Source of the DNA: Vampirovibrio chlorellavorus
GTDB lineage: Bacteria; Cyanobacteriota; Vampirovibrionia; Vampirovibrionales; Vampirovibrionaceae
Reading direction: 5' to 3'
Assembly (NCBI RefSeq): GCF_003149375.1
Contig: NZ_QFWH01000011.1
Span: 1 to 54,771, forward strand
Length of the DNA: 54,771 bases
The position numbers and the translations under genes are program-made. The notes under the pieces were generated by a model. It worked only from the letters and a program-made list of their open reading frames with translations. It searched no databases and was not told the origin of the DNA. Shown one piece after another: positions 1 through 54,771 of this stretch; the stretch's first letter is position 1; each line of letters opens with the position of its first letter.

Positions 1-118
1 CATACAAAATCCCATTAATTACTGCCCGATCCGAGCAACGGGGACGCCCATTCATGTTGATTGGCGGCAGATACTCCCGAATCGCTTCCCATTGTTTATC
101 ACTGAGCTGAATGTACAT
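1..118 (-). CDS. IS5-family transposase, N-terminus only (runs off window)
   Basis: The minus strand reads MYIQLSDKQWEAIREYLPP, then NMNGRPRCSDRAVINGILY, and leaves the window. This is the usual start of IS5-family (DUF4096-type) transposases: a helical N-terminus followed by a GRPR...R.v.NGILY block. A GGAGG lies nine bases upstream of the ATG at 118. The catalytic DDE core is outside the window. The element's end must fall between here and the pilin stop at 179; a CTAA that could be an IS5-type target site is at 174-177, but I cannot define the terminal repeat. An edge inside an IS suggests an assembly break at a repeat. Confidence 0.75.
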   Translation of the reverse strand, partial: MYIQLSDKQWEAIREYLPPINMNGRPRCSDRAVINGILY

Positions 119-178
119 GGTGCCATTCCTCCAAGTTGATTGGAAGAATGACGTTCAACTTTTGCAAAGGGTTCTAAT

Positions 179-778
179 TTAATTCCAGCTAAACCAACTG
201 GGATCGACGTCTGCGCTTCGAACACCGTCACTACTAACGGTATTGGGATCAATGGTGCTGTAAGATTTGATTCTACCGTTATAATAGAGGAAGAAGACAA
301 CGGCGTTGGTATTGTTGGCCGTTCCATCCGGATCCAAGTGAAACCAGAGCGCGTTTAATGCGTCCGTTCCGGCAAAACTGATGGTTGGCACCACTAATAA
401 TCTGGCGCCATTATGCAGCAATAGGCACTGACCACCGAATAATGAACAGGAAACACTCGCACCGACCGGTGCCCCTCCGTTTGCATTGATAACGGCCGTG
501 TTGCCAGTGCTTACGTAGTTCATGTAAGGCGTTAAATCACCCACCTTGGTGCTGGCCGTTACTTGGTTGGTGGCAGAGTAGCGCTGATACGCTTCGGAAA
601 TCATGGCCGCAGCTTCTTTGGCAATGGCGCTATTTCTGGCGTCTTGCTGAGTACTTAGGATTTTGGGGATGGTGAAGGTGGCGATGACCCCCAGAATGGC
701 TAGCGAAATGAGTAGTTCTGCCAAAGTAAAGCCTGTAAGAGTTCTATAGGAATTGATCCGTTGAATATGCGTCCGCAC
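179..778 (-). CDS. Type IV pilin-like (pseudopilin) protein
   Basis: This 199-residue protein has a short basic leader ending in G, then FTLAELLISLAILGVIATF, a textbook class III signal: prepilin peptidase would cut G|F, leaving Phe1 and Glu5 on a hydrophobic helix. The rest is a soluble head with few charged residues and two cysteines (SCSLFGGQC). The start is GTG at 778 with AGGAG seven bases upstream. It ends DPSWFSWN; the next pilin gene ends DPAWFSWN, so the two are diverged paralogues. The product would be assembled by a type IV pilus or type II secretion machine, none of which is encoded here. Whether it is a major pilin, minor pilin or pseudopilin cannot be told. Confidence 0.85.
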   Translation of the reverse strand: MRTHIQRINSYRTLTGFTLAELLISLAILGVIATFTIPKILSTQQDARNSAIAKEAAAMISEAYQRYSATNQVTASTKVGDLTPYMNYVSTGNTAVINANGGAPVGASVSCSLFGGQCLLLHNGARLLVVPTISFAGTDALNALWFHLDPDGTANNTNAVVFFLYYNGRIKSYSTIDPNTVSSDGVRSADVDPSWFSWN

Positions 779-878
779 GACGTGTCTCCTAATAGGCCGG
801 TTTTAGAGATAAGCAATTTATCGGTGCAAGTTTGCAAAACTTTAGCAGGGTCCTGGTAGATTTTTGGAAATCGCATCT

Positions 879-1533
<655 letters not shown>

Positions 1534-1796
1534 ACATCGATTGAAACTCCGTGCAGGGATATGTAACAAAATTGGGCTTTTTTTGACCTCTTCTAGATGT
1601 GTACCTACGAATGGATAGTCTCTCGAGAGGCTAAATAGGTCTGAACGTAATTTTTTATCGGCACTGTCGGGTAAAACTTTAAAAATGGCTGGCTCCACGG
1701 TCATGCGGTGTCAGTGGGTGTTTTTTGTCGCTGAGGGAAACGTGTTTTTGAGGTAAAATCTTAAATCCAGCGATTAATCTTTAGGAACCCTCACTG

Positions 1797-3338
1797 ATGT
1801 TTGACCAGCTTTCCGACCGCTTACAGGACGTTTTCGCCAATTTCAGAGGCGATCGGCAGCTGACGGAAGAGAACATGGAAGACGCCCTGCGGGAAGTGCG
1901 CCGGGCCTTGCTGGAAGCGGACGTCAGCTTGCGGGTCATCAAGGCCTTTATTTCCCGGGTGAAAGACCGGGCCGTGGGGGAAGCGGTTCTGAAAAGCGTC
2001 GAGCCCGGCCAGCAGTTGATTAAAATCGTCCATGACGAGTTGGTCATCCTGATGGGGGGGGAGACTCAGGCGCTCAATCTGGCGGGACAGCCCAATATTA
2101 TGGTGCTGTTTGGCTTGCAGGGTTCCGGGAAAACCACCACGGCGGGCAAACTGGCTTTAAAGCTGCGCAAGGAAGGCCGCAAGGTGCTGCTGGTGGCGGC
2201 GGATGTCTATCGTCCGGCTGCCATTCAACAGTTAATCACCCTCGGCAAGCAGATCGATATCCCGACTTTTACCATTGAAGGTTCCAAAGACGTGCTGGAA
2301 ATTGCCCGCACCGGGGTGGCTCAGGCTAAAGCGGAGGCTTATGATACGGTGATCGTGGATACCGCCGGTCGGCTGCAGGTGGATACCGACATGATGGCCG
2401 AACTCCTGCTGGTGGAGCGGGTGTTGCAACCGCAGGAAAAGCTATTGGTCATTGACGCCATGACCGGACAAGAGGCCGTGGCCGTGGCGGAGACGTTTAA
2501 CGCCCAACTGGAAGTAACCGGCATTGTGGTTACCAAGCTGGACGGGGATGCCCGGGGCGGAGCGGCCCTTTCCGTGGTGGAAGTGACCGGCAAACCCATC
2601 AAGCTGATTGGCACCAGCGAAAAGCTGACCGGCCTGGAGGTGTTTCACCCGGATCGCATGGCCACCCGCATTTTGGGTATGGGCGATGTGGTCAGTCTGG
2701 TGGAGCGGGCCCAGGAAGCGTTTGATATGGAAGAGGCCCAGCGTCTGGAAGAAAAAATGCGCAAGGACGCTTTTTCTTTTGAGGATTTTCTGAAGATTCA
2801 GAAGTCCTTTAAAATGCTGGGTTCTATGGAACAGATTTTGGGCATGCTGCCCATTCCGGGCATCACCAAGGAAATGCGTGAGATGATCTCCCACAGTGGG
2901 GAAGGCCAGATGAAGCGGGTGGAGGCCATGATCTCCAGCATGACCCTGGCCGAGCGCCGCAAGCCCGAGCTGATTAACGAAAGCCGTCGCCTGCGCATTG
3001 CCAAGGGCTGTGGCATGAAAGACGCTGAGCTGGAGGCTTTTTTGCGCCAGTTTGAGCAAATGCGCATGGTCATGAAGCAGCTCACCCGGTTTACCGATAG
3101 CATGAAGCCCGAGCCGGAGACTGCGGTGGGGAGTTCAGGCGGCTTGAAAATGCCCCGCAGCATTAAGAAAAAGAAAAAAGACCCCATGGCCGAGATGATG
3201 CAGGGCATGGGTGGGTCTGGTTTTCCGGGAATGCCGGGAATGCCTTCCGCGGGTGGGGGAATGCCGGATTTATCCAAACTGAAAATGCCCAAAATGCCCA
3301 AGGGTGGAAAGTTTCCGCCGGGATTTTTCGGGAAATAG
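1797..3338 (+). CDS. ffh: Signal recognition particle protein Ffh (SRP54)
   Basis: Ffh binds SRP RNA and signal sequences of nascent membrane proteins and docks with FtsY in a GTP-dependent cycle. The 513-residue product has the N domain helices, the G domain with GLQGSGKTTTAGKLA (P-loop, about residue 107), DVYRPAA, DTAGR and TKLDGDARGG, then a methionine-rich M domain with GMGDVVSLVE and the SRP-RNA-binding region (MTLAERRKPELINESRRLRI). After KKKKKDPMAEMMQ it ends in a Gly/Met/Pro-rich tail (GGSGFPGMPGMP, KMPKMPKGGKFPPGFFGK), which makes it longer than the roughly 450 residues usual for the family. ATG at 1797 follows an AGGAA. It appears monocistronic, divergent from the pilins. Confidence 0.98.
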   Translation: MFDQLSDRLQDVFANFRGDRQLTEENMEDALREVRRALLEADVSLRVIKAFISRVKDRAVGEAVLKSVEPGQQLIKIVHDELVILMGGETQALNLAGQPNIMVLFGLQGSGKTTTAGKLALKLRKEGRKVLLVAADVYRPAAIQQLITLGKQIDIPTFTIEGSKDVLEIARTGVAQAKAEAYDTVIVDTAGRLQVDTDMMAELLLVERVLQPQEKLLVIDAMTGQEAVAVAETFNAQLEVTGIVVTKLDGDARGGAALSVVEVTGKPIKLIGTSEKLTGLEVFHPDRMATRILGMGDVVSLVERAQEAFDMEEAQRLEEKMRKDAFSFEDFLKIQKSFKMLGSMEQILGMLPIPGITKEMREMISHSGEGQMKRVEAMISSMTLAERRKPELINESRRLRIAKGCGMKDAELEAFLRQFEQMRMVMKQLTRFTDSMKPEPETAVGSSGGLKMPRSIKKKKKDPMAEMMQGMGGSGFPGMPGMPSAGGGMPDLSKLKMPKMPKGGKFPPGFFGK

Positions 3339-3537
3339 GGCCTTAAGCCTATATCGGGCATCCTGATTGGGCGGCCGAGCCGCTTTGCGTGCGTCTGTTG
3401 GCGGGCCATTTGGGCCTGTACTTTTCGTTGTCGGTTGACCAGTCAGTCTCAAATTTAAGACTTGGGGCAATAATTGTTATTTTAAATTTTTATATTAAAT
3501 ATATACCTTCTCGTTCCCAACTCTGAGGATATAGGCT

Positions 3538-4746
3538 ATGGTCAACATCAACCCGAGCATCTCGGCGTTCAATCGTAAACCGGTGACAACGCCCACCCCC
3601 AATAGCGCCAATGCGGCCCGCAATGCGGCGACTGCGCAGGCAACAAATCTTTTAACCCGGCAGCGCAATACTGCCGGTCGTAGTGGTTCTCAAGCCTTTT
3701 CCTCCCCGATTATTTTGCAGATGTTGTTGTCCTTTTTGCAATCGCTTCTGGCGATTTTGAGAAATATGAAACCGCCCGCCCCAACCCCCACGCCAACCCC
3801 CACGCCAACGCCCACGCCCACGCCCACGCCTACCCCTACGCCCACGCCCACGCCCACGCCCACGCCCACGCCCACGCCCACGCCCACGCCCACGCCCACG
3901 CCCACGCCGACGCCGACGCCGACGCCGACGCCCACCCCCACACCCACACCCACCGGCCCGATTGAACCCGGGAGCCTCAAGTTGTCCGATATTCCCGTGG
4001 ACGCCCGAGGCAACATGACCACGGCCTTTGTGAATCAGTTGTTCAAAACGGCCAAGCCCGTGAATACTCAACTTCTGGATGACAAAGATCCTTCGGGTCT
4101 CAGTAAGTTTGCCCGTGTCGGCTTGCGCATGCTGGGGCACGATCTCTACGACGGTGAAATTAATGGCGATGTAGCCTTCCGCACCCTGTTAGCGCCGGAT
4201 GCCAGCCACAACCGGGGCATATTCCAGGGCTCCAAGGATACCCCCCAGCAAGTTGCCGCCAACAAGGACATGGTGCGCAAATGGGGAGAACTGGATCTGA
4301 AGGATGATGGCAAAGTGAATGGCAGCGCCTATATGAAACTGATCGAGGATGTCTGGCCGACCACCGATCATGTTCCCATTCCCGGATTCGCCAAAGATAT
4401 CACCACCAAAAGCGCCAGCCTGAACGCCGCGGAAATGATGCGTGCCACGCCCAACGTGGAAACCCCGCAAGGCGTCACGGACTTTACCAAAACTTCTCCG
4501 GTGACCGCCAAGGAACTGCTGAACTTCTCCCTGTGGGGGCATCGCATCCTGGACCGCTCGTTCAAAACCGATGAACTGGCCAAAGATGCCTTGACCAACC
4601 CCCGCTCCCTCGACTTTGGCTTAACCCAGTTCAGTCCAGAAACCCGGGCATACATGAACAGTCTGTCCACGGACCCCAACGCCACTTCCACGGTCGGTAT
4701 TGGCGTACTGAACCTGCTGATCAAATTGTCCAACAACTTACGATAA
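3538..4746 (+). CDS. Protein with (TP)28 linker and EF-hand-like C-terminal domain, unknown function
   Basis: Not a family I recognise. The 402 residues fall into three parts: an N-terminal segment (1-82) of low complexity with an amphipathic or hydrophobic stretch ([20 protein letters not shown]), a 57-residue alternating Thr-Pro rod (about 83-139), and a globular C-terminal domain. The latter holds two acidic, glycine/asparagine-containing loops, [14 protein letters not shown] and [14 protein letters not shown], that resemble EF-hand or dockerin loops; calcium binding is inference. There is no classical signal peptide. The layout suggests a stalked surface or secreted protein. AT-rich DNA at 3478-3510 may hold its promoter, and a GAGGATATAGGCT ribosome site precedes ATG 3538. 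A hairpin at 4770 lies downstream. Confidence 0.75.
3784..3954 (+). repeat. Hexameric ACGCCC-type repeat encoding (TP)28T
   Basis: Fifty-seven consecutive codons alternate Thr and Pro. The middle is an almost perfect CCCACG hexamer array, flanked by degenerate copies (CCAACC, CCGACG). Because the unit is six bases, copy-number changes lengthen or shorten the rod without breaking frame. On the reverse strand it reads as a meaningless Gly-Val array. Confidence 0.95.
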
Positions 4747-4769
4747 GTCAGCGGTTTTTAAAGCCCTTC

Positions 4770-4799
4770 AATCCCTCGTCTATGGATAGGCGGGGGATT
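4770..4799 (+). terminator. Hairpin downstream of the TP-linker gene
   Basis: AATCCC at 4770 pairs with GGGATT at 4794-4799, with further CG and CTA/TAG pairs around a TGGA loop. T-rich sequence (CTTTTCTGTTTT) begins about ten bases later rather than directly after the stem, so termination is plausible, not certain. Confidence 0.45.
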
Positions 4800-4945
4800 T
4801 GGGCCGATCTTTTCTGTTTTCCCCTTTTCCCATGTTCACAGTGTGGTTGGCCGGGGCTTCAACGGGTTGCCGGCACATTGAATGTCATCGCAGCCACTTG
4901 CGCTACGACTGATCTTAATTCGAGGATCTGAATCGTTCGATAATC

Positions 4946-7900
4946 TTAATCCGGCACCGCCGGTTGCCGCTGACTCGGCCCCTGCGTCCAGCTATAGATC
5001 ACGGGCAGAACAATCAGGGTTAAAAACGTGGCGCTGAATACCCCGCCGATGACCACGGTGGCCAGTGGCTTCTGAACTTCCGCGCCAGCGCCTTGCGATA
5101 ACGCCATGGGCAGAAAGCCCAAAATAGCCACCAGCGCGGTCATCAGAACCGGTCTTAGTCTGGTTTCGGCGGCCAGTTGTATGGCCCGGGGGAGGGGATG
5201 TCCTTCTTTCAGATATTGGTTGATGGTCGATACCAGCACCAGACCGTTCAGCACAGCCACCCCGAACAGGGCGATGAAGCCGATAGAAGCGGGCACGTTC
5301 AGGTACATGCCCCTCAGCCACAGGGCGATGACACCCCCAATCAGGGCGAAGGGAACGTTCAGCATCACCAGCAGGGAATGGCGGACTGAGGAAAAGGTGG
5401 CCATCAAGAGCAGGAAAATCACCACAATGGAGAGCGGCACCACCATCATCAGCTTTTGCATGGCCCGTTGCTGGTTTTCAAACTGGCCGCCCCATTCAAT
5501 GTAATAACCCGGCGGCAGATGAACGGCTTCCTTGATCTTTTGCTGGCCCTCTCGCACAAACGATCCGATATCCCGGCCATCCACGTTGCACATCACCACG
5601 ATGCGGCGCTGGGCGGATTCCCGGTTGATAACCTCAAGCCCTTCCTTTGTCTGGATATTGGCCACCTGTCCCAACGGAATGCGCTGGCCGGTGCTGGTAT
5701 CCAGCAACAGGGACTGCAATAAAAGCGGATCGGTCTGGCTGCCCCCGGGAAACTTGACCCGCATGGTGAACCGCTTGCGGCCCTCCAGCACTTCTGATAC
5801 CGGTTCTCCCAAAACAGCGGTGCCCACCAGCGCTTTCAGGTCAGAAATCTGAACGCCATAGCGGGCCATTTTAACCCGATCCGGGGTGATGACAATTTGA
5901 GAACTGCCTTCCAGCTTCTCAGTCTGCAAGTCCCGCTGGCCCTTAACGGAGCGAATAACCCGTTCAATTTCGTGCGCCTTTTCCCTGAGAACGTTGAAAT
6001 CCTCGCCAAACAGTTTAACGGCAATATCGGAGCGTACCCCGGAAACCAGCTCATCCACCCGCATGGCAATGGGCTGGGTGAAGTTAAAGTGGGTGCCGGG
6101 AATATCCCGATTCAGGCGACGATCGATTTCGGCCATTAATTTCTGCTTGGTGATGCCCGGTCGCCAGGTGGATTTTGGGTTCAGCATCACGTACACGTCC
6201 GCTTGATACACCCCCATGGGATCGGTGGCCAAGTCGGGACGGCCCAGTTTGGAGACGGCCGTCTCAATTTCAGGAATATCGCCGATGGACTGCTCTATCT
6301 GGGTGGTCACTTTCATTTTTTCGGCCAGTGAGATACTGGGCAGGTTGACGGTCTCAATCAGGATGTCCCCTTCATCCAGCTGGGGCACAAATTCCGTTCC
6401 TAAAAACGGAACGCTGGCCACGGTGAATACAAACAGGGCCACGGCAATGGAAACGGTCATGCGGCGGTGGGCCAGCGCCTTTTCCAATAGGCTGAGGTAA
6501 GCCGGGCGAATTTTTTGGATGAAAAAGTTCTCCCGTTCTTCGACCTTGCCCTTGAGGAAAAACGTGCAGAGTACCGGCACCAGCGTTAGCGCACAGATGA
6601 GAGAACCCAGCAGGGCGAAACAGACCGCAAACACCATGGGCGAAAACATTTTGTACTCCATGCCCTCCAGCGCCAGCACGGGCATGTAGACCACTGTGAT
6701 GATCAAAATCCCGAACAGAATGGGTCGGGCCATTTCCTTCAGGGATTGCCGCACCACGGCCCCGGTGTTGGGAGTCACGCCCGGTTCGGCATGGGCCAGC
6801 TTGCGCACGGTATTTTCCACCATCACAATGGCCCCATCCACGATCATGCCAAAGTCAATGGCCCCCAGGCTCATGATGTTGGCGGTCAGGCCCAGGGCCT
6901 TCATGCCCATCAGGGAAAACATCATGGAAATGGGAATGACCACGGCCACAATCAGGGCCGCGCGCAGATTACCCAACAAAAGTAGCAGCACGGCGATGAC
7001 CAGCATGCTCCCTTCCATCAGGTTGGTTTGAACGGTGTGAATGGTTTGCTCCACCAGACGGGTTTGATCATAAAAGGGCTTCAACTGAATGCCCTCCGGC
7101 AGGCTTTTGCGAATCTGCCGGACTTTCTCCTTGACCCGTTCAATGACTTCCCGGCTGTTTTCGCCTTTCAGCATCATGACCAGTCCGGTGACCACTTCTC
7201 CCTGTCCATCCTTGGTCACGGCGCCTTGGCGCAACGCGTCTCCCAGGCCAATTTGGGCAATATTTTTCAGGGTAACCGGCAGGCCGCCTTTACGGGAAAC
7301 CACGATGTCGCCAATATCGTCCAGGGTTTCCACCCGCCCCAGACCCCGGATAATGTACTGTTCGGCCCCGTGTTCGATGATGCCGCCGCTGTAATTTTGG
7401 TTGTTGTTTTTCAGGGCGGCAAACACGTCCTGCAAGGTCAGGTCGTACTGGGTCAGCCGCTCCGGGTACAGGGTGATCACGTACTCCTGCGTTTGCCCGC
7501 CCCAGGTGTTCACCTCATTGACCCCCGGCACGGTTCTCAGTTGATATTTAATGTCCCAGTCGTGCAGGTTTTTTAACTCTCTGCTGGTGTAGCCTTTGCC
7601 CTCCACCACATACTGGTAAATTTCCCCCATGCCGGTAGAGATGGGCCCCAGTTGGGGGGTAACGCCATCCGGCAAGCGGGAGCGCACGCTTTGCAGGCGT
7701 TCATTCACCAACTGGCGGGCAAAATAAATGTTCACGTTATCGTGAAAAACAACCGTGACGATGGAAAGCCCAAACTTGCTGACCGAGCGAACCTGCTCCA
7801 CTTTTGGCAAGCCGTTCAGGATCGACTCCAGGGGAACCGTCACCAATTGTTCCGCCTCAATAGGCGGCATACCGGGCGCCTCCGTAATGACCTGCACCTG

Positions 7901-8032
7901 CACATTGGTCAGGTCGGGGAAGGCGTCAATGGGTAAACTGCGGTAGGCCCAAATTCCCCCCAGAATGACGAAGGCAAAGGCCAGACAAACCAGAAAGCGC
8001 TGCTTGATGAGGTTGGCAAGAAACTGTTCCAT
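4946..8032 (-). CDS. czcA: CzcA-type heavy-metal RND efflux pump (inner-membrane subunit)
   Basis: Proton-driven HME-RND transporter of about 1028 residues that moves divalent metal ions out through an adaptor and an outer-membrane channel. It begins MEQFLANLIKQRFLVCLAF (TM1), then IDAFPDLTNVQVQVITEAPG, typical of CzcA/CusA. TM4 reads DFGMIVDGAIVMVEN, keeping the Asp, Asp and Glu characteristic of divalent-cation exporters; CusA-type copper/silver pumps lack this set. I chose ATG 8032 (GGAGAGGAC just upstream, following the adaptor's TAA by one base) over a TTG at 8047. It is the last gene of the operon; the metal could be Zn, Co, Cd or Ni. Confidence 0.93.
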   Translation of the reverse strand: MEQFLANLIKQRFLVCLAFAFVILGGIWAYRSLPIDAFPDLTNVQVQVITEAPGMPPIEAEQLVTVPLESILNGLPKVEQVRSVSKFGLSIVTVVFHDNVNIYFARQLVNERLQSVRSRLPDGVTPQLGPISTGMGEIYQYVVEGKGYTSRELKNLHDWDIKYQLRTVPGVNEVNTWGGQTQEYVITLYPERLTQYDLTLQDVFAALKNNNQNYSGGIIEHGAEQYIIRGLGRVETLDDIGDIVVSRKGGLPVTLKNIAQIGLGDALRQGAVTKDGQGEVVTGLVMMLKGENSREVIERVKEKVRQIRKSLPEGIQLKPFYDQTRLVEQTIHTVQTNLMEGSMLVIAVLLLLLGNLRAALIVAVVIPISMMFSLMGMKALGLTANIMSLGAIDFGMIVDGAIVMVENTVRKLAHAEPGVTPNTGAVVRQSLKEMARPILFGILIITVVYMPVLALEGMEYKMFSPMVFAVCFALLGSLICALTLVPVLCTFFLKGKVEERENFFIQKIRPAYLSLLEKALAHRRMTVSIAVALFVFTVASVPFLGTEFVPQLDEGDILIETVNLPSISLAEKMKVTTQIEQSIGDIPEIETAVSKLGRPDLATDPMGVYQADVYVMLNPKSTWRPGITKQKLMAEIDRRLNRDIPGTHFNFTQPIAMRVDELVSGVRSDIAVKLFGEDFNVLREKAHEIERVIRSVKGQRDLQTEKLEGSSQIVITPDRVKMARYGVQISDLKALVGTAVLGEPVSEVLEGRKRFTMRVKFPGGSQTDPLLLQSLLLDTSTGQRIPLGQVANIQTKEGLEVINRESAQRRIVVMCNVDGRDIGSFVREGQQKIKEAVHLPPGYYIEWGGQFENQQRAMQKLMMVVPLSIVVIFLLLMATFSSVRHSLLVMLNVPFALIGGVIALWLRGMYLNVPASIGFIALFGVAVLNGLVLVSTINQYLKEGHPLPRAIQLAAETRLRPVLMTALVAILGFLPMALSQGAGAEVQKPLATVVIGGVFSATFLTLIVLPVIYSWTQGPSQRQPAVPD

Positions 8033-8033
8033 C

Positions 8034-9272
8034 TTAGTCCTCTCCAAGCTGTTTTTTCAGCATTTCGCCCTTCAGGGTAAAACTGCCCTCGGTCACCACC
8101 GGGGTTCCTGCCTTCAACCCCTGACGAATAAAGTATCCGGTGCTATCCTGACTGTCGATGGTCACGGGCTGCTTCCGGTATTGGTTGTTGCCCAGCGGGA
8201 TGAAGACAAACGCTTCCCGTCCGTACTTTTGCAGGGCTTTTTCGGGAACAAACGGCATGCTTTCCCGGCTGGCGGAGTCAATTTCAGCCTGCCCGAACAT
8301 GCCGGGTTTCAGGCTGTAGTCCGTGTTATCCAAAAAGGCCCGAACCATAAACACGGGGCTTTGGGCATTGGTATTGGGCGGAATGTAATTGATGCGACCC
8401 ATAAACACCCGCTTGGGCAGACTGTCGCTGGTAAAGCGAATGCTCTGGCCTAGCCTCAGTCCGGCCAAATCCTGGGGATACACGGTCATATCCAGCCAAA
8501 CCCGGGACAGATCCGCCACCTCGTACAAAATTTGATCGGCGCTGACCGTGTCGCCCAGGGTAATGGTTTTCCGGGTGACCACCCCGCTGCGGGGGGCCAC
8601 AATGGGACTGCCGGTTTGCAGGCGTTCGGACTGACTGTCGAAGGCGACCCCGTAGGTGCCCAGCAAGGCCTTTGCTTCTGACAGCACGTGGGTTTTATGC
8701 TCCTCATAACCGCTTAAGGCGGATTGGGCCAGCTCCAGTTCGGATTGGGCCAGCAGCAGGTCTTTGCGGGGGGAAACCCCATCGGCGTAAAGCGCTTTTT
8801 CCCGCTGGTAGTTTTGCCGGGCCAGTTTCAGGCGGGTTTTTGCCTGCTGTATGGCGATTTCATTGTTGTGCAACTCGTGAATGGAAGCGGCCTGGGCCTT
8901 GACCACTTCCTGATTCCGAATCACGGCCACGGTCTGGCCTTGCCGAATCCTGTCGCCCAGATTGGCCTGATCCTTGATGAGCCGCCCCCCCACCAGCGAG
9001 CTGAGATGAAAGACCTGATTCTCATCGGCCTTGACTTCCGCAATGGTGCTAATCCGGCTATGGTGGGGCCGATCGCTGACCCGTGCCACCTGAATGCCGC
9101 TTTTGCGGACGGCCTCTGGCGTCAGGCGCACGAGATCGGATGAGGCGGCCTGCTTGAGGGCCGGTACCGCTTCGGGGGTGGGGGCCCCGCACCCGGACAG
9201 GAAAATCAGTCCGGCCAGCACGGTCAGTCCGCTGAGAGAAAATAATGGGTAACGTGGACGAGCGGTTTTCAT
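8034..9272 (-). CDS. czcB: CzcB-type RND periplasmic adaptor lipoprotein
   Basis: Membrane-fusion protein of 412 residues linking the RND pump to the outer-membrane factor. A lipoprotein signal is visible (LAGLIFLSGCGAP, Cys about residue 28). Then come the barrel-sandwich half-motif around LGDRIRQGQTVAVIRN, a helical hairpin (residues about 130-200), and the returning half-motif PIVAPRSGVVTRKTITLGDTV, followed by the beta-barrel region with KPGMFGQAEI. There is no obvious His-rich metal-binding N-terminal extension. Its ATG overlaps the czcC stop (ATGA) and its stop is one base before czcA, so the three are translationally coupled. Confidence 0.93.
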   Translation of the reverse strand: MKTARPRYPLFSLSGLTVLAGLIFLSGCGAPTPEAVPALKQAASSDLVRLTPEAVRKSGIQVARVSDRPHHSRISTIAEVKADENQVFHLSSLVGGRLIKDQANLGDRIRQGQTVAVIRNQEVVKAQAASIHELHNNEIAIQQAKTRLKLARQNYQREKALYADGVSPRKDLLLAQSELELAQSALSGYEEHKTHVLSEAKALLGTYGVAFDSQSERLQTGSPIVAPRSGVVTRKTITLGDTVSADQILYEVADLSRVWLDMTVYPQDLAGLRLGQSIRFTSDSLPKRVFMGRINYIPPNTNAQSPVFMVRAFLDNTDYSLKPGMFGQAEIDSASRESMPFVPEKALQKYGREAFVFIPLGNNQYRKQPVTIDSQDSTGYFIRQGLKAGTPVVTEGSFTLKGEMLKKQLGED

Positions 9273-10567
9273 AATCCGGTTCCTATCGCTTTTTCTAAAT
9301 CGCTAATGGCATCCTGATGATCGCGAATAGCTTGCATGTAGCCCAGCCGGGTATTGATAAAGGCCTGCTGGGCGTTAATGGGGGTTAGGATGGAGGACTT
9401 GCCCTCCCGGAAACTCAACTGGGCCAGTTTAACAATGCGCTCCGCATCCGGTAGCAGCTCTGTCTCATAGCGCTTCAGGCGTTGCTGGCTGGCAATGAAG
9501 GCCGTGTGGGCGTTTATAACCTCATAGGTAATCTGGTTCCTCAAGGCCTGTTGCGTGAGCTGGAGTTGCCGTTGGCGGGCGGACTCCTCTTCAATCGGGC
9601 CTTGTTGCCGGTTAAACACAGGAATATCCAACGCCCCAATCACATAAACATTTAACCGCCGTTGGCCGGGTTCAGCCACCAAATCCGGGCCAGCGGAAAG
9701 GTTCAGGTTGGGGATGCGGTTGCTTTTGGCCAAGGCCAGACGTTGCCGCGTTAAGACCTCGTTTAACCGATTTTCCTGAAGTTCGGGCCGGATTTTCAAC
9801 GCTTGCTCAATCAGAAGACTCAGGTTCAACGCCGATTCGGTCAGTGAAGCCTGCAAGGGCTGTCCGGCCTTCGGTGGCGGAACGGTCAGTAGGGCTTCCT
9901 GGGCAAAGCTGGGTGGGGCGGCCAAAAGCTGCTCAGGCGTAAGGGGCTGAAACAGCAGGGCGCTCAGTTGATTTCTGGCGGAGACGACCTGATAAAAAGC
10001 GGTTTGATGGTCATTTTTAGAGTTGGCAAAGGCAATTTGAGCCCCCAGAACATCCACTTTGGGAATGTCACCCATGGTCTCCCGTTTTTGGGCGATGCTC
10101 AGCAGGCGCTGGGTGGTTTCAACAATGTCCTCATAAGCCTTCTGGCGCTCCATGGCCGTATAAAGCTCTGTATACGCTTTTCTCACCCCCGTTCGCAGTT
10201 CCAGAAACCGGGCTTTGGTGGTGGTTTCCGTGATTTGGTTCTGGGTCTCGGCGACGGCAATCCGTTTTTTGCGCTTGCCGCCCAGTTCCAGGGTTTGTTG
10301 CAGGCCTAGCCGATAGGTTTTTTCAGCAATGCCGTTGTCGGAAACCAGCATGGGGTTCAAGCGGGCCTTGGCTGTGGTGATCTGGGCCTGACTGATCTCT
10401 TTTTGGGCTCGTGCGGCCTGATAGTTCAGGTTATTGCGCGTGGCCATCTCAATGGCAGCCTCCAGCGTGATGACCGGTGGCGTCTCCGCCCGGCCCGAGG
10501 CCGGCGCATGCACTAGTAAAATGACCGACAATACGACAGGTAAAACGTTGAACAATGGAGAACGCAA
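9269..10567 (-). CDS. czcC: CzcC-type TolC-family outer-membrane efflux protein
   Basis: Outer-membrane channel of 432 residues, first of the three pump genes. A Sec signal (VLPVVLSVILLVHAPASGRAE) is followed by two repeats of the long-helix outer-membrane efflux domain: ATRNNLNYQAARAQKEISQAQ near residue 40 and IEQALKIRPELQENRLNEV near 245. The start is TTG at 10567 with GGAG eight bases upstream; no ATG alternative keeps the signal peptide. It lies about 110 bases downstream of the His-rich gene at 10677-11141 and probably shares its transcript. Confidence 0.9.
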   Translation of the reverse strand: MRSPLFNVLPVVLSVILLVHAPASGRAETPPVITLEAAIEMATRNNLNYQAARAQKEISQAQITTAKARLNPMLVSDNGIAEKTYRLGLQQTLELGGKRKKRIAVAETQNQITETTTKARFLELRTGVRKAYTELYTAMERQKAYEDIVETTQRLLSIAQKRETMGDIPKVDVLGAQIAFANSKNDHQTAFYQVVSARNQLSALLFQPLTPEQLLAAPPSFAQEALLTVPPPKAGQPLQASLTESALNLSLLIEQALKIRPELQENRLNEVLTRQRLALAKSNRIPNLNLSAGPDLVAEPGQRRLNVYVIGALDIPVFNRQQGPIEEESARQRQLQLTQQALRNQITYEVINAHTAFIASQQRLKRYETELLPDAERIVKLAQLSFREGKSSILTPINAQQAFINTRLGYMQAIRDHQDAISDLEKAIGTGL

Positions 10568-10676
10568 ACCAAAATCTCCTTAATCCTTTGACTGTGGGTG
10601 TGACTATGGATGGGGATAGGCAAGCTCAGGCGAAATTCAACCTGATTGCGGGACAATCAAAGCGGATTAAGTTGAT

Positions 10677-11141
10677 TTAAAGGAGCAGAGCGATGGTTTG
10701 GCGGAAACGCAGCGCCTGACTGGACGGCGGTGGATGGGCGTATAACTGGGGCAGGGCTGTTTTTTGGCCGGTCAGGGGGTTGACCATAAGCAGGAATCCG
10801 ATCAAAACGGCCTGTGTCGGCTCAAACGAGCGCGCAAATCGGTTTTCATGGGCGATAAACGTACTGGCATCCGTTTTGGAAAGCAGAATCTTGTGATCGG
10901 GCTTGTCCGGGTGGCGATGATGAAACTGGTTTTCCGCCGCTTTGGAGATTCCCGGATCATGGTGATGCAGCACCAGCGATTCGTTTCCTCGGGCATCCGC
11001 CTGAATGGTCAGGGCGTGAGGCCCATCCACAACCAGGGTGAGCGCGGCCAGGGATTCAGGCGTGAACAAGCCCAGAACCACATAGAGAATCAGCCCAATC
11101 AGGGCGCTCCATCGCTTGGGGTTGAGACTGAACGTTTTCAA
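10677..11141 (-). CDS. Small exported His-rich protein preceding czcCBA
   Basis: A 154-residue protein with an N-terminal signal or anchor (WSALIGLILYVVLGLFTP), a central histidine/aspartate-rich stretch (LVLHHHDPGISKAA, FHHRHPDKPDHK, about residues 57-85) and a second hydrophobic segment (TQAVLIGFLLMVNPL). I do not recognise a named family. Position and composition recall CzcI-like periplasmic proteins that precede czcC in other bacteria; that role, metal binding or modulation of expression, is inference. It is first on the minus strand, and the czc promoter should lie in 11142-11514. Confidence 0.7.
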   Translation of the reverse strand: MKTFSLNPKRWSALIGLILYVVLGLFTPESLAALTLVVDGPHALTIQADARGNESLVLHHHDPGISKAAENQFHHRHPDKPDHKILLSKTDASTFIAHENRFARSFEPTQAVLIGFLLMVNPLTGQKTALPQLYAHPPPSSQALRFRQTIALLL

Positions 11142-13761
<2,620 letters not shown>

Positions 13762-13791
13762 AAAATCGAATTGATTCTGGAAGTCTGCCCT

Positions 13792-13822
13792 GGGTGCGGC
13801 GCGGTTTGACTGCGTCGCACCC
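13792..13822 (+). terminator. Strong hairpin after katG
   Basis: GGGTGCGGCGC pairs over 11 bp (one G-T) with GCGTCGCACCC across a nine-base loop, about 30 bases after the katG stop. It is followed by ATTGTCTTTCT rather than a clean T-run. It may terminate transcription or protect the 3' end of the mRNA. Confidence 0.55.
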
Positions 13823-13885
13823 ATTGTCTTTCTGAGGCGTTGCTGTGCGGTTTGACCGTGCCGCACCCAATGTTTTGCTAAGGCG
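13801..13885. repeat. Two imperfect 39-bp direct repeats after katG
   Basis: The segments 13801-13839 and 13847-13885 both read GCGGTTTGAC, then a variant of GCACCCA, TGT.TT.CT and AGGCG. Substitutions between copies (TGCGTC vs CGTGCC) partly compensate so that both can still fold (GTGCGG...CCGCAC in copy 2). Confidence 0.8.
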
Positions 13886-13914
13886 CGATCACCGGCTGCT
13901 CACTGGGGCTTGAC

Positions 13915-14358
13915 TTGGAAGTGGTGTGGGTCATTCGTAGGGCTGAGTCACCAATCGGTGATAAACTAGGGCTTATTGTCTGGCCGGAGCCGTACTTCGT
14001 GGTTTTTCTGTATCTTTCCTTGCTGGGGCTGGTAGCTGGGGCATTTAGTGGGTTGGTGGGCATTGGTGGCGGCATTATTCTGGTGCCGGCGCTGGTATTT
14101 TTGTTCGGGTTCTCTCAGCAGGCCGCCCAAGGGACGACGCTGGCCCTGCTGGTTTTGCCCATCGGTTTGCTGGGCGCCTTGGAGTATTATCGTCATGGCT
14201 ATGTGGACTTAAAAGTGGCCGCTTTGATTTGTTTGGGCTTTGTACTGGGTAATTTTTTCGGGGCCAAGCTGGCCATTGTTCTCCCCACACATATCCTGAA
14301 ACAGATTTTTGGTGGCACCTTGCTGGTGATTGGACTGAAAATGATTTTGGGCTTTTAG
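13915..14358 (+). CDS. Half-size TauE/SafE family membrane protein
   Basis: About 120-147 residues with four predicted membrane segments: YLSLLGLVAGAFSGLVGIGG, GIILVPALVFLFGF, LALLVLPIGLLGAL and LICLGFVLGNFFGAKLA. The GLVGIGGGIILVPAL signature is that of TauE/SafE (COG0730) putative sulfite or organosulfonate exporters, which normally have about eight segments in two related halves; only one half is present, so it would have to dimerise. The start is uncertain: TTG 13915 gives a long soluble N-terminus, and a later start near 14000 would begin just before the first membrane segment. Substrate unknown. Confidence 0.75.
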   Translation: MEVVWVIRRAESPIGDKLGLIVWPEPYFVVFLYLSLLGLVAGAFSGLVGIGGGIILVPALVFLFGFSQQAAQGTTLALLVLPIGLLGALEYYRHGYVDLKVAALICLGFVLGNFFGAKLAIVLPTHILKQIFGGTLLVIGLKMILGF

Positions 14359-14825
14359 CCCTGCTTTTTTTGCAACGCCCGAGTCTGTTTTTTGTCAATG
14401 CTCTGGCGTCAGAACCGCCCAATCGTGTAGGGACAAACTGCCCAGGTGGCCAATAGTGATGGTGTTTTCAATTTTTGATAATGAAACGCAGGATTTCAAT
14501 TCTGAGTCTCTTTGATTGAGCATGAAATTGTCATCACCGCTCCAGTCATGGCCTGCAAAACCGTCCGGCAATTTCCTGTATGTTACTTCTCGGTATTTGG
14601 ATTTCTGTGCAATTTATGTTTCTGGATTAAAATTGCTGGCCATCCCCAAACGCCAGCAGGCACCGCAAACCGAACCGGCCAAAACGGGCACCTGCTATCG
14701 AGCCAGTGCGTGAAAGAGCAATCAATAACAGGCAGTCAGCACCAGAAGTCCGGACCAGAGCCAACAGTCTTAAAACGCCCAAAAAGAATCAGGATCAAGA
14801 CCTTGTTGAAAGGAGGAGGGCACTT
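14359..14825. other. Intergenic region, no supported gene
   Basis: About 470 bases. A possible short frame from 14516 to 14713 (KLSSPLQSWPAKPSGNF...) has no ribosome site or recognisable domain and is not called. The region must hold the promoter for the small gene at 14826. Confidence 0.4.
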
Positions 14826-14990
14826 ATGAAAGCAATGCATTCAACCTTGTCTCCCGGTCTGCACTACCAACGCCTGGATCAGGAGAAGCTGAGTCTGGCT
14901 GAGCGCCTGAAAATTTATTTCACCATTTTGTCCGGTGTGGTCCTCTTCCTGATTTCTCTCCATCACATGCAGATTTTGTCCGCATCCTGA
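14826..14990 (+). CDS. 54-residue single-span membrane protein
   Basis: ATG 14826 is preceded by an excellent AAAGGAGGAGGG site, which makes this start convincing despite the small size. The peptide has a soluble N-terminus (MKAMHSTLSPGLHYQRLDQ), a basic turn (LAERLKIY) and one hydrophobic helix (FTILSGVVLFLISLHHMQIL) near the C-terminus. No family recognised. It lies 44 bases before the next small gene and may be cotranscribed with it. Confidence 0.7.
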   Translation: MKAMHSTLSPGLHYQRLDQEKLSLAERLKIYFTILSGVVLFLISLHHMQILSAS

Positions 14991-15034
14991 CGCCATTTGA
15001 ATCAGGCCTCAGCCCAAGAACCAGGGGGACTTCT

Positions 15035-15391
15035 ATGCGTTACGCCTTGCACCCAATTGATGAGGAAAAACTGGCCAGCCTGGCCAAGGCTTTTTATCAG
15101 GCATATCGGGTTTGCGGGACCGTCAGGATGACGTTTGGCATTCGAGGCATCGCGGATAGCGATGGAAACAGCGTGATTGATGTTTACCTGAGTCCCCACG
15201 ACGCTCAGGCCCGGTTTGCCCTGAGTCAGGAGGAGCGAGCGTGCCATTTGCAATTTTTAGAGGCTATGGTGCCTGCTCGTCTGATGGGGTATGCGTTTAC
15301 GCTCAAGCTCAGTCCCCTGTCCGCAGATCAGGTTCAGGTTGAAACATTGAATGTCTCATCGCCCTTGGCGGCTGGCCCTGCTTCCTGTTAG
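15035..15391 (+). CDS. Hypothetical protein, 118 residues
   Basis: Soluble alpha/beta-looking protein with one fairly regular region (VRMTFGIRGIADSDGNSVID, about residues 31-50) and no motif I can name. ATG 15035 has CAGGGGGACTT upstream. The stop is about 20 bases from the convergent end of the P-type ATPase gene. Confidence 0.65.
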   Translation: MRYALHPIDEEKLASLAKAFYQAYRVCGTVRMTFGIRGIADSDGNSVIDVYLSPHDAQARFALSQEERACHLQFLEAMVPARLMGYAFTLKLSPLSADQVQVETLNVSSPLAAGPASC

Positions 15392-15409
15392 GAGCGTTTT
15401 GCCCGGAAA

Positions 15410-18196
15410 TTAGCCTTGTTTTTTGCCTTGGGGCTTCAGGGAAAAAAACAGGATTATCAGGCTGGATAGAGACGCGCAGCCCAGCGCCATCAAGGGCAGT
15501 GGCGCAGTGCCCATGATGGTGTTAAAGACGGGCGTGTAAACCGTGAGGGCTTGCAAGATCACGGCCAACAGCAGGACAACCCAGGTGATGGGCGTGCGTA
15601 GCCAGTTGGACAGCCTGACCGGGCTGGATAGCCACACAGTCGTCTGGGTGGTTTGCACATTGAACAAATGCACAGTCTGACTGAAGGCCAGCGTCCAGAA
15701 CGCGGCGGTCGCCGCAACGGCAGGCCCCAGCTTCAATACATACAGACACAGTGCATAGCTGCCAAAAGCACTCACCGCCATGACCCCGCCCCACAGCAGG
15801 ACATTCACGGCGTCTTGTCCACTGAGGGGTTCTAGATTTCTGAAACCCTGAGGGCTTTGATTCGCAGTGGCTTTGGGCTGCCAGTTCCCATCGTCCGGGG
15901 CACTGTCATCGCTGGGGTTTAAATCCTCAATGGCCAGGGCGGGCGGTGGCTGAATGGCCAGCACCAACGCGGGTATGGAAACCACCACCAGACTGAGCCA
16001 GAGCAGGTGCATCACGCCCAGGGGCAAGCCAAAGCCTGACACTGCAGAAGCGGTTACCCACAGAATCATGCCCAGATTGCAGCTGAGGATGTACTGTAAG
16101 CAGGACTGAATTTTGCGCCGGGCAATCCGGCTTTCCAGAATGGCAAACACAATGCCGTCCAGCCGGTCGTTCATCAAAATAATGTCGGCGCAATCCTTGG
16201 CTGTTTGGGCGCCTTGCAGGCCCATGCCAATGGCTACATCGCTTTTTTGTAGGGCCGGGGAATCATTAACCCCGTCTCCCACCATGGCCACCACCTGATG
16301 CCCCTGTTGCAGGGACTCCACAATGGCCAGTTTCTCTTCCGGTTTGGTGCGGGCAAAGACCTTGACGGTTTCCGGAATGGTTGCGGATTCACAGGCCTGC
16401 AAGTCCGAACGCAGCCAGACCTCATCGGAGTTGCGAGAGATGAGCCCCAGCTCCCGGGCGGTCATTTCGGCGGTGGCCTTTTGATCGCCGGTGATCATGA
16501 TCATTCTCGCCCCGGTGTCTTTCAATGCGCTCAGCACCTTGCGCACGCCGGGCTTGGGGGGATCCAGCAAACAGACCCAGCCAATAAAAATGGCGTTGGC
16601 GTAAGGGCCGCTGTCATCATTTTCCAGAATCGGTTTCTGGGCAAACCCCACCACACGCAGGTTATGTTCATAAGCCAGTGTGCGGTTCAGAGTCAAAAAC
16701 TCGGTGCGCTGGGACAGGGTCATTTCCGCCAGCGAGCCATCGGGCTTCATGTAAAACCGGCACTGCTCCATCACCGATTCCGGCGCACCCTTGATCATGG
16801 AAACCGTTTGCCCCTCGGGCGTTTCGCACAGCGTGGCCGAACGCAGGGTGACCGGATCAAAGGGAATGGTCAGGCGGGCATGGTAACCTGCTTCCAGACT
16901 GGCCGGTGCGGCCCGGTACAGGGCCACATCGATAGGGTCGCCCATCAGGGCGCTGCGTAAACCTTCCAGCAGGGTGCCGTTATTCAGACGTCCCACCCGC
17001 AGGCATTCTTCCACCGAGCGGGTCGGCATGTCCTCGCCGGTTTGCCACTTGGATTCGTAGGTGATAGCGCCCATTTCCGGCAGATATAGCTTGTCCAGCA
17101 GCAGGTAATTTTCCGTCAGTGTGCCGGTTTTATCGGTGCAAATCACGCTCAGATCACCCACCGTTTCCAGGGCCTGAAAATTTTTGACAATGACCTTGTT
17201 CTCATTGAGACGGCCAATGCCCAGCGACAGAATAAGGCTGGCCAGTCCGGGAATGGTTTCCGGGAAGGCGGCAATGGCAATCACCAGGCCAACCTGCACC
17301 AGTTCCATCACAGGAATGTGCCGGGCCATGCCAAGGCCGATAATCAGGGCCACCACAGTCAGGGTGATGAAAAAGATTTGCAGGCTTAGCGTGTTTAAGC
17401 GGCGGGTGAAGGGGGATTCCCGCTTTTCCGTTTTTTGGGCCAGCGCGGCAATGCGACCCATCACGGTCTGCTGGCCCAGTGCGGTGACAATCGCCTCTCC
17501 TTTCCCGGTTTTAATCAATGTTCCCGCGAACACCATGTTGGAGAGAGCGGTGACATCTTCCGCCGGGTGCAACACATCATTGGCGTTTTTGGGCACCAAA
17601 ACGGATTCCCCGGTCAGTGGGGACTCATCGACCTGAAGCTGGGTGCTGGAAACCAGCCTGGCATCCGCCGGTAAAACCTGTCCTCCGGCAATCAGCAACA
17701 TATCCCCAATCACCAGCTCATGAGCCTGAATGGTCAGACTCTGGCCATCACGACGGACGGTGCAGCGCAGTTCCCGATTCTGGACGTTTATTTTCTGGCT
17801 TTGCAGGGCCTTCCACTGAATCAATCCCTGAATGCCGCCATTGAGCAACATGGCAGCCAGCACGAACATGCCGTTTACATAGTGGCCCATGGCAAAGGAC
17901 AAAACGGCGATGGCCAAAAAGAGAAGGGAAAACTTGCGTTTTAGATTATTCAGGAAAATAAACGCCGGACGAAGCGAGGTGGGCTCTCCGTTTCCCGACT
18001 TTCCCGGGGTCCCGCGACCTCTTTCCTGGGCCTCCTGTTGTGAGAGACCCTGCAGGGTGGTTTCCAGCAATTGCAAACACTGGTTAACCGGTTGGGCATG
18101 GTAGGGTACCGTATCGGACGATGATGTGGCGCTGGGCACCTCACAAAGCAATTCTGGCGCATCCTGACGGTGAGACGAGAACGGATGAAGTGACAT
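15410..18196 (-). CDS. P-type cation-transporting ATPase (P2-like) with altered ion-site motifs
   Basis: About 928 residues with the full ATPase machinery: A-domain ESPLTGES, phosphorylation motif CTDKTGTLTEN, hinge MITGDQKAT and MVGDGVNDSPALQKSDV, and an N-terminal cation-ATPase domain (QCLQLLETTLQGLS). The architecture matches P2 (Ca/Na/K-like) pumps with ten membrane helices. M4 reads AAFPETIPGL instead of the common PEGLP, and M6 reads LLWLSLVVVSIPAL where Ca-ATPases have LWxNLxTDxxPAL, so the Asn and Asp ligands are missing. ATG 18196 (GAGGAAT upstream) is preferred to TTG 18214. Substrate cannot be assigned. Confidence 0.9.
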   Translation of the reverse strand: MSLHPFSSHRQDAPELLCEVPSATSSSDTVPYHAQPVNQCLQLLETTLQGLSQQEAQERGRGTPGKSGNGEPTSLRPAFIFLNNLKRKFSLLFLAIAVLSFAMGHYVNGMFVLAAMLLNGGIQGLIQWKALQSQKINVQNRELRCTVRRDGQSLTIQAHELVIGDMLLIAGGQVLPADARLVSSTQLQVDESPLTGESVLVPKNANDVLHPAEDVTALSNMVFAGTLIKTGKGEAIVTALGQQTVMGRIAALAQKTEKRESPFTRRLNTLSLQIFFITLTVVALIIGLGMARHIPVMELVQVGLVIAIAAFPETIPGLASLILSLGIGRLNENKVIVKNFQALETVGDLSVICTDKTGTLTENYLLLDKLYLPEMGAITYESKWQTGEDMPTRSVEECLRVGRLNNGTLLEGLRSALMGDPIDVALYRAAPASLEAGYHARLTIPFDPVTLRSATLCETPEGQTVSMIKGAPESVMEQCRFYMKPDGSLAEMTLSQRTEFLTLNRTLAYEHNLRVVGFAQKPILENDDSGPYANAIFIGWVCLLDPPKPGVRKVLSALKDTGARMIMITGDQKATAEMTARELGLISRNSDEVWLRSDLQACESATIPETVKVFARTKPEEKLAIVESLQQGHQVVAMVGDGVNDSPALQKSDVAIGMGLQGAQTAKDCADIILMNDRLDGIVFAILESRIARRKIQSCLQYILSCNLGMILWVTASAVSGFGLPLGVMHLLWLSLVVVSIPALVLAIQPPPALAIEDLNPSDDSAPDDGNWQPKATANQSPQGFRNLEPLSGQDAVNVLLWGGVMAVSAFGSYALCLYVLKLGPAVAATAAFWTLAFSQTVHLFNVQTTQTTVWLSSPVRLSNWLRTPITWVVLLLAVILQALTVYTPVFNTIMGTAPLPLMALGCASLSSLIILFFSLKPQGKKQG

Positions 18197-18500
18197 ACGT
18201 GGATTCCTCAACAAACTTCCGGTTGATGCTCAACCCATAGCGAGAAAACAGTGAGCAATCAGTCAACTGCAATTACAAGTGTTATTCCACTTTTTGGACG
18301 ATTTTAAACCCCGCTGGCCCTGCGTCTGCATGGAGCGCACGACAGTAGCCGGGCCGCTTCATCAGGAACGCTGTGGGGTCATTTTAACGGAACAATCTAG
18401 CAAAATGGGGAATTGGCGAGACCTCTCATATTCTATAGATTAAATCCAGCCGGCTGAGCCCGAAAACACCTCAGCTTGCACTCAACAAGAGGAGATTGTT

Positions 18501-19034
18501 ATGGCCACACGAAATTTTCAGCACAAAGAGGGGTATGAACAGATTTCAGGACTGTTCAGCTCCTATCAGGACTTTACGGATTTGATAGAGTCCCTGACCC
18601 GCCGGGGATACAAAGAGGATGATATCAGCGTTTTAATGACTGAAAGAACCCGCAGCCAGTATATTGCCCCGCAGGAAAACACCAAGGCACCGGAAGGGGC
18701 AACGGTGGGAAGCCTCTCCGGGGGTGTTTTAGGGCTGGTACTGGGGGGGCTGACCCTGGTGGGAAATATTATTCTGCCGGGGACAGGCTTGCTGGTGGCC
18801 GGCCCATTGGTGGGCGCCCTGACCGCCGGGGCTATCGGCGCTGCCACGGGTGGGCTTCTGGGAGCGTTGGTGGGCGCTGGTATTCCCGAGCATGAGGCCA
18901 AATTTTTTGAGGAGGCCCTGAAACAGGAAGGACAAATCCTGGTGGTGGCCCATGTCATGAAAGATCACGTCAAGGAAGTCAAAGCGGTCTTTGAACGGCA
19001 TAACGCCAATCGCATCAAGGTTCATAAAACCTGA
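18501..19034 (+). CDS. Glycine-zipper stress protein (YflT/GSP17M-like)
   Basis: 177 residues. The N-terminus (YEQISGLFSSYQDFTDLIES, then RRGYKEDDISVLM) resembles the domain of general stress proteins of the YflT/17M type that are often annotated 'low-complexity'. The centre is a long Gly/Ala/Leu-rich membrane-like stretch (about residues 75-125, GGVLGLVLGGLTLVG, GALTAGAIGAATGGLLGALV), and the C-terminus GIPEHEAKFFEEALKQEGQI is also typical. GAGGAG precedes ATG 18501. Probably a membrane-associated stress protein; the exact role is unknown. Confidence 0.7.
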   Translation: MATRNFQHKEGYEQISGLFSSYQDFTDLIESLTRRGYKEDDISVLMTERTRSQYIAPQENTKAPEGATVGSLSGGVLGLVLGGLTLVGNIILPGTGLLVAGPLVGALTAGAIGAATGGLLGALVGAGIPEHEAKFFEEALKQEGQILVVAHVMKDHVKEVKAVFERHNANRIKVHKT

Positions 19035-19058
19035 GGGTTCTGAATCGGCAAAAGCGGG

Positions 19059-20021
19059 TCAATTCTTCACGGAATTGGCCTGTTTGCCATGGGCGGCCAC
19101 GTACTTTTCCAGGTACTTGCGTTGGGGTTCCACATGGATTCTGGCTTTCAACCGGAGTTGCCCATCCACGATTTCAGACTGCTCGATCTGGACTTTTACC
19201 GTGTGGCGCTCCACCTTGATGTGATTCAGATTCACAATGTCGCTGAAATAATTTTCAATAAATTGGGATAGCTCCCTGAGTTCTTCCGGTTCAAAGCCAC
19301 TGATTTGCAAATCCAGATCCCGCAGGTTCAGTCTGGATTTTTCCGCTGATAATTGCCCGCTGACTTGCACGGGCAGGGCCGTGTCCGCAGGCTGATTCTG
19401 TTTGCTCACCAGCGAGATCAGGGTGATTCGATCGCCCTCAAAGCTGACCCTGGGGTTCAGGACAGTCAGGGTTTGCTTGCCAAAGGGTGGAATAAGTACC
19501 GTCAGAGGGTTCAAGCGTTTTTGGGCCTTGTTATGGTTCAGCATGGCGTTCAGGTCGGCCTCGGCCATTGTGGCCGTCAGGGAGAGATCCAGCGGCTTGA
19601 GCAGAATGGGTCGGCGATCCTTACTGACAAACAGGGCAGCGTCCTCCAAGGTTTCCAGTTGGCATTCCTGAAGCGGAATCCATCCGTCTATCAGGATCTG
19701 CTTGCCGTTTAAGCGAAGGCCTCGGGCTTTGCCGCCCAGCAAATCGCTACCGCTGTAAAGGCTTAAGCGGGTGTCCAGTTGGCCGCTGACCAGTTTTTGG
19801 ATTTCCCGCCGTAACACGCGGTTGGCCATCCAGCCACTCAGGGGCGTAAAGCCGATCATTCCCTGGGCGAATCGGCTGAAGCCGTTGGCCGTTTTGAAGG
19901 CCGGGTAGGGCATGGGTTTGGCTTCGGTAAACCCGACGGCCATCCATTGGCCCCAGGCACAGGCTAGCCCGAAAAACAGGAAACCCCAATATCGTAGTCC
20001 GGTGAGAGAAAATTGGTTCAA
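19059..20021 (-). CDS. DUF2993 / LmeA-like phospholipid-binding protein
   Basis: 320 residues with an N-terminal membrane anchor or signal (YWGFLFFGLACAWGQWMAV). The body has the repetitive beta character of DUF2993 proteins (LSLTATMAEADLNAML, ISLVSKQ, LDLQISGFEPEELRELSQF and a C-terminal IVDGQLRLKARIHVE). These are widespread in cyanobacteria and actinobacteria and thought to bind lipid in the envelope. The start TTG 20021 has GAGGG upstream; a later start would lose the anchor. Monocistronic by spacing. Confidence 0.7.
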   Translation of the reverse strand: MNQFSLTGLRYWGFLFFGLACAWGQWMAVGFTEAKPMPYPAFKTANGFSRFAQGMIGFTPLSGWMANRVLRREIQKLVSGQLDTRLSLYSGSDLLGGKARGLRLNGKQILIDGWIPLQECQLETLEDAALFVSKDRRPILLKPLDLSLTATMAEADLNAMLNHNKAQKRLNPLTVLIPPFGKQTLTVLNPRVSFEGDRITLISLVSKQNQPADTALPVQVSGQLSAEKSRLNLRDLDLQISGFEPEELRELSQFIENYFSDIVNLNHIKVERHTVKVQIEQSEIVDGQLRLKARIHVEPQRKYLEKYVAAHGKQANSVKN

Positions 20022-20327
20022 CAGGTAAGCCCTCGCTCAAGTTGGTTTCTTTTATTATACCGATTGTCATCCTACCGATTGCCCCGGCCCCTGTCCTTTC
20101 CATTCTGACGTTTTTCTCGTGCATGGCCTTTTCTTCTGATTCTTGAATCTTGCGCGCTGTTCCTTGTTTCACTTCCGGGGTTTCACTTCCGGGTGGCCTG
20201 CCCTACAGCAGGCAGACATCTCCATGCTGGAACTCTCCCGTTGATCTTTTCGTCAATTCAATTGAATATTACTATTGATGATCCGGGCTGTGAGGATCTG
20301 AATGAATACCGGCCCTTGTCCGTGTGA
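20022..20327. other. Intergenic region between divergent genes
   Basis: About 306 bases. It contains a tandem TTTCACTTCCGGGG/TTTCACTTCCGGGT duplication (20168-20195) and a small CCTGC...GCAGG hairpin near 20200-20216. No gene or clear promoter motif was assigned. Confidence 0.4.
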
Positions 20328-21170
20328 GTGCCCATCAATATTGAAAGTAACAATGAAGTGTTGAAAACGATTTTGAGTGGGGGACTGCTCTTTGCGTTAG
20401 GGATGGCCCTGCCTCCCGTGGTTTATGCGGAACCCCTGAATGACGCCGCCGTTCCCCGTGTGGGAAGCCCCTTGAGCGGTGGGGTCACGCGAGAAGTCTT
20501 GGGCATGGGCGAGGAAATCACTCAGGGAGAGCATAGGGTCAAAGCCTCTCCCAACGACGCCGAGGCTCATTTTTTGCTGGCCTTGGCCTATAGCCGAACA
20601 CCTTATCTGGAACGGGCACTGGAGGAGCTGGACTTATCCCGACGAATCGCCCGCAAAAGCCCGGAAGGCTTTGCCCTGTTTGATCGAAAAATTGCCGAGT
20701 ATGAAAAACGGATTGACGCCCAATCCCCGGACCCGGTGCTGATGTATCGTCTGGGCTTTGCCTATTATGTTCGTGGCTACGCGGTCGAAAAAGGCTACAT
20801 CGTCGAAAAAAATGACAACAAGGCTGTGAGCAACGCGGTGGTTCCCAATCAATTTTATGACAAGGCGGAGGAAGCGTTCCGCCACCTGATCCGTCTGGAT
20901 CCAGACGATTTTTGGGCCAGAAATTATCTGGGCTATCTGCTGGCGGAGCGGAATCCCCAGGCCAATCATCAGGCGGCCGTTCAGTTGTGGCGGGAATCGC
21001 TGGCCATTAGCGAGGACAATCCGGGCGCCTACATGCTGCTGGGTCAGGCAGCCATGCAGGAGGGGGATTTAAGACAGGCTGTGCTTTATACCAGTAAAGC
21101 GCTCCATAGCCGGAACCAGTGGCTGAAGGCCAGAGGCATCAACCCGGAAGGCATTAAGATTCGACTTTAG
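20328..21170 (+). CDS. Exported TPR-repeat protein
   Basis: 280 residues. A signal peptide is visible (LKTILSGGLLFALGMALPPVVYA). Helical repeats follow: NDAEAHFLLALAYSRTPYLE, DPVLMYRLGFAYYVRGYAVE, DDFWARNYLGYLLAER and NPGAYMLLGQAAMQEGDLRQ, each with the TPR pattern of small and large residues. GTG 20328 directly follows an in-frame TGA, so no longer start exists; a GTG at 20358 is an alternative. Such periplasmic TPR proteins scaffold other proteins; no partner is apparent. A terminator follows at 21203. Confidence 0.75.
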   Translation: MPINIESNNEVLKTILSGGLLFALGMALPPVVYAEPLNDAAVPRVGSPLSGGVTREVLGMGEEITQGEHRVKASPNDAEAHFLLALAYSRTPYLERALEELDLSRRIARKSPEGFALFDRKIAEYEKRIDAQSPDPVLMYRLGFAYYVRGYAVEKGYIVEKNDNKAVSNAVVPNQFYDKAEEAFRHLIRLDPDDFWARNYLGYLLAERNPQANHQAAVQLWRESLAISEDNPGAYMLLGQAAMQEGDLRQAVLYTSKALHSRNQWLKARGINPEGIKIRL

Positions 21171-21202
21171 GAGAGCCCCAGCCGTAGTTTTTACCTCCCT
21201 TT

Positions 21203-21233
21203 GGTGTCCTTTGGCAAGCAAAGACGCCTTTTT
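21203..21233 (+). terminator. Rho-independent terminator after TPR gene
   Basis: GGTGTCCTTTG pairs with CAAAGACGCC (one bulged C, one G-T) across GCAAG, followed directly by TTTTT. Confidence 0.8.
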
Positions 21234-21435
21234 GTATGCGCAACGGATTTACGTTTTCAAGAAGGCAGGCAATAAAAACTGAAAGATTGTTTTTATTTGA
21301 ATAGTTGTTTCATGCCTGTCCACTGTTAGTGGGTTTTTGAGAGAGAGAAAGAGAATTTCCAGGATCTGGTTCTAGTTGCTTGTTCCAGCATTAACAGTTT
21401 TTAGTTAAACGCGTGAATTTGAAGGAGAGATATTG

Positions 21436-23148
21436 ATGAGCGGTCCTATTCGTCAGACAGGTTATGCTTTGTACAATTGGGCAATGAGCCTGCGAGCCCC
21501 TGTAATTCAGAGCGGTACCAAGAATGTTCAGTTATCGGTAGACAACCCTGTTAGTCTGCAGGATGGTTCTGGGAGTACAAACATTTCCCTTTTAGACTAT
21601 TTAAACATGCAATTAGGCTCCAACAACCGCAACGTGAGTGCGGGAGATGTCTTCAGCTTTCAGGGCGGAATGTCCAACGAACAGTACGCCCTCGGAAATT
21701 TCTCGGCGATGATGGGCGGCACTGGTAACGTTGGCCAGGCTTTCAGCAACCAGTATACTTATCTTGGGGGAAGTTACAATAACTACAAGGTGGACAATTC
21801 TACCAGCGCCAATGGTACCGTTGTGGGGCTTACGGGTGCTAGAAATGACAGTTATGTGATTGGCAGCCAGTTTGGAGATACTGTTTATGGCCAGATTTCC
21901 GATGGTAGCGACGCACAAATTTTTGCCAGAGATGGCAATGATTACATCAACATGGTTGCTGAATCAGGAAGTAGTGTAAATGCTGACGGTCAGGTCGGTA
22001 ATGATATTGTTGCGTTAGAAGCTCGTGGGGCTGGTAGTAAAGCGACCGCCAGAGGTGGACGTGGAGATGACCAGCTTGGGCTTACCGCTCGAGGACAGGG
22101 CAGCGAGGTCAGCGGGTCTGGTGGGAACGGAAATGACTCTGGCATTGCTTGGGCCATTGATGGCGGGAAGGCTACGATCTCTGGTGATGACGGAAATGAT
22201 GGTTTGACGCTTATCGCCGAAGGAGCGGACAGCGACGCTAGTGGTTTTGGAGGAGCCGGTGAAGACAAAGGGCTCGCTGTGGCCGCTGGTGGCGGAAACG
22301 TTGACTTCAATGCTGGAAGTGGAAATGACCAAGTCGGTGTTAGCGCCTCAGGAGCCGGCAGTTTTGCCACTGGTCTCCTTGGAAAGGGCGATGACGCAGG
22401 TTCCGGTTTGGCCGTTGCTGGCGGAAGAGCCTATCTCTCTGGCGATGAGGGAAATGACGTGTTGCTTGCCGTCGCCGACGGAGCGGGTAGCGTAGTCGGT
22501 GCTTCTGGTGGAACAGGAGATGATCTAATATTTGCTGGCGCACAGAATGGAGCCGAAGTGATTGTTAACGGTGGAGAGGGTACTGATACTGCTGTTTTGT
22601 CAGGCAAGCAAGAAGACTACTCACAAGAGCAAGTTGAAGGTCTAGGCACGAAGTGGGTTCGTACAGCAGACGGTTCTTATGTTCTTGTTGCTTCTGATGT
22701 CGAAAGTACACAATTTGAAGGAGATATGACGCCAGAGCAAAGAGCTGCTCATGGTTTAGCTCCAGCTACGATTACCCAGCAGGCGGCAGCGCAGGCCGCG
22801 CAGCCTACAGCGCAGCAGGCTGGAGCGCAGGCCGCACAGGTTGGAGCGCAGGCCGCACAAGCTGGAGCGCAGGCTGCACAAACTGGAGCGCAGGCCGCAC
22901 AAGCTGGAGCGCAGGTCGCCCAACCAGCAGCGCAGGACGCACAGGTCGCACAGCCAGCAGCGCAGGCAGAGAAAGTTGCGCAGCCGCCCGCCGAGCCAGC
23001 AGCGCAGGACGCACAGGTCGCACAGCCAGCAGCGCAGGCAGAGAAGGTCGCACAGCCGCCCGCCGAGACAGTAGCGCAGCCGTCCGCTGAAGGAGCTTCA
23101 AAGCCGCCCGCTGAGGAGCCAAAACCCACGGAAGAAGCACAGAGTTAA
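21436..23148 (+). CDS. Beta-solenoid-like (RTX-resembling) repeat protein with Ala/Gln/Pro-rich tail
   Basis: 570 residues from ATG 21436 (AAGGAGAG upstream; a TTG three bases earlier is less likely). No signal peptide. Residues 1-170 form a lead-in domain with no known motif. Residues about 186-385 are nine Gly-Asn/Asp-Asp coils (GND, GDD, GED) whose spacing alternates 22 and 21 residues: odd coils carry A.GxGS, even ones a short GGxA..SG. This resembles calcium-binding RTX parallel beta-rolls but the unit is much longer than nine residues. A short domain (TKWVRTADGSYVLVASDVES) precedes a 130-residue AQ/PA repeat tail. Probably secreted or surface-located; type I secretion is a guess, and no T1SS genes are present. 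Terminator at 23167. Confidence 0.75.
   Translation: MSGPIRQTGYALYNWAMSLRAPVIQSGTKNVQLSVDNPVSLQDGSGSTNISLLDYLNMQLGSNNRNVSAGDVFSFQGGMSNEQYALGNFSAMMGGTGNVGQAFSNQYTYLGGSYNNYKVDNSTSANGTVVGLTGARNDSYVIGSQFGDTVYGQISDGSDAQIFARDGNDYINMVAESGSSVNADGQVGNDIVALEARGAGSKATARGGRGDDQLGLTARGQGSEVSGSGGNGNDSGIAWAIDGGKATISGDDGNDGLTLIAEGADSDASGFGGAGEDKGLAVAAGGGNVDFNAGSGNDQVGVSASGAGSFATGLLGKGDDAGSGLAVAGGRAYLSGDEGNDVLLAVADGAGSVVGASGGTGDDLIFAGAQNGAEVIVNGGEGTDTAVLSGKQEDYSQEQVEGLGTKWVRTADGSYVLVASDVESTQFEGDMTPEQRAAHGLAPATITQQAAAQAAQPTAQQAGAQAAQVGAQAAQAGAQAAQTGAQAAQAGAQVAQPAAQDAQVAQPAAQAEKVAQPPAEPAAQDAQVAQPAAQAEKVAQPPAETVAQPSAEGASKPPAEEPKPTEEAQS
22924..23067 (+). repeat. Tandem 72-bp duplication in the AQ-rich tail
   Basis: Copies 22924-22995 and 22996-23067 differ only in a few third positions (AAAGTTGCG vs AAGGTCGCA) and encode PAAQDAQVAQPAAQAEKVAQ followed by PPAE twice. 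Upstream, shorter GCGCAGGCCGCACAA(G)(C/T)TGGA units encode AQAAQ(A/V/T)G. The array is in frame. Confidence 0.9.
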
Positions 23149-23166
23149 CGCGAATATTAACTCAGG

Positions 23167-23213
23167 AAAGCCAGTGACTGAACGACCCAAAGTCCGAAAG
23201 CCACTGGCTTTTT
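23167..23213 (+). terminator. Terminator after the beta-solenoid gene
   Basis: AAAGCCAGTG at 23167-23176 pairs perfectly with CACTGGCTTT at 23202-23211, ending in TTTTT. The loop is about 25 bases. Confidence 0.75.
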
Positions 23214-23278
23214 CAGTGGAATACTTTTTCAGGCAAGGCAGCCCTGCCATTTTTTAAGTCGGGCCATCCCGCAAAGGC

Positions 23279-23707
23279 TCAAGCCTGTTCTGATTCTTCC
23301 TGAAACTGTAGCGAGGCCGAATTGATGCAATACCGCAAGCCGGTGGGCTCCGGGCCATCTTCAAACACGTGGCCTAAATGAGCCTCACAGGCAGCGCAGT
23401 GGATTTCCACCCGGGTCATGCCGTGACTGTGATCCACCGTCTGCGCCAGGGCCTCCGCTTGCAAGGGTTGCCAAAAACTGGGCCAGCCGGAACCGGAATT
23501 GTACTTGTGCCGAGTGCTGAACAGGGGCTGCCCGCAGCAAACGCAATGAAAAGCGCCCTGGCCTTTAAAATCGTTGTATTGTCCTGTGAAGGGGCGTTCT
23601 GTCCCTTTTTGGCGGGTAATGCGGTACTGCTCCGGGGTGAGTTGCTGCCGCCATTCTTCATCCGTTTTCCGGACTCTGGGCGCTTTTTCAAGCGGTTCTT
23701 CTTGCAT
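23279..23707 (-). CDS. msrB: Peptide methionine (R)-S-oxide reductase MsrB
   Basis: Reduces methionine-R-sulfoxide in proteins using thioredoxin. The 142 residues hold all hallmarks: the two zinc CxxC pairs (FHCVCCGQPLF and HCAACEAHLGHVF), the GSGWPSF motif, and the catalytic Cys in GLRYCINSASL, normal in length for a single-domain MsrB. ATG 23707 has a GGAGG 13 bases upstream. Cytoplasmic by sequence (no signal). Complements KatG and OsmC in oxidative defence. Confidence 0.97.
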   Translation of the reverse strand: MQEEPLEKAPRVRKTDEEWRQQLTPEQYRITRQKGTERPFTGQYNDFKGQGAFHCVCCGQPLFSTRHKYNSGSGWPSFWQPLQAEALAQTVDHSHGMTRVEIHCAACEAHLGHVFEDGPEPTGLRYCINSASLQFQEESEQA

Positions 23708-23833
23708 GAGGGTCGTTTAACCTCCGCTTTTGTTTTGACAAATTTTTGACTGACCAAAGACTGAAATCAAGTGCGTGAGAGAAATCAAATGCGTGAATGT
23801 GAAAACCCATTATACGCCAACACACAACGCCGT

Positions 23834-24520
23834 TCAGGTAAACCGAAGCAGCACCGCCCGCACCGGGGAGGCTTCCAGTTCAGTCAGTTTAAGGGGCAAG
23901 GCGCTCAAAAAATACAGTTCGGGAACTTCCCGCCGCACATGCACCTGACTGAGATCCAGATTCTCCAGCCAGACCATATTGGCCTGCAGCAAGGCATGGT
24001 GGGTTTCCAACGTTTTGGAATCCACGGCGTCCACCGAGGGGGTGTCCAAGCCCACCAGACACGCATTTCGCTGGGCTAACGTTTCTATCAGCGAGACGGA
24101 CAGCCAGGCGTAGTCATCCTCAAACACGGTGTAACGCAGGGTTTGACGGGTTTTAAATAAAATACGGGGCGGAAACGCCGGATAGGCAAGCAACTGGTCT
24201 TCCACCTGCTCCCAGCCAATGGGCCCGGCGCATGGGGAGACATCCACCACCGCCACCGGCCCTAAAAACAGCTTCAAATCCAGTTGCGCTACCGACTCCG
24301 TCCCGCCACCCGGCTGGGTGATATTGCCGCCGATGTGAACCGGGGCGTCGGCGTGGGTGCCCACATGCGGGCTCATGCGGAAAGCGGTCAGGTTCATCAC
24401 CCCGGATTGCTGATAAGAAACCATCACTTCATGACCAAAGGGAGTATCACCCGGGAAGCAGGCCGTTTGGCTATTGACGGGTTGCGAGATATCGATAATC
24501 TCAAACGATGGAAAGTTCAT
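23834..24520 (-). CDS. Cyclase-family hydrolase, arylformamidase (KynB)-like
   Basis: 228 residues with the metal-binding SPHVGTHADAPVHI motif (HxGTHxDxPxH) of the cyclase/kynurenine formamidase superfamily, preceded by the family opening IIDISQPVNSQTACFPGDTP. Family members hydrolyse N-formylkynurenine or related amides with divalent metals. ATG 24520 overlaps the asparaginase stop (ATGA), so it is the last gene of a coupled three-gene operon with an asparaginase II and an LLM oxidoreductase. True kynurenine activity is not shown, as no tryptophan dioxygenase or kynureninase is nearby. Confidence 0.88.
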   Translation of the reverse strand: MNFPSFEIIDISQPVNSQTACFPGDTPFGHEVMVSYQQSGVMNLTAFRMSPHVGTHADAPVHIGGNITQPGGGTESVAQLDLKLFLGPVAVVDVSPCAGPIGWEQVEDQLLAYPAFPPRILFKTRQTLRYTVFEDDYAWLSVSLIETLAQRNACLVGLDTPSVDAVDSKTLETHHALLQANMVWLENLDLSQVHVRREVPELYFLSALPLKLTELEASPVRAVLLRFT

Positions 24521-25617
24521 GGAGAGGGGGCCTTTTGCCCAAGATCAAAATGAAAATGGGTTTGCAAAACCGGGTTCTCTTCGCCAGCAAGCCGGAGGGA
24601 GGCCAGCGGTGGACAGAAGGACACCAAGTCCAATTGCTCTAACAGACGCAACACAATGCGTCGCAACTGCTGGGGCTCATACCCGGAGGCCACTTTGATC
24701 AGCAGCCCCAAGCCATCTTGAAAACGGGCATTTGGGCCAATCGAGACGGCCAGCAGGCCATCGGCTCCTTCTTTGGCAATCAAGGGCAGTCCGCCCTCAA
24801 AAGCGGATACCATCAAGGCCGTATCGAGGCGTCCCAAGCCCCCCACCAAGGCGGGATGGTTACGCATCAAGGCGGCAATGTCCTCCCACAGCGTCAAGCA
24901 ATCGGTTAGTTCGTCCGGGGCCTGCCGAAGGACATCCCGACTGACCGGCATGAGCAGGGCATGATACAACTGGGCCATCTCCACGGCGCTGAGGGCCAGA
25001 TTGGGCATGCCACAGCCATCCACGGATTCGGCAAAATCTTCTCGACCCAGTAAAAAGCCCAGTAACAAGCGCAGTTGGGCATAAGCCGGTTGATCGGGGT
25101 GCAGATAGTCTTTTAACGGCAAGTCCAGACACTTCTGGTAGAGCAAATGGGCCAAGTGTTTCCCGGCGCAGGGGTGGTTCAATGCGCTTTGGGTCGGGGG
25201 CGACTTTTCGTCCTGCTCCTGTCCTTGTCCTAGGGGTCGACAGGCCGGACATTGCAAATCGGATTCACAGAGCCCGGTTAACGCTAAAATTTCTTGCAGG
25301 AGTTGGCCTTGAACGGCGTCCCCATTGTGGGAGGCCAGCATCAGGGCGAAATGCCGGGATTCCAGCGTGGGATAAGCCTGCCTGAGTAGAGGGTAAAGGG
25401 CCATGAGCTGGAAGGGCTTCAAAAGCGATCGACTCCACAGGGGGGCCTGGGGGTTCCCAATTTTCAGCAGGGTTCGTCCGGCGTTGGCGTAGAGTGAACG
25501 ATCTTCCGCCCAAGCGTAAGCCAGCCCGTGTATGGTCAGCTCAGGAATGCCAGAGCGATAAACCGTGTAGAACGGCCCCCAGGGCAAGTCGGCAGGTTGC
25601 GCAAAGTGCTGACTCAT
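24517..25617 (-). CDS. Asparaginase II family protein (PF06089-like)
   Basis: 366 residues. The opening YTVYRSGIPELTIHGLAYAW, the RSLLKPFQLMAL block, the ASHNGDAVQGQ block, HPCAGKHLAHL and VDGCGMPNLALSAVEMA match the asparaginase_II (Rhizobium etli AnsA-like) family, unrelated to the E. coli enzymes. It would hydrolyse asparagine or a related amide in the cytoplasm. It overlaps both neighbours by four bases (ATGA at 25614-25617 and 24517-24520). Confident on family, less on substrate. Confidence 0.9.
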   Translation of the reverse strand: MSQHFAQPADLPWGPFYTVYRSGIPELTIHGLAYAWAEDRSLYANAGRTLLKIGNPQAPLWSRSLLKPFQLMALYPLLRQAYPTLESRHFALMLASHNGDAVQGQLLQEILALTGLCESDLQCPACRPLGQGQEQDEKSPPTQSALNHPCAGKHLAHLLYQKCLDLPLKDYLHPDQPAYAQLRLLLGFLLGREDFAESVDGCGMPNLALSAVEMAQLYHALLMPVSRDVLRQAPDELTDCLTLWEDIAALMRNHPALVGGLGRLDTALMVSAFEGGLPLIAKEGADGLLAVSIGPNARFQDGLGLLIKVASGYEPQQLRRIVLRLLEQLDLVSFCPPLASLRLAGEENPVLQTHFHFDLGQKAPSP

Positions 25618-26648
25618 GGGCAGGCAATGGCCTTTGGTTCCGGCTGGAAGCAGGGCATCACTTCCTCGGCAAACAGGCGCATTTGCTCGGTGACCTCCTG
25701 ATGGGTCAGCCAGCCGAAGTTAAACCACAAGATGACATGCTCACAGCCCATCTCGTCCCGCAGGGTCTGGAGTTGCTGCACGCATTCCTCCGGGGTGCCG
25801 ATGATGTAGAGTTTTTTCAGCTCTTCCAGTGGCGGACAGGTTTTAAAGTCTCCCAAAGCGGCCTGATAATGGGGTAAATTTCGTTCGGCGTATTCCTGCA
25901 CCACCGCCGGATCTTTGTGAATATAAATCTGCCGGGTGACCGGGAATCGGGTTCGGGACACATCGTGGCCCAGCGGTTCTGCAATGTCTCGGTAGGTATT
26001 GTACAGGGCCACTAAATGCTCTTTGCTGGAGGTGGAAAAGGACATCACCCCGTAATCCTTGCGGGCGGCCAGCTTGATCTGCTCCATATCCCCGGTGGCC
26101 AGATAGAGTCTGGGGCGGGGCTGGGTGTAGTAGGGCTTGGGCACCAGAGAGACCTCTGGAATGTCGTAGTATTTGCCCTGAAAACTGAAGGTTTCCCCTC
26201 GCAATCCCCGATCCAGAATTTCCAGCGACTCCAGAAAGCGTTCCCGTGCTTCCGCCCTGTCAATGCGGAAGCCTTCAAACTCCCAAGGGCGATAGCCACA
26301 GCCCACCCCCAGATCCAGACGCCCCTTGGAGAGCAGATCAAACACCAGCGCCTCTTCCGCCACCAGCAAGGGGTGGGTGAACACAATGTTCCGTACGGCG
26401 GTGCCCACCCGAATCTGCCGGGTGCGTTCCACAATTTGCATGCCAAACAGCAAGGGCTTGGGGGTAATGCCGATTTCCCCCTGAAACTGGGGCAGGCCGG
26501 TGTGGCAGGAAAAATGATTTTCCGACAGCCATATCCCGTAGAAACCCATCTCATCGGCCATTTCGATTTGGGCCAGAGATTCAGCGTACTTTTGGGCCGG
26601 ATCTTTCCCGTTTGGACAAACCAGCGCGATAAATTTGGAAAACAGCAT
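25614..26648 (-). CDS. LLM-class flavin-dependent oxidoreductase (luciferase-like)
   Basis: 344 residues of the bacterial luciferase-like monooxygenase fold: an N-terminal strand FSKFIALVCP, GFYGIWLSENHF, the RVGTAVRNIVFTHPLLVAEE block, DLLSKGRLDLGVGCGYRPWEF, and a C-terminal region with YIIGTPEECVQQLQTLRDEM. FMN-dependent oxidation of an unknown organic compound is expected. First gene of the operon with the asparaginase and cyclase, so the substrate may be an amide or aromatic amine whose product is then hydrolysed. GGAGGGG lies about ten bases before ATG 26648. Confidence 0.92.
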   Translation of the reverse strand: MLFSKFIALVCPNGKDPAQKYAESLAQIEMADEMGFYGIWLSENHFSCHTGLPQFQGEIGITPKPLLFGMQIVERTRQIRVGTAVRNIVFTHPLLVAEEALVFDLLSKGRLDLGVGCGYRPWEFEGFRIDRAEARERFLESLEILDRGLRGETFSFQGKYYDIPEVSLVPKPYYTQPRPRLYLATGDMEQIKLAARKDYGVMSFSTSSKEHLVALYNTYRDIAEPLGHDVSRTRFPVTRQIYIHKDPAVVQEYAERNLPHYQAALGDFKTCPPLEELKKLYIIGTPEECVQQLQTLRDEMGCEHVILWFNFGWLTHQEVTEQMRLFAEEVMPCFQPEPKAIACP

Positions 26649-26985
26649 TGTTAAAAAGCCCCTCCAACTGTCTTACAGTTTACCATTGAAGCAGCAAAGC
26701 GACTTGCGTTCCAGTCGTTCTTTCCCCGTGCAAGATTCTGGGTAGGTTTCTGGCCTGACCGGTTTCGTACTTTGGGCTCAGGGGTCCTAACGGCTGAGTT
26801 CACCCGGTTAGAGCCATTTTTAGCCAGTCGGGCAATGGAAGGCGCCCGGCTCATTTTGTATCATAAGGGGGTGAGGTGATGAAAGTCACTTCCAGGAACC
26901 CTCTTTCAAGCAATTGGAAGGGGGTTCTTTTTTGCCGGGTCTGCTCTTTTAAACACCATCAAAGCCAGTTCGCCGTGCAAATGGG
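26649..26985. other. Intergenic region; leader of the LLM operon on one strand
   Basis: About 340 bases. On the minus strand TGACTT, 17 bases, then TATGAT (near 26861-26866) could be the LLM operon promoter, giving a leader of about 200 bases. A 67-codon frame there (26651-26854) overlaps the LLM ribosome site and has no site of its own. On the plus strand a well-placed AAGGGGGTGAGGTG precedes ATG 26879, whose short frame runs into the hairpin at 26896. Confidence 0.4.
26896..26933 (+). terminator. Orphan plus-strand terminator
   Basis: GAACCCTCTTTC pairs throughout (two G-T pairs) with GGAAGGGGGTTC around AAGCAATT, and runs directly into TTTTTT. No plus-strand gene precedes it; the nearest genes on both sides are on the minus strand. 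It therefore implies an unannotated short plus-strand transcript starting within 26650-26890. Confidence 0.8.
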
Positions 26986-27312
26986 TTATGACTCTTCGGC
27001 GAAGATGGCGTATAAAATCCAGGCCCCAAACACGGTCGCCCCAAAGTAAACGCATACCCACCCGCATACAATGCTCAGGAACATGATGGCCAAAGTCTGC
27101 CAGGGGGATTGCTCGGCGCTGTAGGCGCACTTGGCCAGGGCGTATCGCAATCCGAGCAAGGGGCAGGACTTGCCGTGGGTAAGGGTGTCGCTCAAGCCCT
27201 GTTCCGGCAGCGGTTGGGATGCGGATTCCAGTGAGGCTGTTCCTTGCTGGCTGGCTGCCTGAAGCGCCTGTTGAACATCCGCGTCCGGTTGAGGGTCGTT
27301 TTTGTGAACCAT
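26986..27312 (-). CDS. Small membrane protein with soluble Gln/Ala-rich N-terminus
   Basis: 108 residues. The first half is hydrophilic (DPQPDADVQQALQAASQQ); the second has one or two membrane helices (TLAIMFLSIVCGWVCVYFGA and VFGAWILYAIFAEES), with CPLLGLRYALAKCAY between. No family recognised. ATG 27312 has GAGG eight bases upstream, preferable to the GTG at 27348. Confidence 0.65.
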   Translation of the reverse strand: MVHKNDPQPDADVQQALQAASQQGTASLESASQPLPEQGLSDTLTHGKSCPLLGLRYALAKCAYSAEQSPWQTLAIMFLSIVCGWVCVYFGATVFGAWILYAIFAEES

Positions 27313-27480
27313 GCCGTTGTCCTCATCCTTTGGGGGTAACCACTGCACTTATCGGTCAATGCCACAAAAACTGTAATGTTCAATCAGCAAACTGGAAAAA
27401 CATAGTACACTAGAAGAGGGTGAAGGCTGGTCTGTCCCGGTTTCGTACGGTCCAACCTGGCTGTTCATTCGTTAAATAAG

Positions 27481-27741
27481 GTGGAACCTGAGTGGCGCAT
27501 GCGGGAAATTGACGGCTGGCGGTTTGTAGGATACTACGGTGTCCTGTATCTACTCATCATGATTTTCATTGTGGTGTCCTATCCCATGGCCCAGACGTTT
27601 GCCAAGCCCATCGCTTCGCTGATTTTTCCCATTGCCGGGAACAATTCGCTGCTCAAGAGCATGATAGTGACCACCCTGATGTACTGGGGCTCCTTGCTGT
27701 TTTACACCATTTTTATCCAGAAAATCAGGCTCAAATTCTAG
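27481..27741 (+). CDS. Small two-helix membrane protein
   Basis: 80-86 residues with two hydrophobic segments (YYGVLYLLIMIFIVVSYPMA and MIVTTLMYWGSLLFYTIFIQ). Start is either GTG 27481 or ATG 27499; neither has a strong ribosome site. It is two bases from a possible start of the DUF2203 gene, suggesting an operon running through 28990 or beyond. Function unknown. Confidence 0.65.
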   Translation: MEPEWRMREIDGWRFVGYYGVLYLLIMIFIVVSYPMAQTFAKPIASLIFPIAGNNSLLKSMIVTTLMYWGSLLFYTIFIQKIRLKF

Positions 27742-27742
27742 A

Positions 27743-28294
27743 ATGAACGCCTCCCATTCCCGGTATGTCTTTGCTTGTTCCCACTGCGTTCACCTGGACA
27801 GACCCACCGGTTTGGCCTATCCTATTGCAGGGAAACATACCGAACCAAAGGCGCTCGTTTGTATGACTACTTATGAGTTCAAAAAATTTTTCACCGTGGA
27901 AGACGCGGTGGAGTGGATTCCCTGGGTTGTGGAACAACTCAAGCAGGCCCACGCCGAGCTTCGGGAATTACAAGACGGGGTCATTCTCAGCAAACGGCTA
28001 CTATTAGCCCGTAAAAATAGCGGCAGGCAGACTTCCGATGCGGATGTCATGGCCCTTCAAAAACGTTTCGACGCGTTTGAGGCGGCCGTCAATCGCTGGG
28101 TAGAGCGCTTTGCGGAACAGGGTATCCTGCTGCGGGATATGCAGAGTGGCCTGATTGATTTTCCGTATAAGGCGGAAAACTCCGGGGACGTCTATTTTTT
28201 ATGCTGGCGTTTGAAAGAAGATGGCATTTTTTATTTCCATGGGCTCAATGAGGGCTTTTCCGGGCGACACCCCATTACGTTACTGCCAGACTAA
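27743..28294 (+). CDS. DUF2203 family protein
   Basis: The segment from ATG 27863 (MTTYEFKKFFTVEDAVEWIP) onward matches DUF2203: two long helices, then GILLRDMQSGLIDFPY, VYFLCWRLKEDGIFYFHGL and EGFSGRHPI. The upstream 40 residues from ATG 27743 (SRYVFACSHCVHLDRP) are not part of the family and may be untranslated; that would put the real start at 27863, giving 143 residues. Biochemical role unknown. Sits in a plus-strand run of small genes. Confidence 0.8.
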   Translation: MNASHSRYVFACSHCVHLDRPTGLAYPIAGKHTEPKALVCMTTYEFKKFFTVEDAVEWIPWVVEQLKQAHAELRELQDGVILSKRLLLARKNSGRQTSDADVMALQKRFDAFEAAVNRWVERFAEQGILLRDMQSGLIDFPYKAENSGDVYFLCWRLKEDGIFYFHGLNEGFSGRHPITLLPD

Positions 28295-28306
28295 GGATTT
28301 TCCACC

Positions 28307-28990
28307 TTGAGCGAACAGTCATCCAAACGATCCTGGATGCCACGAAAAGCGGAGATCCAATGGTTTCTGGTGGCGGCGGGCCTGACCGCCTTGACCCTGG
28401 TGGTGATCGGGCTTTATGGGCAGCTCACGGAAGTGGGTTGGCAGGCTTTCCTGCCCGGCGGCCCCAAATCGGCCTCCACTATCAAGCTGAAAGCTCAGCC
28501 GGTGTATCAGGTTAAAAAGAAGCTGGATTTGCTGGACATGCAGGTGATACGTGTCATCAGCAAGCGGCAACCTCAGGAGTTTTTGATTCTGGACGGGGTT
28601 TCCAGCGGTCTGGTGGACAAGGTGTTCGCCAAGACGGTGGATTTGGGCTGGATCAATTTAATGGCCAACCAGTTTCTCAGGCTTCGAGAGGGTGGCGAGG
28701 GCGGTGGTAAGCCTGTTTCCATTGAGGTTCAGGAACTCAGGACACTCAGCCAGGGGAAGATTGAGGATGGCAACAGTGTGCTGCCCTACTGGCATCTGGA
28801 AATCCGCTTTAAGTTGAGTAACGAGCCCAATTCCCGGTACTATCAGGCGGGCATTGTGCGCCATGCCAATGGGCAATCGCTGAAAGCCAGTGATAAAGAC
28901 ACCCTGCTGGTGGGCTACGCCCAGAAAGAAGCCTTCCAGAAAGCGTTGATTGCTGACTTAATGACTCAACTGAGCTTTGAGCGGAACTAG
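28307..28990 (+). CDS. Single-span membrane protein, unknown
   Basis: 227 residues: a short basic cytoplasmic end (SSKRSWMPRKAEIQ), one helix (WFLVAAGLTALTLVVIGLYG), then an extracytoplasmic domain ending YAQKEAFQKALIADLMTQL. No domain recognised. TTG 28307 with AAGGA about ten bases upstream is the likely start (ATG 28337 is the alternative). It lies 12 bases after DUF2203 and about ten before the epimerase, so it is probably in one operon. Confidence 0.7.
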   Translation: MSEQSSKRSWMPRKAEIQWFLVAAGLTALTLVVIGLYGQLTEVGWQAFLPGGPKSASTIKLKAQPVYQVKKKLDLLDMQVIRVISKRQPQEFLILDGVSSGLVDKVFAKTVDLGWINLMANQFLRLREGGEGGGKPVSIEVQELRTLSQGKIEDGNSVLPYWHLEIRFKLSNEPNSRYYQAGIVRHANGQSLKASDKDTLLVGYAQKEAFQKALIADLMTQLSFERN

Positions 28991-29000
28991 GGTCGCCGGG

Positions 29001-29975
29001 ATGACTATTTTTGTCACGGGCAGCACCGGGTTTGTGGGGCGCAACCTGCTGGAGTATCTGGTTAAAACCCAGCCCCAACAACAGTTTGTCTGTCTGGTTA
29101 GGGATTTGGCCAAGGCCCGGGCCCAGTGGGCCCAACAACCCCCTAATATTCGCTGGCTGGTGGGGGATTTGCTGCGACCCGATACTTACCGGGAGGCGTT
29201 GCAATCCGCCGAGCTGGTCTTTCACGTGGCCGCTTTGGTGGGGTTGCGCGATGGGGACGCTTTTTTCACCCAGAACACGGAGGCCACCCGTCAACTGGTG
29301 TACACTTTAACCGCCAGCAATCGATTGCGGCGACTGGTTTTTGTCAGTAGCATTTCCGCCACCGATCGCTATCCGGGCAGCCCGGCCACCGATTGCATGA
29401 CGGAAGCCTTTCCCTCTCAGCCGCAAACCGATTATGGGCGCTCCAAACTTCAGGCCGAACAGCGGATTATGGCCAGTGGCCTGCCGTACACCATTATGGC
29501 GCCCGCCTATATTTACGGCCCCCACCTGCGGGCGGGCGCCAGTACGGAGCGGCTGATTAATGACCTGAAAGCGGGCAAGCGCTACACCCGTTTTCCCTTT
29601 CCCGGGGCTGTCAGCGCAATTCACGTGGAGGATTTATCGGAAGCCCTGTGGATTGCCGCCACCCATCCCAACACCCTGAATGAGCGCTTTTTGATTAGCC
29701 ATCCCCAGCCTGTTTCCATTGTGGAGGCCTTGGCCACGCTGGCGGATTGTTTGGGCCTTCATCATACCTTTACGCCCTCCCCCAATAGCAATCTGGAACG
29801 GTATCGGCGGAAGAAACCCGCACCCGGCGGCAATGCCATTTTGCGGCGTATTTTGTGGGAACACTACTTTGCCTGTTCTCCGGCCAAGTGGTATCGGGCC
29901 ACCGGTCATCAGCCTGCAATCGCTTTTTCGGACGGTGTGCGAAAAACACTGGCCTCGCTTTCAAAAACCCCTTAG
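29001..29975 (+). CDS. NAD-dependent epimerase/dehydratase (extended SDR)
   Basis: About 324 residues. It opens with the Rossmann nucleotide motif IFVTGSTGFVGRNLLEYL (GxxGxxG), keeps VFHVAALVGLR, and has the catalytic YxxxK in DYGRSKLQAEQ with a Ser upstream in FVSSISATD. Extended SDRs of this kind act on nucleotide sugars, dihydroflavonol-like compounds or steroid-like substrates; nothing here fixes the substrate. ATG 29001 lies ten bases after the previous stop. Confidence 0.88.
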   Translation: MTIFVTGSTGFVGRNLLEYLVKTQPQQQFVCLVRDLAKARAQWAQQPPNIRWLVGDLLRPDTYREALQSAELVFHVAALVGLRDGDAFFTQNTEATRQLVYTLTASNRLRRLVFVSSISATDRYPGSPATDCMTEAFPSQPQTDYGRSKLQAEQRIMASGLPYTIMAPAYIYGPHLRAGASTERLINDLKAGKRYTRFPFPGAVSAIHVEDLSEALWIAATHPNTLNERFLISHPQPVSIVEALATLADCLGLHHTFTPSPNSNLERYRRKKPAPGGNAILRRILWEHYFACSPAKWYRATGHQPAIAFSDGVRKTLASLSKTP

Positions 29976-30107
29976 CGGGTTTTGCCCAAGCGGGTATTCT
30001 CGTGAACGCAAACTGGCCAGTCGGCGTTTGGTATTAGCCAACCGTGGGGCTCTTCGTCCATCGCTCGCTGTGCTACGATGCGCAATGCCGAGGGAGGAAA
30101 ATGACTA

Positions 30108-30701
30108 ATGGCTCAGCCAGTTCAGGGCATCCGACAAATCAAGGAATGCATTGAAGTCAATGCCCCGGCCCAAACCTGTTATCAGTACTGGGTCAATCAG
30201 TCTCAATTTCCTGAGTTTATGAGTAAAGTACTCAGACATGAGGCCCGGTGGGTCCCTCGCATGACGCTCCAATCTTATGATTGCATTCAGTCCGCGCTGG
30301 AACGGTTTGAAGCCTTTGCGCTGCCGTTGGAGCGCATTAAACACTGGTTGATCAGCGGCCCCGGTGGAAAATTATACGAGTTTGAGAATAAAGTGATTCT
30401 GGATATTCCGGGTCAGTTTTATGCCACCGCCTCCACCGATCCGGATGATCTCTGCGCTCAGGCCTCTCTCTTGTTTCATGAAACCGAGAATCCAGGGGTC
30501 ACCCGGGTGGAACTGGAGGTTTCCTTCTGGGAGTCCGCCAACATCAAAAACGGCAAGTCAACTCAATTGGCCTCGGATATTTTGCGGAAGGAAGATCCGT
30601 TTTTGGGCGATTGCCTGCGCGATTTTAAAACCTATGTGGAAAAAATGGGCGGTGCCAGCAATTCCTCACCCCTGACCGAGCCCCCACTCTCTCCGGCCTG
30701 A
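30108..30701 (+). CDS. SRPBCC (START-like) domain protein
   Basis: 197 residues. The opening IRQIKECIEVNAPAQTCYQY, then WVNQSQFPEFM, is the classic start of coenzyme Q-binding/polyketide-cyclase-type SRPBCC folds, with a lipophilic pocket. A strong GGGAGG precedes ATG 30108. Length is greater than the minimal domain (about 145); the tail (SSPLTEPPLSPA) is low complexity. The next gene begins two bases after the stop, suggesting coupling. Confidence 0.8.
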   Translation: MAQPVQGIRQIKECIEVNAPAQTCYQYWVNQSQFPEFMSKVLRHEARWVPRMTLQSYDCIQSALERFEAFALPLERIKHWLISGPGGKLYEFENKVILDIPGQFYATASTDPDDLCAQASLLFHETENPGVTRVELEVSFWESANIKNGKSTQLASDILRKEDPFLGDCLRDFKTYVEKMGGASNSSPLTEPPLSPA

Positions 30702-30703
30702 AA

Positions 30704-31561
30704 ATGTCGCTCCGCCTTCAGGGCTTCGCCACCCACGGGGCGTCGCACAAAATGGCCCATTCTTGTTTTTATGCAAATAATCAATCGGAACGCTTTCTTT
30801 CAGGATACAGGCGAAGTCGTGGCCCGTGGGCCAAGGATACGAGGTCGGTGACAGTGGCGGCAAAACCCAATTATTCCCGGGGGCATCAGAACCCCATCCA
30901 GCCTGCGATGGGCGCTGCCTCGGACGGGGCCTGCAAGGACGATACGTTTAAACTGGTGGCGGAAACCCGCCAGCAGGTGAGTCAGGTGGCTGAATCGGCC
31001 CGGGAGGCCATTCAGGCTTTCTATACAGAACCGCATCGGCTGGCTGAGTTTATCCAAAGCCACGGTACGCCTGTCTATGTGCTGCCGGGCGGGCCCATTC
31101 CCCAAATCGTTTTAAAGGCGCTGGGACTGGAACCGGGCTTTATACTGCCCGATCAAAGCCCTCAGTTCCGGGGGCTGCAAAAATTGCTGGAACGCCATAC
31201 CCCGTTGGGCTCTTCTGTAAAACCCGAGACCCAGACGTTTCAGCACGGGGTCTTTGTCATACCCCAAAGCCTCTTCACCATGGGCTTTTTGTCCCATCAG
31301 CTGCACCATTGGCTGGCCTTTCGCTCCGGCATGGACGGCTACTGCCCCCGGGCCCGGCGTTTGTACAAACGCTTCTGGAGAGAACAGCAGGGCAAAATTG
31401 GCCGGGAAGTCTATAAAATGGACGTTGAGGACATTCTGGCCCTGAAAGCGGCCATCGCCCGGGACTTGGAAGCCTTGCAGTTTCTGAAAAACATTGCCGA
31501 CGAGGTTTTAATCCCGGCCCGCCAAGCAAGACGCATCACTTACGGGACGGCTTCAGCCTGA
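30704..31561 (+). CDS. Unknown protein, 285 residues
   Basis: Not recognised. The N-terminal 75 residues are low complexity and may not be translated. From about residue 80 there is a helix (FKLVAETRQQVSQVAESARE), then a conserved-looking core (GTPVYVLPGGPIPQIVLKAL, GLEPGFILPDQSP, HQLHHWLAFRSGMDGY) and a C-terminal helix. ATG 30704 follows the SRPBCC stop by two bases; GTG 30848 is another possible start. Its last 26 bases overlap the convergent gene ending at 31536. Confidence 0.6.
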   Translation: MSLRLQGFATHGASHKMAHSCFYANNQSERFLSGYRRSRGPWAKDTRSVTVAAKPNYSRGHQNPIQPAMGAASDGACKDDTFKLVAETRQQVSQVAESAREAIQAFYTEPHRLAEFIQSHGTPVYVLPGGPIPQIVLKALGLEPGFILPDQSPQFRGLQKLLERHTPLGSSVKPETQTFQHGVFVIPQSLFTMGFLSHQLHHWLAFRSGMDGYCPRARRLYKRFWREQQGKIGREVYKMDVEDILALKAAIARDLEALQFLKNIADEVLIPARQARRITYGTASA

Positions 31562-32732
31562 TCCGATGAGAATCGCTCAAGGGGTTCCACGGCAGGCATC
31601 CTATCGGGTTTGCCGCCGTTTCAGCTGTCGCGTTGGCCGCCTCTGTCTCCAGGCGGCACAGCATCTGGTATAAAGGGGCATGCGGGGGGATGGTCTGACG
31701 CCAGTGGCTGCTTGGTAGAGGTTGATCGCCCCAACCCAGCTGAACTTGCACCCGGGCGGGGCTGTGCTGGATCTTGTGTGCGGGCTGGTTTGACGGGTTC
31801 GGCACGTCCGGGGCAGTGTGAGAACGCTTGAAATGGGCAAAGGCGATGGCTTCGGGCTCGGCGTGGCCGGGCAGTAAATCTCTGGCAAAGCCCAGCGGCA
31901 AACCAGGAGACAGCTGATCAGTCTCTCCAAAGGAAAGGCAGGTTTTGCTTTTGTAGGCGCCGCCCTGCTTGCCGACCTCCAGAAATTGAGGATGAACCGC
32001 AATGTACTGGCCCAGCCGATCGTGCTGGGCGGCAAATCCCATGACCTGATAGGTGGGATCGATTAAAAAGGCCTCCTTGGGGATTCTGGCGGTGGGTTGT
32101 TTGGTAAATGGATGGAGCCCCCCACGGGTTTTTCCCATAAAGTAGGCGTCTTCCCGGGCGGGCCAGCCCATTAAAAAGTAATGCACCCGCCAGGGAGACT
32201 GGGGATAGTTGCCAGCCACCACATAAAACTTGTATCTGCCCTGAAAGCGCTGATGGAGCCGCTGGCCCAACTGTAAGGCCAGCTGCTGGCAATCGCCCTG
32301 CGGGGGCTGCATGGGGTCAGTCTTTGCTTTGCCCTGATAACCGGCAAATTGCAGCCGACCATCCGGGGTCAATTGAATGCGAATGCGGCTTTTGGGATTG
32401 AGCCACTGCCAGCCCAGTCCGTAACGGCATCGGGCCATTTCATGGCGAATCAGCCCTTGCTCGAAGGCGTTAAAGGCTTCTGGTAACAGTGAAGCCCCAA
32501 GGCTTTCGGTAGAGGAGGCCATCACGGTACTCCATGTGTCGCCAGAGCCTTGCGAACTGACACTGAGCTTGCCGGAGCTGGTTCTGCTCAAGGTTTGGGC
32601 GGTGGTGGCCTCGGCAGACTGCTCCGAAGCGCATCGTCCCCGCTCAGAGCCGGAAAACTGCTTGAGCTTGGCCGTCCACTGGCTCCAGGAGCCGGGAGAG
32701 CGCATTAAATGAAAAATTGGCTGTAACCCCAT
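31536..32732 (-). CDS. Unknown protein, 398 residues
   Basis: Not recognised. The N-terminal third is Ser/Thr-rich (SGSERGRCASEQSAEATTAQ); the centre looks folded (CRYGLGWQWLNPKSRIRIQL, RFQGRYKFYVVAGNYPQSPW, EAFLIDPTYQVMGFAAQHDR); the C-terminus is again low complexity. No signal peptide or membrane segment. GGAG lies nine bases before ATG 32732. Convergent 26-base overlap with the preceding plus-strand gene. Confidence 0.6.
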   Translation of the reverse strand: MGLQPIFHLMRSPGSWSQWTAKLKQFSGSERGRCASEQSAEATTAQTLSRTSSGKLSVSSQGSGDTWSTVMASSTESLGASLLPEAFNAFEQGLIRHEMARCRYGLGWQWLNPKSRIRIQLTPDGRLQFAGYQGKAKTDPMQPPQGDCQQLALQLGQRLHQRFQGRYKFYVVAGNYPQSPWRVHYFLMGWPAREDAYFMGKTRGGLHPFTKQPTARIPKEAFLIDPTYQVMGFAAQHDRLGQYIAVHPQFLEVGKQGGAYKSKTCLSFGETDQLSPGLPLGFARDLLPGHAEPEAIAFAHFKRSHTAPDVPNPSNQPAHKIQHSPARVQVQLGWGDQPLPSSHWRQTIPPHAPLYQMLCRLETEAANATAETAANPIGCLPWNPLSDSHRIRLKPSRK

Positions 32733-32915
32733 GCGGGTTTACTCCATAGGCACAATGGGTGGTGATGTTTCCTGCACAAACGCGGGTCAAGGTGAAAAGA
32801 TGCCATTCCGTTCCGTTCACAGTAATATAAACAGCAGGTAACCCGCGAGTAAACCCCTGTTCTTAAAACGGATTCCAGCCATCTGCCTGTTTGCCAATCA
32901 AGGAGCTTTTGAACC

Positions 32916-34223
32916 ATGACTCAGCCCGCCAGCCCCGTCAATACTGCCAATCGCACCCGCTCCGAAGCCGCCTTTCTGGAGGCCCAGAAAGTTCTGCCCG
33001 GTGGGGTCAATAGCCCGGTGCGGGCCTTTCGCTCAGTGGGCGGCACCCCGGTTTTTATTGAAAAAGCCAAAGGGGCTTACCTGTGGGATCTGGACGGCAA
33101 CCGGTATATCGATTACGTGGGCACCTGGGGCCCGGCCATTCTGGGTCACGCCCACCCGCAAGTGATCCGGAAGATTCAGCAGACCGCCGAAAATGGCACC
33201 AGCTTTGGCGCCCCCACCCTGATGGAAACGGAAATGGCCCAACTGGTCATTGACATGGTGCCGTCCATCGAGAAAGTGCGCTTTGTCAGCTCCGGCACCG
33301 AGGCGGTTATGAGCGCCATCCGTCTGGCACGGGCGTACACGGGCCGCACCAAAATTATCAAGTTTGAAGGCTGCTACCACGGCCATTCCGATTACCTGCT
33401 GGTCAAGGCTGGTTCCGGGGCGGCCACCCAAGGAGTGCCGGACAGCGCAGGCGTTCCCGCTTCCACGGCGGCGGAAACCCTGAACGCCCGCTTCAACGAT
33501 GTGGACTCGGTGGCGGCTTTGTTCCGTGCCTATCCCGGCCAGATTGCCGGAGTTCTGATTGAGCCGGTGGCCGGAAACATGGGCTGTATCCCTCCCTTGC
33601 CCGGCTTCTTGGAAGGCTTACGGGAGCTGACCCTTCAGGAGTCGGCCTGCCTGATTTTTGATGAGGTCATGACCGGCTTCAGGCTGGCACCGGGCGGCGC
33701 TCAGGAACGGTTTGGGGTCACGCCGGATATTACCTGTCTGGGCAAGATTATTGGCGGGGGCTTACCGGTGGGAGCCTATGGCGGCAAACTGGAAATTATG
33801 GGTCAGGTGGCCCCGGAAGGCCCCATGTATCAAGCGGGAACCCTCTCGGGCAACCCGTTGGCAATGGCCGCCGGAATGGAAACCCTGAAACTGCTCCGTC
33901 AGCCGGGCACCTACGAGCGGCTGGAAGCCCTCGGTCAGCAATTGGGAGACGGCTTGCAAGCCATCTGCCAGCGCAAGGGCATTCCGTACCACCTGCACGG
34001 CGTGGGGGCCATGATGACCCTATTCTTCGCCGAAGGCCCTATTCACAACTATCAGGACGTGTGCCGCTTTGATCGGGAACGTTTCAACCGATTCTTCTGG
34101 GGCATGCTGGATCGGGGTGTCTATCTGGCGCCTTCCCAGTTTGAGGCCGGGTTCATCTCTCTGGCCCATACCGATGCCGATATTCAAGCCACCCTCGAAG
34201 CGGCGGAACTGGCCATTCGCTAG
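32916..34223 (+). CDS. hemL: Glutamate-1-semialdehyde 2,1-aminomutase
   Basis: PLP enzyme converting glutamate-1-semialdehyde to 5-aminolevulinate in the C5 haem/tetrapyrrole pathway. 435 residues, normal length: [20 protein letters not shown], the [17 protein letters not shown] and [19 protein letters not shown] blocks, [11 protein letters not shown], and the PLP-lysine in [23 protein letters not shown] precedes ATG 32916. Apparently monocistronic and convergent with an OsmC gene. Confidence 0.98.
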
Positions 34224-34253
34224 CGATCCCCTGTCGGAGTACCGGCTGCCTGC

Positions 34254-34649
34254 TCAAGCCTGGAACACCCATTCCCGGATAATCTGGGTGGGGCCGGTAA
34301 TTAGTTGATTGACCGGGCATTTTTCGGCAATTTGCTGCAGACGAGCCTGCTGTGCTTCGTCCAGCGGGCCGGTCAGTTCAATGCGCTTGGTGACCCAGGT
34401 TTGTCCAGCGCGTCGCTCCTCGGCAAAAGTAGTCTTAACGCTTTCCAGCGGCCAGTTTTTTCGCTGGCAGTAGAGTTGAAGGGTCATGTTGGTGCAGGCC
34501 CCCCAGGCGGCGTAGAACAGCTGATGCGGATCGGGGGCTGCGCCCTTTCCCCCTTTATCCGCCGACAAATCGGCAAAAAACTGGTGCTGGCCCGCCCGAA
34601 TGATTTGCCGATACCCTTGCCCGCCCTCTGTTTCAATTTCTGCCAACAT
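34254..34649 (-). CDS. OsmC/Ohr family peroxide-protective protein
   Basis: 131 residues from ATG 34649 (GGGAGGATTCCGC upstream). The family's two redox cysteines are present: one in DPHQLFYAAWGACTNMTLQL and one in AEKCPVNQLI. OsmC-type proteins reduce organic hydroperoxides as dimers in the cytoplasm. It reads more like the YhfA/OsmC group than Ohr. Adds to the window's oxidative-defence genes but shares no operon with them. Confidence 0.9.
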   Translation of the reverse strand: MLAEIETEGGQGYRQIIRAGQHQFFADLSADKGGKGAAPDPHQLFYAAWGACTNMTLQLYCQRKNWPLESVKTTFAEERRAGQTWVTKRIELTGPLDEAQQARLQQIAEKCPVNQLITGPTQIIREWVFQA

Positions 34650-34765
34650 GCGGAATCCTCCCTTCAACAAACAACCTGTATTATCTTACCTTGCCGAGCC
34701 CCCACCAGGGGACTGGGCTGGGGGGGCGTGGGAGGGTCTTTCTCATGAAAGGACACACCGCATGC

Positions 34766-34809
34766 AAAAAGCCCGCAGTTCTTAGACAAGAGAAACTCAC
34801 GGGCTTTTT
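34766..34809 (-). terminator. Bidirectional terminator
   Basis: AAAAAGCCCG at 34766-34775 pairs with CGGGCTTTTT at 34800-34809, with inner pairs AGTT/AACT. The T-run serves the minus-strand gene ending at 34853; the symmetrical stem also ends in T's on the plus strand. Confidence 0.85.
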
Positions 34810-34852
34810 AGAGCTTATCCGTTGAAATGGGATGGCGGTGTAGATGTTCGGC

Positions 34853-35830
34853 CTACGGGGCAGCGTTCTCCACGGAGACGGGTTGAATGGACGGGGTTTC
34901 TGTCGAGGCTGGAATCTTGGCACTCACGCTTTCAAAACCCTGAGTCTCCACTTCCACCGGTTGTAGGCCTTCAAGGTCTGCTGAACGGGACACGGCGCTT
35001 GCAGGCAGCCCTGAGGGAGCGCTGTTAACGGTTTTGACGGTACTGCCCGCTTCAAATAGCTTGTCCATGTCTTTTTGGGGTAATCGCAGGGATATGATGG
35101 CCCCCTCTTTCAGGTTGGGCTCGGGGGAAGTGGAAAGCATGTGGTAAGCCCCGGTCAGGCCGGTACCCCGAAGCATACCATAGCCCACCCGGGTTTGAAC
35201 CGGATAACCATTGGCCGGTGAGTTTTTGTTCTTGCCACTCATCTCCCAGGCCACACCGGTGGCCATACGGGCGGCCAGAGAAATAGGCGTGATTTGCCAA
35301 AAATTCATCCCCGCCGCAAACTTCAGGGGGATGGCATCCACGGCGCTGATGACCGTAAAGGGAATGCCACCAAGGAGAACTCCCTTGCCGGTATGCGCTT
35401 TGGGGTGATGATATTTTTTGGTCTGCAAGCCTTGGCCGTTGTTGACGAATTGATAGACTTCCCCGGTGGGCAAGACGGCCTCCTGAATATCCAGAGACAC
35501 ATAGCCGGGCATCCCCAGAATCATGGAGGGATGGCCCCCTTCCACCTTGCCTTTTAACAGGGTGCCCGCGGGCAATACACGCTGGCCCAGACGATGATCC
35601 TCGGTCAGCTGTCCTTCAAAGGGATCTCCGTGGTGGGAACGATCAGTGTCCAGGGTTTGGTTGAGTTTAATCTCCAGGGGCTCTTCAGCGGAACCCAGCG
35701 CTTTTTCCGCCATGGCCGCCGGTATACCGGCCAGCCCCACCAAAAGGCTCAGGGACAGGGCCTTGCTTACAGTGGATTTGTTTAAAATGGATTTCAAGGT
35801 TGCCAAACCACAATCAAATTTTTCCATCAC
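34853..35830 (-). CDS. Exported protein of unknown function
   Basis: About 325 residues with a signal peptide (SKALSLSLLVGLAGIPAAMAEK). The mature part has a beta-rich core (GDPFEGQLTEDHRLGQRVLP, AGTLLKGKVEGGHP, YVSLDIQEAVLPTGEVYQF) that resembles envelope or conjugation-like beta domains in which a 'lower bound' property is set; this is only a resemblance. The C-terminal 60 residues are Ser/Pro/Val-rich. GGAG lies eight bases before GTG 35830 and eleven before ATG 35827. Confidence 0.65.
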   Translation of the reverse strand: MMEKFDCGLATLKSILNKSTVSKALSLSLLVGLAGIPAAMAEKALGSAEEPLEIKLNQTLDTDRSHHGDPFEGQLTEDHRLGQRVLPAGTLLKGKVEGGHPSMILGMPGYVSLDIQEAVLPTGEVYQFVNNGQGLQTKKYHHPKAHTGKGVLLGGIPFTVISAVDAIPLKFAAGMNFWQITPISLAARMATGVAWEMSGKNKNSPANGYPVQTRVGYGMLRGTGLTGAYHMLSTSPEPNLKEGAIISLRLPQKDMDKLFEAGSTVKTVNSAPSGLPASAVSRSADLEGLQPVEVETQGFESVSAKIPASTETPSIQPVSVENAAP

Positions 35831-36419
35831 GGAAAAAGCTCCTTTTAAATATAACAGCTACCCAATAAGGCTATGGCCACAAATGATGGATATCATTCAG
35901 CCAATGGCAACAAGATGAGAACTCACGCGTTTGCAAACACGATCAATCAGGCTGAAAGATTCATCAACTGAACGTTTACAAGACAACATGTAATACCCAA
36001 ATAATCTTGCGGGAAATATAGAAAGCTCCCTATATCATAATCGACTTTTGAATATTTCTGCTAGGAGTCTATCGGACAATTTTTTTCAAACCTCCCGTAT
36101 GCCTGAGTGATTTTTTAAAAATGTTATAAATCATTGCATTAAATGAAAGAATGCGGGCCTCCCTGTCTTTGTCCCGCTTTTCCGGGATAGTCAGTTATCA
36201 CCCATTGCGCCTGTTCAGCTTGTCAATCCCACATCGGACGCTCAAAAGCTATCCAGCTCACTAATTGGAGGATTCCTGCGGGAAGGCGATGATAGAGGCT
36301 GGCGACCTGAATGGTCTTTGACTGTCAAACAATCAATTTGCCAATTAAACGTCGGTTGGATATCAAGGGCGTCCTGATGGACTTGTTGTGGCTGCGAAAT
36401 TAACCGGAGGATCATGGTC
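35831..36419. other. AT-rich intergenic region, no gene seen
   Basis: About 590 bases, lower in GC than its surroundings at 35860-36150. It must hold the divergent promoters of the exported protein and the KGG protein. A TATAGAAAGCTCCCTATA near-palindrome lies around 36017-36034. No coding frame is convincing. Confidence 0.4.
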
Positions 36420-36680
36420 ATGGGGAATAAACAACGGGGATTTGCATCCATGTCCCCGGAAAAACAGCGGGAAATTGCCAGTAAAGGGGGAAAGGCAGCC
36501 CACCAGAAAGGCACCGCCCACCAATTTACCTCGGAAGAAGCCAGAGCGGCGGGACGCAAGGGCGGGCAAGCCAGCGGGCTGGCCCGGGCTCAAAAAAGCG
36601 GTCGGGCGTCCGTTGAGAAATCGGAAAGACCGCACGAGGAGGATGAGACGGTGCCGACTTCTTCGCTCGATGAGTATTAA
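36420..36680 (+). CDS. KGG-repeat (GsiB-like) stress protein
   Basis: 86 residues, hydrophilic, with two stress-induced KGG motifs: GFASMSPEKQREIASKGGKA and FTSEEARAAGRKGGQASG. This is the pattern of GsiB/YciG-type proteins made in general stress and desiccation. ATG 36420 has GGAGG nine bases upstream; ATG 36414 would be too close to it. The C-terminus is acidic (EEDETVPTSSLDEY). Confidence 0.85.
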   Translation: MGNKQRGFASMSPEKQREIASKGGKAAHQKGTAHQFTSEEARAAGRKGGQASGLARAQKSGRASVEKSERPHEEDETVPTSSLDEY

Positions 36681-36806
36681 AAGGCTGATTTTGAAAAATT
36701 GAGCCTGAAAATTGAGTCTGAAAGCTCGATTTTAAAAGGGCGGTCTTTTATGGCCTAGGCCAGCCTCCAAGGGGGCACGTTCATCGTGCCTTGCCGGGCT
36801 GCGTGA

Positions 36807-38782
<1,976 letters not shown>

Positions 38783-38923
38783 TCGGATGATGGTTAGGGG
38801 CACTCAGGGGATTGCCATTGGCACAGCCCGTGCATGCGCAAGCGGGCAACAGATTTAAAAGAACTGTTTTCATGCTTATAACAATCATTACCTTTGTTTT
38901 AGTTATTTTCTGTTTGACTCATT

Positions 38924-38953
38924 TTGATGTTCCAAGGTTTTGCTTGCTACTAT
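38924..38953 (+). promoter_or_regulatory. Candidate sigma-70-type promoter for the gene at 38991
   Basis: TTGATG at 38924, an 18-base spacer, TACTAT at 38948-38953. It would start transcription about 30 bases before ATG 38991. Confidence 0.4.
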
Positions 38954-38990
38954 TAAAACGCTCTCAAAAAAGCTCTCAAGGGGATTCGCT

Positions 38991-39494
38991 ATGGCACCAG
39001 TGGGATTCATCGCTTCGGCGGCAGCGGAGGCCGCGCCGGTTATTGGCAGAAAAATATGGGAAACCAGCCTGAACAACGCGGTACAGGGGCGTCTGGAATC
39101 GCACTTGGTCGATCGGGTGGTGACCGCCCAAAGCTCTCAGGCTTCCCGTGATTTAACCCGACGGGCCTTTCAGGCCTATGGCCAGTTCAGCGATGCCAGT
39201 ACCACGCTTGAAATGAATAGTTTCCTGCAAAAGGCGGCCCGCGCCCCATTCTCTCCCGGCAAGCAGCGCGCTGTGCCCGCCTCCCCGGCCAAACCGTCTT
39301 CCCCGCATACCCGGACTGCCATCGGCCCATCCCCGGGCAAGCAAAACAGAAACCCCTTGGCGGCTTCGCCGTCTATCACCAAGCAAAAAACAGCCTCTCC
39401 CAAAAATCCTTATAGCGCCCGTAAGCGGCAACTCCTGCAAATACCGAATCAGGGCATGGCCCATGTTCGAGCGCTATTCCAGCCACCGCGCTAA
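38991..39494 (+). CDS. Unknown protein with basic, Pro/Ser-rich C-terminus
   Basis: 167 residues from ATG 38991 (AAGGGG upstream). The first 80 residues look helical (SLNNAVQGRLESHLVDRVV, SSQASRDLTRRAFQAYGQF); the rest is Lys/Pro/Ser-rich and probably disordered (SPAKPSSPHTRTAIGPSPGK). No family recognised. A longer start at 38940 exists but overlaps the putative promoter. Confidence 0.6.
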   Translation: MAPVGFIASAAAEAAPVIGRKIWETSLNNAVQGRLESHLVDRVVTAQSSQASRDLTRRAFQAYGQFSDASTTLEMNSFLQKAARAPFSPGKQRAVPASPAKPSSPHTRTAIGPSPGKQNRNPLAASPSITKQKTASPKNPYSARKRQLLQIPNQGMAHVRALFQPPR

Positions 39495-39541
39495 ATCTTG
39501 GTTTTAAGCTATATCTTGGTCTTCAATCGATTAGCCCCAGA

Positions 39542-39784
39542 TTAGCCATTGAAAGCGCGTTTTATGCTCTCCGCGCCTTCCACTTCCTCAACGACCTGTC
39601 GAATGAGTGTTTGCAGGGTTCGTAGGTTGACCGGCTGGCGCACCAGTCTCCGTTGCTCTGGAGAGGATGCCCGAGAGTCGGCAGTCGGCGTTCGGTCGGA
39701 AGTAGCGCACCCGGTGGCTGTCCCCTCCCTTTTTGGGGATTTAAATCCAAAGGCCTGGAAGCCGCACAAGCGTGGAACGTGCAA
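39542..39784 (-). CDS. Possible small protein, low confidence
   Basis: An 80-codon frame begins at TTG 39784 with GGAG five bases upstream. Its C-terminal half (RRLVRQPVNLRTLQTLIRQV) could form a helix and the N-terminal half is unremarkable. No homologue recognised. Otherwise the stretch 39495-39910 holds nothing I can identify. Confidence 0.3.
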   Translation of the reverse strand: MHVPRLCGFQAFGFKSPKREGTATGCATSDRTPTADSRASSPEQRRLVRQPVNLRTLQTLIRQVVEEVEGAESIKRAFNG

Positions 39785-39910
39785 AATTTCTCCCGCCCTG
39801 TTGGGGGCTTTAACGGTCTTGTGCCACTGAGTTTTTAGGGCTGATTTAAGCCCGGATTTAAAGCGCTGAAGTTCAGTGCCTGTTTTCAGCCGACGTTTGG
39901 CGCATGGGTT

Positions 39911-41089
39911 TTATCGACCCAGACGCACGGTGTCTTTCAGCTTTTGCAGGCGGATTTGCGCGGCCTGTAAAGTCTCCGGACGTTTGGCGAAGCAGAAGCG
40001 CACAAACTTGCGCCCCAGTTCCGGGCGGCTGAAGAAGCTGGAGCCGGGCACCACGGCCACCCCAATGTCTTTCATCAGGAAGTGGGTAAACTCCACATCG
40101 GTTTTATAGCCAAAGTCGGAAATATCGCTGAACACGTAATAGGCCCCCTGGGAGCGGAAGAACTTGATGCCGGCCTCATCCAGAATGTTCATCATGATTA
40201 GGCGTTTTTCATTGTATTTCTGGGCCAAATCCAGATAGTAGGACTGGGGCAACTGCATGGCCGTAATGCCCGCCCGCTGCAGGGGAGCGGCGGCGCCCAC
40301 GGTTAAAAAGTCGTGCATTTTACGCACGGCGTTGGTAATGTCTTCCGGGGCGATGACAATGCCCACCCGCCAGCCGGTCACGCTGTAGGTCTTGGACAAC
40401 CCGTTGATGGTCACGGTCAGGTCTTTCATGCCCGGCAGGCTCGCCATGCCTACGTGTTGGTGCCCATCGTAGAGGATATGCTCATAGATTTCATCGGTGA
40501 AGGCCAAGACATTCCATTTTTGGCAGTACCTGGCGATCATTTCCAGCTCAGCCCGGCTGAAGACCTTGCCGGTGGGGTTGTGTGGGGTGTTGATGATGAT
40601 GGCCCGGGTTTTTTCGTTGAAAGCGGCGGCCAGTTCCGCTTCATCTATGCGCCATTCCGGGGGGTGCAAGGTCACGTAGCGGGGCACCGCACCGGCGATA
40701 ATGGCATCGGGGCCATAGTTCTCGTAATAGGGCTCAAACACAATCACTTCATCGCCGGGGTTGATGGTGGCCAGCATGACCGCAGCCATGGCTTCGGTGG
40801 CCCCGCAAGTCACGGTGACTTCGGTTTCGGGGTTGATGGCAATGCCCAGGTAGGGGCCTTCTTTTTCGGCGATGGCTTGGCGGAACTGGGCATCGCCCCA
40901 GGTGACCGCGTACTGGTTGATGTCATCGTGGATGGCTTCGCAAGCGGCCACTTTCAGTTCTTCGGGACAGGGAAAATCCGGGAACCCCTGGGCCAGGTTA
41001 ATGGCTTGGTATTTGCGGGCCATCTGGCTCATTTGACGAATCACCGATTCGTTAAATTGAGCGGCTTTGTGGGAGGTGCGGTTGGCCAT
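39911..41089 (-). CDS. Class I/II PLP aminotransferase (methionine/kynurenine aminotransferase-like)
   Basis: 392 residues. NLAQGFPDFPCPEELKVAA, CGATEAMAAVMLATINPGDE, IINTPHNPTGKVFSRAELE, FTDEIYEHILYDG and the PLP-lysine block INGLSKTYSVTGWRVG put it in the YbdL/KAT group of fold-type I transaminases, which use methionine, glutamine or kynurenine with a keto acid. ATG 41089 follows AGAGGGA. The upstream tRNA-Ala is on the same strand; cotranscription is possible but the gap includes no visible link. Confidence 0.93.
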   Translation of the reverse strand: MANRTSHKAAQFNESVIRQMSQMARKYQAINLAQGFPDFPCPEELKVAACEAIHDDINQYAVTWGDAQFRQAIAEKEGPYLGIAINPETEVTVTCGATEAMAAVMLATINPGDEVIVFEPYYENYGPDAIIAGAVPRYVTLHPPEWRIDEAELAAAFNEKTRAIIINTPHNPTGKVFSRAELEMIARYCQKWNVLAFTDEIYEHILYDGHQHVGMASLPGMKDLTVTINGLSKTYSVTGWRVGIVIAPEDITNAVRKMHDFLTVGAAAPLQRAGITAMQLPQSYYLDLAQKYNEKRLIMMNILDEAGIKFFRSQGAYYVFSDISDFGYKTDVEFTHFLMKDIGVAVVPGSSFFSRPELGRKFVRFCFAKRPETLQAAQIRLQKLKDTVRLGR

Positions 41090-41182
41090 GAATGGGGGTC
41101 CCTCTGTTTAATTGATTCCGGTTAAATTCATCGAAAACCAAAAAACCGAAATCCGCGAGAGGAAATCGGTTTTGGTGAAACT

Positions 41183-41258
41183 TGGTGGAGCATAGGAGAT
41201 TCGAACTCCTGACCTCTTCAATGCCATTGAAGCGCGCTACCAACTGCGCCAATGCCCC
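41183..41258 (-). tRNA. tRNA-Ala (GGC)
   Basis: Full cloverleaf of 76 bases: acceptor GGGGCAT/ATGCTCC with the G3-U70 alanine identity pair, D arm GCGC...GCGC, anticodon stem CTTCA/TGAAG with loop ATGGCAT (anticodon GGC), T arm AGGAG TTCGAAT CTCCT, and a genomically encoded CCA. Confidence 0.97.
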
Positions 41259-41651
41259 TTGGGTGTTAATGTTATAACGTGACTTCTCCCGGATTACAAG
41301 AGGGGAATTAAAATTTCTGTCATCATTTCATCCGATTCCGAGTGAACCCCGCCTCTCAAGGCCGCCATCCCGACATGGGAAGCGGGCCTGCCAACCCCTT
41401 CAGGCATGGGCTGGCCTTCCCTTTCGCCAATGGATCAGCCGATCCGGGCCTGTGGCGTTGAGGATTATCATGATCTAGGAATATTTTAACAATCCTGTTT
41501 GCATTGTTTTTTGAATTATGGTAGTTTATTTGCTCATCAGGATATGGGATGAGTTTTTGGTAGGGATACCCCGTCACCAGGGGATCTTTGGGTTTCATAA
41601 ATACAAAAGATACAAAATAAGCGATAGGCACATTGAAGGGGGTTTATCCGT
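41259..41651. other. Intergenic region before the subtilase gene
   Basis: About 390 bases. The stretch 41460-41540 is AT-rich and is the likely place for the promoter of the large protease gene; I see no confident consensus pair. No gene supported. Confidence 0.4.
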
Positions 41652-44600
41652 ATGCAATCCGTGCAATTTTTTGGCGGGAATTTTTTCAATCGTTTGAACA
41701 ACAAGGCCAAAGACAAGGCCACTGCTCCCCCGCCAGCGTTGGAGTACCTGCAACCGTTTTCGACGCCAGAGGATCAGTTTATACCGCTTTCCCGAGACAG
41801 CGAGGAGCCCTCGGAAAGTTCCAGCCTGCGGCCCGAGTCGCCGCCTGTCACCAGCACAGGGCCCAGTCGCTCTGTATCGACGGTCAGCCACAACCGGACC
41901 CCCCGCGCGGGCAAAGCGCTGGAGCGGCAATTCATCCAGACCCTGCAAGACAGTGATAACCACGAAGAGAAGGCCGCCATCGCTGAAATGCTGGGCAGAG
42001 CCGGTAGTATCGAGGCCCTGCCTGTACTGGTGGACTTGTTGAGCGACGACGGGGAGGATATCGAGGTACGCACCGCCGCTGCGGAGGCCATTAGCCTCAT
42101 CGGCAGCGGCATCAACCCGAATAGCTATACCACGACCGAACTGAGCGGCGTCTTGCTGGATCAATATCAGCGACGTAAAGCCGAAATGACCGAACGGCTG
42201 GCCCGACCCACCCTCAGCCTTCCCTTTGCCGATCGCCAACCGGAGGCCAAAGCCCGGAAAGATCGGATGACGGAGCTGAAAACCTTGTTGTCTGGCATTG
42301 GTAAACTGAATACCAAACTGGGCCGCAAAGCCTTGCAGCAGGAGTATCAAACCACCATCGGCATGAGCCTGATGGATGACGGGGAGGTGCGGCAGATGAT
42401 CCGGGCCACGGAGATGGCTGAGGAGGCATTCCAAAAGGAGCTGGAGAAGAAGTACCAACGTCCGGCTGCCGAATTACTGGCGGAAATCCCCAGAACCGAG
42501 CTGGAGGCCATGAAAAAGCAGGTGCTGCTGAAAACCCCGCAGGGCAAAACCATTGATTTGCTGGAAGCCTTGGCCCAGATTGCCATTTTGAAAGAAAAAC
42601 AGGCCCAGTTCGGTACAGAGTTGTTATCCGGCCTGATGGACGCCCTGGCCCTGCAGAATGATAAGGCGGTCACGGCGGCCTTGAAGCTGGGTCTCATTAA
42701 CAATCACCCGGCCATTAAGGCCAAAGCCCTGAAGCTGCTGCGGCATCGCAACGGGCTCAACTACAATAGCGACATCTACCCGAATCTCTACGCCCGAGAC
42801 GCGGAAATTCGCAAAGCGGCCCTCAAAAGTCTGGTGCACGCCAAGGAACCGGCAGCCCAGCAAAAAACCATGGAACTGCTCAAGCCCAAAGCCTTTCTGG
42901 AGCTGATGGGCGGCCTCAACCCAAATGGGCTGAAAAGCTACGTCAAATTTCTGGAGCAAGTGGCCGAAAACGGGGATGAGTTCATCGAGGCCCTCAGCAA
43001 CCGGGCCCTGCACAGCGATTATGATCTGGAAACACGGCAGGTGGCCTTGCTGGTGCTGGGCATGATGACCCAGGGGCCAGCGGCGGAAAGCGTTTCCCTG
43101 CAAACCCGGGCGCAAGCCCTGTCGGCCATCAAGGTGCTGGCGGTCAAACCGCCGGCTCGATCCACGGAAGATCTGGAAGCCCTGCGCTTGACGGCCACCC
43201 AGCTTTGGGTGCTGCAACAGGACCCTCAGGCCGTCGCTTCCGCCATTATGCTGGCCGACAGCAAGCATATCCGTATGAGCGGGGCCCAGCAGGCCGGTTT
43301 ACTGAACGCGGTCTTTTCGGTGCTGCAAGCGGATCGCCAAAAAAGCGAAAGCGAACGACAGCAGGAGACCCAACACCAGCTGCTGGACATTCTGCGTAGC
43401 GGGAAACATCCCAGCATTGGCCCGGATGAAGAACAGGCCTTGCGCAAAGCGCTTCCGGAGCCCGGCATCTACCAGCGACTCAACCCCCAAAATAGCGCGG
43501 ACTTTTTGGCCTTGAATGCGGGGGGAGTCCCTAATAACAGTCTCCAGAAACTAGTGGCCAGCCAAAATCAGCTGCTGCGCCCCTTTCTGACCCGTCTGGC
43601 CGAAACCGAGAAATCGCCCATCGCCCAGATGCTGGCCATCCGAATTCTGGGGGTGCTGCAAGACGCGGACAGTCTGGGCTATTTAAAAGAGCGGGCCCGA
43701 GATCCGCTCAAGGGCAAAATCGATTGGGACGCCGATGTGAGTTACCGGGGAAATCCGGCCAGCGCCGCCGCCAACGTGCGGTTAAACACACTGGCCGCCC
43801 TGGGGGATATCGGGCGTTCGGAGGCCCTGGATGTGATGCTGGATGCTTTGGATGATGCCGTGTTGAAAAACTTCGCCGCCGAACCCTTGGGCCAAATTGC
43901 CGAACACGCCAATCAGCACGCTTCCGAGGAGCAGATTCGGCAGGCCCGGACCAAGCTGGTACGCCTGATGGAAACCCCCAATACCACCCGCGCCATGCGG
44001 GCCGTTCGCATCAAGGCGGCCAGCGCCCTGTATCAGTTTAAAGACGGGGTCAAGGACATCAAGGCCTTTGTGGAGAGAACCCCCGATCCCAACTTCCGCA
44101 GACAGGCCCTGTCCGCTTTTTTAAGCCACAATCACGGGCTGGAAAAGGATCACGAGGATTATCCCCTGATTCGGTCCATGATTCACCCCGGCTTGGGGAT
44201 TGAGCAACTGCACGAGCAGGGGGTGACCGGTAAGGGCGTTCAAATGGCCATTGTGGACGGGGGTTATGTGAACCCCGAGAATGAGGAGGCCTTTCAGGAT
44301 CGGGTTAAACTGCCAGCCAACGCTGAAGATCCCGAACATGCCCACCCCACCATGGTGATGACCACGGCGGCGGCCAACGGCAAGCTGAAAGGGGTGGCCC
44401 CGGATGCCGTGGTGTTCTCGGACAAGTGGCCGGACTTTCAGGCCAAAGACACCATGGCCGTGTACAAAAAAATGATTGAAGGCAAACTGCGGGGAGAAAA
44501 CGACATTCGCGTCATCAACAACTCCTGGGGCTTCAGCAATCCCAATGCCATCCTGCACAGAGAAGTTCGCGACATCCTGCGTGACTACAAAAAAGTGGTG

Positions 44601-45593
44601 GATCTGGCGGAGAAAGCGGGCATCCAGATGGTCTTCGCCGCCGGGAACGAGGGCGAGGGCATGGCCTTTCCCAAGGTGGGCACCCTCAGCGTGTTCGGGC
44701 TGGATTTGGACAAGTTGACCCGGGAGGACGCCAAAACGGTGGACTACATTCTGGACAAGGTCATTCTGGCCGGGGCTTTAAACACCCAGGGCGATGATCA
44801 GAACCGGGCCCTGCACCGCATTGCCGACTTCAGCAGTCGGGGGGATAGTCTGAATGCCCGACTGGAACCCACGGTGCTGGCCCCCGGCGCCGATATGATG
44901 GTGTATGGTTGGGATCCCTACAAAGGAAATCCCATGCAGCTGGTGAACGGTACCTCTTTCGCCAGTCCCTATGTGAGTGGCCTGCTAAGCCTGATGTTGC
45001 AGAAAAATCCCAACCTCAGCCCGGCGGAGTTGCGGGAGATTCTGAAGCAGACCGCCGTGGCGCTTCCCGATGTTCCTCGCTCCGAACAGGGGCATGGGGT
45101 GGTGGATCCGCAAGCGGCGGTAAAACTGGCTGCCAGTTATGGGCAGTCGAGTCGCAAGCGGAAACTGGACAGTCAAGACAGTGATAGTAGCAGCGGAAGT
45201 TCCGGTCAGTCAGGCGTTAAAAAGCCAAACCAAATCAAAAAGGATGGCCCCAAGGCCGCGCTGGCGTCATTGCCCGTGTGGGACTCTGGCTTCTCGCAGG
45301 GTGCTGGGGGAACGGTGAAAAAAAAATGGCAAACGGCCTCTTCCAAGCCTTCCCAGTCAACGCCTGACCTGCGGGAGGTCAGCGCTCTGACACTCAAGCC
45401 ACCCTCTGACGGCTGGCTATCCGCCGGGAAAAGTTTTTTAACGGGTCAACCTTTGTTGAAGAGCGCCAAGGGGCCGACCGCTGCCCCGGTACTGCCTTCC
45501 AAAGCCAGCAAACCGGCCTTCAGATCCAAAGCGTCGGCACCCCGACCACTCATGAACCCGCCCAGACCGCCAGCGCTGGTAATGACCCGGTGA
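41652..45593 (+). CDS. Giant HEAT-like repeat protein with C-terminal subtilisin (S8) protease domain
   Basis: 1313 residues. After a 60-residue low-complexity start come helical HEAT/ARM-like repeats over about residues 90-830 (LPVLVDLLSDDGEDIEVRTA, NVRLNTLAALGDIGRSEALD, VRIKAASALYQFKDGVKDIK). The S8 protease domain follows (about 850-1160): Asp869 in AIVDGGY, His898 in HAHPTMV (the HGTHVAG position), oxyanion Asn999 in AAGNEGEG and Ser1102 in NGTSFASP. The 150-residue tail is Ser/Pro/Lys-rich. There is no Sec signal, so it is either cytoplasmic or exported by another route. GAAGGGGG precedes ATG 41652. The last 148 bases overlap the convergent repair gene. Role, perhaps targeted or self-processing proteolysis with the repeats as substrate or partner dock, is inference. 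Confidence 0.88.
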   Translation: MQSVQFFGGNFFNRLNNKAKDKATAPPPALEYLQPFSTPEDQFIPLSRDSEEPSESSSLRPESPPVTSTGPSRSVSTVSHNRTPRAGKALERQFIQTLQDSDNHEEKAAIAEMLGRAGSIEALPVLVDLLSDDGEDIEVRTAAAEAISLIGSGINPNSYTTTELSGVLLDQYQRRKAEMTERLARPTLSLPFADRQPEAKARKDRMTELKTLLSGIGKLNTKLGRKALQQEYQTTIGMSLMDDGEVRQMIRATEMAEEAFQKELEKKYQRPAAELLAEIPRTELEAMKKQVLLKTPQGKTIDLLEALAQIAILKEKQAQFGTELLSGLMDALALQNDKAVTAALKLGLINNHPAIKAKALKLLRHRNGLNYNSDIYPNLYARDAEIRKAALKSLVHAKEPAAQQKTMELLKPKAFLELMGGLNPNGLKSYVKFLEQVAENGDEFIEALSNRALHSDYDLETRQVALLVLGMMTQGPAAESVSLQTRAQALSAIKVLAVKPPARSTEDLEALRLTATQLWVLQQDPQAVASAIMLADSKHIRMSGAQQAGLLNAVFSVLQADRQKSESERQQETQHQLLDILRSGKHPSIGPDEEQALRKALPEPGIYQRLNPQNSADFLALNAGGVPNNSLQKLVASQNQLLRPFLTRLAETEKSPIAQMLAIRILGVLQDADSLGYLKERARDPLKGKIDWDADVSYRGNPASAAANVRLNTLAALGDIGRSEALDVMLDALDDAVLKNFAAEPLGQIAEHANQHASEEQIRQARTKLVRLMETPNTTRAMRAVRIKAASALYQFKDGVKDIKAFVERTPDPNFRRQALSAFLSHNHGLEKDHEDYPLIRSMIHPGLGIEQLHEQGVTGKGVQMAIVDGGYVNPENEEAFQDRVKLPANAEDPEHAHPTMVMTTAAANGKLKGVAPDAVVFSDKWPDFQAKDTMAVYKKMIEGKLRGENDIRVINNSWGFSNPNAILHREVRDILRDYKKVVDLAEKAGIQMVFAAGNEGEGMAFPKVGTLSVFGLDLDKLTREDAKTVDYILDKVILAGALNTQGDDQNRALHRIADFSSRGDSLNARLEPTVLAPGADMMVYGWDPYKGNPMQLVNGTSFASPYVSGLLSLMLQKNPNLSPAELREILKQTAVALPDVPRSEQGHGVVDPQAAVKLAASYGQSSRKRKLDSQDSDSSSGSSGQSGVKKPNQIKKDGPKAALASLPVWDSGFSQGAGGTVKKKWQTASSKPSQSTPDLREVSALTLKPPSDGWLSAGKSFLTGQPLLKSAKGPTAAPVLPSKASKPAFRSKASAPRPLMNPPRPPALVMTR

Positions 45594-45994
45594 CAGGGCA
45601 GGATAATGGGCAATGGATTTCGTCCCAAGGCGCCGCCCACTGCACGGGTGGCCCTGGGCCTGTCCACTCGGTGCGCCATCCACTGATAGGAACGGGTTTC
45701 TCCATAGGGAATGCCTGCCAGCGCATGGCAAACTGCTTGTTGAAAGGGCGTTCCCGTCAGTTGTAGCGGCAGCGCGTCAAAGGTAACGATTTCTCCCACG
45801 AAGTAGCGCTGTAAAAGGGCTAGGGCGTGACGCTCCAGATCCGTCTCCGGGTCTTCGCGAAACCCGGCGGGGGCTGTTAAGGTGCTTCCCTGCCAGTCCA
45901 GACTGATGAGGGCCGCTTCCGTACTCGCCAGAGACCAGCCGCCCAAGGGGGAGGAAAACCACAGGCGTCGCTTGGTTTGTAGGGGCCTATTCAT
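45446..45994 (-). CDS. Methylated-DNA-[protein]-cysteine S-methyltransferase (Ogt/MGMT)
   Basis: Suicide repair protein that takes alkyl groups from O6-alkylguanine. 182 residues: TPFQQAVCHALAGIPYGETR, the helix-turn-helix with RAVGGALGRNP, and the acceptor-cysteine motif ILPCHRVITSAGGLGGFMSG. The family usually ends soon after the KxxLLxxEG block (here KAGLLALEG); this protein carries about 16 further residues. Those and the preceding 30 codons lie within the overlap with the protease gene on the other strand. Confidence 0.95.
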   Translation of the reverse strand: MNRPLQTKRRLWFSSPLGGWSLASTEAALISLDWQGSTLTAPAGFREDPETDLERHALALLQRYFVGEIVTFDALPLQLTGTPFQQAVCHALAGIPYGETRSYQWMAHRVDRPRATRAVGGALGRNPLPIILPCHRVITSAGGLGGFMSGRGADALDLKAGLLALEGSTGAAVGPLALFNKG

Positions 45995-46147
45995 GGTCTA
46001 TTCATCAGGGGCATGACATCAACTGGTCTCGTTCATCACAGTGTGTTTATCTTCCGCCAAATCCGGCCCGGAAACAACGGACCCGCTAAGCGCTGAACGC
46101 TGAACACTACAGCCCCTCCTCCCTCTCTTCCCGGGTGGAATTCCCCA

Positions 46148-47461
46148 TTACAGCAGTATCAGGGGCAGGATGGTCAGGATGATGGGCAGTAAATTCTGAA
46201 AAGTGGACTTGGCTCTGGCTTGGGGCGAGGTGGGTGCGCCACCGGCGGAGGCCACGGCAATCACCCGTTGCATGCGCGCGTTGGGGTCCATCTCTGGGGA
46301 AGTGGCATGGAATACCCTACCTTCCAGACGATCCAGCCGGTTGTTCACCGGTTCGCTGGGATAGGTATGTCCCAAGACCTGTTTTTCCACCTCGTCCATG
46401 GCCGCCAGCATATCAGGAGAAATCTGTCCGCCGCCACCCATGCCCGGCGCCGCCATGACCGGCTGGTAGCTGGCCTGCTGATCGCCGTAGCTCTGCCCGT
46501 AGCTTTGCGGCTGGTAATTGCCCGGCACAGGCTGACCGTAGGCGGGCGGGTTGCCATAGGTAGGACCGTTGGCCGTGGCCACCTGGGAACCGGGATAATA
46601 CCCCGGTTGACCCGCATTGGGCCCATAGGCGTTAGGTGGAGCGTAGCCGTTGCCCAGCTGGCCGTAAGGGGGTGGCGTGTAGCTGGAATAAGCGCCATTG
46701 GGGCTGCCGACACTGTTGCTGCCCCCAATGTAGGGAATGACCTGAGAGGGCGGGGCGGCCACCCCGGTATCCCCCAGAACCACCAGTTGCAGGTTGTCCA
46801 TACGATCGGACAACGCCCCGCTCTGAGGGACTTTAAAGACTTCTTTTTCCAGTCGGGCCAATCGCATCGTAATATCTTCCTGCAGGTAGGTTTTCCCGAA
46901 CAGTTTCTGCTCCATCTGGCTGATGGTGGGATAGTCGCTCTCTCCGGCGGCAGGCGCGGGGCCGGTGGCGGATGCGGGTCCGGCGGCAGGCGCTGGAAAA
47001 TTGGCGGGATAACTGCCTTTCGATGCTTTACTGGTGGCCGGTGGCCTGTTCAGGGGGCTTTTTTTGCCCAGGCCACTGGCCGTGGCCATATTGGGAGAGC
47101 CTTTGGACTGGTTGTCGTTATTTTTAGGGGCGGCTTTCGCCGGGGGGAGCGGATTTTTCGGCTGCGCGGACAAGGGTCCCAGCGTGCTGGGGGATAAAGC
47201 GGTTTTTAATTTTTCAATGCGGGCCTCCAGTGTACCATTTTGCCGTTGGCCAAAGACGGTATCCTCCAGTCGGCCCACCCGGGCTTCCAGCGGCTCCTGA
47301 TCGTACTGAACCGCAAACAGCGTACTCTCCAGAGTCTGCACGGTCTGGGTATTGCCCTGAACCGGGGCGGCCATGGTCGGGGTGGCGCTCATTAGCACAG
47401 TCACCACACCGCAAAATAAAAGCTGGAGCCCAAAATTGCGTTTCTGCATCATCAGCTTCAA
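46148..47461 (-). CDS. Exported protein with three ~43-residue LExxLFG...RLxRLExxVF modules
   Basis: 437 residues with a signal peptide (LQLLFCGVVTVLMSATPTMA). Three similar modules are visible: LESTLFAVQYDQEPLEARVG (near 45), MEQKLFGKTYLQEDITMRLA (near 170) and VEKQVLGHTYPSEPVNNRLD (near 345), each followed by RLExxVF. They are separated by Pro/Asn/Ala-rich linkers and a long Gly/Tyr/Gln/Pro segment (GQLGNGYAPPNAYGPNAGQP). A final hydrophobic helix (LLPIILTILPLILL) could anchor it. I associate these modules with cyanobacterial/melainabacterial envelope proteins of unknown function. TTG 47461 has AGGA seven bases upstream. Confidence 0.75.
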   Translation of the reverse strand: MKLMMQKRNFGLQLLFCGVVTVLMSATPTMAAPVQGNTQTVQTLESTLFAVQYDQEPLEARVGRLEDTVFGQRQNGTLEARIEKLKTALSPSTLGPLSAQPKNPLPPAKAAPKNNDNQSKGSPNMATASGLGKKSPLNRPPATSKASKGSYPANFPAPAAGPASATGPAPAAGESDYPTISQMEQKLFGKTYLQEDITMRLARLEKEVFKVPQSGALSDRMDNLQLVVLGDTGVAAPPSQVIPYIGGSNSVGSPNGAYSSYTPPPYGQLGNGYAPPNAYGPNAGQPGYYPGSQVATANGPTYGNPPAYGQPVPGNYQPQSYGQSYGDQQASYQPVMAAPGMGGGGQISPDMLAAMDEVEKQVLGHTYPSEPVNNRLDRLEGRVFHATSPEMDPNARMQRVIAVASAGGAPTSPQARAKSTFQNLLPIILTILPLILL

Positions 47462-47783
47462 GCACCCTTCCTTTATAATAGAGAGGACTGTTTCTGAACC
47501 CAGGTTGTTCCGGAATCCCCACCAATTAATGTTGAGTCACCGTAAAAAATGTAGGTATCGTACCGGGGCCAAATTGGATGATTCTGGTTCAGGCCCGGAT
47601 GAGAAAACAGGAAATGAGTCACAGTCGGCGGTTTATAATTATTGTAAGCCCCATGCTTTGAAAAGAACAAGTGTCTGTTCGGGTAATAACAAGAGCATGC
47701 AGCCGTTCGGGCCATATCAGATATGGTAATATGGTTACAACTGAGCTTTTTGAAGTGTTCCCAAACCCAATCAGGCCTGCGGA
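47462..47783. promoter_or_regulatory. Divergent intergenic region
   Basis: About 320 bases between the three-module gene (minus) and the PilZ gene (plus). TATTATAAA at about 47472-47480 (minus strand) may be a -10 for the former; TAATAT near 47727 with ATATC...GATAT around it may serve the latter. No gene seen. Confidence 0.35.
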
Positions 47784-48455
47784 GTGAGCAAGACAATCAG
47801 TAAAGGTCGCTTCCAGATTAACAAGAACGTCTTTGCCGCTTGTTATCTGGATGTTATGGAGGCCAACAATCAGGAAGTCCGTCTGGTGCTAAGCGCCAAA
47901 AAACGGGGCGACCAGCAGGTGGCCATTGGGACTCGTATTTACCTGGATTTGCCCAGCAGTCCGGAGGCGGCCCGGAGTTTTGATACCGTTTCGGTCACCG
48001 TGCTGAAAATTGAAGAAAATGATCATCAATTTATCCATGTGTGTAGTCCCATTCAAAAATCCACTCACCCGGAACGTCGTCAGGAACCCCGTAAAGTGGT
48101 CGATTTTCCCGTGTTGCTGGTGGACTCCCAGACCCTGTTTTTGGCGGTCAATGGCAACTCCAGCGGCCTGGCGTTACGCTATGCGGCCCAGCGGGCCATG
48201 CTCAAGCTGACCATTGGCCAGTCCTACCAGTTCAAGTTTAACTGCAAAGGCGAGGACTGTAACATTCGGGGCGTGGTCAAGCACATTCAGTACGACTGGC
48301 AGACTTTTGAGCATCGGGTGGGTGTGTGCTTCCCCAACATGAGCAAGGATGAGGAGATTATGCTGAACCTCATGGTAGACCCCAACTACACGGTACCCAT
48401 TTCCACCCGGCAAACCATAGATACCGGCGCTGGCAAAATTTCACTGAACGATTAG
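47784..48455 (+). CDS. PilZ-domain protein (YcgR-like arrangement)
   Basis: 223 residues. The C-terminal PilZ domain has the c-di-GMP-binding RxxxR in PERRQEPRKVVDFPVLL and the [D/N]xSxxG in VNGNSSGLALRY, then HRVGVCFPNMSKDEE. The N-terminal 95 residues look like a YcgR-N-type beta domain. It would couple cyclic di-GMP to motility or surface behaviour, plausible with pilins in this genome. The N of NxSxxG replaces the commoner D. GTG 47784 is the start; its ribosome site is weak. Confidence 0.82.
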   Translation: MSKTISKGRFQINKNVFAACYLDVMEANNQEVRLVLSAKKRGDQQVAIGTRIYLDLPSSPEAARSFDTVSVTVLKIEENDHQFIHVCSPIQKSTHPERRQEPRKVVDFPVLLVDSQTLFLAVNGNSSGLALRYAAQRAMLKLTIGQSYQFKFNCKGEDCNIRGVVKHIQYDWQTFEHRVGVCFPNMSKDEEIMLNLMVDPNYTVPISTRQTIDTGAGKISLND

Positions 48456-48512
48456 CCCCATTGTCGCTCGCTTCCAGCCGTTCCAGGTGCGTACGCCATT
48501 GGTGATCCAAAA

Positions 48513-48536
48513 AATTGTTAAATAATTTTAACAATT
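48513..48536. promoter_or_regulatory. Perfect 10-bp inverted repeat upstream of the small helical gene
   Basis: AATTGTTAAA, TAAT, TTTAACAATT is a perfect dyad, and directly beside it TTGAT(AGATATCG)ATCAA forms a second imperfect dyad (48535-48552). No T-run follows and a promoter-like AT-rich stretch (TATATATTTATAAAG) lies downstream, so an operator is more likely than a terminator. Confidence 0.5.
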
Positions 48537-48633
48537 GATAGATATCGATCAATATTACACTTTGATTCTCCTTTATATATTTATAAAGCAATTTGGATAG
48601 GCTGAGTCCAATCTCTCTATAAAGGAGAAACAA

Positions 48634-48963
48634 ATGGGTTTTGCAGCAAGTCAAGCCAGATACATGATGCTCACCGCCCGGAAGAGCGATCTGGAGATAC
48701 AGGGGCAGTTTATTAACCAGGCCCGTATGCAGTTGGCAAACGTGACCGGAGCCCTGTTTACCATCGCCTCCAACCTGGAGCCGGAAGGGCCAGAGGCACA
48801 ACAGCTTCAGGCACGGGTTGCGGCTATTCAGGCCATTGATAAGTCTCTGGAGCTTCAGTTAAGAAGGGTCGATACCCAGCGAGAAGCGGTCCAGACCGAG
48901 ATTGACGCGGTTCGGAAGGTTATTGGAAAAAACATCGAATCCACCTTCAAAACATTCGGTTAA
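48634..48963 (+). CDS. Small coiled-coil protein of a Melainabacteria-type family
   Basis: 109 residues, mostly helical. The start MGFAASQARYMMLTARKSDL, followed by EIQGQFINQARMQLA, is a pattern I recall from many small proteins of non-photosynthetic cyanobacterial relatives; their function is not established to my knowledge. The C-terminal half is a coiled coil (LELQLRRVDTQREAVQTEID). AAAGGAG precedes ATG 48634. Two dyads upstream suggest regulated expression. The helical layout recalls secretion-needle or filament subunits, but that is speculation. Confidence 0.7.
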   Translation: MGFAASQARYMMLTARKSDLEIQGQFINQARMQLANVTGALFTIASNLEPEGPEAQQLQARVAAIQAIDKSLELQLRRVDTQREAVQTEIDAVRKVIGKNIESTFKTFG

Positions 48964-49076
48964 CCGGACAACCGGCTGAATCAATCGGGTAGGCAGTTCC
49001 TTCAGATCAGGCTGGCAAGCGCGTGGCGCTTACAACATCATCACCCTCAATGGCCAATTGCTGTATCATTGTCTTT

Positions 49077-49463
49077 ATGACTCTCTCATCTCACCGAACC
49101 GGTTGCCGGGGCGAAGAAATTGCGCAATCTTACCTGAAAAACAGGGGCTTTCGTCTGGAAGCCCGTAACTGGCGTAGTGGTAAACTCGGAGAGATTGATC
49201 TCGTTGTTTATCACCCTGCCCAGTCCATCCTGGTTTTTGTGGAGGTGAAAACCCGCAGAACCGGCTTTTTGGAAAGCCCGCTGGAGGCGATCAGCCCGGG
49301 GAAGGTGCAACGCATGCTGCAACTGGCGGAGGCCTATCTGGCCACTCACCCCGGCCATGCGGACTGTGGCGTTCGCTTTGATCTTATCAGTATCGTTTTT
49401 CCCGGCAATAACAAACCGGCAGACGTTCTGCACCTGGAAAACGCCTTCGGGACAGATGGCTAA
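49077..49463 (+). CDS. YraN/UPF0102 family putative endonuclease
   Basis: 128 residues from ATG 49077 (an extension to 49023 is possible but falls outside the family). GCRGEEIAQSYLKNRGFRLE, NWRSGKLGEIDLVVYH and the nuclease motif VFVEVKTRR give the E/D/ExK layout of UPF0102, thought to act on DNA during processing or uptake. It lies between the helical protein and the ferredoxin; no clear ribosome site, so the mRNA may be nearly leaderless. Confidence 0.88.
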   Translation: MTLSSHRTGCRGEEIAQSYLKNRGFRLEARNWRSGKLGEIDLVVYHPAQSILVFVEVKTRRTGFLESPLEAISPGKVQRMLQLAEAYLATHPGHADCGVRFDLISIVFPGNNKPADVLHLENAFGTDG

Positions 49464-49615
49464 CCCTCGGTGGTCTGGATGTTTTTTGGGGAAATCTGTG
49501 AAAAGGGTGTTTGCTGATCGGCAGGGCCGCTGAGGGTGTATGATAGACAGGTGCGGCCCTTCGAGGGTCTCATTCTGACGTTGATTCATATTGATAGAGA
49601 GCAGGAAACCCCAGT

Positions 49616-49888
49616 ATGCCGAAAGTCACTTTTTTACCCAGTGGACAATCCATAGAGATTGATGGGGAGACCACCTTGCGAGAGGCCGCCCATCTGCTCA
49701 ATGTCAGTGTGCATGATCGCTGCGGGGGCATGGGTGCTTGTTGTAACTGCATTGTCACCATTCAGGAGGGGCAGGAAAATGTTTGCCCCAAGTCCGTGGT
49801 GGAAGAGGCGGTGTTCTACCTGTCCCCCAATGACAGATTGTCCTGCCAGTGCCGCTTGACGGGGGATGTGGTGGTTAAAACCATTTAA
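49616..49888 (+). CDS. [2Fe-2S] ferredoxin
   Basis: 90 residues. The four ligand cysteines are in HDRCGGMGACCNCIV and the later LSCQCRLTGD, in a plant/adrenodoxin-like fold with IDGETTLREAAHLLN. The loop has an extra Cys next to the ligand (ACCNC), and there is another (VCPKS). It would be a cytoplasmic one-electron carrier; the partner reductase is not in the window. Confidence 0.88.
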   Translation: MPKVTFLPSGQSIEIDGETTLREAAHLLNVSVHDRCGGMGACCNCIVTIQEGQENVCPKSVVEEAVFYLSPNDRLSCQCRLTGDVVVKTI

Positions 49889-49960
49889 GCCGCTGGATTG
49901 TGTGATAATAGAAGGTGGTTTTGACACTGTTGTGATTGAATTGAAGCGAGAGAGCAAGGC

Positions 49961-50470
49961 ATGTTATCCAGAAGGCGTTTTACGGGTTTATCGTTAATCA
50001 ATGGCGCGCTGCTGGGCTTGCTTGCATTCATCCTGGTCCTGGGTGGGGTGATCCTCTATCGGTCTATGAACGAACAGAAAGAAGTGGCCCGTAGTTTTGA
50101 GAGCTGGCTTGAGAATGCCAAGGGCTATCAGGAAGCCCTTCGGGTTCAGGCCCAAACCCGAAAGCCGATATTGCTGTATTTTTACGCCACCTGGTGTCCC
50201 CACTGCAAAGACTTTGCCGCGAATGTCCTGGCCAAGCCTGAAATGCAGGCTTTTGTGAAAAACTATCCCCACGTCCGTGTTGCCCCGGACAATGGCCAGG
50301 CGGAACAGAAACTGATGTCTGAATTCGGCGCGGAAGGCTACCCCACGTTTTACGTGGTTTTGCCAAGCCAAAAACCGGTCATGGTGGATACGTTCACCCT
50401 GGAAACCAATCCGCCCCGGCCTAAAACAGCGGCGGAATTCATTCAATCCATTCAGGCCGTGCTGAAATAA
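49961..50470 (+). CDS. Membrane-anchored thioredoxin-like protein
   Basis: 169 residues: N-terminal anchor (INGALLGLLAFILVLGGVIL), then a thioredoxin fold with the active site ATWCPHCKDFAANVL (CPHC as in DsbA/DsbC-like oxidoreductases), cis-Pro in EGYPTFYVV, facing the periplasm. It could assist disulfide formation or reduction, e.g. of exported pilins or haem proteins. It lies about 70 bases after the ferredoxin gene and 33 before the hydrolase. Confidence 0.88.
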   Translation: MLSRRRFTGLSLINGALLGLLAFILVLGGVILYRSMNEQKEVARSFESWLENAKGYQEALRVQAQTRKPILLYFYATWCPHCKDFAANVLAKPEMQAFVKNYPHVRVAPDNGQAEQKLMSEFGAEGYPTFYVVLPSQKPVMVDTFTLETNPPRPKTAAEFIQSIQAVLK

Positions 50471-50503
50471 GAGGCACACAGTCAATCCTAGAGGGGAACG
50501 GAG

Positions 50504-51070
50504 ATGGACAATCCGGGTCATCGCTATTTATTACGGCAGGATCAGGCCCTGTTATTGCTGGTGGATGTGCAGGAGAAGCTGCTACCGGCTATGGGCCATC
50601 CGGAGCGTTTACAGGACAGCATTGCCACCCTGCTGAAAGCCTGTGATTTGCTGAGCGTGCCCATTGTGGTCACTGAGCAAGTGCCTCACAAATTGGGTTC
50701 AACCGTGCAGGCCTTAAGAAATTTGCTGCCGGTGGAAGCGGCCATTTTTGAAAAAACCAGCTTTGGCTGTGGAGAGTCTCCCGATATTCTGGCGTTTTTA
50801 AACAGCCTGGAACGGGAACAGGTTATTCTGTGTGGGCTGGAGACCCATGTGTGTGTTCAGCAAACCGCCCATCAGTTGCTGGAGCGCGGATTTGAAGTGC
50901 ATTTGATGAGCGATGCGGTTCAATCCCGGGCCAAGCACAACCACAAGACGGCAATTACCCGCATGATCCAGTCCGGGGTTATCCCCTCCACGGTTGAGGC
51001 GGCTTTGTTTGAGCTGCTGGCTGATTGTGAGCATCCGGCCTTCCGCGGCGTGCAGGCTTTGATTAAGTAA
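50504..51070 (+). CDS. Isochorismatase-family hydrolase
   Basis: 188 residues. LLLVDVQEKLLPAMG carries the catalytic Asp, FEKTSFGC the Lys, and VILCGLETHVCVQQTAHQLL the nucleophilic Cys, the usual D-K-C triad. The family includes nicotinamidases and other amidases; this one lacks a nicotinamidase-type metal site as far as I can see, resembling the YcaC/ISOC1 group. ATG 50504 has AGGGGAACGG upstream. Confidence 0.92.
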   Translation: MDNPGHRYLLRQDQALLLLVDVQEKLLPAMGHPERLQDSIATLLKACDLLSVPIVVTEQVPHKLGSTVQALRNLLPVEAAIFEKTSFGCGESPDILAFLNSLEREQVILCGLETHVCVQQTAHQLLERGFEVHLMSDAVQSRAKHNHKTAITRMIQSGVIPSTVEAALFELLADCEHPAFRGVQALIK

Positions 51071-51162
51071 ACGGCCCATGAGCCTCGGATAGGACCCACC
51101 CAGCCGGGTGTTAGCGGAGAAGGCTTGGACAGGGCAGGGTTTGGACGATGGGACGGCCTCGT

Positions 51163-52125
51163 CTAGCGGGTAGCGACCGGCAACTCTTGCTTGCAACGCT
51201 CCGTGGCCTCCAGCAGGGCGTCCAGAATACCCGGCTCATCGAAGGCGTGGCCCGCATCGGGGATGATGCGCAGTTCGGCGCCGGGCAAGGCCTGACTGAG
51301 TTCATAGGCGTTTTGGGCCGGACAAACCACATCGTAACGCCCATGGATGATCCAGGTGGGAATGTGGGCGATTTTATGGGCGTCTCGCAGGAGCTGGTTC
51401 GGTTCCAGCCAGCAGTTATGAATAAAGTAATGGCACTCAATACGGGCCATGGATAAGGCGTGATGGGCCTCTTCAAAGTGATCAATCACCGTGGGGTCCG
51501 GCTTTAGCTTGCAGGTGGCCCCTTCCCACTTACTCCAGGCTTTGGCCGCCGCCAGTCGGGTGTGTTCGTTGGGGCTGGTTAACAGCTCGTAGTAGCTTTG
51601 CACCAGATTTCCCCGTTTCTCCGGCGGCACGGGTTTGAGATACTCCGCCCAGAATTCCGGGAAGATCCAGCTGGTGCCCTGCTGATAGAACCACTGGATT
51701 TCTTCGGGGCGACACAGGAAGACGCCCCGCAACACCAGATGCGTGACCCGTTCCGGGTGGGTTTGGGCGTAGGTCAATGAGAGGGTACTCCCCCATGAGC
51801 CGCCAAAGACCAGCCACTGATCAAGGTTCAAGTGCTGGCGAATGGCCTCGATATCGGCCACCAGATCCCAGGTGGTGTTATGCTCCAGGGAGGCGTGGGG
51901 GCGGCTTTTGCCTGCGCCCCGCTGATCAAACAGGATAATGCGGTAGTGGGCCGGATCAAAGAGCCGTCGGTGGTTGGTGGAAAGCCCCGCACCGGGACCA
52001 CCGTGCAGAAACAGAGCGGGTTGCCCTTGGGGGTTGCCCACTTCTTCCACGTACAGGGTATGTCCGTTGGAGACGGGCAGGTAAAAGCTGTTGAATGGTT
52101 TGATTTCCGGAAATAAAGTGCGCAT
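51163..52125 (-). CDS. pip: Proline iminopeptidase
   Basis: 320 residues of the alpha/beta-hydrolase S33 family that releases N-terminal proline. ALFLHGGPGAGLSTNHRRLF holds the HGGPG oxyanion motif, LFDQRGAGKSRPH follows, the nucleophile is in VFGGSWGSTLSLTYAQ, and the Asp and His lie in IHGRYDVVCP and DAGHAFDEPGI. ATG 52125 with AAGAGGGG upstream is preferred to a GTG at 52143. Cytoplasmic, monocistronic. Confidence 0.96.
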   Translation of the reverse strand: MRTLFPEIKPFNSFYLPVSNGHTLYVEEVGNPQGQPALFLHGGPGAGLSTNHRRLFDPAHYRIILFDQRGAGKSRPHASLEHNTTWDLVADIEAIRQHLNLDQWLVFGGSWGSTLSLTYAQTHPERVTHLVLRGVFLCRPEEIQWFYQQGTSWIFPEFWAEYLKPVPPEKRGNLVQSYYELLTSPNEHTRLAAAKAWSKWEGATCKLKPDPTVIDHFEEAHHALSMARIECHYFIHNCWLEPNQLLRDAHKIAHIPTWIIHGRYDVVCPAQNAYELSQALPGAELRIIPDAGHAFDEPGILDALLEATERCKQELPVATR

Positions 52126-52351
52126 GAAAGCCCCTCTTGCCAATCAGGTACCTTATTATACCAGTTTGAATGATGCCCGTTGCAGTATTGGGGGAGGCTG
52201 GGCGGTTGCTGTCAGCTTGCGGGCATCAGGGCGTTTAGCGCTTTTTAAGCCGGAAAAATCGAAGGTCAGAGGGCGTATGGGTGGGGTGAAATATTTTTGA
52301 GGGAAGGACTGTGCAAGAGAGACGGCTTTTGTTAGGATAAGGCAGAAGCGT

Positions 52352-52434
52352 GCCCTTGTGGCGGAATGGTAGACGCTGCGGACTTAAAATCCGTTGATAG
52401 CAATATCGTGCCAGTTCGAGTCTGGCCAGGGGCA
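52352..52434 (+). tRNA. tRNA-Leu (UAA)
   Basis: Class II tRNA of 83 bases: acceptor GCCCTTG/CAGGGGC, anticodon loop CTTAAAA (anticodon TAA), long variable arm (TTGATAGCAATATCG), T arm GCCAG TTCGAGT CTGGC. CCA is not encoded (the gene is followed by TGC), unlike the tRNA-Ala at 41183. It borders an AT-rich, phage-like island, so its 3' end could be an integration site. Confidence 0.95.
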
Positions 52435-52584
52435 TGCTTTTATTTTGATTGAAGTTGGGTTTGAGATCTGAATTGTGGTCTGGGGAAACTATTAGGTTGT
52501 AATTATTTGCCAGAGACTTTTATCTATAACAGAGAAGTTGTAACAAATCTAATTTTTCGACTCTTTACTTGAGAACTGTACAAA

Positions 52585-53284
52585 ATGGCTTTTACCCTTG
52601 GTATTTATGAATTACTTGTTGCTCCCAAACTTTCAGAGCTAACTGTATGCAACATGCCTGATATGAGTGATTGTTATGAGCAATCTAAATACTGGATTTC
52701 CAACTATCTTCTGAATTCAATTTTGATTCAAAGATTAAATACCAAAGCTCATATCTATATTTTGAATCAGCTCAGACGCTCACAATCGGCTTTTAATGAA
52801 TATTGTAACGCCAAGTCTGCAATGGAAAATTATATCTTAAAGTATTAACGAAAAAAATCCAACCATTTCATTGTACTTGAAATCATTATTTCACCTTGAA
52901 ATGTTCATTAGTCAATCGTACCAGTCTTTTTTATTTTTAAAGACTTTTTTAAAAGATAACAACTGTCCCAAAGATATAGAAATTTTTGAAAATCAAAAAG
53001 CTCTATACGAAACTAAATTAAGAAAGTTTTATAATTTTAGTAAGCATATGGATGAAAAAATCCTCGAAGGACATCATCTTGAAACTGGTGGCGTTGCTTT
53101 ATGGATAACCAGTGCAGGTCTGGAATACAAATCAGAAGAAACTGGAGATATATGGTGTTTCCAGTGGGAGGAGATGAAAACTGTTTTATTAGATTTGGTA
53201 GAATCTGCTGAATTTATTTTAAAAGTACATTCAGTGCCGCTCGATTCTACTTGTCAAAAGTTAGCGTTTACTCCACAAAATTGA
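52585..53284 (+). pseudogene. Frameshifted AT-rich hypothetical gene (two halves)
   Basis: Two abutting frames make one protein. The first (52585-52848) ends ...NYILKY then TAA. Dropping one T from TATTAACG near 52845 gives K-Y-N-E-K-N-P-T-I-S-L and continues into the second frame (YLKSLFHLEMFISQSYQSFL through 53284). The joined product of about 230 residues fits a family of helical hypothetical proteins I recall with YEQ.K.WI.NYLLNS...FHLE.FISQ.YQ. The gene is far richer in A/T than the backbone and starts 150 bases after tRNA-Leu. Decay or a base-calling error cannot be separated here. Confidence 0.7.
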
Positions 53285-53428
53285 TATTGTTTTGGCCGCA
53301 TATTTGACCAGCGTTTCCACACAAATTCCCTTGATATCGGCAATCTGTTCCTGAGCCAGGCCCAGACCCGCCAGCATCTCGATTTCACTAATATCCTGTC
53401 CAGATAACCGTTTAGGAGGCCGAGGCAT
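53261..53428 (-). CDS. 55-residue HTH-like protein after the methyltransferase
   Basis: From ATG 53428 the peptide reads MPRPPKRLSGQDISEIEMLA, then GLGLAQEQIADIKGICVETL and KYAAKTISILWSKR. The middle is a sigma/Hin-type helix-turn-helix (GLAQEQIADIKGICVETLVK) of the kind seen at the N-terminus of small phage terminase subunits and phage regulators. Its start overlaps the methyltransferase stop by 17 bases; its end overlaps the frameshifted gene on the other strand by 24. It may be a truncated terminase small subunit. Confidence 0.6.
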   Translation of the reverse strand: MPRPPKRLSGQDISEIEMLAGLGLAQEQIADIKGICVETLVKYAAKTISILWSKR

Positions 53429-54406
53429 GATCCGCTCCTTTCAACTGATTCATAACAGACTGGGCCACTGATTGCATGAGCAAGGGGGGCACGGCGTTTC
53501 CCAAGCGTCCCCATTGCTGTTCAAACGTGCCAAACAAGACAAAATCATCGGGAAATGAGCACACCCGTTTCAATTCCCCGATGCTCAAAAAACGATCCTC
53601 TTCCGGGTGCAACAAGCCGCATTGTCCGGCCCGGATGGTTTTACAGACCGTGGGGCTGGGCTTGTGCCAACTGAGCCGCTGCAAGGAAAAATCATTTCCT
53701 TTTTGCTGATAGCGCGCATGCAAATCCGCCCCAGACTCACCGGGCTTCAAAGCTTTGGCAATGGCTAGCGCCCTCCCCACAGGAGCTTGAGTCAGGCCCG
53801 GATTGCTTAAGTCCTTTACAGCCTCACTGAAGCCGATTGGATGCGTCTGAGGATATGGGTGCAGTGGCGTTATTCCTAAATCATTACGCAGACCCACAAC
53901 AATCACCCACTTGCGCGCCTGAGGCACCCCGTAATATGCGGCATTTAACACTCTGGCTTGCACCCGGTAACCAGCGTCTTGCAGCACCTGAACCATCTCT
54001 TGAAAAATAGGCCGCATTTTACCGCTCACCAGCCCCGGCACATTCTCCATAACAAAGGCTTTGGGCTGAAAGGCCTTTAAAAAACGCACATACTCTTCAA
54101 ACAAGCGGTTCCGGGGATCCTGAACCTGACGCTTACCCGCCAAGGAGAATCCCTGACAGGGCGGTGAACCGTCCAGAATATCCAGTTCCCCTTGTTGCAG
54201 GCCCAATTCAGCCATGATTTCCTGAGGATTCAATCTTGTAATATCCCCATCCAGCAGCAAGGTACCGGGATGATTTGCTTTATAAGTGGCACCGCATGCG
54301 GATCCCGCTCTACTGCTGCGAGTACCTTACAACCGGCCAGTTTATATCCCAGGCTGGATCCGCCACACCCGGCAAACAGGCTTAAAACTTGGGGCGACCT
54401 AGACAT
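53412..54406 (-). pseudogene. C5-cytosine DNA methyltransferase, interrupted by one frameshift
   Basis: From ATG 54406 (GGAGGGA upstream) the sequence gives motif I, VLSLFAGCGGSSLGYKLAG, and VERDPHAV, then loses frame; from 54290 onward another frame gives ATYKANHPGTLLLDGDI, motif IV GSPPCQGFS (catalytic Cys), VMENVPGL, QARKWVIVVG and RLGNAVPPLL. Restoring one base in GTGCC (54288-54292; e.g. GTGGCC) rejoins them. All ten-motif landmarks survive, so loss is recent or is a consensus error. It overlaps the ParB-like gene by eight bases and the HTH gene by 17. No restriction enzyme is visible; an orphan phage methyltransferase is likely. Confidence 0.85.
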
Positions 54407-54771
54407 GAACGATCCCTCCACAATGCGGGCAGGCCACCGTCTTACTCTCATTCAGTGATTCGGTTAACTCCGGACCCAGTTCCGGCAAGTTCGGCAGCTT
54501 CAACAAATCATCCAGTTCGATGCGCTCAAAACCGGTCAAGGCCAATAGAGTGTCATCCAGCTTGCACAAGGCTTCAAATTCACTCCGCAAGGCCTCTAGA
54601 TCAAAGCCTGTGTTGCTTGCGATCTTGTTATGAGCAATCCGATACGCCTTCTTTTGCGCTTCACTCAAATGCGTCAACCGGATCACCGGCAGGGTCTCCA
54701 GCCTCAATAACTGAGCGCCAGATAGCGACCCACCCCTTTCACGATTTCACCGGCTTCATCCACGGCAATGG
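54399..54771 (-). pseudogene. ParB-like nuclease-domain protein, frameshifted and partial
   Basis: The C-terminal part reads LETLPVIRLTHLSEAQKKAY, RIAHNKIASNTGFDLEALRS, LLALTGFERIELDDLL and ends in a CPHCGGIVHV half-ribbon, typical of phage ParB-like proteins next to methyltransferase and terminase genes. Upstream, IAVDEAGEIVKGVGRYLA (expected ParB GxGRYLAA region) is in another frame; one missing base in GGCGCT (54715-54719) separates them. The gene runs off the window. It is first in the overlapping ParB-methyltransferase-HTH set. Confidence 0.75.

What the first reader, a model, noticed from the sequence alone, without database searches (positions are those of the whole stretch)
41652..45593. 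1313-residue HEAT-like repeat protein fused to an intact subtilisin domain
About 740 residues of helical repeats precede an S8 domain with a complete D869/H898/S1102 triad and N999, but no signal peptide. Such a fusion is unusual: the repeats may recognise a target or hold the protease inactive, as in NLR-like or CHAT/TPR-protease systems. It could be an immune, self-killing or predatory effector.
Basis: partly seen in the sequence, partly recalled or inferred. Interest (0 to 1): 0.7.

Follow-up and report, generated by a model that had tools for sequence, protein, structure and literature searches.

The report
HEAT-repeat subtilisin of Vampirovibrio relatives
A large bacterial protein from a relative of the alga-preying Vampirovibrio joins a long helical scaffold to an apparently working protein-cutting enzyme; the combination is uncommon and its target is unknown, and it does not look like an immune system.

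Summary
Window 41652-45593 (+) encodes 1313 residues: polar tail, about 750 residues of HEAT/ARM alpha-solenoid, a subtilisin domain with D869, H898, N999 and S1102, then a basic polar tail; no N-terminal hydrophobic segment. Triad and Asn are conserved in 4 of 4 homologues spanning the site, and the S8 part is under strong purifying selection (dN/dS 0.03). The host is a close relative of Vampirovibrio chlorellavorus. All 5 genomes of the genus carry the gene (one copy cut by a contig end); its neighbours are housekeeping genes. A divergent HEAT-S8 form occurs sparsely in the class (9 further genomes among 382). The S8 tree joins both forms weakly (88/88), and their profiles align through the HEAT-S8 junction. 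Several divergent members have a signal-like N-terminus that the Vampirovibrio form lacks. An NLR-, CHAT- or defence-type system is not supported. A predation effector is possible but unproven: VirB4 and VirD4 are missing from 3 of 5 genus genomes, including this one, and the conserved last residues overlap an antisense repair gene. Best reading: a solenoid-guided, substrate-selective subtilase, ancestrally exported, whose place of action in Vampirovibrio is open.

The parts
41652..45593 (+). HEAT-S8 protein, 1313 aa, stop codon included
41635..41642 (+). ribosome-binding-like GAAGGGGG before the ATG
   Evidence: read directly
41652..41909 (+). N-terminal polar tail (residues 1-86), S/P-rich, no hydrophobic stretch by eye; dN/dS 0.22
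41910..44156 (+). HEAT/ARM alpha-solenoid (about residues 87-835), with long helices near residues 192-268
   Evidence: Pfam; model; solenoid matches
44184..45146 (+). subtilisin (S8) domain, about residues 845-1165
44256..44258 (+). catalytic D869 (AIVDGGY)
44343..44345 (+). catalytic H898 (HPTM, not the usual HGT, the latter recalled)
44646..44648 (+). oxyanion N999 (AAGNEG)
44955..44957 (+). catalytic S1102 (NGTSFAS)
45147..45590 (+). C-terminal polar tail (residues 1166-1313); the stretch 1166-1290 has dN/dS 0.26
45153..45164 (+). RKRK run (1168-1171), nuclear-localisation-like; kept in 3 of 4 homologues
   Evidence: base rate
45446..45994 (-). convergent MGMT/ogt gene overlapping the last 148 nt of the HEAT-S8 ORF; its PCHR active-site codons lie at 45587-45598

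Best explanation
It is a solenoid-guided subtilase: the HEAT solenoid binds particular protein substrates or a partner and presents them to a catalytically complete S8 domain that lacks a classical propeptide. Shown: architecture, intact catalytic residues, subtilisin fold, purifying selection, presence through the genus, and a sparse divergent form in the class. Inferred: that it is active, that the solenoid is what gives selectivity, and that both forms descend from one fusion. The divergent form looks exported (a signal-like hydrophobic stretch near the N-terminus by eye). The Vampirovibrio form has lost or replaced that stretch, so it acts either in the cytoplasm or after a leaderless export step; these two are about equally likely on present evidence.
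For: Pfam and fold evidence for both halves. Triad and Asn conserved in 4 of 4. Selection strongest on the S8 domain: dN/dS 0.029, against about 0.08 in HEAT and 0.22-0.26 in the tails. Present in 5 of 5 genus genomes; the G002 copy ends at a contig edge after 564 residues and the G003 copy starts at one. Profile comparison of the two forms: probability 99.4, E 1.5e-21, running through the last repeats, the junction and the S8 domain. All 12 HEAT-S8 domains fall on one side of a branch against 20 other S8 domains, support 88/88. The catalytic His is in HPT in 3 of the 4 Vampirovibrio rows (HPS in L032) and in 5 of the 6 divergent rows (HSD in L078). No known propeptide or inhibitor domain.
Against: No activity data. 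Branch support 88/88 is below the tool's own threshold, so two independent fusions are not excluded. The N-terminal repeats of the two forms did not align with each other. The hydrophobicity score does not separate the two forms cleanly: the window protein reaches 1.22 inside a repeat helix, divergent members 0.76-1.79. Zero cysteines in 1313 residues (10.4 expected) hints at export, but 23 of 179 sampled proteins of this genome also have none.
Confidence: 0.55

Rival explanations
1. Leaderless effector protease delivered into the algal prey, where the solenoid picks a host target and the RKRK run directs it to the nucleus.
For: The nearest named relatives are Vampirovibrio, including the alga predator V. 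chlorellavorus. A 2015 genome paper proposed T4SS delivery of hydrolytic enzymes to Chlorella (PMC4451040, passages). No N-terminal hydrophobic stretch, polar tails, RKRK after the protease in 3 of 4 homologues.
Against: VirB4 and VirD4 are found in only 2 of 5 genus genomes, not in this one, while the protein is in all 5. K/R runs of four or more occur in 13 of 300 sampled proteins. The conserved last 23 residues, which could have been read as a secretion signal, lie over the conserved core of the antisense ogt gene. No secretion genes among the neighbours scanned. MAGs often lose plasmids, so absence of T4SS is not firm.
Confidence: 0.2
2. Cytoplasmic regulatory or quality-control protease of the bacterium itself, held inactive or guided by its own solenoid, like intracellular subtilisins in location.
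For: No signal peptide by eye; one copy in a conserved neighbourhood; strong purifying selection; the other two S8 proteins of this genome also lack an evident signal peptide.
Against: Divergent relatives look exported. Absent from most of the class, so not a general housekeeping function.
Confidence: 0.3
3. Immune or self-killing effector (NLR-like or CHAT/TPR-protease-like).
For: Repeat-sensor plus protease layout; a PADLOC generic subtilase profile matches, E 3.8e-15.
Against: No NTPase or CHAT domain; no defence genes among the 20 window proteins scanned, except that one is a C-5 cytosine DNA methylase at 53415-54260; conserved at the same place in the genus instead of patchy and mobile; no paired neighbour gene; no relative in viral contigs.
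Confidence: 0.04

Closest known systems
Peptidase family S8 (subtilases), Pfam PF00082
   Same: Catalytic D/H/N/S in order, subtilisin fold at Z about 30, above Pfam cut-off
   Different: About 750 residues of HEAT solenoid in place of a propeptide; HPT instead of HGT at the histidine; no evident signal peptide
T7SS mycosin (TIGR03921), the best NCBIfam match
   Same: S8 domain similarity, 75 bits
   Different: Far under the 278.75-bit cut-off; mycosins carry a signal peptide and membrane anchor (recalled)
PatA/PatG cyanobactin proteases (TIGR03895)
   Same: S8 proteases of the same phylum without classical secretion (recalled)
   Different: 22 bits against a cut-off of 421; no cyanobactin genes among the neighbours scanned
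TPR-CHAT (Craspase) and separase
   Same: Helical-repeat scaffold joined to a protease (recalled)
   Different: Caspase-like cysteine protease there (recalled), serine subtilase here
Divergent HEAT-S8 proteins of the class (L075, L076, L078, L101, L102, L103, L104, L105)
   Same: Long helical N-terminal part, S8 at the C-terminus, alignable junction
   Different: 21-25% identity in the aligned S8 part, signal-like N-terminus where it could be read, no basic tail of this kind

Membership tests
Peptidase S8 (subtilase) | Profile match above curated cut-off | tested here: met
   115.4 bits against 21.8
Peptidase S8 (subtilase) | Asp, His, Ser triad and oxyanion Asn in subtilisin order | tested here: met
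   D869, H898, N999, S1102, 4 of 4 homologues
Peptidase S8 (subtilase) | Subtilisin fold | tested here: met
   Model pTM 0.86, Z about 30, rmsd 2.3-4.5 over about 250-282 residues
Peptidase S8 (subtilase) | Proteolytic activity | not testable with these tools
   needs an assay
HEAT/ARM repeat proteins | HEAT profile above cut-off and alpha-solenoid | tested here: met
   HEAT_2 65.5 bits against 27.7; solenoid matches up to Z 17.4
T7SS mycosin | Curated NCBIfam cut-off | tested here: not met
   75 against 278.75 bits
TPR-CHAT / NLR-like immune protease | CHAT or STAND/NTPase domain | tested here: not met
   none among Pfam and NCBIfam matches up to E 1
Anti-phage defence system | Defence genes next to it | tested here: inconclusive
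   20 window proteins scanned with Pfam show no clear defence gene (one is a DNA cytosine methylase 8 kb away); neighbours were not scanned with PADLOC
Type IV secretion effector | T4SS in the same genome | tested here: not met
   VirB4 and VirD4 profiles: 0 matches in G000; 2 of 5 in the genus; genome 95% complete, plasmids may be missing
Type IV secretion effector | C-terminal translocation signal | tested here: inconclusive
   conserved C-end coincides with antisense ogt

The most novel reading that the evidence does not exclude
An ancestrally exported HEAT-subtilase of the non-photosynthetic cyanobacterial class was turned, in Vampirovibrio, into a leaderless protease that enters algal prey and uses its importin-like solenoid and basic tail to reach and cut a chosen nuclear or cytoplasmic protein.
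Probability: 0.12. Interest if true: 0.75.

Novelty: new variant of a known kind. Interest (0 to 1): 0.42.

Why it matters
How Vampirovibrio empties algal cells is not known at the level of single enzymes, as far as the passages I read go. A genus-wide, intact protease with its own targeting scaffold is a concrete candidate to test. If it is instead cytoplasmic, it is an uncommon domain arrangement for a regulated subtilase. Either way the divergent relatives give a natural comparison between a signal-bearing and a signal-less form.

Tried and rejected
N-terminal motif. The first residues (SVQFFGG) resemble a few other N-termini of the genus and family, so I tested whether such a motif marks a class of proteins. 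It does not: [VI]xFxG in the first 40 residues is found in 6 of 287 sampled proteins of this genome against 6-8 in the three control windows; 4 of 123 in G009 against 0-3; 0 of 47 in G020 against 0-2 (an earlier version is).

C-terminal signal. The last 23 residues are nearly invariant between the window and L005 (dN/dS 0.034), but they lie over the ogt core on the other strand. L006, which lacks ogt at this place, also lacks the motif. A search for similar C-ends gave no convincing group: 3 of 348 proteins.

Contractile injection. The one phage-sheath match in this genome sits among Mu-like prophage-looking genes (by eye and gene order), not a delivery machine.

Genus-only origin. From the first searches I thought the fusion was confined to the genus. 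The divergent profile then found it elsewhere, so that was dropped.

A very long apparent reading frame around one divergent copy in G054 is a run of unread bases, not a gene.

Viral contigs: 78 stretches matched a pattern, none was a relative. Plasmid and phage records: S8 domain only, 0 records covering 80% of the query.

Papers: searches listed no description of a HEAT-S8 fusion (search listings; held library only). Of the papers, only passages of PMC4451040 were read.

Full report
What is there. The ORF at 41652-45593 (+) is real and as described. Its order is: polar tail, residues 1-86; HEAT/ARM repeats, about 87-835; subtilisin domain, about 845-1165; polar basic tail to 1313. D869, H898, N999 and S1102 are invariant in the four homologues that cover them, the window's own protein included. 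The first AlphaFold2 model, from five related sequences, shows helical repeats over most of the first 760 modelled residues but fails on the S8 part. A second model of the S8 part with 25 sequences is good, pLDDT 80.8 and pTM 0.86, and matches subtilisins at Z about 30 (Foldseek E to 1.7e-17). The repeat part matches HEAT, armadillo and importin-type solenoids; that is a shared fold, not a function.

Whose it is. The window is contig C11 of a 2.79-Mb genome. The nearest named records are Vampirovibrio sp. clean456 (94% over residues 1-564, contig end) and V. chlorellavorus NCIMB 11383 (86%, whole length), then a Vampirovibrio MAG at 44%. All 5 genomes of the genus hold it; G002 is cut by a contig end after 564 residues and G003 begins at one.

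Neighbours. Upstream and divergent is an aminotransferase; downstream and convergent is an MGMT/ogt gene, then an unnamed secreted-looking protein. Ten proteins scanned and ten are mostly metabolic or transport proteins, several without a Pfam match; none is clearly a defence or secretion-machine gene (one is a DNA cytosine methylase 8 kb away). The unnamed protein follows the HEAT-S8 gene, with ogt between them in three of the four, in all four loci inspected. The gene stands alone on its strand.

Overlap with ogt. The ORF overlaps ogt by 148 nt here and 151 nt in L005 and L032. Between the window and L005 the last 23 residues have dN/dS 0.034, against 0.26 for the 125 before them. They lie opposite ogt residues 135-158, at its PCHR active-site motif. 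In L006 ogt is not there and the C-end differs. I therefore do not read the conserved C-end as a secretion signal.

How wide the family is. The Vampirovibrio profile found copies with the repeats only in the genus: 5 of 18 genomes of the order have a match over the repeats; G005 and G008 match in S8 only. In the phylum sample it found 1 of 386 genomes at E 1e-22, which is this genome. Some S8 frames in the class were long, however. Of ten stretches fetched, three, L075, L076 and L078, have a long helical-looking N-terminal part before the S8 domain. HEAT_2 stays under its Pfam cut-off of 27.7 bits in all three: 25.6 in L078, 16.1 in L075, no match in L076. So their repeats are called HEAT-like by comparison, not by Pfam. 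Profile comparison of the two forms gives 99.4% over the last repeats, junction and S8. A search of 382 class genomes with the divergent profile gave 13 at E 1e-12: four Vampirovibrio genomes in S8 only, and nine others: G009 (same family), G010 (same order, contig-cut, no S8 in the match), and G022, G037, G050, G054, G424, G426, G428. G037 keeps D, H and S by eye in divergent surroundings.

One origin or two. In a tree of 32 S8 domains, the 12 HEAT-S8 domains lie on one side of a branch against 20 others, 88/88, not starred. L078 and L104 are long branches. One fusion is favoured, not shown.

Export. By eye the divergent copies with a readable N-terminus (L075, L076, L101, L102, L105, L106; L078 weakly) have a hydrophobic stretch within about the first 90 residues, often ending in a signal-peptidase-like site. 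Hydrophobicity maxima are 1.58, 1.27, 1.43, 1.79, 1.43 and 0.76 for L076, L075, G009, G424, G010 and L078; the Vampirovibrio copies reach 0.82-1.32, but for the window, L005 and L004 that is in a repeat helix from about residue 108 on. The measure alone does not separate the forms. No signal-peptide predictor was available.

Effector question. The 2015 genome paper on V. chlorellavorus proposed that a conjugative T4SS delivers hydrolytic enzymes to Chlorella (PMC4451040; passages read). VirB4 and VirD4 profiles match in 2 of 5 genus genomes and not in this one. The protein is in all 5, so it is not tied to that system, though plasmids may be missing from the assemblies. An RKRK run follows the protease in 3 of 4 homologues; runs of four or more K/R occur in 13 of 300 sampled proteins of this genome, so it is a weak sign.

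Immune question. No NTPase, CHAT or other sensor domain was found. PADLOC reports only a generic subtilase profile. The gene is at a fixed place in the genus and alone. I reject the immune reading at low residual probability.

Verdict. A catalytically complete subtilase with its own solenoid, a variant of a known kind, sparse in its class and constant in Vampirovibrio. The most likely working is solenoid-guided selective proteolysis; the place of action is open. No description of such a fusion turned up in the paper searches.

Noticed in passing
window 45446-45593: The HEAT-S8 ORF runs 148 nt into the convergent ogt gene and ends opposite its PCHR active-site codons; the overlap is 151 nt in two relatives. 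A case of long convergent coding overlap.
   Followed up: yes
L030:6558-8156 (-), G000:C2: A PLD-like protein without evident signal peptide ends in SPKRKRLEVSA, a nuclear-localisation-like end, close to a second S8 protein of the same genome.
   Followed up: partly
L030:4676-5980 (-) and L029:3368-4888 (+): The genome's two other S8 proteins also lack an evident signal peptide; the first seems to lack the usual catalytic Asp context.
   Followed up: partly
G000, G001, G003 against G002, G004: VirB4 and VirD4 are absent from three of five Vampirovibrio genome assemblies, which bears on the published idea that a T4SS is the invasion device.
   Followed up: partly
L058 (G000:C7:140001-160000): Mu-like prophage-looking gene block with a phage sheath gene.
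   Followed up: partly
window 41652 and L057:9975-10730, L040:16825-17988, L101:4656-8588: Several N-termini contain [VI]xFxG or the similar IRFG in a polar context (SVQFFGG, SVQFGGG, QIRFGAS, KISFQGA); not enriched over control windows.
   Followed up: yes
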